NCBI GenBank assembly: GCA_022841905.1
Contig: JALHQO010000018.1
Coordinates: 1 to 36,915 of the forward strand
Length of the DNA stretch: 36,915 bases
Reading direction: 5' to 3'
DNA from: Hyphomonadaceae bacterium
GTDB lineage: Bacteria > Pseudomonadota > Alphaproteobacteria > Caulobacterales > Aquidulcibacteraceae
Part shown: positions 1 to 36,915 of the stretch, in pieces
Layout: every line of letters begins with the position of its first letter
How positions within the stretch are numbered: position 1 is the stretch's first letter
Program-made: the position numbers and the translations under genes
The notes under the pieces: model-generated
The model's database searches: none
Told to the model about the DNA's origin: nothing
What the model saw: the letters and a program-made list of their open reading frames with translations, nothing else

Positions 1-357
1 CAAATTTGAGCCGCATCGTGCTGAGTGTACGCCCGTCGGGCGGGCGGGTCTCTAGCTCACCTCCTTCGATGCGACGCGACTTGTGCGGGGGTCACCTCAG
101 CAGCCAATGATTGCGCTGTTGCCAGGAATCCGACGCGGCCGGGCCCATGGCCCGCCTCCCAGTGCACATCACGACAGGCCAAGTCGCTCAATTCGCGACT
201 CTCACGTCAGCGACGGCCGACCGGCCTGATCTCGCCGAAAGCGGCCGCTTTGCTCACGACCCTGATCAGGACTTCAGAGTCGGATGTCTCGGCTGCCTCA
301 CTGCGGAGCTATGATGCGAACGGCTCGGCGAATTCGCCAAGCCGTTCGCGATCAGCG
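1..357. other. no supported gene
   Basis: I find no reading frame here with a ribosome binding site, a recognisable domain or convincing codon bias. The stretch lies downstream of the stop of the minus-strand stress protein gene and may hold its transcript end, but I see no clear terminator hairpin with a T-tract. Confidence 0.5.
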
Positions 358-954
358 TTACATGGGAGGGGGTGTGTCCGGGTCGAAGCGCGTCCAACCG
401 TCCTTGCGATATTCTTGTCCGCGCGAGCGCATATCAGTTGGCCGATATCGATCGAGCGCGGCCTCCACATTCGAAGCGCGGTCGTCGTCGACGCGAACCG
501 TCAATAGTGTTCCACCACGCCGCACGCCCTCACTATAAACGTGCGCTTCTTCTTCCGGCACGCCAGCATCCGTCAAAACGCCAACCAAACCGCCAACGGC
601 GCCGCCAGCGACTGCGCCGGTGGCGGCGCCCGCCAATGTGGTGGCGATCCACCCAGCGGCAACCACGGGGCCGATGCCGGGGATGGCGATAAGGCCGAGC
701 CCAGCTAGGAGCCCAGCACCGGCGCCCAACAAGCCGCCAGTAGCGGCGCCCTTTGCCAGGCCATCTCCGGCATCGTCGCGGCCATTGCGATCTTTGTCCT
801 TGATCTCGCGCTTGCCATCACCATCGTACCATCCATCCTTGTTACTTGCGATGACGCTGACGTCGTCAGATTTGATGCCCATGCGCTCAAGTTCGTGCGC
901 AGCCTCTAAGGCGTCGTTGCGATTATCGTAAAGGCGAGTGACAGTTCGTGTCAT
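358..954 (-). CDS. YflT/GSP17M-type general stress protein
   Basis: The 198-residue product starts with a short alpha/beta module (residues 1-40, TVTRLYDNRNDALEAAHELE) typical of the YflT / general stress protein 17M family. A charged linker (about 40-65) follows, then a long Gly/Ala-rich stretch (about 67-130) with glycine-zipper repeats and one or two likely membrane-inserting helices. The C-terminal part (about 130-175, PEEEAHVYSEGVRRGGTLL) repeats the alpha/beta fold. The ATG has a good Shine-Dalgarno (GGAGAA) about 5 bases upstream. The family is induced by heat, osmotic or oxidative stress in several bacteria, but its biochemical role is unknown. It stands alone in its transcription unit. 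I did not find an EcfG-type promoter directly upstream, so stress control is inferred from the family only. Confidence 0.85.
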   Translation of the reverse strand: MTRTVTRLYDNRNDALEAAHELERMGIKSDDVSVIASNKDGWYDGDGKREIKDKDRNGRDDAGDGLAKGAATGGLLGAGAGLLAGLGLIAIPGIGPVVAAGWIATTLAGAATGAVAGGAVGGLVGVLTDAGVPEEEAHVYSEGVRRGGTLLTVRVDDDRASNVEAALDRYRPTDMRSRGQEYRKDGWTRFDPDTPPPM

Positions 955-1587
955 GTTCGTTCTCCAGCTTGGGAAGTACCCGCCTCTTCAGCAGCAACGC
1001 AGTCATCACCTAAGCCTGCGCAGATCACAGGAAAGGCCCGACTGTGTAGTTCGCGTCGCTGATGCAGCTGATCCGCGGCGTATGGCTTGTTCCACATGCC
1101 CACGGGAAGGGCCGAATATCTTCGCACGCGGCGCCTCAGAGGCTGATTCACTGTTCGCGCCGACGGGACGTGTCTGAGCTGTCGAGGCGTAGTCAGCTGG
1201 AGCCGACGTTCACTTCCAAACCAACCACACACGCGAAACCTTTCACGGGCTGAAGCGTCGCCATAACGACAAGCGATTTGCACATCGACCGGCAACCCAG
1301 CCTCTCGATGGCGCGCGGGGCAGTCTCTTAGGCGCCAATGGAAGACAGTCTAGAAGAAGCCGGAGCGGCGCCAGGACAGCGCATCTGCGAGACAAGCCCG
1401 ACGCCTCACGGGATGTGCGATAACGTGGCCAAGGCGACAATAGATACTGCGCTTAAGCGCTGGGGCGCTGAGACCCACTTAGACCAGATCCAGCACGGTG
1501 CAGCTGGTGCGGCTCTGCACAGTCGTGAGAGCGCGAGGCCAACGCCAGGACGGCGTGGGAAGCGCGAACGCCACTTAAGCAGATGGC
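955..1587. other. gene-poor stretch
   Basis: No reading frame here carries a recognisable domain together with a ribosome binding site. At 1413-1426 there is ATGTGCGATAACGT, which shares its first ten bases with the palindromic sites at 27861 and 30788 but lacks the second half-site. Otherwise I see nothing I can name. Confidence 0.5.
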
Positions 1588-1689
1588 TTAGGCGTCAAGC
1601 GACTGGATGAGCACGAACAAGATGAGCGCCGTTACAGTGAACGCGAACCCAGCCATTGCTAGAACCTGCATCATATCGTCCGCCCGCAT
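1588..1689 (-). CDS. 33-residue single-span membrane protein
   Basis: A short frame encodes 33 residues, starting MRADDMMQVLAMAGF and ending LIQSLDA. After an acidic N-terminus there is one continuous hydrophobic helix (about residues 8-29), so the product should be a single-pass inner-membrane microprotein. GGAGGG lies at good spacing before the ATG, which strongly supports translation. It lies downstream of the 55-residue membrane protein (1860-2027) on the same strand. An EcfG-type promoter (1829-1853) sits between the two, so it may be expressed separately under general stress. A GC-rich hairpin at 1756-1782 lies between that promoter and the start and could attenuate it. I do not recognise the family. 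Confidence 0.6.
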   Translation of the reverse strand: MRADDMMQVLAMAGFAFTVTALILFVLIQSLDA

Positions 1690-1753
1690 TCAGCCCTCCG
1701 AGGCGTGAAGGTGTCAAAACGGAGGCAGTTCCCATTTGCGCCGCCAGACGCAA

Positions 1754-1822
1754 TTGCGGCCCGCCTGGTAGGAGCGGGCCGCTTTCGTAGATGAGGAGGC
1801 TGGGGCGGGGTTCAGCCTTCCA
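1754..1822 (-). ncRNA. candidate stress-induced small RNA or leader with C-rich loop
   Basis: Starting just downstream of the EcfG-type promoter at 1829-1853, the minus strand can form two hairpins. The 5' hairpin (1817-1798) has a 5-bp stem GGCTG/CAGCC with the loop AACCCCGCCC. The 3' hairpin (1782-1756) is a perfect 9-bp stem GCGGCCCGC/GCGGGCCGC with a 9-base loop. The segment between carries CCTCCTC, an anti-Shine-Dalgarno-like run. A general-stress sigma promoter, a C-rich exposed loop and a strong 3' stem are the hallmarks of Caulobacter GsrN-like sRNAs. This is an inference from architecture, not sequence homology. The T-tract after the second stem is weak (AATTG), so the RNA may instead be a leader of the 33-residue gene downstream. 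Confidence 0.4.
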
Positions 1823-1828
1823 GAGGCT

Positions 1829-1853
1829 AACGCCGATCGCGCCGAACAGTTCC
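1829..1853 (-). promoter_or_regulatory. EcfG (general stress sigma) promoter
   Basis: On the minus strand the sequence reads GGAAC, 16 bases, CGTT, a full match to the alphaproteobacterial EcfG/SigT consensus. It points toward the candidate RNA (1822-1754) and the 33-residue gene. It overlaps the last bases before the stop of the upstream 55-residue gene by position only, not by strand conflict. Roughly half a match of this strictness is expected by chance in a window this size, so position and context matter. Confidence 0.55.
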
Positions 1854-1859
1854 GGTGAA

Positions 1860-2027
1860 TTAGCCGAATGCGCCAAAGGCCATCGCCAGCGAGAGCGAGC
1901 AGGCGCCGACCCAGGTCGCCACCATTAGAACCGCCGTCCAGAGTATGGGCGTGGGCTGTGCGTCCTTAGCAACGCGGGGCGTGAGGAAACCAAACTCATC
2001 GCGGCGGCCAGTTGAGATGTCTGTCAT
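1860..2027 (-). CDS. 55-residue membrane protein, paralogue A
   Basis: The product is 55 residues, with a polar N-terminal motif GRRDEFGFLTPR (residues 8-19) followed by one hydrophobic helix (about 28-53) that contains TWVGACSLSLA-like sequence ending in FGAFG. GGAGAG precedes the ATG at good distance. It is clearly paralogous to the 57-residue gene at 31215-31388, which has the identical RRDEFGFLTPR block and W-V-x-ACSL in the helix, and to the damaged copy at 29165-29323. The two intact copies also share their leader and promoter region. I infer an inner-membrane protein with the conserved motif in the cytoplasm. Function is unknown and I do not recognise a named family. Confidence 0.75.
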   Translation of the reverse strand: MTDISTGRRDEFGFLTPRVAKDAQPTPILWTAVLMVATWVGACSLSLAMAFGAFG

Positions 2028-2042
2028 GACGGCTCTCCAAAA

Positions 2043-2125
2043 GGCGGGCGACTCCCACGGGCGGCGGAGGAGTCGCCCCCTAAGGCGAGGCTGCAAGCTT
2101 CTTCGGGGGAGGAAAAGCAGCCTGT
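2043..2125 (-). promoter_or_regulatory. structured C-rich 5' leader of paralogue A
   Basis: The minus-strand leader can form two hairpins. P1 pairs GGCTGC (2122-2117) with GCAGCC (2094-2089) around a 22-base loop that exposes TCCTCCCCC. P2 pairs GGGCGACTCC (2078-2069) with GGAGTCGCCC (2055-2046), ten base pairs, and its 5' arm continues into CTCCTCC, which could instead pair with the Shine-Dalgarno GGAGAG. The same two hairpins occur at 31405-31485 in front of paralogue B, where one stem pair changes from G-C to G-U. Conservation of both stems while the loop and linker drift supports an RNA-level function. The switch mechanism is an inference. Confidence 0.6.
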
Positions 2126-2156
2126 TAACCTTCTGAGGCGCCGGGCTTTCCCTGTC

Positions 2157-2172
2157 GGTGCGGCATCGAACC
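2157..2172 (-). promoter_or_regulatory. palindromic operator candidate, site A
   Basis: Read on the minus strand, GGTTCGATGCCGCACC fits GTRCG-N4-CGYAC with one mismatch in the left half. It lies about 35 bases upstream of hairpin P1 of the leader, exactly as the matching site does before paralogue B. A 5-4-5 palindrome near -40 is the geometry of class II Crp/Fnr activator sites. Confidence 0.45.
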
Positions 2173-2179
2173 GAACTAC

Positions 2180-3175
2180 TCACAAATTGTCCTCATGGCG
2201 CAGCCGTGTCAGAGCGTCAGATTCCAGCGCCGTACCGCATGCATCCACCGTCGCGCTCGTAACGACACGATTGCGCCCGGATTGCTTAGCCTCGTAGAGC
2301 GCCTTATCGGCCCGTCGAAGGAGAGCCTCACCGGGCTCATCCGCCGCCAGCTCCGCCACGCCCATGCTTACTGTGACTGCTCCCGGTACTGGCTCGAACC
2401 GAACGGACTCCAGCGCCTCTCTGATCCGTTCTGCGCTATCTGTTGCGCGCTCGAGGTCGGTGTGAGGCATCAGCACGACGAACTCTTCGCCGCCGAACCG
2501 AGCTACAACGTCGGTCCCGCGCGTCTTCCGACGCAATAGATCCGCAAACGCGGCCAATACGTTGTCTCCGACGTCGTGGCCAAAAGTATCGTTGATCCGC
2601 TTGAAGTGATCGAGGTCCGCCATCACCGCGCAGAGACTTGTCCCCGTGCGCGCGGCGCGCGTTGTTTCGAGCGCCAACGCCTTTTCCAGCGCTCGACGAT
2701 TGCCTGCGCCGGTAAGCGGGTCGGTCAAGGACAACGCTATGATCTCGGCCTCGCGCTGACGGAGCCTCAAATTCGTCTGGGCTAAATCGAGCTGAGCATT
2801 GGCGTACTCATGGTTCAAGTCGAACATGGCGCGGCTCAGCCGCTCTAACTCCTCAACGTCGTATTCCGCCAAGACGCGCACCTGTCCGGCGCGGCGCCAT
2901 ACGCGGGCATGCAGAGATCGCGTGCGCCCCTCAGCGTCGCCGATCGTAAGCAGCCCTTGATAGATTTCAGCACCGTCACCGCCCTCCGCGTCGGCGAGCG
3001 AGACAAAATCTGGTGCAATGAAAAGCTTGGAGACGCACATGCCAATTGCCGTCGGCGCAGGATCATTGATGAGCTTGAGAAAGCCCGCATTGGCTTCAAC
3101 CAGCGTTCCATCCTTATCGATGGTTGCGGCGACAACCGACAGCAGCGGCTCAAGTTCGGCGGCGTACCAATGCAT
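2180..3175 (-). CDS. PAS-GGDEF diguanylate cyclase
   Basis: The 331-residue cytoplasmic protein has an N-terminal PAS-like sensor (about residues 8-105, with TIDKDGTLVEANAGFLKL), a helical coiled-coil linker (about 106-148) and a complete GGDEF domain (150-305). The catalytic loop is GGEEF (228-232) and the inhibitory I-site RxxD is present as RGTD (219-222), so it should make cyclic di-GMP with product inhibition. I chose the ATG at 3175 because the cobalamin-binding gene upstream originally stopped 4 bases before it (TAG at 3182-3180). A longer in-frame extension to 3301 exists only because that upstream gene is frameshifted. It was probably translationally coupled to the B12-binding gene, implying a light- or cobalamin-responsive input that is now lost. 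Confidence 0.9.
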   Translation of the reverse strand: MHWYAAELEPLLSVVAATIDKDGTLVEANAGFLKLINDPAPTAIGMCVSKLFIAPDFVSLADAEGGDGAEIYQGLLTIGDAEGRTRSLHARVWRRAGQVRVLAEYDVEELERLSRAMFDLNHEYANAQLDLAQTNLRLRQREAEIIALSLTDPLTGAGNRRALEKALALETTRAARTGTSLCAVMADLDHFKRINDTFGHDVGDNVLAAFADLLRRKTRGTDVVARFGGEEFVVLMPHTDLERATDSAERIREALESVRFEPVPGAVTVSMGVAELAADEPGEALLRRADKALYEAKQSGRNRVVTSATVDACGTALESDALTRLRHEDNL

Positions 3176-3179
3176 CGGA

Positions 3180-4248
3180 CTAAGCCGCCAACGAGAGCGT
3201 AGCGCGGCGCACCGCCGCTGCTGCATCAGGACTATGGGCGTCGGCGCCACCTCCTCGGCGAGCGGCGTAAAGCGATTGATTGCCAGCCCGCCCACGATCA
3301 CCGCGGGCCTTTCATCCTGGAAGCGTATACGTGCTTACGTGATCACATCTTTGACAGTCGCCAAATGCTGCGCAAATGACGCCGAGAGCGCCAGAAGGTC
3401 CGGTTTCCATTTGGCTACCTGATCAAGCAGCGACTCGGTTGGGACGTCGGCGCCCAGATACTGCACATCCCATCCCGCGAGTTGGAATGCGTCACACACC
3501 ATCCGCAGGCCAATGGCGTGGTGGTTGCCGGCGACGCAGGCCAGCAGGACGCGCTTGCCGATCAAGACGGGCGGCGGCGAACGTAGCAGCCCGGCCGTCA
3601 TCACCGCCTGCACAATCGCGGACGCCATGTGCTCTTGGGCAACCGTGACCTCGCCCACCTGCCATTTTTCGCCGATGCTATAGAGCGACGGCTGGATGAC
3701 GCGCCCTTCGAAATCGACAAGGCTTCCACCGGCGTCAATACACTTGTCCATGACGGACAACGCCTCGGTTTGATTGCCGGCAAGAAGCGCTGCCTCGAAG
3801 ACGGCCGCCTCAGGCCAGTGCTCAATGGGCGCCCGCGCCAGGGGCGCTCACTTCTGGCTGCCTGGAAATGCGTCCAAGCCGCCTTCATGGCATCGCTGAC
3901 GATGGCCCCGTTGGGCGGCGCCATGCGCCGGAGATAATACTGCCCCAACTCCGCCAGCGACGCTTTCAACTGATCCGAAGAAAGCCCGGGCGCGGCAAGC
4001 ACGCGCGCTTGCCAGCAGAGGTAATCGGTCATCGGCGCCTGTGATCCGAACTGCAGAACAGGCCGCAAAAACTCCAGATGAAACGCAAGATCCTCACGGC
4101 AAGCAGCCTCGCCCGCATCGCCGTATTGTTCGAACAACGCGCCCTTGGCCGCATAAATTCGTCTCGTCACTGCGTTTACCGCATCGGCTTCAAGTGCCAG
4201 AAATTGCTGCAAGCCATCCGACTCAAGCGTGTTGGTCGCTGCGCTCAT
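3180..4248 (-). pseudogene. cobalamin-binding (B12) regulator, broken
   Basis: The reconstructed product is about 355 residues. It has a helical N-terminal half (MSAATNTLESDGLQQFLALE onward) and a MetH-like B12-binding half with GEKWQVGEVTVAQEHMAS, the lower-ligand motif GNHHAIG, then GWDVQYLGADVPT. Three lesions break it. A one-base frameshift lies between about 3847 and 3820. An in-frame TAA at 3337-3335 replaces a likely Tyr codon after VKDVIT. A second frameshift near 3248 precedes GADAHSPDAAAAVRR. After it the frame ends at TAG 3182-3180. In the B12 motif the first position is Asn rather than Asp, which occurs in this subfamily. Three separate lesions argue for real decay rather than one sequencing error. 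The diguanylate cyclase immediately downstream is intact. Confidence 0.85.
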
Positions 4249-4530
4249 AACTGTGCTCGTTATTCTTCACTGGGCCTGGCCGGAGCTCAGGCAATCCGCA
4301 CGGTGCGCGTACGTGGGAAAAGAAGATGTAAATCTAACTGCATTCCGCCGGGTTCCAGAGGTGTCCCGCCGAGCGGATACGGCTAATGCTTCATTGACAA
4401 GCGGGTGGCCCATGGAAGTCGCGGCATTAATCGGCCGTGCCGGCGATAAGGAGTGTCGCTTGCGACGAGGCCTCCCAAGACATCGCCACCATTTGTGCAT
4501 CCAAGCACGCGCGAACCGCATCTTAAGCAC

Positions 4531-5301
4531 ATGCTCAGATCAATTCTCGCCGCCCTCGCTTTGACCGCGTGTGTATCCACGCCGCAACCGGAACCTGCGT
4601 CTGTCGGGCGCTTCTATCATTACCTGCGATCCAACCAGGACGGATCCGAACCGGAACACATCTACCATTATCGCGCGAGCGAAACGCGGCTCGAAGTTGG
4701 CAAGATGGTTTCTCACTGCACCAACGCTGCATTCGTTACCGCTGAGCTCGATCCGATGAGCCGGCAGCCTCGCGAAATAGTCGGCGGTAGGCTTGGTCGC
4801 GATCTCGCCCAAGAGTCATTCGCGTGGCTGATATACAATCCCGAGTCACGGCGCCTCCACGCCCGCGTCCCCGCCGCGGATATTGATGCTGGCGTCACCG
4901 TCGATGGCGAACCCTGGATGCTCTACGATTTCGATCTCGCCGATTTCAATGCTCTCCATGCAGCCCGCCCGCCGCCCCAAGCGGATTTCCGCTTCGCGGT
5001 TGCGCTAATCTGGCTCGAAGAAGGCGCGGCAAGCCCTTTCCGAAATCTCGGCTGGGCGAATGCGCGTTTTGCGGCGACCGAACTTCATCGCGGCCGCCAG
5101 GCATTGCGCTTCGAGGTCAGCGGTGGTCTCTCCGGCCAGCTTTGGCTCGATGCGGAGGAAGGCCACGTGCTCGAAGCTCGCTTCGCCGAACCCAATCACG
5201 CCGAGTACCGTGACTTCAGGTTAGTGCTGCAAAGCGCCGAAGATGACGGCGCCGCGAGTTGGCTCGCTACACGCGCGGCGCACTGGGAGGGTTGCCCGTA
5301 A
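4531..5301 (+). CDS. lipoprotein of unknown function
   Basis: The 256-residue product begins MLRSILAALALTACVSTPQ, a lipoprotein signal with lipobox LTAC. I start at 4531 because the signal peptide begins there; an in-frame extension to 4453 would bury it. The mature part is rich in aromatic and acidic residues with no motif I recognise (for example WLIYNPESRRLHARV and GLSGQLWLDAEEGHVLEARF), and its beta-strand-like pattern suggests a periplasmic beta fold. It is divergent from the broken B12 gene. Its stop is followed after 11 bases by a fragment of a sigma factor gene, so its 3' flank has been rearranged although its own frame looks complete. Confidence 0.75.
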   Translation: MLRSILAALALTACVSTPQPEPASVGRFYHYLRSNQDGSEPEHIYHYRASETRLEVGKMVSHCTNAAFVTAELDPMSRQPREIVGGRLGRDLAQESFAWLIYNPESRRLHARVPAADIDAGVTVDGEPWMLYDFDLADFNALHAARPPPQADFRFAVALIWLEEGAASPFRNLGWANARFAATELHRGRQALRFEVSGGLSGQLWLDAEEGHVLEARFAEPNHAEYRDFRLVLQSAEDDGAASWLATRAAHWEGCP

Positions 5302-5312
5302 AACGCGCCTAT

Positions 5313-5476
5313 CGCCAAGACCGATGTTCACGCCGCCATCGAAAACATCGCGCCCGCCTACAGCGCCGATCCCGAAGCCCAGCTGATCGCGGCCGAACAG
5401 GCCGCCGCCGCGAGCTCTGCCCTCGACGCCCTCGATCCTCACCTCCGCGATGCGCTTCTGCTCCATGTCGTGGAAG
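5313..5476 (+). pseudogene. fragment of an ECF sigma factor gene
   Basis: These 164 bases align without gaps to 32798-32961, inside the intact FecI-type sigma gene of this window. I count about 23 mismatches (roughly 86 percent identity), most at third codon positions. In the plus frame they encode AKTDVHAAIENIAPAY and PHLRDALLLH, the linker and the start of region 4. There is no start, no region 2 and no end. The pattern of silent changes says the fragment comes from a functional related gene, not from a recent copy of the local one. It ends abruptly at a junction with an alpha/beta hydrolase fragment on the other strand. Confidence 0.85.
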
Positions 5477-5656
5477 CCCGGTGGGCACTCCCGCGCCGGT
5501 GCAATGCAGATGAAGGCGATAGCCTCCGGCATCGATCAGTTCGCCTGGTGCACGGTGATTGTGAGGGTCGCTTGCAGAAGCAATAGCCTCGTAGCTCGCG
5601 CCAGTGATCGGCAGGAGAGCCAGGGCCGCAATGGCGGTCAGTGTGGTCCGTAGCAT
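5477..5656 (-). pseudogene. 5' fragment of an exported alpha/beta hydrolase gene
   Basis: From the ATG at 5656 the minus strand encodes MLRTTLTAIAALALLPITGA, a signal peptide. It continues to GELIDAGGYRLHLHCTGAG, the N-terminal signature of a common exported alpha/beta hydrolase family, normally followed by the first strand and oxyanion region. The homology stops after VPT at about 5477, exactly where the sigma factor fragment on the opposite strand ends. Catalytic Ser, Asp and His are all missing, so this is a dead 5' remnant. A GTG three codons upstream (5665) is an alternative start. Confidence 0.75.
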
Positions 5657-5683
5657 TGTGGTCACTTCTCGATTAATTGCGCG

Positions 5684-5761
5684 GTTGCGCGTTATCCGTC
5701 GTGCATCCGATCTACGCCCACGAGCGACGAACCCCTTGAACGGAACGGCTACGACATTTCG
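5684..5761. repeat. direct repeat, left copy, flanking metallothionein/DUF3703 pair
   Basis: This stretch recurs at 6772-6853. The right 27 bases (5735-5761) differ from 6827-6853 by one base, and the left 20 bases (5684-5703) match 6772-6791 at 18 positions; the middle has diverged and differs by 4 bases in length. Each copy covers the 3' end of a minus-strand gene, so both genes end in Glu-Met-Ser-stop. The pair brackets 1.1 kb holding the metallothionein and DUF3703 genes. Confidence 0.75.
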
Positions 5762-6546
5762 CTCATTGGTCGGTTGACCCAGAGGCGCGGTGAGCGTGCG
5801 ACATCAATCAAATCGGCGAGATCCTCTGGGATTGCCATCTCCTCGAACGCGCTCACGTTGGCGCCGCCGGTGTTTCCCGATGGGATGAGACCGATCCACG
5901 TCTTTGTCGCAGCTCCAATCACACGGGTGAATTGGCCTAGTACTTCGCGCGCCTTCTGATGGCGTATTCCCCACAAGAGCATCCGAACATGCACGCGAAC
6001 ATGCTGCGCAGTCGATCGCTGACCCAAGACGTGTGCGCGCTCAAGATAATGAAAGGCCGCCACCGAATCGCCAGCCCGCTCCGCTGCTTGCGAGGCTGCA
6101 AGCTCCACATCGACATGAGCGCGAATGCGATTGCCGAAGCTCTGACGATCGCTTGCGTCGATCCGCTTGGACACGAGCCGCCAGGCCAAATAGAGGCCGG
6201 CGATGGCATCGAAGGTCGCGCAGAACATCGGCCACCAGCTGGGTAGCCCAGGATTGGTGACCACATGCCCATGAAAGAAGTCGAGACCCGCATGACCGAG
6301 CAAACCGGCGACGGCAAGCCAGAGATTCACTCTAAAACCGACCACCGCAAGGGCAGCGAAGGCAAGCGAGATCGCGACCTCAATAGCAAGGACGCTTTCG
6401 TCTCCGCCGATTACGGCGAATAGATCGTAGTAGGACGCGATGACGATCAGCATCACCGGGTAGAAGGCTCTGTCGCGCTCAAACCCAGCGGCCACGCCGA
6501 GGCCGCAGGCGGCCAGCGCGAGGACGGCTCCAATAGCGATTTCCAT
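5749..6546 (-). CDS. membrane protein with C-terminal DUF3703 domain
   Basis: The 265-residue product has an N-terminal half with about five hydrophobic helices (residues 1-125, including GLLGHAGLDFFHGH with a His cluster). The C-terminal soluble half (about 138-250, RIRAHVDVELAASQAAERAG then WGIRHQKAREVLGQFTRV) matches DUF3703. In most genomes DUF3703 is a stand-alone protein of about 120 residues found next to metal-resistance genes, so the fusion to a membrane part is notable. It is the last gene of the minus-strand run after the metallothionein gene (66-base gap). A membrane metal-handling role is inferred from neighbours and from the HxxxDFFHGH histidines; no biochemical function is known to me. 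Confidence 0.8.
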   Translation of the reverse strand: MEIAIGAVLALAACGLGVAAGFERDRAFYPVMLIVIASYYDLFAVIGGDESVLAIEVAISLAFAALAVVGFRVNLWLAVAGLLGHAGLDFFHGHVVTNPGLPSWWPMFCATFDAIAGLYLAWRLVSKRIDASDRQSFGNRIRAHVDVELAASQAAERAGDSVAAFHYLERAHVLGQRSTAQHVRVHVRMLLWGIRHQKAREVLGQFTRVIGAATKTWIGLIPSGNTGGANVSAFEEMAIPEDLADLIDVARSPRLWVNRPMSEMS

Positions 6547-6611
6547 AACTTTGCCCTTCGATCAGTGGCGCGACAGCCCGGACCGCTCGCACGCGGCCCG
6601 GGCCGTCTTCT

Positions 6612-6749
6612 TCAAGCTGCGCAGGCGCACTGGCCGCCGCACGAGCGGCCGGACTTGCAGCGGCAATCATCGCCGCAACGGCAGTTTTCGCTGCAACCGC
6701 AGCCGCGGGTGGTCATGCTCGTGAAGAGGGTGTTCAAAGCGCTCAACAT
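6612..6749 (-). CDS. metallothionein-like Cys-rich protein
   Basis: The 45-residue product has nine cysteines, almost all in its second half, arranged as CxC, CxC, CxC, C, CxC (GCGCSENCRCGDDCRC and SCGGQCAC). It has no aromatic residue after Phe9. That is the composition of a small bacterial or plant-type metallothionein, which binds Cu(I), Zn(II) or Cd(II) through thiolate clusters in the cytoplasm. CGGAGA precedes the ATG at 6749 at good distance; a second Met at residue 12 is a possible start without a clear ribosome site. It lies between the AraC regulator and the DUF3703 gene in a copper region, so copper storage or buffering is the likely role. It is easily missed by gene callers because of its length. 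Confidence 0.75.
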   Translation of the reverse strand: MLSALNTLFTSMTTRGCGCSENCRCGDDCRCKSGRSCGGQCACAA

Positions 6750-6771
6750 TAGTGTCTCCGTGGGATCAGGT

Positions 6772-6853
6772 GTTGCGTGTTGTCCGTCGTGGACACGCCC
6801 TACCTAAGCCCCTGGCCTGCCGGCTGCTTGAACGGAACAGCTACGACATTTCG
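6772..6853. repeat. direct repeat, right copy
   Basis: This is the right-hand partner of 5684-5761 (27-base core 6827-6853, offset 1092 bases). It covers the last codons and stop of the AraC gene and the start of the gap before the metallothionein gene. Confidence 0.75.
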
Positions 6854-7608
6854 AGCGCTGCAGCGGGCAGCCCAAACATCCGCTTGAACGTGCGGCTGAG
6901 ATGCGCGGAATCGGAAAAACCCGCCTGCTGCGCGGCCTCGGTAAGGTTCGCCCCTTGCGTATGCGCGTCAACCGCACGCACCAAGCGTAGCCACAGGACG
7001 TAGGTTCGGAACGGCAAGCCCGTTTCCTCCACGAACAAATGGCTTGCACGGCTGGGCGATAGCCCGACTGCCTGAGCTGCATCGCTCATTGCCACCGCAC
7101 CATCCAAATTCTCGGTGGCCCATTTGATAATCTGGCGCACCCGCCGATCGGGTTCGGTCGTGCGGACGTGAGCGGCGATGCGCGCAGCGACCTCGCTTCC
7201 TGCCGCGACTAGTTCTTTGATTGGATCGTTCGGGTGCTCAAACGCCGCCTTGAAGAGCGTTGGTGCATCTCGCACTTGCTCAGCGCTCAACTGACTCGCT
7301 GGCTCGCCTTGCATGAGCTGCGCAAGCACTCTTCCCGCTCTGCTCTCTGGCTCGATGAAGAGCAACGAGATTAGCCCTTGTGCCTCGAATGCATGAGGCG
7401 CGTCAGGCGCCACGATTGCGAACGGCCCACTAATGACGCGGTCTTCGAGGTGGAGGCCGAAATCACCACCCAACGAAAAAGTCAGCTGGTACGCATGGTG
7501 TGAGTGCATCGCGATGCGATCTGGCGCCTGTGCGCCTGTGGGCACGTCGAACACCCAAAGGCTGCCGCCTTCCCAGAACGCAATTCGGCCAGTCGCCACC
7601 GTGTCCAT
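6841..7608 (-). CDS. AraC-family transcriptional regulator with cupin sensor
   Basis: The 255-residue protein has an N-terminal cupin-like sensor (about 1-100, with HSHHAYQLTFSLGG and APDAPHAFEAQG) and a C-terminal AraC/XylS double helix-turn-helix (about 150-250, AMSDAAQAVGLSPSRASHLF and LTEAAQQAGFSDSAHLSRTF). I start at ATG 7608, because a start at 7677 would lie inside the terminator of the ATPase gene. It is the first gene after that terminator and precedes the metallothionein gene by 91 bases. It probably controls the metallothionein/DUF3703 pair. The His-rich cupin could bind metal directly, but that is an inference. Its last codons lie in the direct repeat. Confidence 0.85.
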   Translation of the reverse strand: MDTVATGRIAFWEGGSLWVFDVPTGAQAPDRIAMHSHHAYQLTFSLGGDFGLHLEDRVISGPFAIVAPDAPHAFEAQGLISLLFIEPESRAGRVLAQLMQGEPASQLSAEQVRDAPTLFKAAFEHPNDPIKELVAAGSEVAARIAAHVRTTEPDRRVRQIIKWATENLDGAVAMSDAAQAVGLSPSRASHLFVEETGLPFRTYVLWLRLVRAVDAHTQGANLTEAAQQAGFSDSAHLSRTFKRMFGLPAAALEMS

Positions 7609-7645
7609 TGCACGACCATACCGCCAAAACGCCCGAACAATAAGA

Positions 7646-7672
7646 GAGGGCGGCCGCAAAGAGACCGCCCTC
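7646..7672 (-). terminator. terminator after the copper ATPase gene
   Basis: A perfect 8-bp stem GAGGGCGG/CCGCCCTC with an 11-base loop starts 17 bases after the ATPase stop. On the minus strand it is followed by TCTTATTGTT. It separates the ATPase transcript from the AraC gene, though read-through is possible. Confidence 0.7.
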
Positions 7673-7689
7673 CCCATCCACAGCCGGCA

Positions 7690-10095
7690 TCAGACCCTGA
7701 CAGAGTTCAGACGCAGGGAGTTCGCAATGACCGAAACCGAGGACAACGCCATCGCCGCCGCCGCGATCATCGGCGACAGGAGATCGCCGGTGAGCGGGTA
7801 GAGGACGCCAGCGGCGATCGGTACGCCGGCCGCGTTGTAGGCGAAGGCAAAGAACAGGTTCTGGCGGATGTTGTTCATGGTCGCTCGCGAAATAGCGCGA
7901 GCGCGCACGATGCCAGTAAGATCGCCACGAAGAAGCGTCACACCAGCGCTTTCGATGGCGACGTCTGTTCCAGAGCCCATCGCAATGCCGACATCGGCCG
8001 CAGCAAGGGCGGGCGCGTCATTCACACCGTCTCCGGCCATCGCCACGATCCGGCCTTCGCCCTTCAACCGCGCCACGATGCGGGACTTGTCCTCGGGGAG
8101 AACTTCCGCCTCCACAGTGTCGATGCCGAGCGTACGCCCCACCGCCTCCGCCGTCGTGCGATTGTCGCCGGTCAACATCACCAGCCGGATACCTTGTGCT
8201 TTGAGAGCAGCGAGGGCGTCTGGCGTTGTCGCCTTGATGCGGTCAGCTATGCCGAAGACTGCCGCAGCGACACCATCAACGCTCAAGAAGATTGCTGTCG
8301 CGCCTTCGCGTCTTAGCTCTTCCGCCTTTGCGCGCAGACCGGCGGTGTCCACCTTCAACTCGGCCAGATATTTTTCTGCACCCAGCGCAACCTTGCGCCC
8401 TTCCACGACACCAACAACGCCCTTTCCAGTTGGAGAGTCGAAACCAGAAGCCCCGGCGAGCGCTAGATCACGCTCCTTTGCGGCTGCGACGATCGCCTGC
8501 GCCAATGGATGTTCGCTTTGGTTTTCTAGGCTCGCGGCGAGACGCAGTACTTCGTCTTCCGTTTGATTGGGAGCCGTTTGGATGGCGATCACCGCCGGTT
8601 TGCCTTCGGTTAGCGTGCCGGTCTTATCCAGAACAAGCGTGTCCACTTTCTCGAACCGCTCAAGCGCTTCTGCGTTCTTGATCAAGACGCCCGCGCGCGC
8701 ACCTCGTCCGACCCCGGCCATGATCGACATCGGTGTTGCAAGCCCCAGCGCACACGGACAAGCGATGATGAGCACTGACACGGCCGCGATGAGACCGTAG
8801 GAAAACGCCGGTGACGGCCCCAGCACCCACCATGCAATGAGTGCAACGACCGCGACCGCGATCACGGCGGGCACAAACCACCCAGAGACCTTGTCCGCGA
8901 GTCGTTGGATCGGCGCACGCGACCTTTGCGCATCAGCCACCATGTGGACGATGCGAGAGAGCATCGTATCGGCGCCAACCCGGTCAGCTTCAATTACCAG
9001 TGCGCCGGTCTGATTGAGTGTGCCCCCGATGACGCGCGCGCCAGCTTCCCGCGTCACTGGCATCGACTCACCTGTCACCATCGATTCATCGATCGTGGAG
9101 CGGCCATCTTGGACGATCCCGTCCACCGGAATCTTTTCACCGGGGCGCACGCGCAGCCGATCGCCAACCACGATCTGGTCCAGCGTGACCTCTTCTTCCA
9201 CGCCGTTCTTGATGCGCCGCGCCGTCTTTGGCGCCAGATCCAAGAGAGCGCGAATGGCGCCGCCGGTGCGCTCGCGTGCTTGCAGCTCCAGCACTTGGCC
9301 GAGAAGCACAAGAACCGTGATCACCGCAGCCGCTTCGAAATAAACCGCGACCTGACCGTGCGCATCTCGGAATTCGGGGGGAAACAAGCTTGGCCCCAAG
9401 AGCGCGACAACGCTGTAAACCCACGCGACGCCCGTACCGAGCGCGATGAGCGTGAACATATTGAGGTTGCGCGTCTTGAGCGATTGATAGCCGCGTTCGA
9501 AGAACGGGAAGCCTGCCCACAACACGACGGGTGTGGCCAAGAGAAACTGAAGCCACGGATTCCACATCGCCGGCACGATTTGGTCGATGCCAAACAGATG
9601 CCGGCCCATCTCGAGCACCAAAACCGGGGCCGCCAGCGCGGCGCCAACCCAGAAGCGGCGCGTCATATCGATGAGTTCGGGGTTGGGACCCGCGTCAGCA
9701 GTCGGCGTCATCGGCTCGAGCGCCATGCCGCAGATCGGGCACGAGCCAGGGCCGTCCCGCACGATTTCGAGGTGCATCGGGCATGTCCACTTCGCGCCCT
9801 TTGGCGCGTCCATCGATGCCGTGGGCGTTGCATGGTTGTGTCCGTGTGCGTGGCACGCCCCATGCGCCACCTCTGGCTCTTTCTTGGCGCAGCATGAATG
9901 CGCGGCGTCTGACTTGACGTATTTCTCAGGCGTAGCCTGGAACTTGGCTTTGCAGCCGGCGCTGCAGAACAACACGTCTTCGCCATTATGCGACAGCCGA
10001 TGCGGCGCATCCGGTTTGACAATCATGGCGCAGACGGGGTCTCGCAGATCAGCGGCTGGGTGAGCGTCGTGTCCGTGATGATGATGGGCGTCCAT
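7690..10095 (-). CDS. P1B-type Cu(I)-exporting ATPase
   Basis: The 801-residue inner-membrane pump exports Cu(I) (or Ag(I)) from the cytoplasm. In order it has a His-rich tail ([11 protein letters not shown]), a YHS-like module (about 17-60, CxxGC), a second Cys/His segment (64-87) and the heavy-metal-binding motif CPMH...CPICGM (105-123). About eight membrane helices follow, with TGES (341-344), the CPC transport motif (446-448, [11 protein letters not shown]), DKTGT phosphorylation site (490-494) and GDGVNDAP. It lacks the usual GMTCxxC HMA domain, the layout of the CopF/SilP-like subgroup. It is transcribed divergently from cueR across a CueR operator. Some annotations call this family copA, which clashes with the multicopper oxidase copA of this window. 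Confidence 0.95.
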
Positions 10096-10148
10096 GTTGT
10101 GCTCGCGAGCTTGCTCGCGCTCCTGATTTCACTTGCCCCAGAGCCTGC

Positions 10149-10169
10149 ACCTTCCCACAATGGGAAGGT
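10149..10169. promoter_or_regulatory. CueR operator between ATPase and cueR genes
   Basis: ACCTTCC-N7-GGAAGGT is a perfect palindrome of the classical CueR box. On the minus strand it lies directly after TTGACC (-35), and AGGCTC follows at the stretched, about 20-bp spacing that MerR-type activators need. It therefore drives the ATPase gene, and the divergent cueR start is 28 bases to the right, allowing autoregulation. Confidence 0.9.
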
Positions 10170-10196
10170 CAACACCGAAAATTCAGGTTCGACCCC

Positions 10197-10631
10197 ATGA
10201 ACATAGGGCAAGCATCCGAACAAACGGGCGTGTCGGCCAAAATGATCCGCTATTATGAGAGCATTGGCCTGCTCCCATCGGCGGCGCGACGCGCAAATGG
10301 CTACCGCGATTACAGCGACCAGGACGTCGCCGTGCTTCAGTTCGTGCGCCGCACCCGCGATCTGGGCTTTTCCCTGGAAGAGGTCGCGACCCTGCTCGCT
10401 CTCTGGAGCGACAAGAAGCGCCCTTCACGCCAAGTGAAGCGCCTGGCGGAAACGCACATCGCCGATCTTGAGCGCCGCATGCGCGAGATGCGCGCTGTCA
10501 TGAAGACGCTCCGCCAACTCGCGCAACATTGTCACGGCGACGAGCGATCCGATTGTCCCATCCTCGACGACCTAGCAAAGCCGCGTGCGGCGAGCGCAAA
10601 GAAGGCACGGCGCCACCAAGTTCGCTCTTGA
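10197..10631 (+). CDS. CueR, Cu(I)-responsive MerR regulator
   Basis: The 144-residue MerR-family activator has an N-terminal winged helix (MNIGQASEQTGVSAKMIRYY), a long dimerisation helix (about 75-108) and the metal loop HCHGDERSDCP. The two Cys fall at residues 112 and 120, exactly the Cu(I) ligand positions known for Escherichia coli CueR. It senses cytoplasmic Cu(I), Ag(I) or Au(I) and activates promoters with long spacers. Two operators of its type lie in this window, before the ATPase gene (10149) and before copA (13182). The C-terminus is a Lys/Arg-rich tail (about 127-144) that is longer than usual. Confidence 0.95.
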   Translation: MNIGQASEQTGVSAKMIRYYESIGLLPSAARRANGYRDYSDQDVAVLQFVRRTRDLGFSLEEVATLLALWSDKKRPSRQVKRLAETHIADLERRMREMRAVMKTLRQLAQHCHGDERSDCPILDDLAKPRAASAKKARRHQVRS

Positions 10632-10635
10632 TCGG

Positions 10636-10896
10636 TTAGTGCTGGGGCGCCGGCGCGCCCGCGCCATCCCGCATCGACGCGCAATGGCGCCTCATTTCCT
10701 CATGGCTCATGCCGCCATGTTCCGCCGGATCATGGTGCGTGGCGTCCTGGCCAGCTTGGCCTTCGTGTTGCTCCATCATCTGACAATGGCGCATCATTTC
10801 CTCGTGGTTCATGCCGCCGTGCTCCATACCAGGCGCTGTTGCGCAGCCAGCAAGAGTGCCGACAAGCAAGAGCGTGCCAATAAGTTTGATCCGCAT
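10636..10896 (-). CDS. Met/His-rich small lipoprotein
   Basis: The 86-residue precursor begins MRIKLIGTLLLVGTLAGCAT, a lipoprotein signal with lipobox LAGC. The mature part contains two copies of a repeat, MNHEEMMRHC and MSHEEMRRHC, separated by a His-rich linker, so Met, His and one Cys per repeat can ligate copper. GGAGACC precedes the ATG. It is the last gene of the trio 11741-10636, 24 bases after the DUF411 gene, and converges with cueR. A periplasmic copper-binding role is inferred from composition and neighbours. Confidence 0.8.
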   Translation of the reverse strand: MRIKLIGTLLLVGTLAGCATAPGMEHGGMNHEEMMRHCQMMEQHEGQAGQDATHHDPAEHGGMSHEEMRRHCASMRDGAGAPAPQH

Positions 10897-10920
10897 AACA
10901 GGTCTCCTTTACATCGCCGC

Positions 10921-11403
10921 TCAAACACGGGCGGGATAATTTGCAAATACCGTGCGCGCGCCGTCAGCGCGAAATGCGAAAACGGCAAACGCATCACGTC
11001 TTCGATCGGCAACCTCCATTCCCGGCGAGCCAAGGGGCATACCTGGAACAGCGATACCGATCACATCCCGAGGACGAACGGACAAAAGCCGCAGAATATC
11101 TTCTGCAGGGACGTGACCTTCCACAATCAAGCTTTCAACAACCGCCGTGTGGCACGAGGCCAGGTCACGCGGGACGCCAAGCCGTTGCTTCACGGCAGAT
11201 AGATTTACTTCATCCGTGACAGTTGCAGTGAAGCGCCTAGTCTCCGTCATGCGATCAACCCAAGCGAGACAACAGCCACAGCCAGCGTCGCGGCTAACTG
11301 CCAGCGCGAACGTTCGCTCTTGCGAGAATGCAGCGGCAGTAGCTAACGCGCATATCGCGCTGATCGATCCGCCAACGATCATTGAACGTTTAGAGACTCT
11401 CAT
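10921..11403 (-). CDS. DUF411 / CopG-like periplasmic copper protein
   Basis: The 160-residue product has an N-terminal signal or anchor (about 8-28) and a DUF411 thioredoxin-like domain. The metal-site cysteines are in GCGCCLAW (C42, C44, C45), with a further Cys-His (ASCHTA, residues 82-87) and a Met/Pro loop VPGMPLGSPGMEV. Family members called CopG hold a Cys-bridged multi-copper cluster and are thought to interconvert Cu(I) and Cu(II) in the periplasm. GAGAGGAACG just before the ATG supplies the ribosome site. It lies 32 bases downstream of an uncharacterised gene and 24 bases upstream of the Met/His lipoprotein gene, so the three probably form one operon. Confidence 0.85.
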   Translation of the reverse strand: MRVSKRSMIVGGSISAICALATAAAFSQERTFALAVSRDAGCGCCLAWVDRMTETRRFTATVTDEVNLSAVKQRLGVPRDLASCHTAVVESLIVEGHVPAEDILRLLSVRPRDVIGIAVPGMPLGSPGMEVADRRRDAFAVFAFRADGARTVFANYPARV

Positions 11404-11435
11404 CGTTCCTCTCCGCGCAAGGCAGCCCTCTTCAG

Positions 11436-11741
11436 TTATTGCGGCGCAATGGCGTCGGCTGCGTCGCTGTGCACGTCACCCTCATGCGCGGCGTCGGTTA
11501 TCGACCGGCGCAGAAATGCTCTAAACCCACTTAGGTTTGCTTCAAGTCCGTCAATCGATGCCGCAAGAGAGGCGTCATTGCCAAAGTTTCCGCCGCCGTA
11601 GCCGCCTATCAATGCAACACGCAACTGACTTGCCATCGCCAGTTCTCCCAAAGCCGACGTTTCGAATACGCGGCTCGGCGGAAAATCCCTCACGACGGGA
11701 CGAAGGATGTCGCCGAAGAACTCGATCTCGGTCAAAAACAC
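11436..11741 (-). CDS. uncharacterised protein at head of copper trio
   Basis: This is a 101-residue frame with a GTG start preceded by GGAAGGGGAG at good spacing. The sequence (FLTEIEFFGDILRPVVRDFP, then LRVALIGGYGGGNFGNDASL) has no signal peptide and no cysteine, and I recognise no domain. The mixed acidic and hydrophobic N-terminal half could be a helical pair. It is divergent from the cnrY-like gene and 32 bases upstream of the DUF411 gene, so it likely belongs to the copper trio. Confidence rests mainly on the ribosome site and spacing. Confidence 0.6.
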   Translation of the reverse strand: MFLTEIEFFGDILRPVVRDFPPSRVFETSALGELAMASQLRVALIGGYGGGNFGNDASLAASIDGLEANLSGFRAFLRRSITDAAHEGDVHSDAADAIAPQ

Positions 11742-11769
11742 GGGCTCCCCTTCCGGCGACTGGACGAAT

Positions 11770-11794
11770 GAGGGAAATCAAATACCGCCGCGTA
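11770..11794 (+). promoter_or_regulatory. candidate ECF promoter of the cnrYXH-like operon
   Basis: GAGGGA-N14-GCGTA lies 16 bases before the ATG at 11811. The identical spaced pair occurs at 13129-13153 in front of copA. GGGA-type -35 and CGT-type -10 elements are typical of ECF sigma promoters, so I infer recognition by the adjacent CnrH-like sigma factor. Confidence 0.5.
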
Positions 11795-11810
11795 AGAGTT
11801 GCGCAGGGCA

Positions 11811-12122
11811 ATGGGTGATCCGATGCAAGGAAACCTAGACGATTTGCTTGCCGCCTGGCGTCAGCGGCATACGCCAACCGACCTCAGCCAGCTTGAACCA
11901 CGTGTTTGGGCGGCGATCGCAGCGACACGCGCTCCAGACGTGGCAGGCCTGCTTGGCGTCCGCGCGGCCCTCGTGGCTGCAATGATGATCGCCGGCGTTG
12001 CAGCTGGTGCTGGTGCTGGTGCTGGTGCTGGTGCTGCCGCCAACGCCGCACCGGCGGAAGCATCGCCGTTCGCGCTGCAGTCGCCCTACGCGCCATCGAC
12101 TCTGCTTGAGGTCGCGCCATGA
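11811..12122 (+). CDS. CnrY-like short anti-sigma factor
   Basis: The 103-residue product has a soluble N-terminal segment (LDDLLAAWRQRHTPTDLSQL), one membrane helix (about 50-70) and a periplasmic Ala/Gly-rich tail ending ASPFALQSPYAPSTLLEVAP. Length, topology and the SPF motif near the C-terminus resemble CnrY, the membrane anti-sigma factor of the cobalt/nickel response. A GCTGGT tandem encodes the Ala-Gly repeats at 12002-12038. ATG 11811 gives the best spacing to the upstream promoter element; 11823 is a possible alternative. The stop overlaps the next start (ATGA), so translation is coupled to the CnrX-like gene, as in cnrYXH. The assignment rests on operon position as much as on sequence. 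Confidence 0.65.
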   Translation: MGDPMQGNLDDLLAAWRQRHTPTDLSQLEPRVWAAIAATRAPDVAGLLGVRAALVAAMMIAGVAAGAGAGAGAGAAANAAPAEASPFALQSPYAPSTLLEVAP

Positions 12123-12553
12123 AACTTTCCTGGCAAGGATTGATCGTCACCGCACTCGTAGCCTTCGCAGCGGGGCTTGGCGGCGTGTGGGTTGGGATGC
12201 AGGCGTTTCAGCCCGACGCACCTAGCCTTCACGACATCGTTCACGAACGTTTGGATTTGACGAGCGAGCAACTCGGCCGCCTGGAAACCATAGAGGCTGA
12301 TTTCGCGGCGAACAGGCAAGCGCTCGAACTGGAAATGCGCGCAGCTAACATTGATCTCGCTACAGCGATCCGCGAAGAACACGGCTATGGCCTAGGCGTT
12401 ACAGCCGCGATTGAACGCTTTCATCGTGCTATGGGAGAGCTTCAGTCGGAAACTATCCGCCACGTCTTTGCCATGCGCGAAGTGCTGACACCGGCGCAGC
12501 AGACCGTGTTTGACGCCACAGTCATTGAATCGCTGACCGCCGAACAGCAATGA
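12119..12553 (+). CDS. CnrX-like periplasmic metal sensor
   Basis: The 144-residue protein has one N-terminal membrane helix (about 7-27) and a periplasmic four-helix Metal_resist domain. The five metal ligands of CnrX (His42, His46, Glu63, His119, Met123) all have counterparts with identical spacing: His38 and His42 (SLHDIVHERL), Glu59, His115 and Met119 (RHVFAMRE). The preserved Met suggests a true sensor rather than a mere chaperone. By analogy, metal binding makes the CnrY-like protein release the sigma factor. CnrX senses Co(II)/Ni(II); which metal is sensed here, inside a copper island, is open. It overlaps both neighbours by four bases. Confidence 0.85.
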   Translation: MKLSWQGLIVTALVAFAAGLGGVWVGMQAFQPDAPSLHDIVHERLDLTSEQLGRLETIEADFAANRQALELEMRAANIDLATAIREEHGYGLGVTAAIERFHRAMGELQSETIRHVFAMREVLTPAQQTVFDATVIESLTAEQQ

Positions 12554-13107
12554 CGGAACACGATGAGCGCAGTGACGCCGCGCTCATCGCGGCCGTCCTG
12601 ACAGGTGACGAGCGCGCATTCACGCACCTCATGCGTCGCCACAAGGAGGACCTCTACCGCTTCGTTCGCGCGTACACTGGCGATCCCGGCGAAGCTTTCG
12701 ACCTCGTGCAAGAAAGTTTCGTGGCGGCTTGGCGCGCGCTGTCGAGATACGATGAACGACGGCCTTTCGGCATATGGCTTAAGCGAATCGCCATCAACAA
12801 GTGCCGCGACTGGCGACGCCGCCGCGTAGTGCGTGAATTCTTCTATCGCGCTGAAGACATTGATCGCCCCGGGCTCGACATAGAACAACCGATTGCGGGT
12901 CCCGACGATCGCGACCACGATTTGGCGCAGTTAGACGCCGCTATTGCGACGTTACCCGACGGACTGAAGGGACCCTTGCTTCTTTCGCTAACCACTGAGG
13001 CTTCATATCGCGAAATTGGCGAGAGCCTAGGACTGACGGCAAAGGCGGTTGAGGTGCGCATCTACCGCGCCAAGCGCGCGCTCGCTGGAACCCTGCGCGC
13101 TGGCTAG
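12550..13107 (+). CDS. CnrH-like ECF sigma factor
   Basis: The 185-residue sigma factor has region 2 (about 25-90, HLMRRHKEDLYRFVRAYTGD, then DLVQESFVAAWRALSRY) and region 4 (about 125-180, LPDGLKGPLLLSLTTEASY, then IGESLGLTAKAVEVRIYRAK). It is the last gene of the Y-X-H operon, with an ATGA overlap. Together with the two upstream genes it forms a transmembrane signalling set that turns periplasmic metal into transcription. The GAGGGA-N14-GCGTA elements at 11770 and 13129 are the likely targets: its own operon and copA. Confidence 0.9.
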   Translation: MTEHDERSDAALIAAVLTGDERAFTHLMRRHKEDLYRFVRAYTGDPGEAFDLVQESFVAAWRALSRYDERRPFGIWLKRIAINKCRDWRRRRVVREFFYRAEDIDRPGLDIEQPIAGPDDRDHDLAQLDAAIATLPDGLKGPLLLSLTTEASYREIGESLGLTAKAVEVRIYRAKRALAGTLRAG

Positions 13108-13128
13108 GTCAAGACTGCCGTTTTGTGT

Positions 13129-13153
13129 GAGGGATTAGCGCCCTTTTTGCGTA
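13129..13153 (+). promoter_or_regulatory. candidate ECF promoter upstream of copA
   Basis: GAGGGA-N14-GCGTA is identical in both boxes and spacing to the element before the cnrY-like gene (11770-11794). It lies 22 bases after the end of the sigma factor gene and 77 bases before the copA start. It would give copA a second promoter, upstream of the CueR-dependent one. Confidence 0.5.
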
Positions 13154-13181
13154 TTCAGTCCAAACGCTAAGTTCGCGCTTG

Positions 13182-13202
13182 ACCTTCCAGCGATGGGAAG
13201 GT
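13182..13202 (+). promoter_or_regulatory. CueR operator upstream of copA
   Basis: ACCTTCC-N7-GGAAGGT is directly preceded by TTGACC-type -35 bases (TTGACC 13179-13184), the same arrangement as before the ATPase gene. The palindrome ends 27 bases before the GTG of copA, so the leader is very short. The in-frame TTG at 13179 belongs to this promoter, not to the protein. Confidence 0.9.
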
Positions 13203-13229
13203 GCAGAAGGGCTTAACGAGGAGTACAGC

Positions 13230-14960
13230 GTGTTGCTACAGCGCCGGACATTGTTGAAGACCATTGCGGGCGGCGCTGGGCTTGCCAGCGTTCAAGCGCT
13301 GTTCCCTGCGTGGGCCCAAACCGGATCGCGCGGCATCGCACCGACGATCGCCTCGTTAAGCGGTCCAGACATCGCGCTCACGGTCGGCCACTCACCGTTC
13401 AGTGTCGGAGGCCGCACCGGCCACGCCATAACCGTCAACGGAACGCTGCCAGCGCCGCTCATTCGACTGCGTGAGGGCCAGCACGCGCGCCTCTCCGTCA
13501 CCAACACGCTAGACGAAGACACCTCCATTCATTGGCACGGCATTCTGTTGCCCTTCCAGATGGATGGCGTGCCGGGCATCAGCTTTCCCGGAATCCGGCC
13601 TGGCGAGACCTTCGTGTATGATTTTCACGTCCGCCAATCGGGCACCTATTGGTACCACAGCCACTCGGGCTTGCAGGAAGCGATGGGCCATTTCGGTCCG
13701 ATGATCATCGATCCCGCCGACGCTGACCCAGTCGCATACGATCGCGAGCATGTGCTTGTGCTCTCTGACTGGAGCTTCCTGCATCCGCACGAAATCCTGC
13801 GCCGCCTCAAAGCAAGTCCCGGCTACTTCAACCAACAGCGCACAACTGTCGCAGGCCTGCTCTCCGGCGAAGACCGCATGAGCGCAGAAGAACGCCGCAT
13901 GTGGGCTGAGATGCGGATGGACCCGCGCGACATCTCCGACGTCACTGGTTCGACCTACACCTATCTGGTCAACGGTCACGGACCTCAAGAGAACTGGACA
14001 GGTTTGTTCGAACCGGGCGAGCGCGTCCGCCTCAGGGTCATCAATGCCTCGGCGATGACGAACTTTAACGTGCGCGTTCCCGGTCTGCCGATGACAGTCG
14101 TGCAAGCCGACGGCGAGAATGTGCGACCGGTTGAAGTTGATGAATTCCAGATCGCGGTTGCCGAAACCTATGACGTGGTCGTCAATCCACGAGAAGATCG
14201 CGCTTACACGATCGTTTCAGAAGCCGTGGATCGCTCGGGGCTTGGGCGCGCAACGCTTGCGCCGCGCCTTGGCATGAGCGCGCAAGTGCCCCCGCTCCGC
14301 CAAGTCCCCAACCTCACCATGCGCGATATGGGCATGGATATGGGCGCCATGGATCACAGCGCTGGCGGCATGGACCATGGATCGATGGATCATGGCGACA
14401 TGAACATGCGCGACCGCTCGCTCGCGCCACCGAACATGGCGGTGGGTGTGGGTGTACAAAGCATTTCGCCGATGCCCGAGAACCGACTGGCGGAGCGTCC
14501 GCTCGGGTTAGAGAACGAGCCCCACCGCGTCCTCGTCTATACCGATCTCGTCGCGCTTAGTCCTAACCGCGACCCGCGGGCGCCATCGCGCACGCTTGAG
14601 ATCCATCTCACCGGCAATATGGAACGCTATATGTGGGGCTTCGACGGCCGCCGTTTCAGCGAAATCGTCGAGCCTATCCGCTTTGAGCGAGACGAACGTG
14701 TGCGCGTCACACTCGTGAATGACACGATGATGCAGCATCCGATCCATCTGCACGGACACTTCTTCGAGTTGGTCAATGGCCATGCTGGACATCAGCCCTT
14801 GAAGCACACCGTGAACGTCGCGCCGGGCGGACGTCTGTCCTTCGATCTCACGGCCGACGCGCCTGGCGATTGGGCGTTTCACTGCCACATGATGATGCAC
14901 ATGCACTCCGGCATGTTCAACGTCGTGACCGTACGTCCTCTCGATGGCGTCGCATCATGA
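13230..14960 (+). CDS. CopA multicopper oxidase (PcoA type)
   Basis: The 576-residue periplasmic oxidase probably oxidises Cu(I) to less toxic Cu(II). A twin-arginine signal opens the protein (LLQRRTLLKTIAGGAG, cleavage near AWA). Copper ligands are visible in HWHGILLP, WYHSHSGLQ, HPIHLHGHFF and HCHMMMHMHSGM. A Met-rich segment (MGMDMGAMDHSAGGMDHGS region, about residues 365-405) gives extra Cu(I) sites. I chose GTG 13230, six bases after GAGGAG, because longer versions run through the CueR operator and -35 box. The stop overlaps copB (ATGA). It has two candidate promoters, one CueR-type and one ECF-type. Confidence 0.95.
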   Translation: MLLQRRTLLKTIAGGAGLASVQALFPAWAQTGSRGIAPTIASLSGPDIALTVGHSPFSVGGRTGHAITVNGTLPAPLIRLREGQHARLSVTNTLDEDTSIHWHGILLPFQMDGVPGISFPGIRPGETFVYDFHVRQSGTYWYHSHSGLQEAMGHFGPMIIDPADADPVAYDREHVLVLSDWSFLHPHEILRRLKASPGYFNQQRTTVAGLLSGEDRMSAEERRMWAEMRMDPRDISDVTGSTYTYLVNGHGPQENWTGLFEPGERVRLRVINASAMTNFNVRVPGLPMTVVQADGENVRPVEVDEFQIAVAETYDVVVNPREDRAYTIVSEAVDRSGLGRATLAPRLGMSAQVPPLRQVPNLTMRDMGMDMGAMDHSAGGMDHGSMDHGDMNMRDRSLAPPNMAVGVGVQSISPMPENRLAERPLGLENEPHRVLVYTDLVALSPNRDPRAPSRTLEIHLTGNMERYMWGFDGRRFSEIVEPIRFERDERVRVTLVNDTMMQHPIHLHGHFFELVNGHAGHQPLKHTVNVAPGGRLSFDLTADAPGDWAFHCHMMMHMHSGMFNVVTVRPLDGVAS

Positions 14961-15835
14961 GAATGATCGCCGCTTTCGTTGCGCCGTTGGTTCTGGTCGT
15001 GGCAATGCCCGCCGCCGCCCAAGATCACGCGCAGCATGAGACCCAAACGCCAGCACCCGATCCACACGCCGGCCACGAACCCAAGCCCTCTCGGCAATCG
15101 ACGCCAGCCATTGACAGCGATACGCAGGCCAACGCCGCCGACCTCTACTTTGACGCCGCAGCGATGGCTCGGGCGCGACAACAACTGGTCGCCGAGAACG
15201 GCGGCATGCGCACGTACGCCGTTATCGTCGAACGCTTAGAGGCGGGTTTTGACGATGATAGCGAATCCTATGCCTGGCACGCGCAAGGTTGGTACGGCGG
15301 CGACATTCATCGCTTCTGGTGGAAGTCCGAAGGCGAAGGCGCGTTCGAGACTGAACTCGAAGATGCCGAACTTCAGCTTCTCTATAGCCGCGCGGTCACA
15401 CCCTATTTCGATCTTCAAGCCGGCGTCCGCCAAAGCTATCTTGAGGGCGAAGACCGTACCGATCTCGTGCTCGGCGTTCAGGGCCTTGCGCCCTATTGGT
15501 TCGAAGTCGGCGCAGCAGCGTTTGTCTCGACCGAAGGCGATGTGACTGCACGCGCAGAAGCCGAGTACGACCTTCGCCTCACGCAAAAGCTCATCCTTCA
15601 GCCAAGCGCTGAACTCAATTTCGCAGCGCAGGATATCCCTGACCTCGACATCGGCGCGGGTTTCACCGACGCCGAAGTCGGTTTGCGCCTGCGATACGAA
15701 TTCAGTCGTCGCTTTGCGCCCTATGTCGGCGTCGAATGGACGAGCACTCTCGGCGAAACCCGCAACATTCGCGAAGCCCTCGGCGAAGACACCCAATCCA
15801 CGCGAGCAGTCATTGGTTTGCGCGCGCTCTTCTAA
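14957..15835 (+). CDS. CopB outer-membrane copper resistance protein
   Basis: The 292-residue product has a signal peptide (MRMIAAFVAPLVLVVAMPAAA), a short His/Met/Pro-rich N-terminal tail (QDHAQHETQTPAPDPHAGHE) and the CopB/PcoB beta-barrel domain (from about 60, including HAQGWYGGDIHRFWWKSEGE and YSRAVTPYFDLQAGVRQS). It ends with an aromatic residue (LRALF), as outer-membrane barrels do. CopB is thought to bind or sequester copper at the outer membrane. The start overlaps the stop of copA; earlier in-frame starts lie inside copA and lack a signal peptide. Confidence 0.95.
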   Translation: MRMIAAFVAPLVLVVAMPAAAQDHAQHETQTPAPDPHAGHEPKPSRQSTPAIDSDTQANAADLYFDAAAMARARQQLVAENGGMRTYAVIVERLEAGFDDDSESYAWHAQGWYGGDIHRFWWKSEGEGAFETELEDAELQLLYSRAVTPYFDLQAGVRQSYLEGEDRTDLVLGVQGLAPYWFEVGAAAFVSTEGDVTARAEAEYDLRLTQKLILQPSAELNFAAQDIPDLDIGAGFTDAEVGLRLRYEFSRRFAPYVGVEWTSTLGETRNIREALGEDTQSTRAVIGLRALF

Positions 15836-15852
15836 TCCTAACGGAGAATTTC

Positions 15853-16224
15853 ATGTCCAAGCTTCCTCTCATGCTCGGCGCGGTGCTTGCGCTCTTTGCA
15901 ACCGCGCCGCTGGCGTCGGCGCAGCACGATCACGGCGGCCACGGTGCGCACAGCGCCGTTCAAACCAATCCGGCGGACGGCGCGATGGGCGCGGCCCCGG
16001 AAACGTTCAGCGCCACATTCGAACATCCGATGCGCTTGACCGGCCTCGTCATCACGCCAAGAGGCGGCGATCCGATCGCCGTGACCATTCCTGCGAGTGA
16101 AGCCGCAACAACGGCCAGCGTTGCACTGCCGAGGCTCGCGCCCGGCAATTACACCTTTGCCTGGACTGCGAGCGGCGCCGACAATCACACCATGACCGGC
16201 CGCGTCCGTTACATGGTGCATTGA
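15853..16224 (+). CDS. CopC-like periplasmic copper protein with His-rich N-terminus
   Basis: The 123-residue product has a signal peptide ending ASA-Q and a mature His-rich N-terminus (HDHGGHGAHS). A CopC-type beta sandwich (about 40-123) follows, ending SGADNHTMTGRVRYMVH. Canonical CopC begins its mature chain with a His that binds Cu(II); here that His is replaced by the HxHxxHxxH cluster, so the site may differ. GGAGA precedes the ATG. It lies 17 bases after copB and 19 before a second, canonical copC, and the two share the fold but little sequence, so they are probably specialised and not a fresh duplication. Confidence 0.85.
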   Translation: MSKLPLMLGAVLALFATAPLASAQHDHGGHGAHSAVQTNPADGAMGAAPETFSATFEHPMRLTGLVITPRGGDPIAVTIPASEAATTASVALPRLAPGNYTFAWTASGADNHTMTGRVRYMVH

Positions 16225-16243
16225 GCACTCTGGAGGAATCCAA

Positions 16244-16600
16244 ATGAAACGCCTCTTCCTGGCGCTCGTTGCTGCCTCGCTGTCCATCGTCACTGCGACG
16301 CCGGCGCTCGCGCACACCGCCGTGCGCGAAACCAGCATCGCCGACAACGCCACGCTGTCTGCGGCGCCAGCGAACTTTACGGTGACGTTCTCCGCCGCCA
16401 CAGCGTTGGCTAATGTGAGGCTCACTGACGCGGCAGGGCGGGAGATCGCGCTCGACTACATGCCCCCGCGTACGCGGGCCGCGGCGTTCACGGTCCCGCT
16501 GCCCGCGCTGGCGCCGGGCGCCTACACGATCTCTTGGCGAACGATGGCCAGCGACGGTCATGTCATGCCAGGCGCTGTCCACTTCACGGTCGCCGGGTAG
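16244..16600 (+). CDS. CopC periplasmic Cu(II) chaperone
   Basis: The 118-residue precursor has a signal peptide cleaved after ALA, leaving an N-terminal His (HTAVRETS), the Cu(II) ligand of CopC. The C-terminal MASDGHVMPGAVHFTV carries the second conserved His motif (SDGH). Length and motifs fit CopC/YobA closely. It hands Cu(II) to the membrane protein CopD. A TGGAGG ribosome site precedes the ATG, and its stop overlaps the GTG of copD (TAGTG). Confidence 0.95.
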   Translation: MKRLFLALVAASLSIVTATPALAHTAVRETSIADNATLSAAPANFTVTFSAATALANVRLTDAAGREIALDYMPPRTRAAAFTVPLPALAPGAYTISWRTMASDGHVMPGAVHFTVAG

Positions 16601-17454
16601 TGGAAGCCGATCCCCTTGCGCCCGCGCTGTTTGTCGTCAAACTCGGGCTCTACGGATCGGCTTTGCTGGCTGCAGGTCTTGGCCTGCACACGAGCTTGAA
16701 CGTCCTCGCACCCGGTGAGCACTCGCGTGCGATGCGCAGCGCGGCGCTTGCAGGTTTGGGTGCGCTGGTCTTCGCGGCGCTTCGACTTGGACTCGCGAAT
16801 CTGCAATTGGGCGGCGCCGATGCGTTATTCGATCCTGGAACATTATCATGGACGTGGCCGGCTCTTGCTCCCAGTTCGACAGCGCTCGCCGTCGGCGCCG
16901 TTGCACTCGCAACCGGGTGGCGGCTGCGATCGCGGATCGCCGCCGCCATCGGCGCGGTTGCGCTGGCTCTCTCCTTTGGTCTGACCGGACACAGCCAAGC
17001 TCTGGACTCTCCAGACCTCGCGCCATGGGCCGTAGCCTCGCATGTGCTAATCGCTGCCTTCTGGCTCGCGGGGCCGATAACGCTCTGGCCGACGCGCAAT
17101 CTTGATGACGCAACGGTCACCGCGCGCGTGACTCGTTTCTCCAACTTTGCGGTTGCTGCCGTTCCCCTCCTCTTCCTGCTTGGACTTTGGCTCGCACTGC
17201 TGTTCACCGGCGGCTGGACGACCCTGTTGATGAGTCTCTATGGGCAATTGCTACTCGCCAAGCTTGGCGCAGCCACCGTCGCTCTGGCGCTCGGCGCTTA
17301 CAACAAAACGATTGTTACGAAGAGATTGCGCACTGCTCCAGAAGCCGGACGGCGCGCGCTCAAACTAACGCTTGGCCTCGACGCGGTTCTCTTTCTGATT
17401 GCGCTGGGCGCCATCGCCGCAGCAACCAGCCTGACGGGTCCACCGTCGCCTTAG
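16600..17454 (+). CDS. CopD inner-membrane copper protein
   Basis: The 284-residue integral membrane protein has about eight hydrophobic helices and the CopD domain in its second half (HVLIAAFWLAGPITLWPTRN, RFSNFAVAAVPLLFLLG, YGQLLLAKLGAATVALALGA, AYNKTIVTKRLR). CopD works with CopC in copper passage across the inner membrane, perhaps into the cytoplasm. I start at GTG 16600, which overlaps the copC stop; the in-frame ATG at 16534 lies inside copC and would add a charged, non-membrane segment. Confidence 0.92.
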   Translation: MEADPLAPALFVVKLGLYGSALLAAGLGLHTSLNVLAPGEHSRAMRSAALAGLGALVFAALRLGLANLQLGGADALFDPGTLSWTWPALAPSSTALAVGAVALATGWRLRSRIAAAIGAVALALSFGLTGHSQALDSPDLAPWAVASHVLIAAFWLAGPITLWPTRNLDDATVTARVTRFSNFAVAAVPLLFLLGLWLALLFTGGWTTLLMSLYGQLLLAKLGAATVALALGAYNKTIVTKRLRTAPEAGRRALKLTLGLDAVLFLIALGAIAAATSLTGPPSP

Positions 17455-17477
17455 AGTTTTCGACTGGGGGAGTTTTC

Positions 17478-18182
17478 ATGTCGCTCGCACGCCTTGCATC
17501 CTTCGTCCACAAGTGGCTCGCTCTGCTCGTCGGCGTTCAGATCGTATTTTGGGTCGTCAGCGGGCTCTTCTTCACGCTGATCCCTATTCAGCAAATACGA
17601 AGCGAGAACTTGATCCGGCCCGCACAGGCTCAAACAATCGACACCGCAACGTTGGCATCGCTGGCGAGCTTGCGCGGAGACCAAAACGCGCTGCCCACGA
17701 AGCTTACGATCGAGAGGCGCCCCATAGGCCAAGTCGTCGTAGCCGAATTCGACGACCAGTCGCCGATCCTCTTCGACGCCAATACGCTCCAGCGCCTTTC
17801 ACCGTTCAACGCGGAGCAAGCCAGCGCCGTCGCGCGTGCGCACGTCACATTGGTCACTGAGCCAACAGATGTGACGCTCGTGACGGAGGAGTCTGCCGAA
17901 TACCGCGGCGCGCTGCCCGCATGGCGCGTGCAATTCCCAGACGGCGGCTTGTCGGTCTACGTCGCGCAGAACACGGGGGCAGTCACCGCGCGCCGTTCTG
18001 ATCTGTGGCGGATCTACGATACGCTTTGGGCGCTGCACATCATGGATTGGCAAAACCACGAGAACTTCAATCACCCGCTGATCATCATCGTCACAGTGAT
18101 CACGTTACTCTCTGTGATCGCCGGCATTGTGCTCATCCCCTATCGCATTCGGTTCCGATCGCGCTCGAAACCGGTGGCGTAA
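17478..18182 (+). CDS. PepSY-domain membrane protein
   Basis: The 234-residue product has an N-terminal membrane helix (WLALLVGVQIVFWVVSGLFF), a periplasmic PepSY region (about 65-175, with LPTKLTIERRPIGQVVVAEF and RAHVTLVTEP) and a C-terminal helix (HPLIIIVTVITLLSVIAGIV). Many cop operons end with such a PepSY protein; its role is unproven, perhaps metal or electron handling next to CopA/CopD. GGGGGAG precedes the ATG and the gap to copD is 23 bases, so it is the last gene of the copA operon. Confidence 0.88.
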   Translation: MSLARLASFVHKWLALLVGVQIVFWVVSGLFFTLIPIQQIRSENLIRPAQAQTIDTATLASLASLRGDQNALPTKLTIERRPIGQVVVAEFDDQSPILFDANTLQRLSPFNAEQASAVARAHVTLVTEPTDVTLVTEESAEYRGALPAWRVQFPDGGLSVYVAQNTGAVTARRSDLWRIYDTLWALHIMDWQNHENFNHPLIIIVTVITLLSVIAGIVLIPYRIRFRSRSKPVA

Positions 18183-18648
18183 GCCAAGCCCGGTTTTGCC
18201 CAAGCAAGCCCCCGCTTTGTGAACAGGGTCCAATGGCAGGAAAGGGCCAGCATAGGCCGTAGCGTTGATTTCGCCGAGTGGCGCAGTCGATCTACTCCAG
18301 CCGCCGGTGCCCTGACCAATTAAACGGCACGCCGTCGTCGATTTCACGCCTTCCGTACTATCTCGTCCCCCAACTCAGTCTTGCCCATTTCCCTCAGCGA
18401 TCGTGAGAACCACAAGACTGCGCCCGTTGGGATTGCTGAACCTGGAGGGCGCGCTTAGCCGTCTATGCCGAAGCAACGGACGTGAACGCTCCAGCGTATT
18501 CGAGTCTGAATCGAGGAAGGGTGGCGCGGCGTCTGCTGCCCAGTGAACAGGCTTCGACGTTCGTCGCGCCCAGAGCGCTCATCCGTCGCGCCGCAAGTTG
18601 ACGCGCTACGCGTGTCAGCCCACTCGTGCAGATGAGGAAACTGACACG
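18183..18648. other. intergenic stretch without a supported gene
   Basis: No frame here carries a domain and ribosome site. A segment near 18255-18345 looks superficially like a decayed tRNA on the minus strand (TTTAATTGGTCAGGGCACC resembles a D-arm), but it cannot be folded into a full cloverleaf. I see no terminator with a clear T-tract after the copA operon. Confidence 0.5.
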
Positions 18649-19542
18649 ATGAGACGCATCATTAGTTTATCCCTGCTATTGGCAGCGTGCGCCACTGGGG
18701 ACCTCGCCTCGCCTCCCCGCACACCCGCACCGGCCAGCGCAGCGTCAGTGATCGCAACCGAACGCGCGTTTGCCGCCCGCGCAGGTGAGATTGCCTGGGT
18801 GCCGGCCTTCCGTGAATTCGTGGCGCCGGATGGTCAGCTGGCCGAGCCAGCTGGGCTGGTTGACGCCGTTGAGCGGCTGAACGCGGCGCGCGACGATGGA
18901 AACCGGAATTTATTCTGGTGGCCCGCCTATGCCGGCATTGCGCGCTCCGACGACCTTGGTTTTACTACAGGCCCGGTGAGCTTCGATGCTTCGCGTGAAG
19001 CGCAAGGGCATTATTTCACGGTGTGGCGGCGCCAGCCTGACGGGGCCTGGCGGTGGATCTTCGACGGCGGGGTGGGGCCGATCGATGAAGCGGAGCTTAT
19101 TTCACCGGCTGCAGTCGACGTGCCTACGCTGCCGGTCGCCGACGCGGGCGCCGGATCAGCGTCGCTTGCGGCGGCGCAAGTTTCGGCGCTCGAGCACTCA
19201 AACGACGCGGCCGCCCTAGTTGCCCGGCTGGCCGAAGATGCACAGGTCTTCCGTACGCGGCGCCCACGCGCGACAGGCGCGAGCGCGAGCGCGGCGATGG
19301 CAATCCCTTCAGCCGACATCTCCTATCGGTTGTTGCGCGCCGAAGCATCATTAGCCGGCGATCTCGTCATGACCCTAGGCGCGGCGCGCTGGGACGGAGA
19401 AGATGGCGCCGCGCAAGGACTTTACGCGCGGATTTGGCAGTTGCGCGCCGGCGAATGGCAAATTGTCTATGATCAGCTGGCGCTGCCGCCTCCGGCTCCG
19501 CGCGCAGATTCTAACTCGCCGCACTTAAGCCCGGTGCCGTAA
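18649..19542 (+). CDS. lipoprotein with two NTF2-like (DUF4440-type) halves
   Basis: The 297-residue precursor starts MRRIISLSLLLAACATG, a lipoprotein signal (lipobox LAAC). AGGAAA lies before the ATG at 18649. The mature part seems to hold two SnoaL/DUF4440-like units. The first (about 33-150) runs from VIATERAFAARAGEIAWVPA to TGPVSFDASREAQGHYFTVW. The second (about 175-285) runs from SALEHSNDAAALVARLAEDA to QGLYARIWQLRAGEWQIVYD. Such domains are often small-molecule pockets, and no catalytic role can be assigned. It stands alone on the plus strand. Confidence 0.8.
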   Translation: MRRIISLSLLLAACATGDLASPPRTPAPASAASVIATERAFAARAGEIAWVPAFREFVAPDGQLAEPAGLVDAVERLNAARDDGNRNLFWWPAYAGIARSDDLGFTTGPVSFDASREAQGHYFTVWRRQPDGAWRWIFDGGVGPIDEAELISPAAVDVPTLPVADAGAGSASLAAAQVSALEHSNDAAALVARLAEDAQVFRTRRPRATGASASAAMAIPSADISYRLLRAEASLAGDLVMTLGAARWDGEDGAAQGLYARIWQLRAGEWQIVYDQLALPPPAPRADSNSPHLSPVP

Positions 19543-19648
19543 GCCGGATCGCATCGCGCTTGCGGCTGTTTGGAAAGGCCGCGCGCCTGATAACCACAAA
19601 CTATCCTTGGAACACAAAGCGCGATCGGCGAGACATCGCCGACAGCGG

Positions 19649-20120
19649 TCATTGCAGGGTTCCCAGGTTCAACTTGAAGCGAATCTCACTCACATAGCTG
19701 CTGCCAGCCAGCGCCATTCTATATTCGTTTGTGTTGAGAGCGCCGCTCGCGAACCTGTCAAAGAAGTCCGAGACCTCGTGTTCCGGTGCGTCGTAACAAT
19801 CCAATCGGATCACGATCCTTTCGCCTGCCGTCTCTGGAAACCGTTTAGCCAACTGTCCATCGATGGCGGCATCAATGCACCCGTAGAGCCTCTCCTGAAT
19901 CGCCCGGAGGCGCGCCTCGAACGGTGAGGAACCACTGGCCCTCTTCAACGAGAACCATCAGCCACTCGTCGTCGGCCACACCCTTTGCGATAAAATCAAC
20001 AACGACCGTCATTCCAAGGATCGTATCGGTTCGCTGGGCCAATGTCTGCAATGTGCCACGAACGGACCAAACAATCTCCAGCGGAAAAACCGACGTCCGC
20101 GTGCAAAGATCGCGGATCAC
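19649..20120 (-). pseudogene. uncharacterised gene split by one frameshift
   Basis: Two overlapping minus-strand frames read as one protein. The first ends its sensible part at VADDEWLMVLVEEGQWF. The second continues FEARLRAIQERLYGCIDAAI and RIVIRLDCYDAPEHEVSDFF. The shift lies between about 19925 and 19905. The first frame alone would end in a low-complexity tail (VRGAPPGDSGEALRVH), and the second has no good start of its own. Combined length is about 155 residues, mostly soluble, with one hydrophobic strand pair. I do not recognise the family with certainty. A single lesion could be a sequencing error, real decay or a programmed shift. Confidence 0.6.
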
Positions 20121-20124
20121 CGTC

Positions 20125-20343
20125 TTAGCCTCCAGGCACGGCCGGACTTGCAGTCAGGACGCGTGCATTGCCCAACGCTGCCGGGTGCTGCAGATAATGG
20201 TCACTGCGTCCACATTGAACGCAGGCGTAGCGATGCTCTTCACCACCACGCCGGGCTTTCCGCGTCCCAATGAAAATCATCTGCCCGCCGTTGCTCCGTG
20301 CAATTCGGAGCACCCGCGCTTTGTCGGGAAGACCGTCATCCAT
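20125..20343 (-). CDS. possible small protein with one CxxC motif
   Basis: A 72-residue frame (MDDGLPDKARVLRIARSNGG, then RRGGEEHRYACVQCGRSDHY) ends four bases before the start region of the frameshifted gene on the same strand. The CVQCGRSDHY segment resembles half of a zinc ribbon. The ribosome site is poor, and the frame extends upstream into the start of phoD without a better start. I give it low confidence; it could be a fragment of a small zinc-ribbon gene. Confidence 0.3.
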   Translation of the reverse strand: MDDGLPDKARVLRIARSNGGQMIFIGTRKARRGGEEHRYACVQCGRSDHYLQHPAALGNARVLTASPAVPGG

Positions 20344-20579
20344 GTCGCCAACGATGCGCCCTGCCCCAGGTCTAGACAAAAGGCGGACTCCCGTGCAGTC
20401 GGCCAACAATCGCATTAATCCCAATAACGACCTTTCCCGTTTGAGCGCCGCAAATCGGAGGCTGGCTGTCTGCTGATCGGCGAAACCGGTCGCCCGCCGC
20501 CACCGATCTGTCGATCTGCGATTGCTCCCCAGCGCAGGAAGAGACCTGCTACGCGGCGCGATCACGGGGAGAGCAATCA

Positions 20580-22634
20580 ATGGGCGCAGCATCGACACGC
20601 CGGACGCTATTGAAGCAGGCGGCCGCCCTCGGTGCGACGCTCGCCTTCGGTCAAAGCTGCGCGCACGCGCCATCGGGGCCCCGCACCGAACGGCGCGAGC
20701 TCTACCCCCAAGGCGTGGCCTCCGGAGATCCTACGTCCAATAGCATCATCTTGTGGGCGCGCCGTGAGCCGGATGAAGGCGTGAGCGCGCACCGCCTTGT
20801 CGTCGAAGTTGCAAGCGATGAGGCGTTCTTTCGCGTCGTCGCGCGTGGCGATGTGGAGGTGAGCGCGGCCACCGACTGGACGTGCCGTTTTCTTGCCGCG
20901 GGTCTGCGGCCCGGGCGCGAATATTGGTATCGCTTCGTCGACGAGGCGGGAAATATGAGCCGCGTCGGCCGCACGCTCACCGCGCCGGCAGAAAATGACG
21001 ATCGCCCAGTGCGCTTCGCCTTCGTGAGTTGCCAGGACCCGACCATCGGCGCGCTCAACGCTTACAGGCGGATGATCTTCGAGGACGCGCGCCGTCCCCG
21101 CGCCGAACAGCTCGGCTTTGTGCTGCACTTGGGCGACTTCATCTATGAAATTGTGAAATACCCAGAAGACACGCCAGACGGACGAGATCGCGGCCGTCGT
21201 CTACGCGAGCTCTTCCGTTACCCAAACGGCAAGAAGGTGCGCAACTTCCACTTCCCGACCGATCTCGGCGATTATCGAACCATCTATCGGGCCTACCTCA
21301 CCGATCCCGATTTACAGGATGCGCGCGCACGCTGGCCATTCGTGCCGGTGTGGGACAATCATGAATTTTCGTGGAACGGCTTCCAAAGCCAGTGGCAAAT
21401 CTTCAACGATCCGCCAGAGCCGGCGCAAGCGCTGAAGATCGCCGCCAGCCAAGCCTGGTACGAATACCAACCGGCGCGCGTCGTCAAACCGGGACAAGGC
21501 GATGCGTTTGAGGCGCCTGCCGTGACGGATACGCCGCTTTCAGACTTTGACGCGCGCGGCCTCAGTCGCGAACCCAACAATCTAACCGCAATCCAGGCGC
21601 TCAAGATTCACCGCGCATTTCGCTTCGGCAAGAACGCCGAACTGATCCTCACCGACAACCGCTCCTATAAAGCGCCACCCAGTCCGCAAAACACCTGGTT
21701 CGAAGTGAGCTTGCCGCCCAACATGTTCCCTGAAACGGCGCTCGACATCATGGACCAGGGGCGCGCGTACAATGGCGGCGCCCCACCGGCGACTATACGC
21801 TTCGGCGCCGAGGAAATTCCAAACGAATGCATCAACGCCACGCCGGACGCCTATCTGGGCCTTGAACAAATCGCGTGGTTCAAAGATCGCCTGCGCGCCT
21901 CATCCGCGCCATGGAAGATATGGGGTCACTCCTTAGGCACGCTCACCTTGCGGGCCGACCCGCAGAACCTGCCCGCGCCGCTCAACGAGCGTTGGCCGGA
22001 CGACGGTTACGCCGTGTTCAACGCGGGGTACGCCGTCGAGCACGGCGAAATCTTCGACATGGTGCGCCAAGAAGGCATTACCGGCTTTACGGTTGTCGCT
22101 GGCGACAAGCATTCGTTCTGGGCCGGCTATCCCTCGAAGACCCTGCCGCCGCGCCCGTTCGACCCCGTCGGCGTGGAATTTATCACCGGTTCGATCACGG
22201 CCCAAGGTCACGCCGAAGTGGTTGCGAACGGCATGCGCCCAGATCATCCCTACCGGCCGCTCTACATCCGTGACATGCCCGATGGCGCAACGCAGTGCGC
22301 GACCAACATGACGATACTGCACGGCGTGCGCTCATCGCTCGTGCTGAAGGAGACTGGCGACGTTGCCGCCGCCCGCGCCGTGCGAAATCCCGATGTCTCG
22401 CCTAACCTGAAATTCGCCGATTACGGCGGTTACGGCTACGCCACGGTGCGCGCTTCGCCGGATGAGTTGGAGACAGAGTTCGTCTGCATTCCGACGCCGT
22501 TCGAGCGAGCCGAAACAGAAGACGGCGGCCCGCTGCGCTACCGCGTCGTGCACCGCGTCGCGCGCTGGGCGCGGGGAGAGCAGCCACAGTTGCGGCAAGA
22601 GGTGGTTGAGGGCGACGTAGAGCTTTCGATTTGA
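20580..22634 (+). CDS. PhoD-type alkaline phosphatase/phosphodiesterase
   Basis: The 684-residue protein opens with a twin-arginine signal (STRRTLLKQAAALGATLAFG), a PhoD N-terminal domain (LYPQGVASGDPTSNSIILWA) and the PhoD metallophosphatase domain. Visible metal and phosphate ligands are in FAFVSCQD, LHLGDFIYE, WDNHEFSWN, DNRSYK and VVAGDKHSFWAG. It hydrolyses phosphomono- or diesters outside the inner membrane using Fe/Ca, and serves phosphate scavenging. Length is well above the typical 500-560 residues, with extra loops and a C-terminal extension. GGGGAGAG lies before the ATG. I see no clear Pho box upstream. Confidence 0.93.
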   Translation: MGAASTRRTLLKQAAALGATLAFGQSCAHAPSGPRTERRELYPQGVASGDPTSNSIILWARREPDEGVSAHRLVVEVASDEAFFRVVARGDVEVSAATDWTCRFLAAGLRPGREYWYRFVDEAGNMSRVGRTLTAPAENDDRPVRFAFVSCQDPTIGALNAYRRMIFEDARRPRAEQLGFVLHLGDFIYEIVKYPEDTPDGRDRGRRLRELFRYPNGKKVRNFHFPTDLGDYRTIYRAYLTDPDLQDARARWPFVPVWDNHEFSWNGFQSQWQIFNDPPEPAQALKIAASQAWYEYQPARVVKPGQGDAFEAPAVTDTPLSDFDARGLSREPNNLTAIQALKIHRAFRFGKNAELILTDNRSYKAPPSPQNTWFEVSLPPNMFPETALDIMDQGRAYNGGAPPATIRFGAEEIPNECINATPDAYLGLEQIAWFKDRLRASSAPWKIWGHSLGTLTLRADPQNLPAPLNERWPDDGYAVFNAGYAVEHGEIFDMVRQEGITGFTVVAGDKHSFWAGYPSKTLPPRPFDPVGVEFITGSITAQGHAEVVANGMRPDHPYRPLYIRDMPDGATQCATNMTILHGVRSSLVLKETGDVAAARAVRNPDVSPNLKFADYGGYGYATVRASPDELETEFVCIPTPFERAETEDGGPLRYRVVHRVARWARGEQPQLRQEVVEGDVELSI

Positions 22635-22816
22635 ACGTCGAAACTGGACGTGGGCGGCGTTGGCTCCGCAGTCCGCAACGATACTACATCTGCAATTATA
22701 TGGATCGCAAACGTCAGCATGAGGCCGAGCGCTACAAGTAGAGCGACAAACATTCCTATCGCGACCAAATGAGCATTCTCAGAGCGCCGATGACCGATCG
22801 CGAAGCGGGACGACAA
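22538..22816 (-). CDS. possible small membrane protein
   Basis: A 92-residue frame contains one convincing membrane helix (AIGMFVALLVALGLMLTFAI). It starts 38 bases inside the 3' end of the lipoprotein gene upstream on the same strand and ends antisense to the last 97 bases of phoD. The C-terminal third is Cys/Arg-rich and looks like the shadow of phoD, so either the true protein is longer than needed or the frame is accidental. The helix is the only argument for it. Confidence 0.4.
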   Translation of the reverse strand: MSSRFAIGHRRSENAHLVAIGMFVALLVALGLMLTFAIHIIADVVSLRTAEPTPPTSSFDVQIESSTSPSTTSCRNCGCSPRAQRATRCTTR

Positions 22817-23585
22817 TCGCGGTCACCTGATCGATCCGGGCGAAGAGATCGCTGGCGTCGCCAGTGACGCAGCCCGCATCCCACCGCGTACGCTGATCTT
22901 CCTGCCCGTCTTGCGACGCCCAAATCACGAAACCGTATGGCCCGTCGGTCAGCACCCGGTTGCAGTGAAAATCCCGCTCTTCATAAGGACGTAAAATCTC
23001 GCGGATTCGGTCGCACGTTTCTGCGCTCACGTCGAACGCGACGGTCCCTTGCGGATCGACGTAGCGGCCCACGCCGCCTCGCGGGATCGTCCATGACGAT
23101 GTCGGACGGCCCCAATATCTATTGTCCAGAGTAATAACGCTCGGCTCGGGAATCGCCGGCGCCACGTAGCGGGCATGGCCCATCTCTTCCATCAACCGCG
23201 ATGCTTGATCACTATTGCGCGCCAGCGGCCGGGGCTCAGGGCCATAGCACACAACATGAGTCTGGACGCGGCGCACCTCCTGGCCGCCTTCACGCCAAAT
23301 GATGTGGCCGGGCGCAATATGTTCGGATGGCGCGCTGCACGCCAGTCCCGCTTCTTTGAGCGGTTCAAGTAGATCGGCAACCTGCCGGAAGTCTTCGCGG
23401 CTCGCTTCGAATTCATAGACTGGATGTGCGCCGCCGCCGCTGACGAAACGCGCGCGGCCGCCGTCCTCAATCCTGTAATTCATGGTCTCTGAATGAAAGA
23501 CTTCGATCGACTCTCGTCCGCCTTCGACGGGCGCGCTGACGCAGCCGCCAACAGCTAAAGCCAAAACTAAGATCACAGAACGCAT
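22779..23585 (-). CDS. lipoprotein with an internal duplication
   Basis: The 268-residue precursor starts MRSVILVLALAVGGCVSAP (lipobox VGGC). The mature chain has two related halves. FEASREDFRQVADLLEPLKE with GHIIWREGGQEVRR (about 60-120) corresponds to FDVSAETCDRIREILRPYEE with GFVIWASQDGQEDQ (about 180-240). Each half has a helix followed by two strands and paired cysteines (AGLACS...VVCY and DFHCN...AGCV), suggesting one disulfide per half. I do not recognise the family. It probably works in the periplasm or at the outer membrane. Its 3' end overlaps a possible small membrane protein frame. Confidence 0.78.
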   Translation of the reverse strand: MRSVILVLALAVGGCVSAPVEGGRESIEVFHSETMNYRIEDGGRARFVSGGGAHPVYEFEASREDFRQVADLLEPLKEAGLACSAPSEHIAPGHIIWREGGQEVRRVQTHVVCYGPEPRPLARNSDQASRLMEEMGHARYVAPAIPEPSVITLDNRYWGRPTSSWTIPRGGVGRYVDPQGTVAFDVSAETCDRIREILRPYEERDFHCNRVLTDGPYGFVIWASQDGQEDQRTRWDAGCVTGDASDLFARIDQVTAIVVPLRDRSSAL

Positions 23586-23735
23586 GTGCCCCCCATGGTG
23601 TCCCAGTGGATAGCGCGTCTAAAGTGATTTGGGGCGTTACCATGTTACGCACAGTCTGGCGGATGTATCGCGTTCATGGTTTCTAAGATGGCGCACAGTC
23701 TCGCCACTGGTCGCCGCCTCGTAAGGGGAAGTTCT

Positions 23736-24221
23736 ATGTCGTCGCGCTTTGCAGCGGCTTTAGCCTTAAGCCTTGTGCTTTCTCCCGCCGCAGGCGCAAT
23801 ACCGCCGCCGCCCGCAGTCGCCGTCATGCTTATCGCGCCGCCAGCGCTGCGAGAGGATAGCGCGCATCTCCTTCGAACCATTGGCGGCGGCGGCGCCTGG
23901 TTTGAAACGATACCCTCGCCCGTGCCGGACGAGGCCTTCGCACAGTGCGCGGCGACGGCGGACGCTGAGCCTTGCGTGCGCGACGTTTTGCGTACGCGGG
24001 CGCATGACCGGCCCCCGCTTGTGGCTGTCATCGCTTCAACCGGATCCGGCTTCCACATATTTTGGCGCTGTATCGGCGTCGGAGAAACCGCGACGAACCC
24101 CCACCGGCAGTTCGTGAGCTTCGATACGCTGGCTTGGCGCAGTGCGGGCGGACCGTCGCATGCCGACCGCCAAGCCGCGGCCGGTTGCGTGCTCGCCGCA
24201 GCAAGTGAGAGTGGTTGGTGA
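23736..24221 (+). CDS. exported protein of unknown function
   Basis: The 161-residue precursor has a clear signal peptide (MSSRFAAALALSLVLSPAAGA, cleavage after AGA). I start at 23736 because AGGGGAAG lies at good distance; the in-frame extension to 23676 has none. The mature part has six cysteines if CxxT and terminal ones are counted (FAQCAAT, EPCVRD, FWRCIG, AGCVLA), so at least two disulfides are possible. No domain is recognised. It is divergent from the duplicated lipoprotein gene. Confidence 0.7.
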   Translation: MSSRFAAALALSLVLSPAAGAIPPPPAVAVMLIAPPALREDSAHLLRTIGGGGAWFETIPSPVPDEAFAQCAATADAEPCVRDVLRTRAHDRPPLVAVIASTGSGFHIFWRCIGVGETATNPHRQFVSFDTLAWRSAGGPSHADRQAAAGCVLAAASESGW

Positions 24222-24370
24222 GCGCACAAAGACAAGGCTCACGGCTGCAGCGGCAACCTGGCGCCGGATTAAAGCGGCCATCAACAGGCATTCGTGTCGT
24301 GGTGACGCGAACGGCCCCTCGCCGAACCATCCCGTTGACCACACTTCAGATTTCCATGCCAAGCCGCGCG

Positions 24371-25249
24371 CTAATCGCGCCGTAAAACAGCATAAACCTC
24401 GCCGGCCTCAAGATAGAGCCCGTTCGGTGGAATATTCTCGGCGCTTAACCTGTTCGCCAGCAACGACGCCACCTTGTTGCGGTTGGCTTCCGAGACCGAA
24501 CACGCGCCGCTGCGCCTGCGTTGCACTGCGCTTTGGTTGACCTGGATGTCCCCGGGGGCGGTCAGTTCCACGGGCGCCGTCAGCGTCTCACAATCGTAAG
24601 TCAAGCGGATCTGATCCGCTGTTATGTTGAAGCGCGCTGGCGCACCGTTGAGCGCCGCTAACAGATTGTCTGTTCGGCCAGGTTCAGACCGCAAGTAGAT
24701 GATGTCAGCTCGCCAGCCGCCGTCGAGTTCAGAAACCCGCGTCGGCAACAAGGGCCTGCGCCGCACTTCCGGTCGCTCCAGCTCCAGCCGCACGCCCTCG
24801 TTCTCCAGCGCCATCGCGCTCTCGGCGCGAGCAACGATCGCGGGACTTGCGCGCAGAAACGCAAAGAACGCCGCGTCCCGCCCCTCACGTTCCGGTCCAC
24901 ATCCCATTTCGGTTTGAACCGTCTCGTTCGACAGAGCCACCAAGCGGCCATTCTCAATACCGGCCCGCATGCCAGAATAATTGCATTCGATCGCGAACGA
25001 GATCCCGTCGCCGCGCACATCGACGAAGGCGTGGCGTTGCCCGTCGCTGTCCAACCGCGCTGGGCGATAGCCATCGAATGAAACGATGTCCCAAGCGCCG
25101 GTGATCTCGCTCAATGCTGCGGGCGAAGTTCTCGCGCTGGCAGAAGTCGTTGCCGCTTCCGGCTGGGCAGACGGCATCGGCGAACACGCCATGAGCGCCA
25201 TCGCGCAAACGAACATCGCCATTGCGGGCTCAGCGAGAATTCGGACCAT
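24371..25249 (-). CDS. META-domain lipoprotein
   Basis: The 292-residue precursor has a lipoprotein-type signal (MAMFVCAMALMACSP, lipobox LMAC). The first half holds a META/HslJ-type domain (about 50-150, EITGAWDIVSFDGYRP, then ISFAIECNYSGMRAGI and TEMGCGPEREG). The second half seems to be a decayed second copy (GGWRADIIYLRS, then ITADQIRLTYDCETL). META proteins are exported, small, and often linked to stress or antibiotic tolerance, without known chemistry. The conserved Cys pair (ECNYS and MGCGP) is present. The start at 25249 (MVRILAEP) is the most likely; 25267 is possible. Confidence 0.78.
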   Translation of the reverse strand: MVRILAEPAMAMFVCAMALMACSPMPSAQPEAATTSASARTSPAALSEITGAWDIVSFDGYRPARLDSDGQRHAFVDVRGDGISFAIECNYSGMRAGIENGRLVALSNETVQTEMGCGPEREGRDAAFFAFLRASPAIVARAESAMALENEGVRLELERPEVRRRPLLPTRVSELDGGWRADIIYLRSEPGRTDNLLAALNGAPARFNITADQIRLTYDCETLTAPVELTAPGDIQVNQSAVQRRRSGACSVSEANRNKVASLLANRLSAENIPPNGLYLEAGEVYAVLRRD

Positions 25250-25362
25250 GGGCCATCGGCTCACCAAAGCGTGGCGCTTCAGTGGCTAGAGCTGCGCTCA
25301 CCTTGAAACTCTTTCGGAGGCCAGCATGCAGACGGGTGTCACAGTGCGTCTCGGTATCGCGT

Positions 25363-25560
25363 CTAGTTCGGACCGCGAGCCACGACCATGCCGAGGCCGT
25401 CAAGCACTCGATAGCATTTAGCGCCATGGCTAGCTTGCGCCTTTGCAAGCCCCTTCAGCGCATCGCAGGCAGCTTCGGTGCGGTTGCGCGCTTGCACCTT
25501 TGCCGATGTCAGAGCCTTAGTGGTCGCCCCTTCAGAATATACGATCTCGAAGTACGGCAT
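25363..25560 (-). CDS. small protein of unknown function (65 residues)
   Basis: The frame encodes MPYFEIVYSEGATTKALTSA through GLAKAQASHGAKCYRVLDGL and ends VVARGPN. It looks like a small alpha/beta fold: strand, helix (RNRTEAACDALKGL), strand. The helix-strand part resembles the frame at 29350-29514 (EAEVKREFTLVQANCGAREY, then RILEADALVVA), so the two may be paralogues. No good Shine-Dalgarno is seen. It is upstream of, and on the same strand as, the META lipoprotein gene. Confidence 0.5.
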   Translation of the reverse strand: MPYFEIVYSEGATTKALTSAKVQARNRTEAACDALKGLAKAQASHGAKCYRVLDGLGMVVARGPN

Positions 25561-25771
25561 CGAAGGGGGTCACTCGCGTGCAGTTGAACTTTGCATCTAA
25601 CGAGAGTCGCTTCTCACGTATCGCCCGACCTCATCAAGCGCTCTTTAGCGCGTTCACGCTGACGGTGGACTCGACATCAGAGGGAACATGGGCCTGATAT
25701 TGAAGCGGGCACAACCCCGCCAAGACTGCTTTCCGCCTGAGTCGCTAGGCATCGGCGCGAGCAAGGGCGCG

Positions 25772-26338
25772 TTATGGGCAGGCGGCGAAGAAACTCCGAA
25801 TCTGCTGGCGTTCGGCGTCATTGATTGCGTTGGCGGGAAACTCGTCGCCTTGCTCGACGAGGGAGAAAACCCCGGATTCAGAGAACCGAGTAAAGACAGG
25901 AGTGGTCCGCACGACAATTGCCTCCACGCGCGTCTCGCCGCTTCCGGACGTCGCGCCCGTGACGTTGAGCGTATTGGGTCCAGACTTTAGCGTGATTGGA
26001 TAGGGAGACGTCACGCCTTCGCCGCGCATCAGAATGATTCGCACGTTGGCGCCATCACAGTGCATCGCGAGCAAAGTTTCGTCGCTCGCCCGCGCGCTGT
26101 AGAGCAAAGTGGCGGGCCGCCCCGGCTCATTCTGACCTGGCGGTCCATAGATCCACGTCATCCCGTCGAGGCCCGAGCGCCCTGCATTTTCATCACGCGG
26201 TATCGGCTCGGGCGGGGGCAGGTTCGACTCCGCGGCAGGCCCGGGCTGATCCTGCGCTGGCGCCTCTGAGCTATTATCGGATGTTGGACCGCACGCGCCG
26301 AGCGCCGCCGCAAACGCGCAAATCAGGAGTGTACGCAT
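25772..26338 (-). CDS. lipoprotein of unknown function
   Basis: The 188-residue precursor starts MRTLLICAFAAALGACGPTS (lipobox LGAC) with AGGAGT before the ATG at 26338. A Pro/Glu-rich linker (about 20-60) follows. The folded part then runs TWIYGPPGQNEPGRPATLLY, RASDETLLAMHCDGANVRII, and ends IRSFFAACP. A conserved-looking Cys pair (MHCDG and AACP) may form a disulfide. No domain is recognised. Longer frames upstream have no ribosome site. Confidence 0.72.
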   Translation of the reverse strand: MRTLLICAFAAALGACGPTSDNSSEAPAQDQPGPAAESNLPPPEPIPRDENAGRSGLDGMTWIYGPPGQNEPGRPATLLYSARASDETLLAMHCDGANVRIILMRGEGVTSPYPITLKSGPNTLNVTGATSGSGETRVEAIVVRTTPVFTRFSESGVFSLVEQGDEFPANAINDAERQQIRSFFAACP

Positions 26339-27275
26339 GTACACGCAATGCGCATCTCGAGCGGCAGTTCCATTTCCAACGCGCCGCTGGCCGCAAACCT
26401 GCGAACACATGGGGCGCGCGGGCTCCGCTTTCCAATGGTATAGTGCTCTCTTCAGCGTCGAGAGCGTCTGCGCCAGTGCTTCGCGCCGCATGATCCCGAT
26501 AACGGCTCCCGTCTAGCCGCCGCGGAACGGACATTCACGGACGATCGCGTCGAGGCCCTCTGATGTCCATCCGATTGCAGATCACCGCCCTCCGTCTTGA
26601 TGATCGTTTAAGGCGTCTTCTTCGGTGCCGACATAGTAATCGTGCTTGCCACCGCGCCGAGCGCGTTTGCAGCGCAACTTCATACACCATCGTGATCGGC
26701 GTTGGTGTGCTCGTATCCATCCCTGTGCATGAATGATCGCACCGCGCATGACATCCAGTCATAAGAGGCTGCACGCCCTTTCAAGGGTTCGAGTACAGTC
26801 ACTGGGCTCGATCGATTCTGCCCAGTGATGACGCCTAAACATCTATCAGAGACTTGGTTGGAACGTTGAGTGCGCGACGAAAGCGCGCGTGCTGGTCGGC
26901 TGCCTTGAATCTGGACGCGGTCGTCTGGCTGGGCGCAAGCACCTGGACGATGCCGGCGCCAAGACCGGATTTGCTCGAGGGCCAAATCGCCATCGTCTTT
27001 GCCCACTCCACTGTCCACGAGCTTCATTTGGTTCGAGCGCCAGCACCGCAAACCTACATCGCGCCGCTCTGCGCTGCATATGCTCGCACATAATTCGCGG
27101 AGCGCGTGTTTAGATGGGAGCGAGCATAAAGGTCCATCCTCGCGTGCGTTCTTCACAAGTACGGCTTCACCCGTGCACGCTACCGCACCGACTTTTGAGC
27201 CCGCGCAGCTAAATACGATCTTGGAGCCGGGGGGCTCGCAAACGCTTGCCCGACCACGCGGGCTGGCAATCGACG

Positions 27276-27304
27276 GCGGTCTCTCAAAAATCTTGAGAGA
27301 CCGC
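27276..27304. terminator. perfect 12-bp hairpin
   Basis: GCGGTCTCTCAA pairs perfectly with TTGAGAGACCGC around a 5-base loop. TTTCG follows on the plus strand and TTTTTG lies in the minus-strand loop region. It looks like a terminator or an RNA 3' end, but no recognised gene precedes it on either strand, so it could end an unannotated small RNA. Confidence 0.5.
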
Positions 27305-27393
27305 TTTCGATACAGATGCAGCGCCTGTCTCTCACCTCATCAACTCCGCCATCGCTTGCAAGACCTCCAGCGGCGCTTGGGCTGTTCGATGTC

Positions 27394-27419
27394 GGAACAG
27401 CGCTCTCCATGGCGACGTT
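27394..27419 (+). promoter_or_regulatory. EcfG (general stress sigma) promoter
   Basis: GGAAC-N17-CGTT matches the EcfG consensus and lies 48 bases before the ATG at 27468 in the right direction. The expected transcript would have a leader of about 40 bases containing the AGGAGAG ribosome site. Confidence 0.65.
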
Positions 27420-27467
27420 GTCAAAGCACCGACACGAAGGGGAGCCATCAATCAGGAGAGATCGCGC

Positions 27468-27707
27468 ATGAATGCCCACATCGTCTTCGACAAGCCGGCC
27501 GTCGATGCGCCGCCCGACGCCGACGCCCCATTCGACACGCGGGAGTCCTGGTGTGATGCCCGAGTGGCGCGTCTGATCGCAACCACGCCTGCGCTACCAA
27601 TAGCGGGCGACATACGCCCCACCCACCTTTTCGAGACAGAGATGAGCTCGTGCAAGCTGGATCCTCAACAATACGAGCGCCAGTTGCGTTACGAAGCGAC
27701 CCGATGA
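27468..27707 (+). CDS. small stress-region protein (79 residues)
   Basis: The product starts MNAHIVFDKPAVDAPPDADA, continues ESWCDARVARLIATTPAL and ends QYERQLRYEATR. AGGAGAG lies at good distance before the ATG. It is acidic and Pro/Ala-rich at the N-terminus and helical at the C-terminus, with no membrane segment and no recognised domain. The EcfG-type promoter at 27394-27419 points at it, and a hairpin follows the stop at 27732, so it reads as a complete single-gene transcription unit of the general stress response. Function unknown. Confidence 0.65.
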   Translation: MNAHIVFDKPAVDAPPDADAPFDTRESWCDARVARLIATTPALPIAGDIRPTHLFETEMSSCKLDPQQYERQLRYEATR

Positions 27708-27731
27708 TCTGGCTTTAGCCTCGCCAAGAAG

Positions 27732-27761
27732 AGCGGCTCTCCCGGAGGAGGAAGAGCCGCT
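27732..27761 (+). terminator. hairpin after the 79-residue gene
   Basis: AGCGGCTCT pairs with AGAGCCGCT (9 bp) around a 12-base loop CCCGGAGGAGGA. It begins 25 bases after the stop at 27707. The T-tract is poor, so termination may be weak, and the loop itself looks like a Shine-Dalgarno run. Confidence 0.5.
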
Positions 27762-27860
27762 TGCAGATGGCCAACGCGGGGAAACATCTCATCGGCGCTG
27801 CGCAGGCTATCTGGAACAGTTCGCTGGGCCTGTCCGCCATCGTGCAGTGAGAGTGGTCGG

Positions 27861-27880
27861 AATGTGCGATACCGAACATT
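27861..27880 (+). promoter_or_regulatory. palindromic operator candidate, site upstream of RHH gene
   Basis: AATGTGCGATACCGAACATT contains GTGCG-N4-CGAAC, one mismatch from GTRCG-N4-CGYAC, with AATGT/ACATT as outer arms. It shares fourteen consecutive bases with the site at 30787. It ends 36 bases before the ATG of the ribbon-helix-helix gene. Confidence 0.5.
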
Positions 27881-27916
27881 GACAATTCAGTAACCAGCGC
27901 GGCGCAGCTTTTTGGC

Positions 27917-28144
27917 ATGGGCGGTGCGTTAGTCAAACGATCCATGAAGATCGGCGAGAAGCGAACCTCAGTCGCGCTCGAACCGGAGTTCTGGACAGCG
28001 CTTGAAGCGCTTGCGCGAGCACGGGGCAAAACGCTGCCGAAGCTGTTTGCAATGATCGTGTCCGCCAACACCCATCGGCCGGCGGCATCGGCACTGCGGG
28101 TTTTCGGCTTGGGCAACATCCATTGGATCGTAAGCGTCCGCTAA
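27917..28144 (+). CDS. RHH_4 ribbon-helix-helix protein
   Basis: The 75-residue product contains MKIGEKRTSVALEPEFWTAL and LARARGKTLPKLFAMIVSAN, ending ASALRVFGL. This is the pattern of the alphaproteobacterial RHH_4 family (often annotated ribbon-helix-helix domain-containing protein): a DNA-binding strand followed by two helices, dimeric. Its targets are unknown. The ATG at 27917 has only a weak ribosome site, and the second Met (residue 10) is a plausible alternative that fits the family start better. A palindromic operator candidate lies 36 bases upstream. Confidence 0.8.
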   Translation: MGGALVKRSMKIGEKRTSVALEPEFWTALEALARARGKTLPKLFAMIVSANTHRPAASALRVFGLGNIHWIVSVR

Positions 28145-28188
28145 CGCGCGCCTGCAAAAACGGATTTGCTCGACGGGTCCAGACGCAA

Positions 28189-28398
28189 TCAGTCATCAGC
28201 ACGGGAGCTCGCCCGTTTGTATGCCAACGCTCTATTTTGAGCATTTTGCCAGCGCCGCCAAAGCTCAAGCGTCGGGATGGGTTCGTCGGCCCACCTGGGA
28301 TATTCAACGCCAGCTGCGATATAGTCCCCGCGCGTTAGAGCCACGCGCTCCCGTTCTTCGGCGGAGAGCGCGTTGGTGCGCTCAATTCGCTTAATCAT
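28189..28398 (-). CDS. small protein of unknown function (69 residues)
   Basis: The frame starts MIKRIERTNALSAEERERVA and runs through AAGVEYPRWADEPIPTLELW to the end. It is soluble, charged and helical, and no domain is recognised. GGAA lies upstream of ATG 28398, while a GTG five codons earlier is possible. It lies downstream, on the same strand, of no close gene, in a cluster of short stress-linked genes, and converges with the RHH gene. Confidence 0.5.
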   Translation of the reverse strand: MIKRIERTNALSAEERERVALTRGDYIAAGVEYPRWADEPIPTLELWRRWQNAQNRALAYKRASSRADD

Positions 28399-28476
28399 CG
28401 CATTTCCAACCACAGTTTGGCGCTCGCATTGGAGCGTAGGCTGTCCCGCGATTGCGTCTCGCGGAGCACCAGTATG

Positions 28477-28734
28477 TTAGGCGGCTCTACGAATGAGGCG
28501 TATGAGGAGTAAGAGTACAACGGCGCCCAGCGTCGCGCCAATAATTGCACTTACGATGCCGCCGCCCACCGCCACGCCAAGATTGCTGAACAGCCAACCG
28601 CCGACAAAAGCGCCGATAATGCCAACGACGATGTTGCCGACTAACCCGAAGCCGTAGCCCTTCACGATGACGCCAGCGAGCCAACCGGCAATCGCGCCCA
28701 CAACCAACCAGACGATCAGAGTTTCGGTCGACAT
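28477..28734 (-). CDS. GlsB/YeaQ/YmgE-family membrane protein
   Basis: The 85-residue product has three Gly-rich membrane helices (LIVWLVVGAIAGWLAGVIV, GLVGNIVVGIIGAFVGGWLF, GGIVSAIIGATLGAVVLLLL), the hallmark of the transglycosylase-associated YeaQ family. AAGGAGG precedes the ATG at 28734. Family members are stress-induced in many bacteria, with unknown function. The EcfG-type promoter at 28777-28801 lies 43 bases upstream in the right direction, so general stress control is well supported here. Confidence 0.92.
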   Translation of the reverse strand: MSTETLIVWLVVGAIAGWLAGVIVKGYGFGLVGNIVVGIIGAFVGGWLFSNLGVAVGGGIVSAIIGATLGAVVLLLLIRLIRRAA

Positions 28735-28776
28735 TTCGCGCCTCCTTGTCTCGCAGGTGACGAGACTGTTCTCGCA

Positions 28777-28801
28777 AACGCTCAGCACCCCTCAGCGTTC
28801 C
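28777..28801 (-). promoter_or_regulatory. EcfG promoter of the YeaQ-type gene
   Basis: On the minus strand GGAAC-N16-CGTT matches the EcfG consensus and lies 43 bases before the ATG of the YeaQ-type gene, giving a short leader with the AAGGAGG ribosome site. It is the best placed of the three EcfG matches in the window. Confidence 0.75.
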
Positions 28802-28835
28802 GGGGCGACGAGCCCGTTGTCGTGTTTCCACTGCT

Positions 28836-29051
28836 CTAAAGAGTGGTCCGCCCAGCAATTTTATTCCGCCGCGCGACCGCCGCCATCAGGGCATGAGCGT
28901 CGTCGACAGAAACCGGTTCATTGACGGCGCGTCGTGCAAGGCGTGAGGCTACCTGGTGAACAAGGAAGTGCGCCTCATTCAAATCGTTCGTGAACTCCCG
29001 CGCCCAAGGCAAGAGTTCCGGACCAAGAGAGGCCATTCTATTTAGCGCCAT
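28836..29051 (-). CDS. small helical protein, sigma region 2-like
   Basis: The 71-residue frame starts at ATG 29051 with GAGGAG at good spacing. The sequence LLPWAREFTNDLNEAHFLVH, then QVASRLARRAVNEPVSVDD, resembles the helical hairpin of ECF sigma region 2 (YARxLT...AEDLVQxxxxRAL), but there is no region 4. Such truncated sigma-like microproteins could bind core polymerase or an anti-sigma factor; this is an inference from a weak resemblance. A longer start at 29120 has no ribosome site. Neighbours are stress genes on the same strand. Confidence 0.55.
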   Translation of the reverse strand: MALNRMASLGPELLPWAREFTNDLNEAHFLVHQVASRLARRAVNEPVSVDDAHALMAAVARRNKIAGRTTL

Positions 29052-29164
29052 GCGAACTCCTCGGCGTTCGGCTGCACAAAGCACAACACGCACCTCAAGT
29101 CGGTGCGGGAGATGACACATTAGAAATTGGCGCCACCAGCAACGCGCGTTAGCGTTCGCCCGCT

Positions 29165-29323
29165 TCAGCCGAACGAGCCAAAGCTAATGGCCAACGAGAG
29201 CGAACAAGCGGCGAGCCAAGTCACCACCAAAGCTATCGCCAACCCGATTGCGGGTAATGGCTTTGGCGGCTTGGCGCCGCGGGGCCTCAAGAAGCCTACG
29301 TCGCCACGACGAGGGTTCGCGAT
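29165..29323 (-). pseudogene. damaged paralogue C of the 55-residue membrane protein
   Basis: The minus strand encodes NPRRGDVGFLRPRGAKPPKP followed by a hydrophobic helix with VVTWLAACSLSLAISFGSFG and a stop at 29165. This matches paralogues A and B along the whole chain (RRxxxGFLxPR, TW-x-x-ACSL). No ATG or GTG start exists upstream in frame before a stop near 29352; only a TTG inside GFL (29290) or an ATC (29323) could serve. It also lacks the conserved leader and palindromic site of A and B, so I regard it as a decayed copy. Translation from a rare start cannot be excluded. Confidence 0.6.
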
Positions 29324-29349
29324 CGCGAGGCCCGCTTCTGAAGTCCAGT

Positions 29350-29514
29350 TTGATCATTGCATCCAGTCCCGAGGACGCAGAGGCGGAGGTCAAGCGTGAG
29401 TTCACATTAGTGCAAGCCAATTGCGGGGCGCGCGAATATCGAATTTTGGAGGCCGACGCGCTTGTTGTCGCCGCACACTCCACGCCTGACGAGCCTTATC
29501 GCGACAATCTCTAG
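29350..29514 (+). CDS. possible 54-residue protein from a TTG start
   Basis: The plus frame reads LIIASSPEDAEAEVKREFTL, then VQANCGAREYRILEADALVV, and ends at 29514. Its helix-strand part resembles the 65-residue protein at 25363-25560. The only starts are TTG 29350 or earlier codons antisense to paralogue C, and no ribosome site is visible. It may be a fragment. Confidence 0.3.
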   Translation: MIIASSPEDAEAEVKREFTLVQANCGAREYRILEADALVVAAHSTPDEPYRDNL

Positions 29515-29553
29515 CTCACCGCCAAGTCGAGTTCAGCCTAACGCGGCCACGCG

Positions 29554-29841
29554 TCAGTGCCCGACGCCGTTGACATTGTGGGCTACTTCGCCACCGCCGG
29601 CGTTTCGGTCAGCAGTTGGATTGGACACCGTCACGAGCACAGAGAAGAGCGCAAAGCCCTCCTCGTCCGCCACATCGACCTTGAGATCGGTGGATTCCAG
29701 CAACAAATCGGGCGCGTCTTTGAGAAGCTCGCCCGCCAGTCTGATGGCCACCGTTTGCGCGGCGGGAGCATCGGCGAGGTCGATCCCCTCCGCGTCAGTT
29801 GTACGTTTGCCGTTCGTCGTATGGAAAAAGTATCGAGGCAT
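29554..29841 (-). CDS. DUF6894 small protein
   Basis: The 95-residue product begins MPRYFFHTTNGKRTTDAEGI, the standard start of the DUF6894 family common in Rhizobiales and other alphaproteobacteria. It continues AAQTVAIRLAGELLKDAPDL and DLKVDVADEEGFALFSVLVT. Members usually are 75-90 residues, so it has a short extra tail. The function is unknown, and many copies per genome are typical. The start at 29841 is chosen by the family start; seven residues upstream are possible. Confidence 0.85.
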   Translation of the reverse strand: MPRYFFHTTNGKRTTDAEGIDLADAPAAQTVAIRLAGELLKDAPDLLLESTDLKVDVADEEGFALFSVLVTVSNPTADRNAGGGEVAHNVNGVGH

Positions 29842-29917
29842 CTGAACCCAAGCCTGCAACAAGTGTGAAATGACATAGCGCCCTTACGGCGAAAGGGAAA
29901 TGACCCCAGCTGCTGCG

Positions 29918-30673
29918 CTAGCCCAAGTCCGGTCGATTTTTGACGGGCGTCAGAGCCTTCGGGTAGACCCCGAACAGAGCGCGATATTCCTCGGCGACGG
30001 CTTCGTAGCATTCGCAAGCGGCGTTCTCGAGACCTACGCGATCAAGAATGGTGATATGTCCGTGCTGGTAGCGAATAAAGCCCGCCCGTTGCAGCGTTCC
30101 GGCCGCGATGCTGACGGTTGACCGCCTGACACCCAGCATTGTCGCGATCATGTCTTGGGTCAGGGAAAGTTCTGCAACCCTGCTTCGATCGTGCGCGGCC
30201 AAGAGCCAACGCGCCAGCCTTTGTCCAAGTTCATGATGGGCGTTACAGGCCGCGGTTTGCGCAACCTGAATGTGGAACGCGTGCGTGTAGCGCAGCAGCA
30301 AATCGCGCAAATGGGGCGCGCGCGCGATGGCGTCCTTGAGCGCGGCGGTTGTCACGCGATAGGCGCTCCCGGCTCGCTGGCACATGGTCTCGCAATAAGA
30401 CGTCTCGGCGCCAAGGATCACTGAAACGCCAATCGCGCCCTCGGCCCCAATCAAGCCAATTTCGAGCGGCTGACCGTCTGACAGTAGAGCGAGCGCCGAA
30501 ATAAACCCCCGCTCGACAAAGTAGACGTAAGAAATTGGTTCGCCGGCGCTATGCAGTCGCTCTCCCAGCGCGAGTTCAACGCGCGATAAATGCGCCGCGA
30601 GGAGTGCGAACTCAGTGGCCGGCAGAGCTGCGAGTACTCGATTTCTGATCGAAGCTTGAACAAGTCGTGACAC
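29918..30673 (-). CDS. Crp/Fnr-family transcriptional regulator
   Basis: The 251-residue regulator has an N-terminal cyclic-nucleotide-binding-type beta roll (about 15-125, LGERLHSAGEPISYVYFVER, then GAEGAIGVSVILGA), a long dimer helix and a C-terminal HTH_Crp domain (about 150-225, SLTQDMIATMLGVRRSTVSI). No FNR-type Fe-S cysteine set is present, and the cAMP-pocket RxS motif is not obvious, so the ligand is unknown. In the recognition helix the Glu/Ser/Arg contacts used by FNR and CRP are replaced (RRSTVSIAAG), so a different half-site is expected. GTG 30673 has GGAAAA upstream; GTG 30700 is an alternative. The palindrome at 30788 may be its own operator. Confidence 0.88.
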   Translation of the reverse strand: MSRLVQASIRNRVLAALPATEFALLAAHLSRVELALGERLHSAGEPISYVYFVERGFISALALLSDGQPLEIGLIGAEGAIGVSVILGAETSYCETMCQRAGSAYRVTTAALKDAIARAPHLRDLLLRYTHAFHIQVAQTAACNAHHELGQRLARWLLAAHDRSRVAELSLTQDMIATMLGVRRSTVSIAAGTLQRAGFIRYQHGHITILDRVGLENAACECYEAVAEEYRALFGVYPKALTPVKNRPDLG

Positions 30674-30700
30674 GCGGATTTTCCAACGACGCGGGAGCAC

Positions 30701-31046
30701 GCAGGTGTCTCAGTCAGCGCCACGTCAAACCGGAGACAGCGAATGTCGCCACTTTAGCACGCCCCGCTCCAGGCGGCCACAACATCAATGTGCGATACCG
30801 TACATAATGGTTCCCGCGGCGTGCGCTTAGCCGCGTAGCGCCGCCCGAACTTTCTGCGCCAGATCCCAGTCAGAAGTTTGGCGTGCCTAAGATAGACGCG
30901 ACGGCGGTACCCGGGCGGCGACGACGTCGGTTTACAGACAACAAACGCGCTGGCCGCAAGCAATATGTTCGGCTGTCGACTTACGCTATCGGTTCAGCTC
31001 GATCGCGCGGGGATCATTCCACCAGCACGACCGCGATCAGAGTGAT
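30701..31046. other. intergenic stretch upstream of the Crp/Fnr gene
   Basis: Apart from the palindromic site at 30788-30805 I see nothing I can name here. The site lies about 115 bases before the regulator start. Confidence 0.45.
30788..30805 (-). promoter_or_regulatory. palindromic operator candidate upstream of Crp/Fnr gene
   Basis: ATGTGCGATACCGTACAT contains the full palindrome GTGCG-N4-CGTAC with extended arms ATGT/ACAT. It is the most symmetrical of the four sites in this window and lies upstream of the only Crp/Fnr regulator visible here. Confidence 0.5.
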
Positions 31047-31187
31047 TTATCGCGGACGCGAACACTGAGATTGCAATAGGCTGATCAGCCGTTCGGCCTC
31101 CTTCTCCCTCGCGAAGAACGTGCGCGAGCGGAGTGAGTTCCAGGCGAAAATTACGACCCGCCTAGCGAACGGGCCGTTTTGAAGCAT
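31047..31187 (-). CDS. possible 46-residue basic protein downstream of paralogue B
   Basis: A frame of 46 residues starts MLQNGPFARRVVIFAWNSLR, continues SRTFFAREKEAERLISLLQS and stops at 31047. It begins 28 bases after the stop of paralogue B on the same strand, so it could be co-transcribed. It is strongly basic and amphipathic with no full membrane span. No Shine-Dalgarno is visible; translation would have to rely on coupling. A GGAAC-N16-CGTT match at 31117-31141 falls inside it. Confidence 0.35.
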   Translation of the reverse strand: MLQNGPFARRVVIFAWNSLRSRTFFAREKEAERLISLLQSQCSRPR

Positions 31188-31214
31188 TGGTCGTTGAAGG
31201 CCGTTCCAACGCTC

Positions 31215-31388
31215 TTAACTCACCGAGCCAAGACTGATCGCAAGGGCGAGCGAACACGCGCTGACCCAAGTCACCGCCAGCCCTACCGCCAGCCAAATCA
31301 CGCGCGTTGGTTTCCGCAGCTTAGCAATGCGAGGCGTCAGAAAGCCAAATTCATCGCGTCGCCCGAAAGCGCTTGTAGCGTTTGTCAT
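31215..31388 (-). CDS. 57-residue membrane protein, paralogue B
   Basis: The product is 57 residues: a polar N-terminus with FGRRDEFGFLTPR (residues 8-20), a basic linker (IAKLRKPTRV) and one membrane helix (about 30-55) with VTWVSACSLALA. It shares the whole motif block and helix pattern with paralogue A (1860-2027). TAGGAGA precedes the ATG. The ~125-bp leader and promoter region is also shared with A, which is 29 kb away, so both copies should answer to the same signal. Function unknown; a small regulatory or stress membrane protein is the natural guess. Confidence 0.75.
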   Translation of the reverse strand: MTNATSAFGRRDEFGFLTPRIAKLRKPTRVIWLAVGLAVTWVSACSLALAISLGSVS

Positions 31389-31404
31389 AGGATGGATCTC
31401 CTAA

Positions 31405-31485
31405 GGCGGACGACTCCCACGGGCGGCGGAGGAGTCGCCCCCTTTGGCGAGGCTGCGTGGTCGTCGGGGGAGGAAAGCAGCCTGT
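31405..31485 (-). promoter_or_regulatory. structured C-rich 5' leader of paralogue B
   Basis: The minus-strand leader repeats the two hairpins seen before paralogue A. P1 pairs GGCTGC (31482-31477) with GCAGCC (31456-31451) around a loop exposing TCCTCCCCC. P2 pairs GGGCGACTCC with GGAGTCGTCC (31440-31408), where one G-C pair of copy A becomes G-U. The Shine-Dalgarno TAGGAGA follows P2 closely. Homology to the region of A extends through 31528, past the palindromic site. Confidence 0.6.
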
Positions 31486-31516
31486 TAACCTTTTGAGCCG
31501 CTGGGCATTTGAGGTC

Positions 31517-31532
31517 GGTACGGCATCGCACT
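31517..31532 (-). promoter_or_regulatory. palindromic operator candidate, site B
   Basis: Read on the minus strand, AGTGCGATGCCGTACC contains GTGCG-N4-CGTAC, a full match. It lies about 35 bases upstream of hairpin P1, the same distance as in copy A, which would place it near -40. Confidence 0.5.
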
Positions 31533-31839
31533 GTTTGGTGCTATTTTCCCGGAGCGACATTGCGATGCTGGCTCCGCAGCTCCACCTCGCGAATGGGCTC
31601 TTTCGTTTTGCCAACTGCGCTTGCAATTCAACGAAGAACACAAAACGCACCCCCTAAGACTGAGGCAACGCTCCCACTGCGTTGATCACGCGCCCGTACT
31701 TCAACTGACGGTGGCTAGCGGCGAACACGAGTGTGGCGACGGAAGTCTCGCTATTGCAGAAGTCTCTGCTGACCTGAATGTCCGCTTGAGCAGTGCTTCG
31801 CGCCGAGGCTCACGTCCGGTTCTGCCCCGGAGCGGACGG

Positions 31840-31935
31840 AAGCCCGTCAGGGATCGAAGCCCGCAGGGTCGAGACGCATTATGCGGCTCGATCGCGAAGC
31901 GACGAGAGCCCGGCCCGCGGAGCGGGCGACGCCCT
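31840..31935. repeat. GC-rich multi-stem element
   Basis: This stretch is a chain of short inverted units: AGCCCGTCAGGGATCGAAGC, CCCGCAGGG, and GCCCGCGGAGCGGGC near its right end, with CGATCGCGAAGCGACGAG between. No reading frame explains it. It resembles dispersed structured intergenic elements of proteobacterial genomes, and lies just downstream of the XRE gene (minus strand), where it could also act as a transcription end. Only a genome-wide search can tell whether it is repeated. Confidence 0.4.
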
Positions 31936-31961
31936 ACTTTCTTAACCAGCCCACTCTAGCC

Positions 31962-32186
31962 CTACTTTTTCCCGCGAGCCGGACGTTCCAGCAGCATACT
32001 GGGCTCAACGCCGATCACGTCGGCCAGCTTCTCAATCATGTCGATGCTGGCGCTATAGACACTCCGCTCCAGCGCACTGACGTAGGTGCGATCGATGCCG
32101 GCGTCCGCCGCGAGCGTCTCCTGAGAAAGACCCGCGTCGAGACGATAGCGGCGCAAATTCCGCGCAAATACGTCGCGAAGTGACAT
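31962..32186 (-). CDS. XRE-family transcriptional regulator
   Basis: The 74-residue single-domain protein starts MSLRDVFARNLRRYRLDAGL and carries a full Cro/CI helix-turn-helix (SQETLAADAGIDRTYVSALE), ending LGVEPSMLL-like and a basic tail. Size and sequence resemble restriction-modification controller proteins and other stand-alone XRE regulators. It is divergent from the Mrr-like/FecI/FecR operon. The perfect palindrome GAGTATACTC at 32224-32233 lies between the two starts and is its likely operator. The start at 32186 is chosen by the domain boundary; 12 residues upstream have no support. Confidence 0.88.
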   Translation of the reverse strand: MSLRDVFARNLRRYRLDAGLSQETLAADAGIDRTYVSALERSVYSASIDMIEKLADVIGVEPSMLLERPARGKK

Positions 32187-32223
32187 AACCCATGGCAACA
32201 GCCTTGAGGTGCATTTCACCACG

Positions 32224-32233
32224 GAGTATACTC
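32224..32233. promoter_or_regulatory. palindrome in the divergent XRE/Mrr-like promoter
   Basis: GAGTATACTC is a perfect 10-bp palindrome centred between the XRE start (32186) and the ATG at 32260. XRE controller proteins bind such short symmetric sites, so it is a candidate operator. Confidence 0.4.
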
Positions 32234-32259
32234 AACATTGGTCTATTGATGGTCCGATC

Positions 32260-32580
32260 ATGCACAGCGTCCAAATCACTCGCGATGCGATTAACCGCGC
32301 AGGACGCCAATGCACTGCTGTCGTCGCTGAGCGTCCAGGCGTTTGGGATTTGGTCGTAGACGTCGGCAGCGACGAGTCGGTCGTGGTCAGATATGTCGAT
32401 CGCCCTCATCGCGACGACTACACGGCCCTCGCAACAATGCTCGCCCAAGGCGACTTCACCCGCGCCTTCATCGTCTACACCGCAGAAGACCAACCTCACC
32501 TCTCTGGAGACATCGAAACCTACCCCCTCTCCCGCATCGACGAGCTTGCCGCTTCTCTCGCCAGGGAGCGAACCCCATGA
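32260..32580 (+). CDS. small protein with degenerate Mrr-like nuclease fold
   Basis: The 106-residue product starts MHSVQITRDAINRAGRQCTA. The order of elements resembles the Mrr_cat/PD-(D/E)xK fold: strand pair WDLVVDVGSDESVVVRYVDR, helix DYTALATMLAQG, strand FIVYTAE, then IETYPLSRIDELAAS. The expected E-x-K is replaced by VRY, so nuclease activity is doubtful. It overlaps the sigma factor gene (ATGA) and is thus co-translated with it. A regulatory role in the FecI/FecR unit is inferred from this coupling. Longer starts upstream lie in the operator region. Confidence 0.6.
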   Translation: MHSVQITRDAINRAGRQCTAVVAERPGVWDLVVDVGSDESVVVRYVDRPHRDDYTALATMLAQGDFTRAFIVYTAEDQPHLSGDIETYPLSRIDELAASLARERTP

Positions 32581-33077
32581 GCAACACGCTCGACTGGACG
32601 CTTCTCTTCGAAGAAGAGGCCCCCCGCCTCATGCGCTTCCTGCGCCGTTTCGGCCCTCGCGTCAGTGCGGAAGATGTCCGCCAGGAAGCCTTCGCCAAGC
32701 TCTATACGGCCAAGCCTGAGGAGCTTGCCTCTCCCCGCGCTTATCTCCTCACCACGGCCCGCAATCTGGCGCTCAACGATCTGCGCCGTCAGACCAACGC
32801 CAAGACCGATGTCCACGCCGCCATCGAAAACATCGCACCCGCCTACAGCCCCGATCCGGAGGCGCAGCTCATCGCCGCCGAACAGGCCGCCGCCGCATCC
32901 TCTGCGCTGGAAGCGCTAGAGCCCCATCTCCGCGACGCGCTCCTGCTTCATCTCGTGGAAGGCCTGACCCAGCCTCAAGTGGCGGCCCGGCTCGGCGTCT
33001 CGCGCCGCACCGCCCAGCGCTACATCGAAGCGGCTCTTAGCCAGTTGGCTCTCGCCCTCGCCGACCACCGCACTTAA
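32577..33077 (+). CDS. FecI-type ECF sigma factor
   Basis: The 166-residue sigma factor has region 2 (about 10-75, LMRFLRRFGPRVSAEDVRQE, then SPRAYLLTTARNLALNDLRR) and region 4 (about 115-160, PHLRDALLLHLVEGLTQPQV, then ARLGVSRRTAQRYIEAALSQ). It is followed after 10 bases by fecR-type anti-sigma, the standard FecI/FecR pair that responds to an outer-membrane TonB receptor. No such receptor gene follows within this window. A 164-base fragment of a related sigma gene lies at 5313-5476. Confidence 0.92.
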   Translation: MSNTLDWTLLFEEEAPRLMRFLRRFGPRVSAEDVRQEAFAKLYTAKPEELASPRAYLLTTARNLALNDLRRQTNAKTDVHAAIENIAPAYSPDPEAQLIAAEQAAAASSALEALEPHLRDALLLHLVEGLTQPQVAARLGVSRRTAQRYIEAALSQLALALADHRT

Positions 33078-33087
33078 GCTTCAAGAC

Positions 33088-34074
33088 ATGGCCGAGCGGC
33101 GCACCCCGACCAAAGCCGAGCGCGAGGCCTCCGGCTGGATCGTCCGCATCAAGGCGCACGATGCCAGCGACCGCGACCGGCAAGATTTCCAAGCCTGGCT
33201 CGACGCCGATCCCGAACACGCGCGCGCCTATGCTCACATGGAGCGAACCTGGAGCGTGGTCGCCTCGCTGCAGCACTTGAAGGGGAGCGCCGCCGCCAAC
33301 GAGCGCGCACCCCGCCATCGGCGCTGGCTCTCCCCCGCCCTCGCCATCGCCGCCTCCGCCTGCCTTGCGATTGGCGGCCTCTACTGGTTCACGCGCACGC
33401 CTGCGCCCACAGGCGTCCACTACGCCACCGCGCCTGCCGAAGTCCGCACCATCGAACTTGCAGACGGCTCCACCATCGTCTTAAGCGGCGCAACAGAAGC
33501 ATCGGTTTCTCTCCGCGAAGCCGAGCGCCGCGTCACACTAGGCCAAGGCTACGCCCTCTTCGATGTCCGACACGACCCTGCCCGCCCCTTCATCGTCGAA
33601 ACCCCGCAAGGCGACATTCGCGTCCTTGGCACCTCCTTCGTCATCCGCGTCGGCGAGACCCAAGTCCGCACTACCGTCATCCGCGGCAGCGTCAGCGGCG
33701 CCGCAGAAAGACCGGGACTTCTGCGCGTGCTTGGCTCAGGCGAGCCGGTCACGGCTCAGGCCAACGAAGAGATCATCCTCAACGAACAAGGCGCGAGCGT
33801 TGTGACCATCGCCGCTGAAATCATTCCGAGACGGCTTGCATGGCAGAACAACATGCTGGCGTTCGACGGCGAGACATTGAACGAGGCCATTGCCGAAGTC
33901 TCACAACAGACGGGCTGGCAATTTGAATTAGCCGATCCAGACCTCGGTCAGATGCGCGTCGGCGGCTACGTCCACGCCGATCCGGAAGCCTTCATCGATC
34001 TCATGTCCTCAAGCCTTGGCCTCGAAGCTCGGCGCGAGGGCGAACGGCGCGTCGTTCTTTCTCGGCGTTCTTAG
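33088..34074 (+). CDS. FecR-family anti-sigma factor/regulator
   Basis: The 328-residue protein has an N-terminal DUF4880 region (about 8-55, EREASGWIVRIKAHDASDRD, then FQAWLDADPEHARAYAHMER). A membrane helix (about 78-98, ALAIAASACLAIGGLYWF) leads to the periplasmic FecR domain (about 105-205, VRTIELADGSTIVLSGAT). A C-terminal STN-like segment (about 250-310, LNEAIAEVSQQTGWQFELAD) would contact a TonB-dependent receptor or its signalling domain. It controls the FecI-type sigma factor encoded just upstream. The transducer is missing from the neighbourhood, so the cognate receptor is probably encoded elsewhere. Confidence 0.92.
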   Translation: MAERRTPTKAEREASGWIVRIKAHDASDRDRQDFQAWLDADPEHARAYAHMERTWSVVASLQHLKGSAAANERAPRHRRWLSPALAIAASACLAIGGLYWFTRTPAPTGVHYATAPAEVRTIELADGSTIVLSGATEASVSLREAERRVTLGQGYALFDVRHDPARPFIVETPQGDIRVLGTSFVIRVGETQVRTTVIRGSVSGAAERPGLLRVLGSGEPVTAQANEEIILNEQGASVVTIAAEIIPRRLAWQNNMLAFDGETLNEAIAEVSQQTGWQFELADPDLGQMRVGGYVHADPEAFIDLMSSSLGLEARREGERRVVLSRRS

Positions 34075-34201
34075 GCCTCTGCCCCCCGGCTGACGCCGGA
34101 CTGACGTTGCATCCCAACATTGGCCATCGTCTCAGATGCGTCGCAAAGCGGACACTTCCTGCTGTCGGCCCCGTGCGGCCTGATCTCGCCGAAATCCGTC
34201 G

Positions 34202-35269
34202 CTAGCGACCTAGCCTAGATAGAGCCTCCGCCATTGCATCATCGACTGCGACGGCGACATCGGGCGCGACTCCAACCCCTTCTATGCGGCCGGTGCGGAA
34301 GCCGTAATAGTCGGCTGTTGGCAAGAACAACTGAAACCCGTTGGGCAAATCGAATGGCTGCTGCGACAGCATTCGGCCTGCCGTCGTCTCGCCAATCAAG
34401 GTGGCGCGGCCGGAGGTCGCCAAAGCGTCGGCTGCGAGTTCGGCAGCGCTGAAACTGCGCGCCCCGATCAGCACGAACACCGGCCCTCCGTAGCGTGGGG
34501 CCATCGGCGTGAACTGCAGCCGCGTGACTGGCGCTTCGCTGACATCGCGCCAGAACGACATCAGCGACCACCCCTCCCAGGGCGACAGCGCTTCAATCTC
34601 TGCCCGCGTCGGCCCGCGCGTGCGATCGGTTTGGGTCCAGTGTCGAGAGACGAAGGCGCCGGCGTCGAACGGCGTGTCAATCAGATGCCCAATCAACGGA
34701 CGCACGGCGAACGCGCCGCCCTCGTTGTTGCGCATGTCGATGATCAGCCCCGATGCGCCGCGAGAGGTGATTTCATCATAGGCAGCATCAATCTGTTCGA
34801 TGGTGTCGACGCCAATCAGCGTCGTGACAGTCAACACCGCGACATCGCCCTCCCACGTTAAACGCGCGCCCTCTCCAGCCCGGAGCTGGTCAAGTTGCAC
34901 GGCAGTGTCCGCAGCACTGGCGCGAGCTTCGGTCAGTCGCACATGGGAAAATGGTCCCTCCCGCCAAATGCTGTTGAACCCGGAAATGAACTCTTCCCGA
35001 CTCAATGCTTGCGCTGCCAATGCCACGACGCTGGCCTCTGTGGCGCGATAAGCGGGGTCGTCGAGGGCGCTGGGATCATAATGATGGTCGCGGATAGCCT
35101 CAGAGGCCGCGGCGGCCACTGCCAGATAGTCCGTCGACATCCGGTGAGCGACAGGCGCGGCGCCGGTCGTGCACCCCGCAAGCGCAACAGCAAGGCCGAT
35201 TACCGCGGCGCTGACTGTTCGGCTGCAACGCCATCCATAGAATCTCGACAATGGCTTTGTATTGAACAT
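34202..35269 (-). CDS. S41-family peptidase, lipoprotein
   Basis: The 355-residue precursor has a lipoprotein-like signal (VIGLAVALAGCTTG). The N-terminal helical part (about 45-130, LAVAAAASEAIRDHHYDPSA) is followed by the S41/tail-specific protease core (about 135-345). The core has LIIDMRNNEGGAFAVRPL, the nucleophile loop SFSAAELAADAL and the closing GETTAGR and IEGVGVAPDV. The Ser of SFSAAE is the likely nucleophile. A PDZ domain is not evident, so it is the short retinol-binding/tricorn-like type. It lies 87 bases downstream of the membrane AraC gene on the same strand, so the AraC protein may regulate it. The start at 35269 keeps the signal peptide close to the N-terminus. Confidence 0.85.
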   Translation of the reverse strand: MFNTKPLSRFYGWRCSRTVSAAVIGLAVALAGCTTGAAPVAHRMSTDYLAVAAAASEAIRDHHYDPSALDDPAYRATEASVVALAAQALSREEFISGFNSIWREGPFSHVRLTEARASAADTAVQLDQLRAGEGARLTWEGDVAVLTVTTLIGVDTIEQIDAAYDEITSRGASGLIIDMRNNEGGAFAVRPLIGHLIDTPFDAGAFVSRHWTQTDRTRGPTRAEIEALSPWEGWSLMSFWRDVSEAPVTRLQFTPMAPRYGGPVFVLIGARSFSAAELAADALATSGRATLIGETTAGRMLSQQPFDLPNGFQLFLPTADYYGFRTGRIEGVGVAPDVAVAVDDAMAEALSRLGR

Positions 35270-35356
35270 GGAGGACTCGCAGCTGACTGCAACGACAAAA
35301 ATCAACTTCGAAAGAGCGACGATTTCGTCCGCGATTGCGAAACGCGACGTTCGCGA

Positions 35357-36388
35357 TCACGATTCTGGACGTCCACGTGCATATTCTGTGGGCGTCAGCC
35401 CAGTCAGCTTCTTGAACGCCTCGTTGAACGCGGTTTTCGAACTAAAGCCCGACGCCATCGCAACCTGTAGAAAAGTCTTCGCTCCTGCGTCGATCAAGCC
35501 CTGTGCATGGCGGGCACGGTGCTCATTGATGTAGGCAGAGAAGTTGTTGCCAAAACAGACGTTGATGGCGTGCGAAGCTTCCCGAGGCGTCAACGCTGCG
35601 GCGTCCGCCAAGTCAGCCAACCGCAATCCTGGCTCAAGAAACAAAGACCTTGCCTCAATCATGTGTTCGATACGCGCGAAATTTGCCGCTGCCTCGGCAC
35701 TGGGTGTTTCGCTCGTCGGCTCCTTCGGCAGATTTTGCTCGCCCGCCAGCAGCGGCCCACCCTGCCGGACGTGCTCGGAGGCGCCGAAAGCCAGCCAGCT
35801 CGTGAGAGCGATCAATCCAACCAGCGTGAGCCCGAACAACGCGTCGTCCAAGCCGGGCGACGCCGCGCGTGTGGATGTGGACAGCATGGTTCGAATAGCG
35901 TCGATCGCAGCCAAGGCGATGGCACCCGCGACCGCCCAGACCAACCAGTGCATGCGCGCCAAGGCCCGTGAGGTACGGCTGAGCGCCGCCGCGGCGCGAA
36001 ACGCCAGGAGCACGCGGACCGCCCCAGCGAGACTGGCGCCGGTGACCACTAGAGCGAGCCAACGGCGCAGATCGCCGTCAGCAGGTGCTACCAGCCCAAC
36101 GACGAACGGCGTCGCGAGCCAGGCATCCTTCCAATGGAGTGTACGATTGGCGAAGGCCGCTTCCCGCACCAGCAGATAGATCAGCGGCCCATAGAGAAGC
36201 CCGACTGCGGAAGTAAGCCCGAACACATCAGCGCCGCCGCGCGCGATCAGATTGAGCGTCATGTGCAGCGCAAGCACCGCTAAGAACACCGGCAGAGCCC
36301 GCACTGACGTGCGCCAGTACAGAAGCAAAGCGAGCGCAGCACTATGGTAGGCAAGCAGGATAAGCAGAATGGTGACGGGGTCGGGCAC
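35357..36388 (-). CDS. membrane-anchored AraC-family regulator
   Basis: The 343-residue protein has an N-terminal half with seven hydrophobic helices (about 1-205, for example ILLILLAYHSAALALLLYW and LVWAVAGAIALAAIDAIRTM). The C-terminal AraC helix-turn-helix domain (about 235-340) contains RLADLADAAALTPREASHAI, then AGAKTFLQVAMASGFSSKTA and FNEAFKKLTGLTPTEYA. This 7TM-AraC architecture is known in alphaproteobacteria and Bacteroidetes and is thought to sense an extracytoplasmic or membrane signal. It precedes the S41 peptidase gene on the same strand and may control it. Confidence 0.9.
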   Translation of the reverse strand: MPDPVTILLILLAYHSAALALLLYWRTSVRALPVFLAVLALHMTLNLIARGGADVFGLTSAVGLLYGPLIYLLVREAAFANRTLHWKDAWLATPFVVGLVAPADGDLRRWLALVVTGASLAGAVRVLLAFRAAAALSRTSRALARMHWLVWAVAGAIALAAIDAIRTMLSTSTRAASPGLDDALFGLTLVGLIALTSWLAFGASEHVRQGGPLLAGEQNLPKEPTSETPSAEAAANFARIEHMIEARSLFLEPGLRLADLADAAALTPREASHAINVCFGNNFSAYINEHRARHAQGLIDAGAKTFLQVAMASGFSSKTAFNEAFKKLTGLTPTEYARGRPES

Positions 36389-36568
36389 GGCCTAACGATT
36401 TGCTCGCAGTCGGGCGCCTTTGCAATTGCGCCAGGACGTTTAGCCCAGTGCCAACAGCGACGGTTGGACTAGCGTCAGCATTGGGCCAGCCGACGCCGTC
36501 TGATCACATTTTGCGACTGGCTGGGTCTCTCGATAGCGGCCGTTTGGGCAGAGTCGTAGCGTGGCCTC

Positions 36569-36607
36569 CCCGCCCGAAATGTGCGGGCGGGTGAGCAGAA
36601 GGCTCAC
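36569..36607 (+). terminator. two tandem hairpins before the integrase remnant
   Basis: CCCGCCCG pairs with CGGGCGGG (36569-36576 with 36584-36591) around AAATGTG. GTGAGC then pairs with GCTCAC (36591-36596 with 36602-36607) around AGAAG. The second ends 3 bases before the ATG of the broken integrase. A T-tract is lacking, so they could instead be recombination-related structure or block translation of the integrase. Confidence 0.5.
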
Positions 36608-36610
36608 ACC

Positions 36611-36915
36611 ATGACCTTAGAGATCATCACCGAAACACCGTTCCGCGCCGCCAAGCGCCAACGTCGCATTACGGGTGGAAAGCTGACAGGCCAGAAGCCG
36701 GCCCTCAAGATGAAGGAGGTTCGATACGCGCCAGGTTAGAACTCAAGAAGCGCGTACGTGATCTCGCGCTCTTCAATCTGGCGATCGACAGCAAGCTGCG
36801 TGCTTGTGATCTGACCCGTTTGAAGGTGGAGGATATCGCGGCCGGCGACGAGGTGAAGACGCGCGGCATCATCGTTCAGAAGAAGACCGGACGCCCCGTG
36901 CAATTCGAGATCACA
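36611..36915 (+). pseudogene. frameshifted, edge-truncated tyrosine integrase
   Basis: From ATG 36611 the frame gives FRAAKRQRRITGGKLTGQKP and ALKMKEV, then stops after RYAPG. In the next frame the sequence continues without break as SIRARLELKKRVRDLALFNL, then AIDSKLRACDLTRLKVEDIA and QKKTGRPVQFEIT to the window edge. Joined, this is the N-terminal part of a tyrosine-type integrase family with the pattern GxKPxLKxKEIWAIRxRL...RDLALFNLAIDSKLRGCDL. One small indel near 36722 separates the halves. The catalytic Arg/His/Tyr box lies beyond the window. It suggests a decayed mobile element starting here. Confidence 0.75.

Follow-up and report, generated by a model that had tools for sequence, protein, structure and literature searches.

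Two small membrane-protein genes are preceded by homologous noncoding stretches

The window, that is, the whole stretch of DNA analysed here (36,915 nucleotides from a Hyphomonadaceae bacterium), carries on its minus strand two small open reading frames of 55 and 57 amino acids, both located where the initial annotation had placed them, and a related sequence to which we refer as paralogue C.

1860..2027, minus strand: small ORF A, 55 amino acids, one predicted transmembrane (TM) segment, motif ATWVGAC, Kyte-Doolittle value 1.93
31215..31388, minus strand: small ORF B, 57 amino acids, motif VTWVSAC, Kyte-Doolittle value 2.12
29168..29323, minus strand: paralogue C, sharing 52% identity with A; no usual start codon recognised ahead of its conserved part

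Protein A has no match in Pfam, NCBIfam or PHROG. Paralogue C is probably degenerate, and blastn finds no leader in front of it. The motif GRRDEFGFLTPR, which had been proposed for the protein family, is present in A and B and is local to them, paralogue C having a diverged form of it; what is common to the proteins of other species is instead a hydrophobic segment with W..[AS][CW]. A further remnant, a C-terminal fragment of the small protein, lies on contig 3 (G000:C3:323883-323942, L004 1501-1560), and together with the start-less paralogue C it suggests birth and decay of the small-protein gene within one genome. By eye, the GC-rich terminator-like hairpins of the GCGGCCCGC type behind B (31146-31213, minus strand) and A (1737-1788) look alike, and they also resemble one that follows the contig-3 remnant.

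Upstream of A and B lie the stretches 2043-2168 and 31405-31528 (126 and 124 bases), which we located as reported and whose homology was confirmed by blastn: the upstream regions are identical at 121 of 144 positions (84%, E 1e-37), and the homology breaks off sharply 5' of the conserved block. The noncoding conservation is as strong as had been claimed, with 84% identity of the leaders against 51% at the third codon positions of both genes. Between CTCA and the ATG, 99 of 115 positions agree when gaps are scored as differences, as compared to 28 of 55 third codon positions (Fisher p 3e-6) and 12 of 22 fourfold sites (p 0.002). A segment of 26 nt within leader A (window 2071-2096, minus strand) matches the antisense of 23S rRNA at 24 of 26 positions in at least 12 relatives (L007-L018); leader B fits it less well, and the likeness is probably due to chance in GC-rich DNA.

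Both stretches are predicted to fold into two hairpins with conserved stems

2041..2123, minus strand: C-rich two-hairpin RNA A, predicted +1 at 2123 (first base of P1); match to covariance model R2 (see below) at 2041-2124, 23.1 bits, E 0.0017
2088..2123, minus strand: P1 of A, AGGCTGC (2123-2117), loop TTTTCCTCCCCCGAAGAAGCTT, GCAGCCT (2094-2088)
2043..2080, minus strand: P2 of A, GGGGGCGACTCC, loop TCCGCCGCCCGTG, GGAGTCGCCCGCC; aligns with the terminator-like hairpin of other copies
31403..31483, minus strand: C-rich two-hairpin RNA B, predicted +1 at 31483; R2 match of 27.9 bits, E 1.5e-4
31450..31483, minus strand: P1 of B, AGGCTGC, loop TTTCCTCCCCCGACGACCAC, GCAGCCT
31405..31442, minus strand: P2 of B, from RNAfold and comparison with A

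RNAfold forms both of the proposed hairpins, P1 and P2, in A as well as in B. Their stem bases are indeed kept between the two copies: the arms of P1 are identical at 14 of 14 positions and those of P2 at 24 of 25, the single change turning a G-C pair into G-U. The loops had been described as drifting at their edges, and this applies to the P1 loop (16 of 22 identical), whose first half (CCTCCCCCGA) is kept while the remainder drifts, but not to the P2 loop, which is unchanged throughout (13 of 13). The P1 loops are C-rich (e.g. UCCCCCCGAC; in A and B UUUCCUCCCCC), and folding predictions for A and B pair three of the eight bases of CCTCCCCC and about half of the P2 loop within the loop. Judged by folding energy, A does not stand out from its shuffles (z -1.12; 28 of 200 do as well) and B does so modestly (z -2.48; 2 of 200), thus the structure of A and B rests on comparison.

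A Crp/Fnr-type operator predicts that the RNA starts at P1

2157..2172, minus strand: Crp/Fnr-type operator of A, GGTTCGATGCCGCACC, centre 41.5 nt upstream of 2123
2130..2135, minus strand: putative -10 element of A (CAGAAG), at -12 to -7
31517..31532, minus strand: Crp/Fnr-type operator of B, AGTGCGATGCCGTACC, centre 41.5 nt upstream of 31483
31490..31495, minus strand: putative -10 element of B (CAAAAG)
29918..30700, minus strand: Crp/Fnr-family regulator gene (cNMP_binding, HTH_Crp_2), beside B; homologues lie near other RNA copies
30789..30804, minus strand: operator upstream of the Crp/Fnr gene, TGTACGGTATCGCACA, from the palindrome scan

Operator A agrees with 11 of the 12 fixed positions of KGTRCG-N4-CGYACM and matches KGTNCGNNNNCGNACM exactly; operator B likewise agrees with 11 of 12 positions and has one mismatch to KGTNCGNNNNCGNACM. 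In both copies CARAAG lies at -12 to -7 relative to the first base of P1. A palindrome centred about 41.5 nt before the start is the geometry of class II Crp/Fnr promoters. As the operator centre lies 41.5 nt before P1, the RNA should start at P1, and with such a start the upstream third of the reported leader would be promoter. Hence, of the two stretches described as leaders, the P1/P2 part retains this description, while 2124-2168 and 31484-31528 are most likely promoter and operator DNA. When P1 is taken as the start, the palindrome near -41.5 expected of a Crp/Fnr class II activated RNA is in place, and in all 20 copies of the family presented below the operator centre lies 39.5-43.5 nt before P1, with 9-12 of the 12 positions each; several copies have a better palindrome further upstream than the operator counted. 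A simple scan of either strand at the leaders, limited to sigma-70 promoters and classic terminators, found none.

The upstream DNA of a related genome (G001) holds CGATGGCGTACCGAC-N18-CAAAAG, the same block as in A and B, and a search for this block in 398 genomes of the order, with at most one mismatch allowed, found it at these three loci only. We also noted a 13-codon ATG-to-stop frame upstream of P1, with its position kept in A (2125-2166), B (31485-31526; minus strand) and G001 (L093, ~1503-1544), the respective sequences being MPHRQGKPGASEG, MPYRPQMPSGSKG and MAYRPERPRATKA. Seven codons differ between A and B, all nonsynonymously, and comparison with G001 gives 2 synonymous changes and 9 (A) or 7 (B) nonsynonymous ones. 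A conserved peptide was therefore rejected, since the changes are predominantly nonsynonymous and the frame also lies upstream of the predicted start.

The Crp/Fnr gene at 29918-30700 has matches at E<=1e-20 in 10 of 30 genomes of the genus, its own genome included. In the loci of the best 11 of 32 listed Crp/Fnr matches (40,274 bases), KGTNCGNNNNCGNACM occurs 17 times as compared to 0.3 in shuffles, these palindromes being partly the operators of the RNAs themselves. It is found at least once in each of these best 11 loci, and 8 times in 320,633 bases of other loci. Genome-wide, the loose palindrome pattern is not enriched (32 sites versus 35 for the reversed control); the operator signal lies in the placement of the palindromes and not in their genome-wide number. 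As for the contig, it looks rich in Crp/Fnr-type sites, with 20 occurrences of KGTNCGNNNNCGNACM at up to one mismatch versus 7.1 expected and none of 100 shuffles as high. Judging from operator position and gene neighbourhood, the neighbouring Crp/Fnr-type regulator probably switches on the RNAs in several related bacteria, and the product of 29918-30700 is the likely activator of those described here.

A and B appear to be two members of a genus-level RNA family

Protein A was found in only 1 of 200 relatives, namely its own genome, and long matches to the leader DNA in these searches of 200 relatives were likewise confined to the own genome among the matches listed, along with many short ones. 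A three-row protein profile gave nothing that was confirmed in genome_contigs or IMG/VR, two exact leader patterns had no matches, and a weak match to a plasmid protein (45% of the query, E 0.3) was disregarded. A covariance model built from A and B only (R1) missed the family in the 29 other genomes of the genus, its best other match having E 0.17. The path to the family led from a weak match of the three-row profile in G001 (E 0.015) to the promoter of this match, then to the Crp neighbourhood and finally to the operator. Loci beside Crp/Fnr genes in other species proved to hold an operator, a hairpin with a C-rich loop at or near the predicted +1, a GC-rich hairpin and often a U-run. A strict scan for hairpins at +1 over 73 site-directions (some sites were included twice) flagged only four, A, B, G001C2 and an inverted repeat in G024 that we judged unrelated, because loop length was limited in it; a wider scan found more.

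Covariance model R2 was built from three copies of other species (G008, G024 and G027), without A or B. As these seeds had been picked for an operator and a C-rich stretch resembling A and B, the independence of R2 from A and B concerns sequence and not choice, and the E-values of these covariance models are rough. In an unfiltered search of both strands of the window, the best three R2 matches were a third copy, D, then B and then A; the model aligns to B by way of P2 and the loop and places the P1 arms off register.

27726..27799, minus strand: third window copy D, best R2 match in the window (34.7 bits, E 5e-6), no small TM ORF behind it
27831..27846, minus strand: operator of copy D, TGCACGATGGCGGACA, 10 of 12 positions, centre 39.5 nt upstream of P1

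The P2 hairpin of D is terminator-like, with TTCCTCCTCC at its tip and 5 T in the next 9 bases, and a better palindrome lies further up at 27863-27878.

Over 61 genomes, R2 gave 14 matches at E<=5e-4, every one of them within the genus. Of these, 13 (10 of the 11 non-seed matches) have an operator of at least 9 of 12 positions whose centre precedes P1 by 39.5-42.5 nt, and the chance rate of such a placement is 1.5% of 20,000 random positions; G023:C1:1279640 is a strong match (E 3.9e-5) without an operator. In the next eight rows (E 0.0027-0.02) an operator is present at G000:C2 and B only, the weaker rows of this search having been inspected in part. A is missing from the 61-genome search, which was run with stricter filters than that of the window. 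A model of 16 copies, A and B included (R3), adds G000:C7, G001:C33, G019:C15 and G027:1455852, with operators at 40.5-43.5 nt. The count thereby comes to 20 copies with an operator, spread over 10 of the 30 genomes of the genus; the own genome accounts for five (A, B, D, C2 and C7). For 12 of the 20 copies a Crp/Fnr match is no more than 3.5 kb away, several of these 12 having been discovered by looking there. Seven matches were left out for having no operator (G003, G004:C64, G000:C4, G018, G023:103184, G015 and G023:1279640). G001C2 (L093) has an operator, followed by a 5-bp hairpin whose loop contains CTCC (as found in 1.4% of dinucleotide-matched random sequences), but was excluded because neither R2 nor R3 reported it. 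Outside the genus R3 matched 23 of 368 genomes at E<=0.05; a correctly placed operator (at least 9 of 12) was seen at none of the 15 of these 23 loci inspected, and several of the matches resemble 3'-UTR terminators by eye. On the basis of these comparisons, we consider A and B to be two members of an RNA family of the genus and not private to this genome.

Two other C-rich structures were seen on the way. In five genomes of another genus (g29; L202, L203, L204, L206 and L212, ~1501-1577), a C-rich hairpin with a terminator and no operator seems to lie directly behind a gene, and it is perhaps a 3'-UTR counterpart of the same architecture. At G019:C2:123239-123319 (L037 1501-1581), three successive hairpins with C-rich loops followed by a U-run can be discerned by eye, making this a separate candidate C-rich sRNA of the genus.

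Paired positions change together while the C-run is mostly kept

A covariance search for further copies with compensatory changes had been suggested as a check, and it yielded both. When 16 copies are aligned to the model, 94.9% of cells are paired, as compared to 40-56% (at most 55.9%) for slid structures, and two-sided changes occur in 15 of 20 pairs (7 of 7 in P1, 8 of 13 in P2), a count reached by none of 500 shuffles; this alignment is one fitted to the structure. RNAalifold, applied to a MAFFT alignment of the 20 copies that was not structure-fitted, recovered P2 with double changes in 9 of 13 pairs and did not recover P1, whose arms look mis-registered in that alignment. A run of at least four C within the first 45 nt, that is, at the predicted 5' end, is present in 16 of 20 copies, and 4 of 20 have none in the P1 region.

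One could suppose that such hairpins are passive, P1 being a 5' stabilising hairpin and P2 a terminator or its relic, with loops of minor importance and no regulatory pairing. P1 does lie at the predicted 5' end, and P2 with its U-run resembles an ordinary intrinsic terminator in several copies. This supposition is nevertheless difficult to reconcile with a C-run that is kept in the P1 region (in the 16 copies just mentioned) although the stems turn over with compensation, or with a P2 loop identical at 13 of 13 positions in A and B when third codon positions are near 50%. Moreover, a terminated RNA of 73-90 nt that stands behind its own operator with no ORF has no gene to stabilise. A purely passive role thus seems quite improbable to us.

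The RNA occurs with and without a small ORF

An intact one-helix ORF of 33-57 amino acids follows 7 of the 20 copies (A, B, G024, G027b, G004, G008:C19 and G001:C33). These ORFs share the motif [AGVL][TLF]W[LVG][AGVS][AS][CW] plus a hydrophobic stretch, and their starts lie 9-19 nt from where the model match ends and about 15-30 nt from P2. Only 1 of 4000 random windows has a motif-bearing ORF, the motif having been derived from the seven proteins themselves. Apparently disrupted versions of the ORF are seen at G000:C2 and G000:C7, which are counted among the 20, and at the uncounted G001C2. By eye, no small ORF follows P2 in 11 of the 20 copies; at G014 an ORF with WLVC begins later, 93 nt further on, and was not counted.

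The two groups differ in what follows P2: the next 9 bases hold 2-6 T (median 3) in ORF-bearing copies versus 2-7 T (median 6) in ORF-less ones, with a one-sided p of 0.009 for a contrast that was noticed before being tested. At least 5 T are present in 9 of the 11 ORF-less copies and in 10 of 20 overall. The exceptions are G024, with an ORF and 6 T, and G001:C90, without an ORF and with 2 T.

These observations bear on whether the RNA acts in cis, as a leader or attenuator in which P1 and P2 control only the downstream ORF, P2 being a conditional terminator or a translation block. In this scenario the C-rich loops would contact the ORF's own ribosome site, a ligand or a protein. The short distance between P2 and the seven ORF starts would be in line with it, as would the Shine-Dalgarno sequence, most of which is base-paired in the folding predictions for both genes, and the available text of PMC12218461 describes an attenuating leader of a DUF1127 mRNA in Sinorhizobium. 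However, the Shine-Dalgarno sequence is paired with the coding region in A and with a local hairpin in B, so its sequestration is not conserved, and it shares just about four complementary bases with the P1 loop. Of the 20 copies, 11 keep the same RNA without such an ORF. Because 9 of these 11 also carry at least 5 T after P2, a cis-acting switch is not favoured, and we regard it as unlikely. The earlier proposal of a regulatory RNA therefore holds in its architecture, that of a C-rich RNA associated with small membrane proteins, and not in the idea of a cis-acting switch.

The small one-helix proteins, the structured 5' UTR, and the duplicated and decaying copies in one genome might also bring to mind a type I toxin-antitoxin-like system, in which a small hydrophobic toxin with a structured leader is silenced by an antisense RNA. 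On the other hand, there is no Pfam, NCBIfam or PHROGs family match at the limits used, the simple scan for sigma-70 promoters (and for no other type) found no promoter-like site on either strand, and the RNA is present without the ORF in 11 of 20 copies. This makes such a system very improbable here.

The RNAs resemble known C-rich RNAs of alphaproteobacteria but differ from CcsR, ar14 and alphaR8

An Rfam scan of the window found no family at its gathering score. In a permissive scan of short stretches against 4227 families, CcsR1 was the best match of A (21.1 bits, E 0.0026), with ar14 in second place (16.2 bits, E 0.3). For B, CcsR1 had the lowest E (15.2 bits, E 0.14), a microRNA model had more bits (17.0, E 0.69), and ar14 reached 13.9 bits (12.9-13.9 across scans; E 0.97). 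When longer stretches were scanned, ar14 still appeared but CcsR1 dropped out, presumably because of the filters. Among relatives, CcsR1 matched 34 of 61 genomes at 17.6-29 bits, none of the 61 over the cut-off, and also 3 of 14 control genomes; this filtered search did not match the own genome, and several of its matches seem by eye to sit in coding DNA. G024, a clear standalone-type copy, matched neither CcsR1 nor ar14 at E<=5. We consider the CcsR1 and ar14 matches suggestive, not a sign of membership.

A close parallel can be drawn with CcsR1-4, the cuckoo RNAs of the CIN1 locus in Rhodobacter and other alphaproteobacteria, where a C-rich two-hairpin RNA also shares its transcript with a small-protein gene. 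The two-hairpin topology of CcsR (RF02791) is found here as well, as model positions 1-83 of 83 align in A and B, at low score: 21.1 bits (A) and 15.2 bits (B) against a gathering score of 65.3. The CcsR loop motif CCUCCUCCC occurs as an exact 9-mer in none of the 20 copies. In contrast to CcsR, which is derived from a 3' UTR (PMC8625941, in its available text), the RNA lies 5' of the ORF here; proteins A and B have no Pfam match, and so are not DUF1127 proteins like the one linked to CcsR; and a Crp/Fnr-type operator takes the place of the RpoHI/RpoHII promoter. With ar14/NfeR1 (RF02344) these RNAs have in common anti-Shine-Dalgarno-like C-rich loops on hairpins. The scores of 16.2 (A) and 13.9 (B) bits fall short of its gathering score of 58.8, and whereas ar14 has three hairpins, each with the ultraconserved CCUCCUCCC (PMC10746234, as far as its accessible part goes), there are two here, with a looser C-run and no exact motif.

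GsrN, which acts in the general stress response of Caulobacteraceae, has a C-rich 5' loop according to the accessible part of PMC5869019, and a C-rich loop near the predicted 5' end is seen in 16 of our 20 copies. Compared by description, GsrN differs in its dependence on sigma-T/EcfG and in having homologues near core stress genes (sigT/nepR/phyR), as opposed to the Crp/Fnr-type operator found here. SisA-D of Caulobacter (alphaR8) have the core UUUCCUCCCU, which is single-stranded and follows a weak hairpin in the available account (PMC12559287); A, B and G000:C2 carry the similar UUUCCUCCC, but inside the P1 loop, and 17 of 20 copies lack it. UpsM of Rhodobacter, a 5'-UTR-derived sRNA that arises by partial termination and RNase E cleavage (PMC8625941, same portion), offers a model of a leader that yields an sRNA, likened here by description only, its gene cluster and partner being different ones.

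The initial annotation stated that no system of this kind had been described. This was too strong, given that CcsR RNAs linked with CcaF1 and the CIN1 locus (PMC10253847) and GsrN in Caulobacter are on record in the parts of these sources at hand. Among the titles and abstract openings listed in our literature searches, which mostly exclude subscription journals, there was no C-rich sRNA under Crp/Fnr control with a link to a protein of this type.

A probable Crp/Fnr-controlled sRNA with an optional coding tail

Comparison of the copies shows an architecture of operator, P1 with a C-rich loop, P2 and an optional ORF. The explanation that we find best, and hold to be rather probable, is a family of Crp/Fnr-controlled, C-rich base-pairing sRNAs, of which A and B would be sRNA/mRNA hybrids. 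In this model, the neighbouring Crp/Fnr regulator would activate the promoter from a class II position, and the RNA would act in trans through base-pairing between the C-rich loop and the G-rich ribosome-binding regions found in target mRNAs, a mode of pairing modelled on CcsR, ar14 and GsrN. At A, B and the five other ORF-bearing loci, transcription through the mostly weak P2 terminator would also give an mRNA for the small protein. These loci may be dual sRNA/mRNA genes with two products, a longer RNA that is coding and, through partial termination or through processing, a short one made up of P1 and P2; their architecture is compatible with a dual-function sRNA.

A further idea, which we put forward tentatively and with less confidence than the sRNA family itself, is that the genus possesses one module in two forms: a C-rich sRNA that ends at its terminator, and a version with a weak terminator that is read through and so serves as the leader of a small membrane protein. 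If this is true, an sRNA would repeatedly gain or lose a coding tail, and sRNA and membrane peptide would belong to one regulon. Because coding and noncoding copies coexist within one genus, the origin of a dual-function sRNA could be traced copy by copy, as weakening versus gain of a terminator. The regulon would be a compact one, with one regulator, one operator, an RNA of about 80 nt and an optional membrane protein of 33-57 amino acids, and it would extend the C-rich, anti-Shine-Dalgarno sRNAs of alphaproteobacteria and put such RNAs under Crp/Fnr control.
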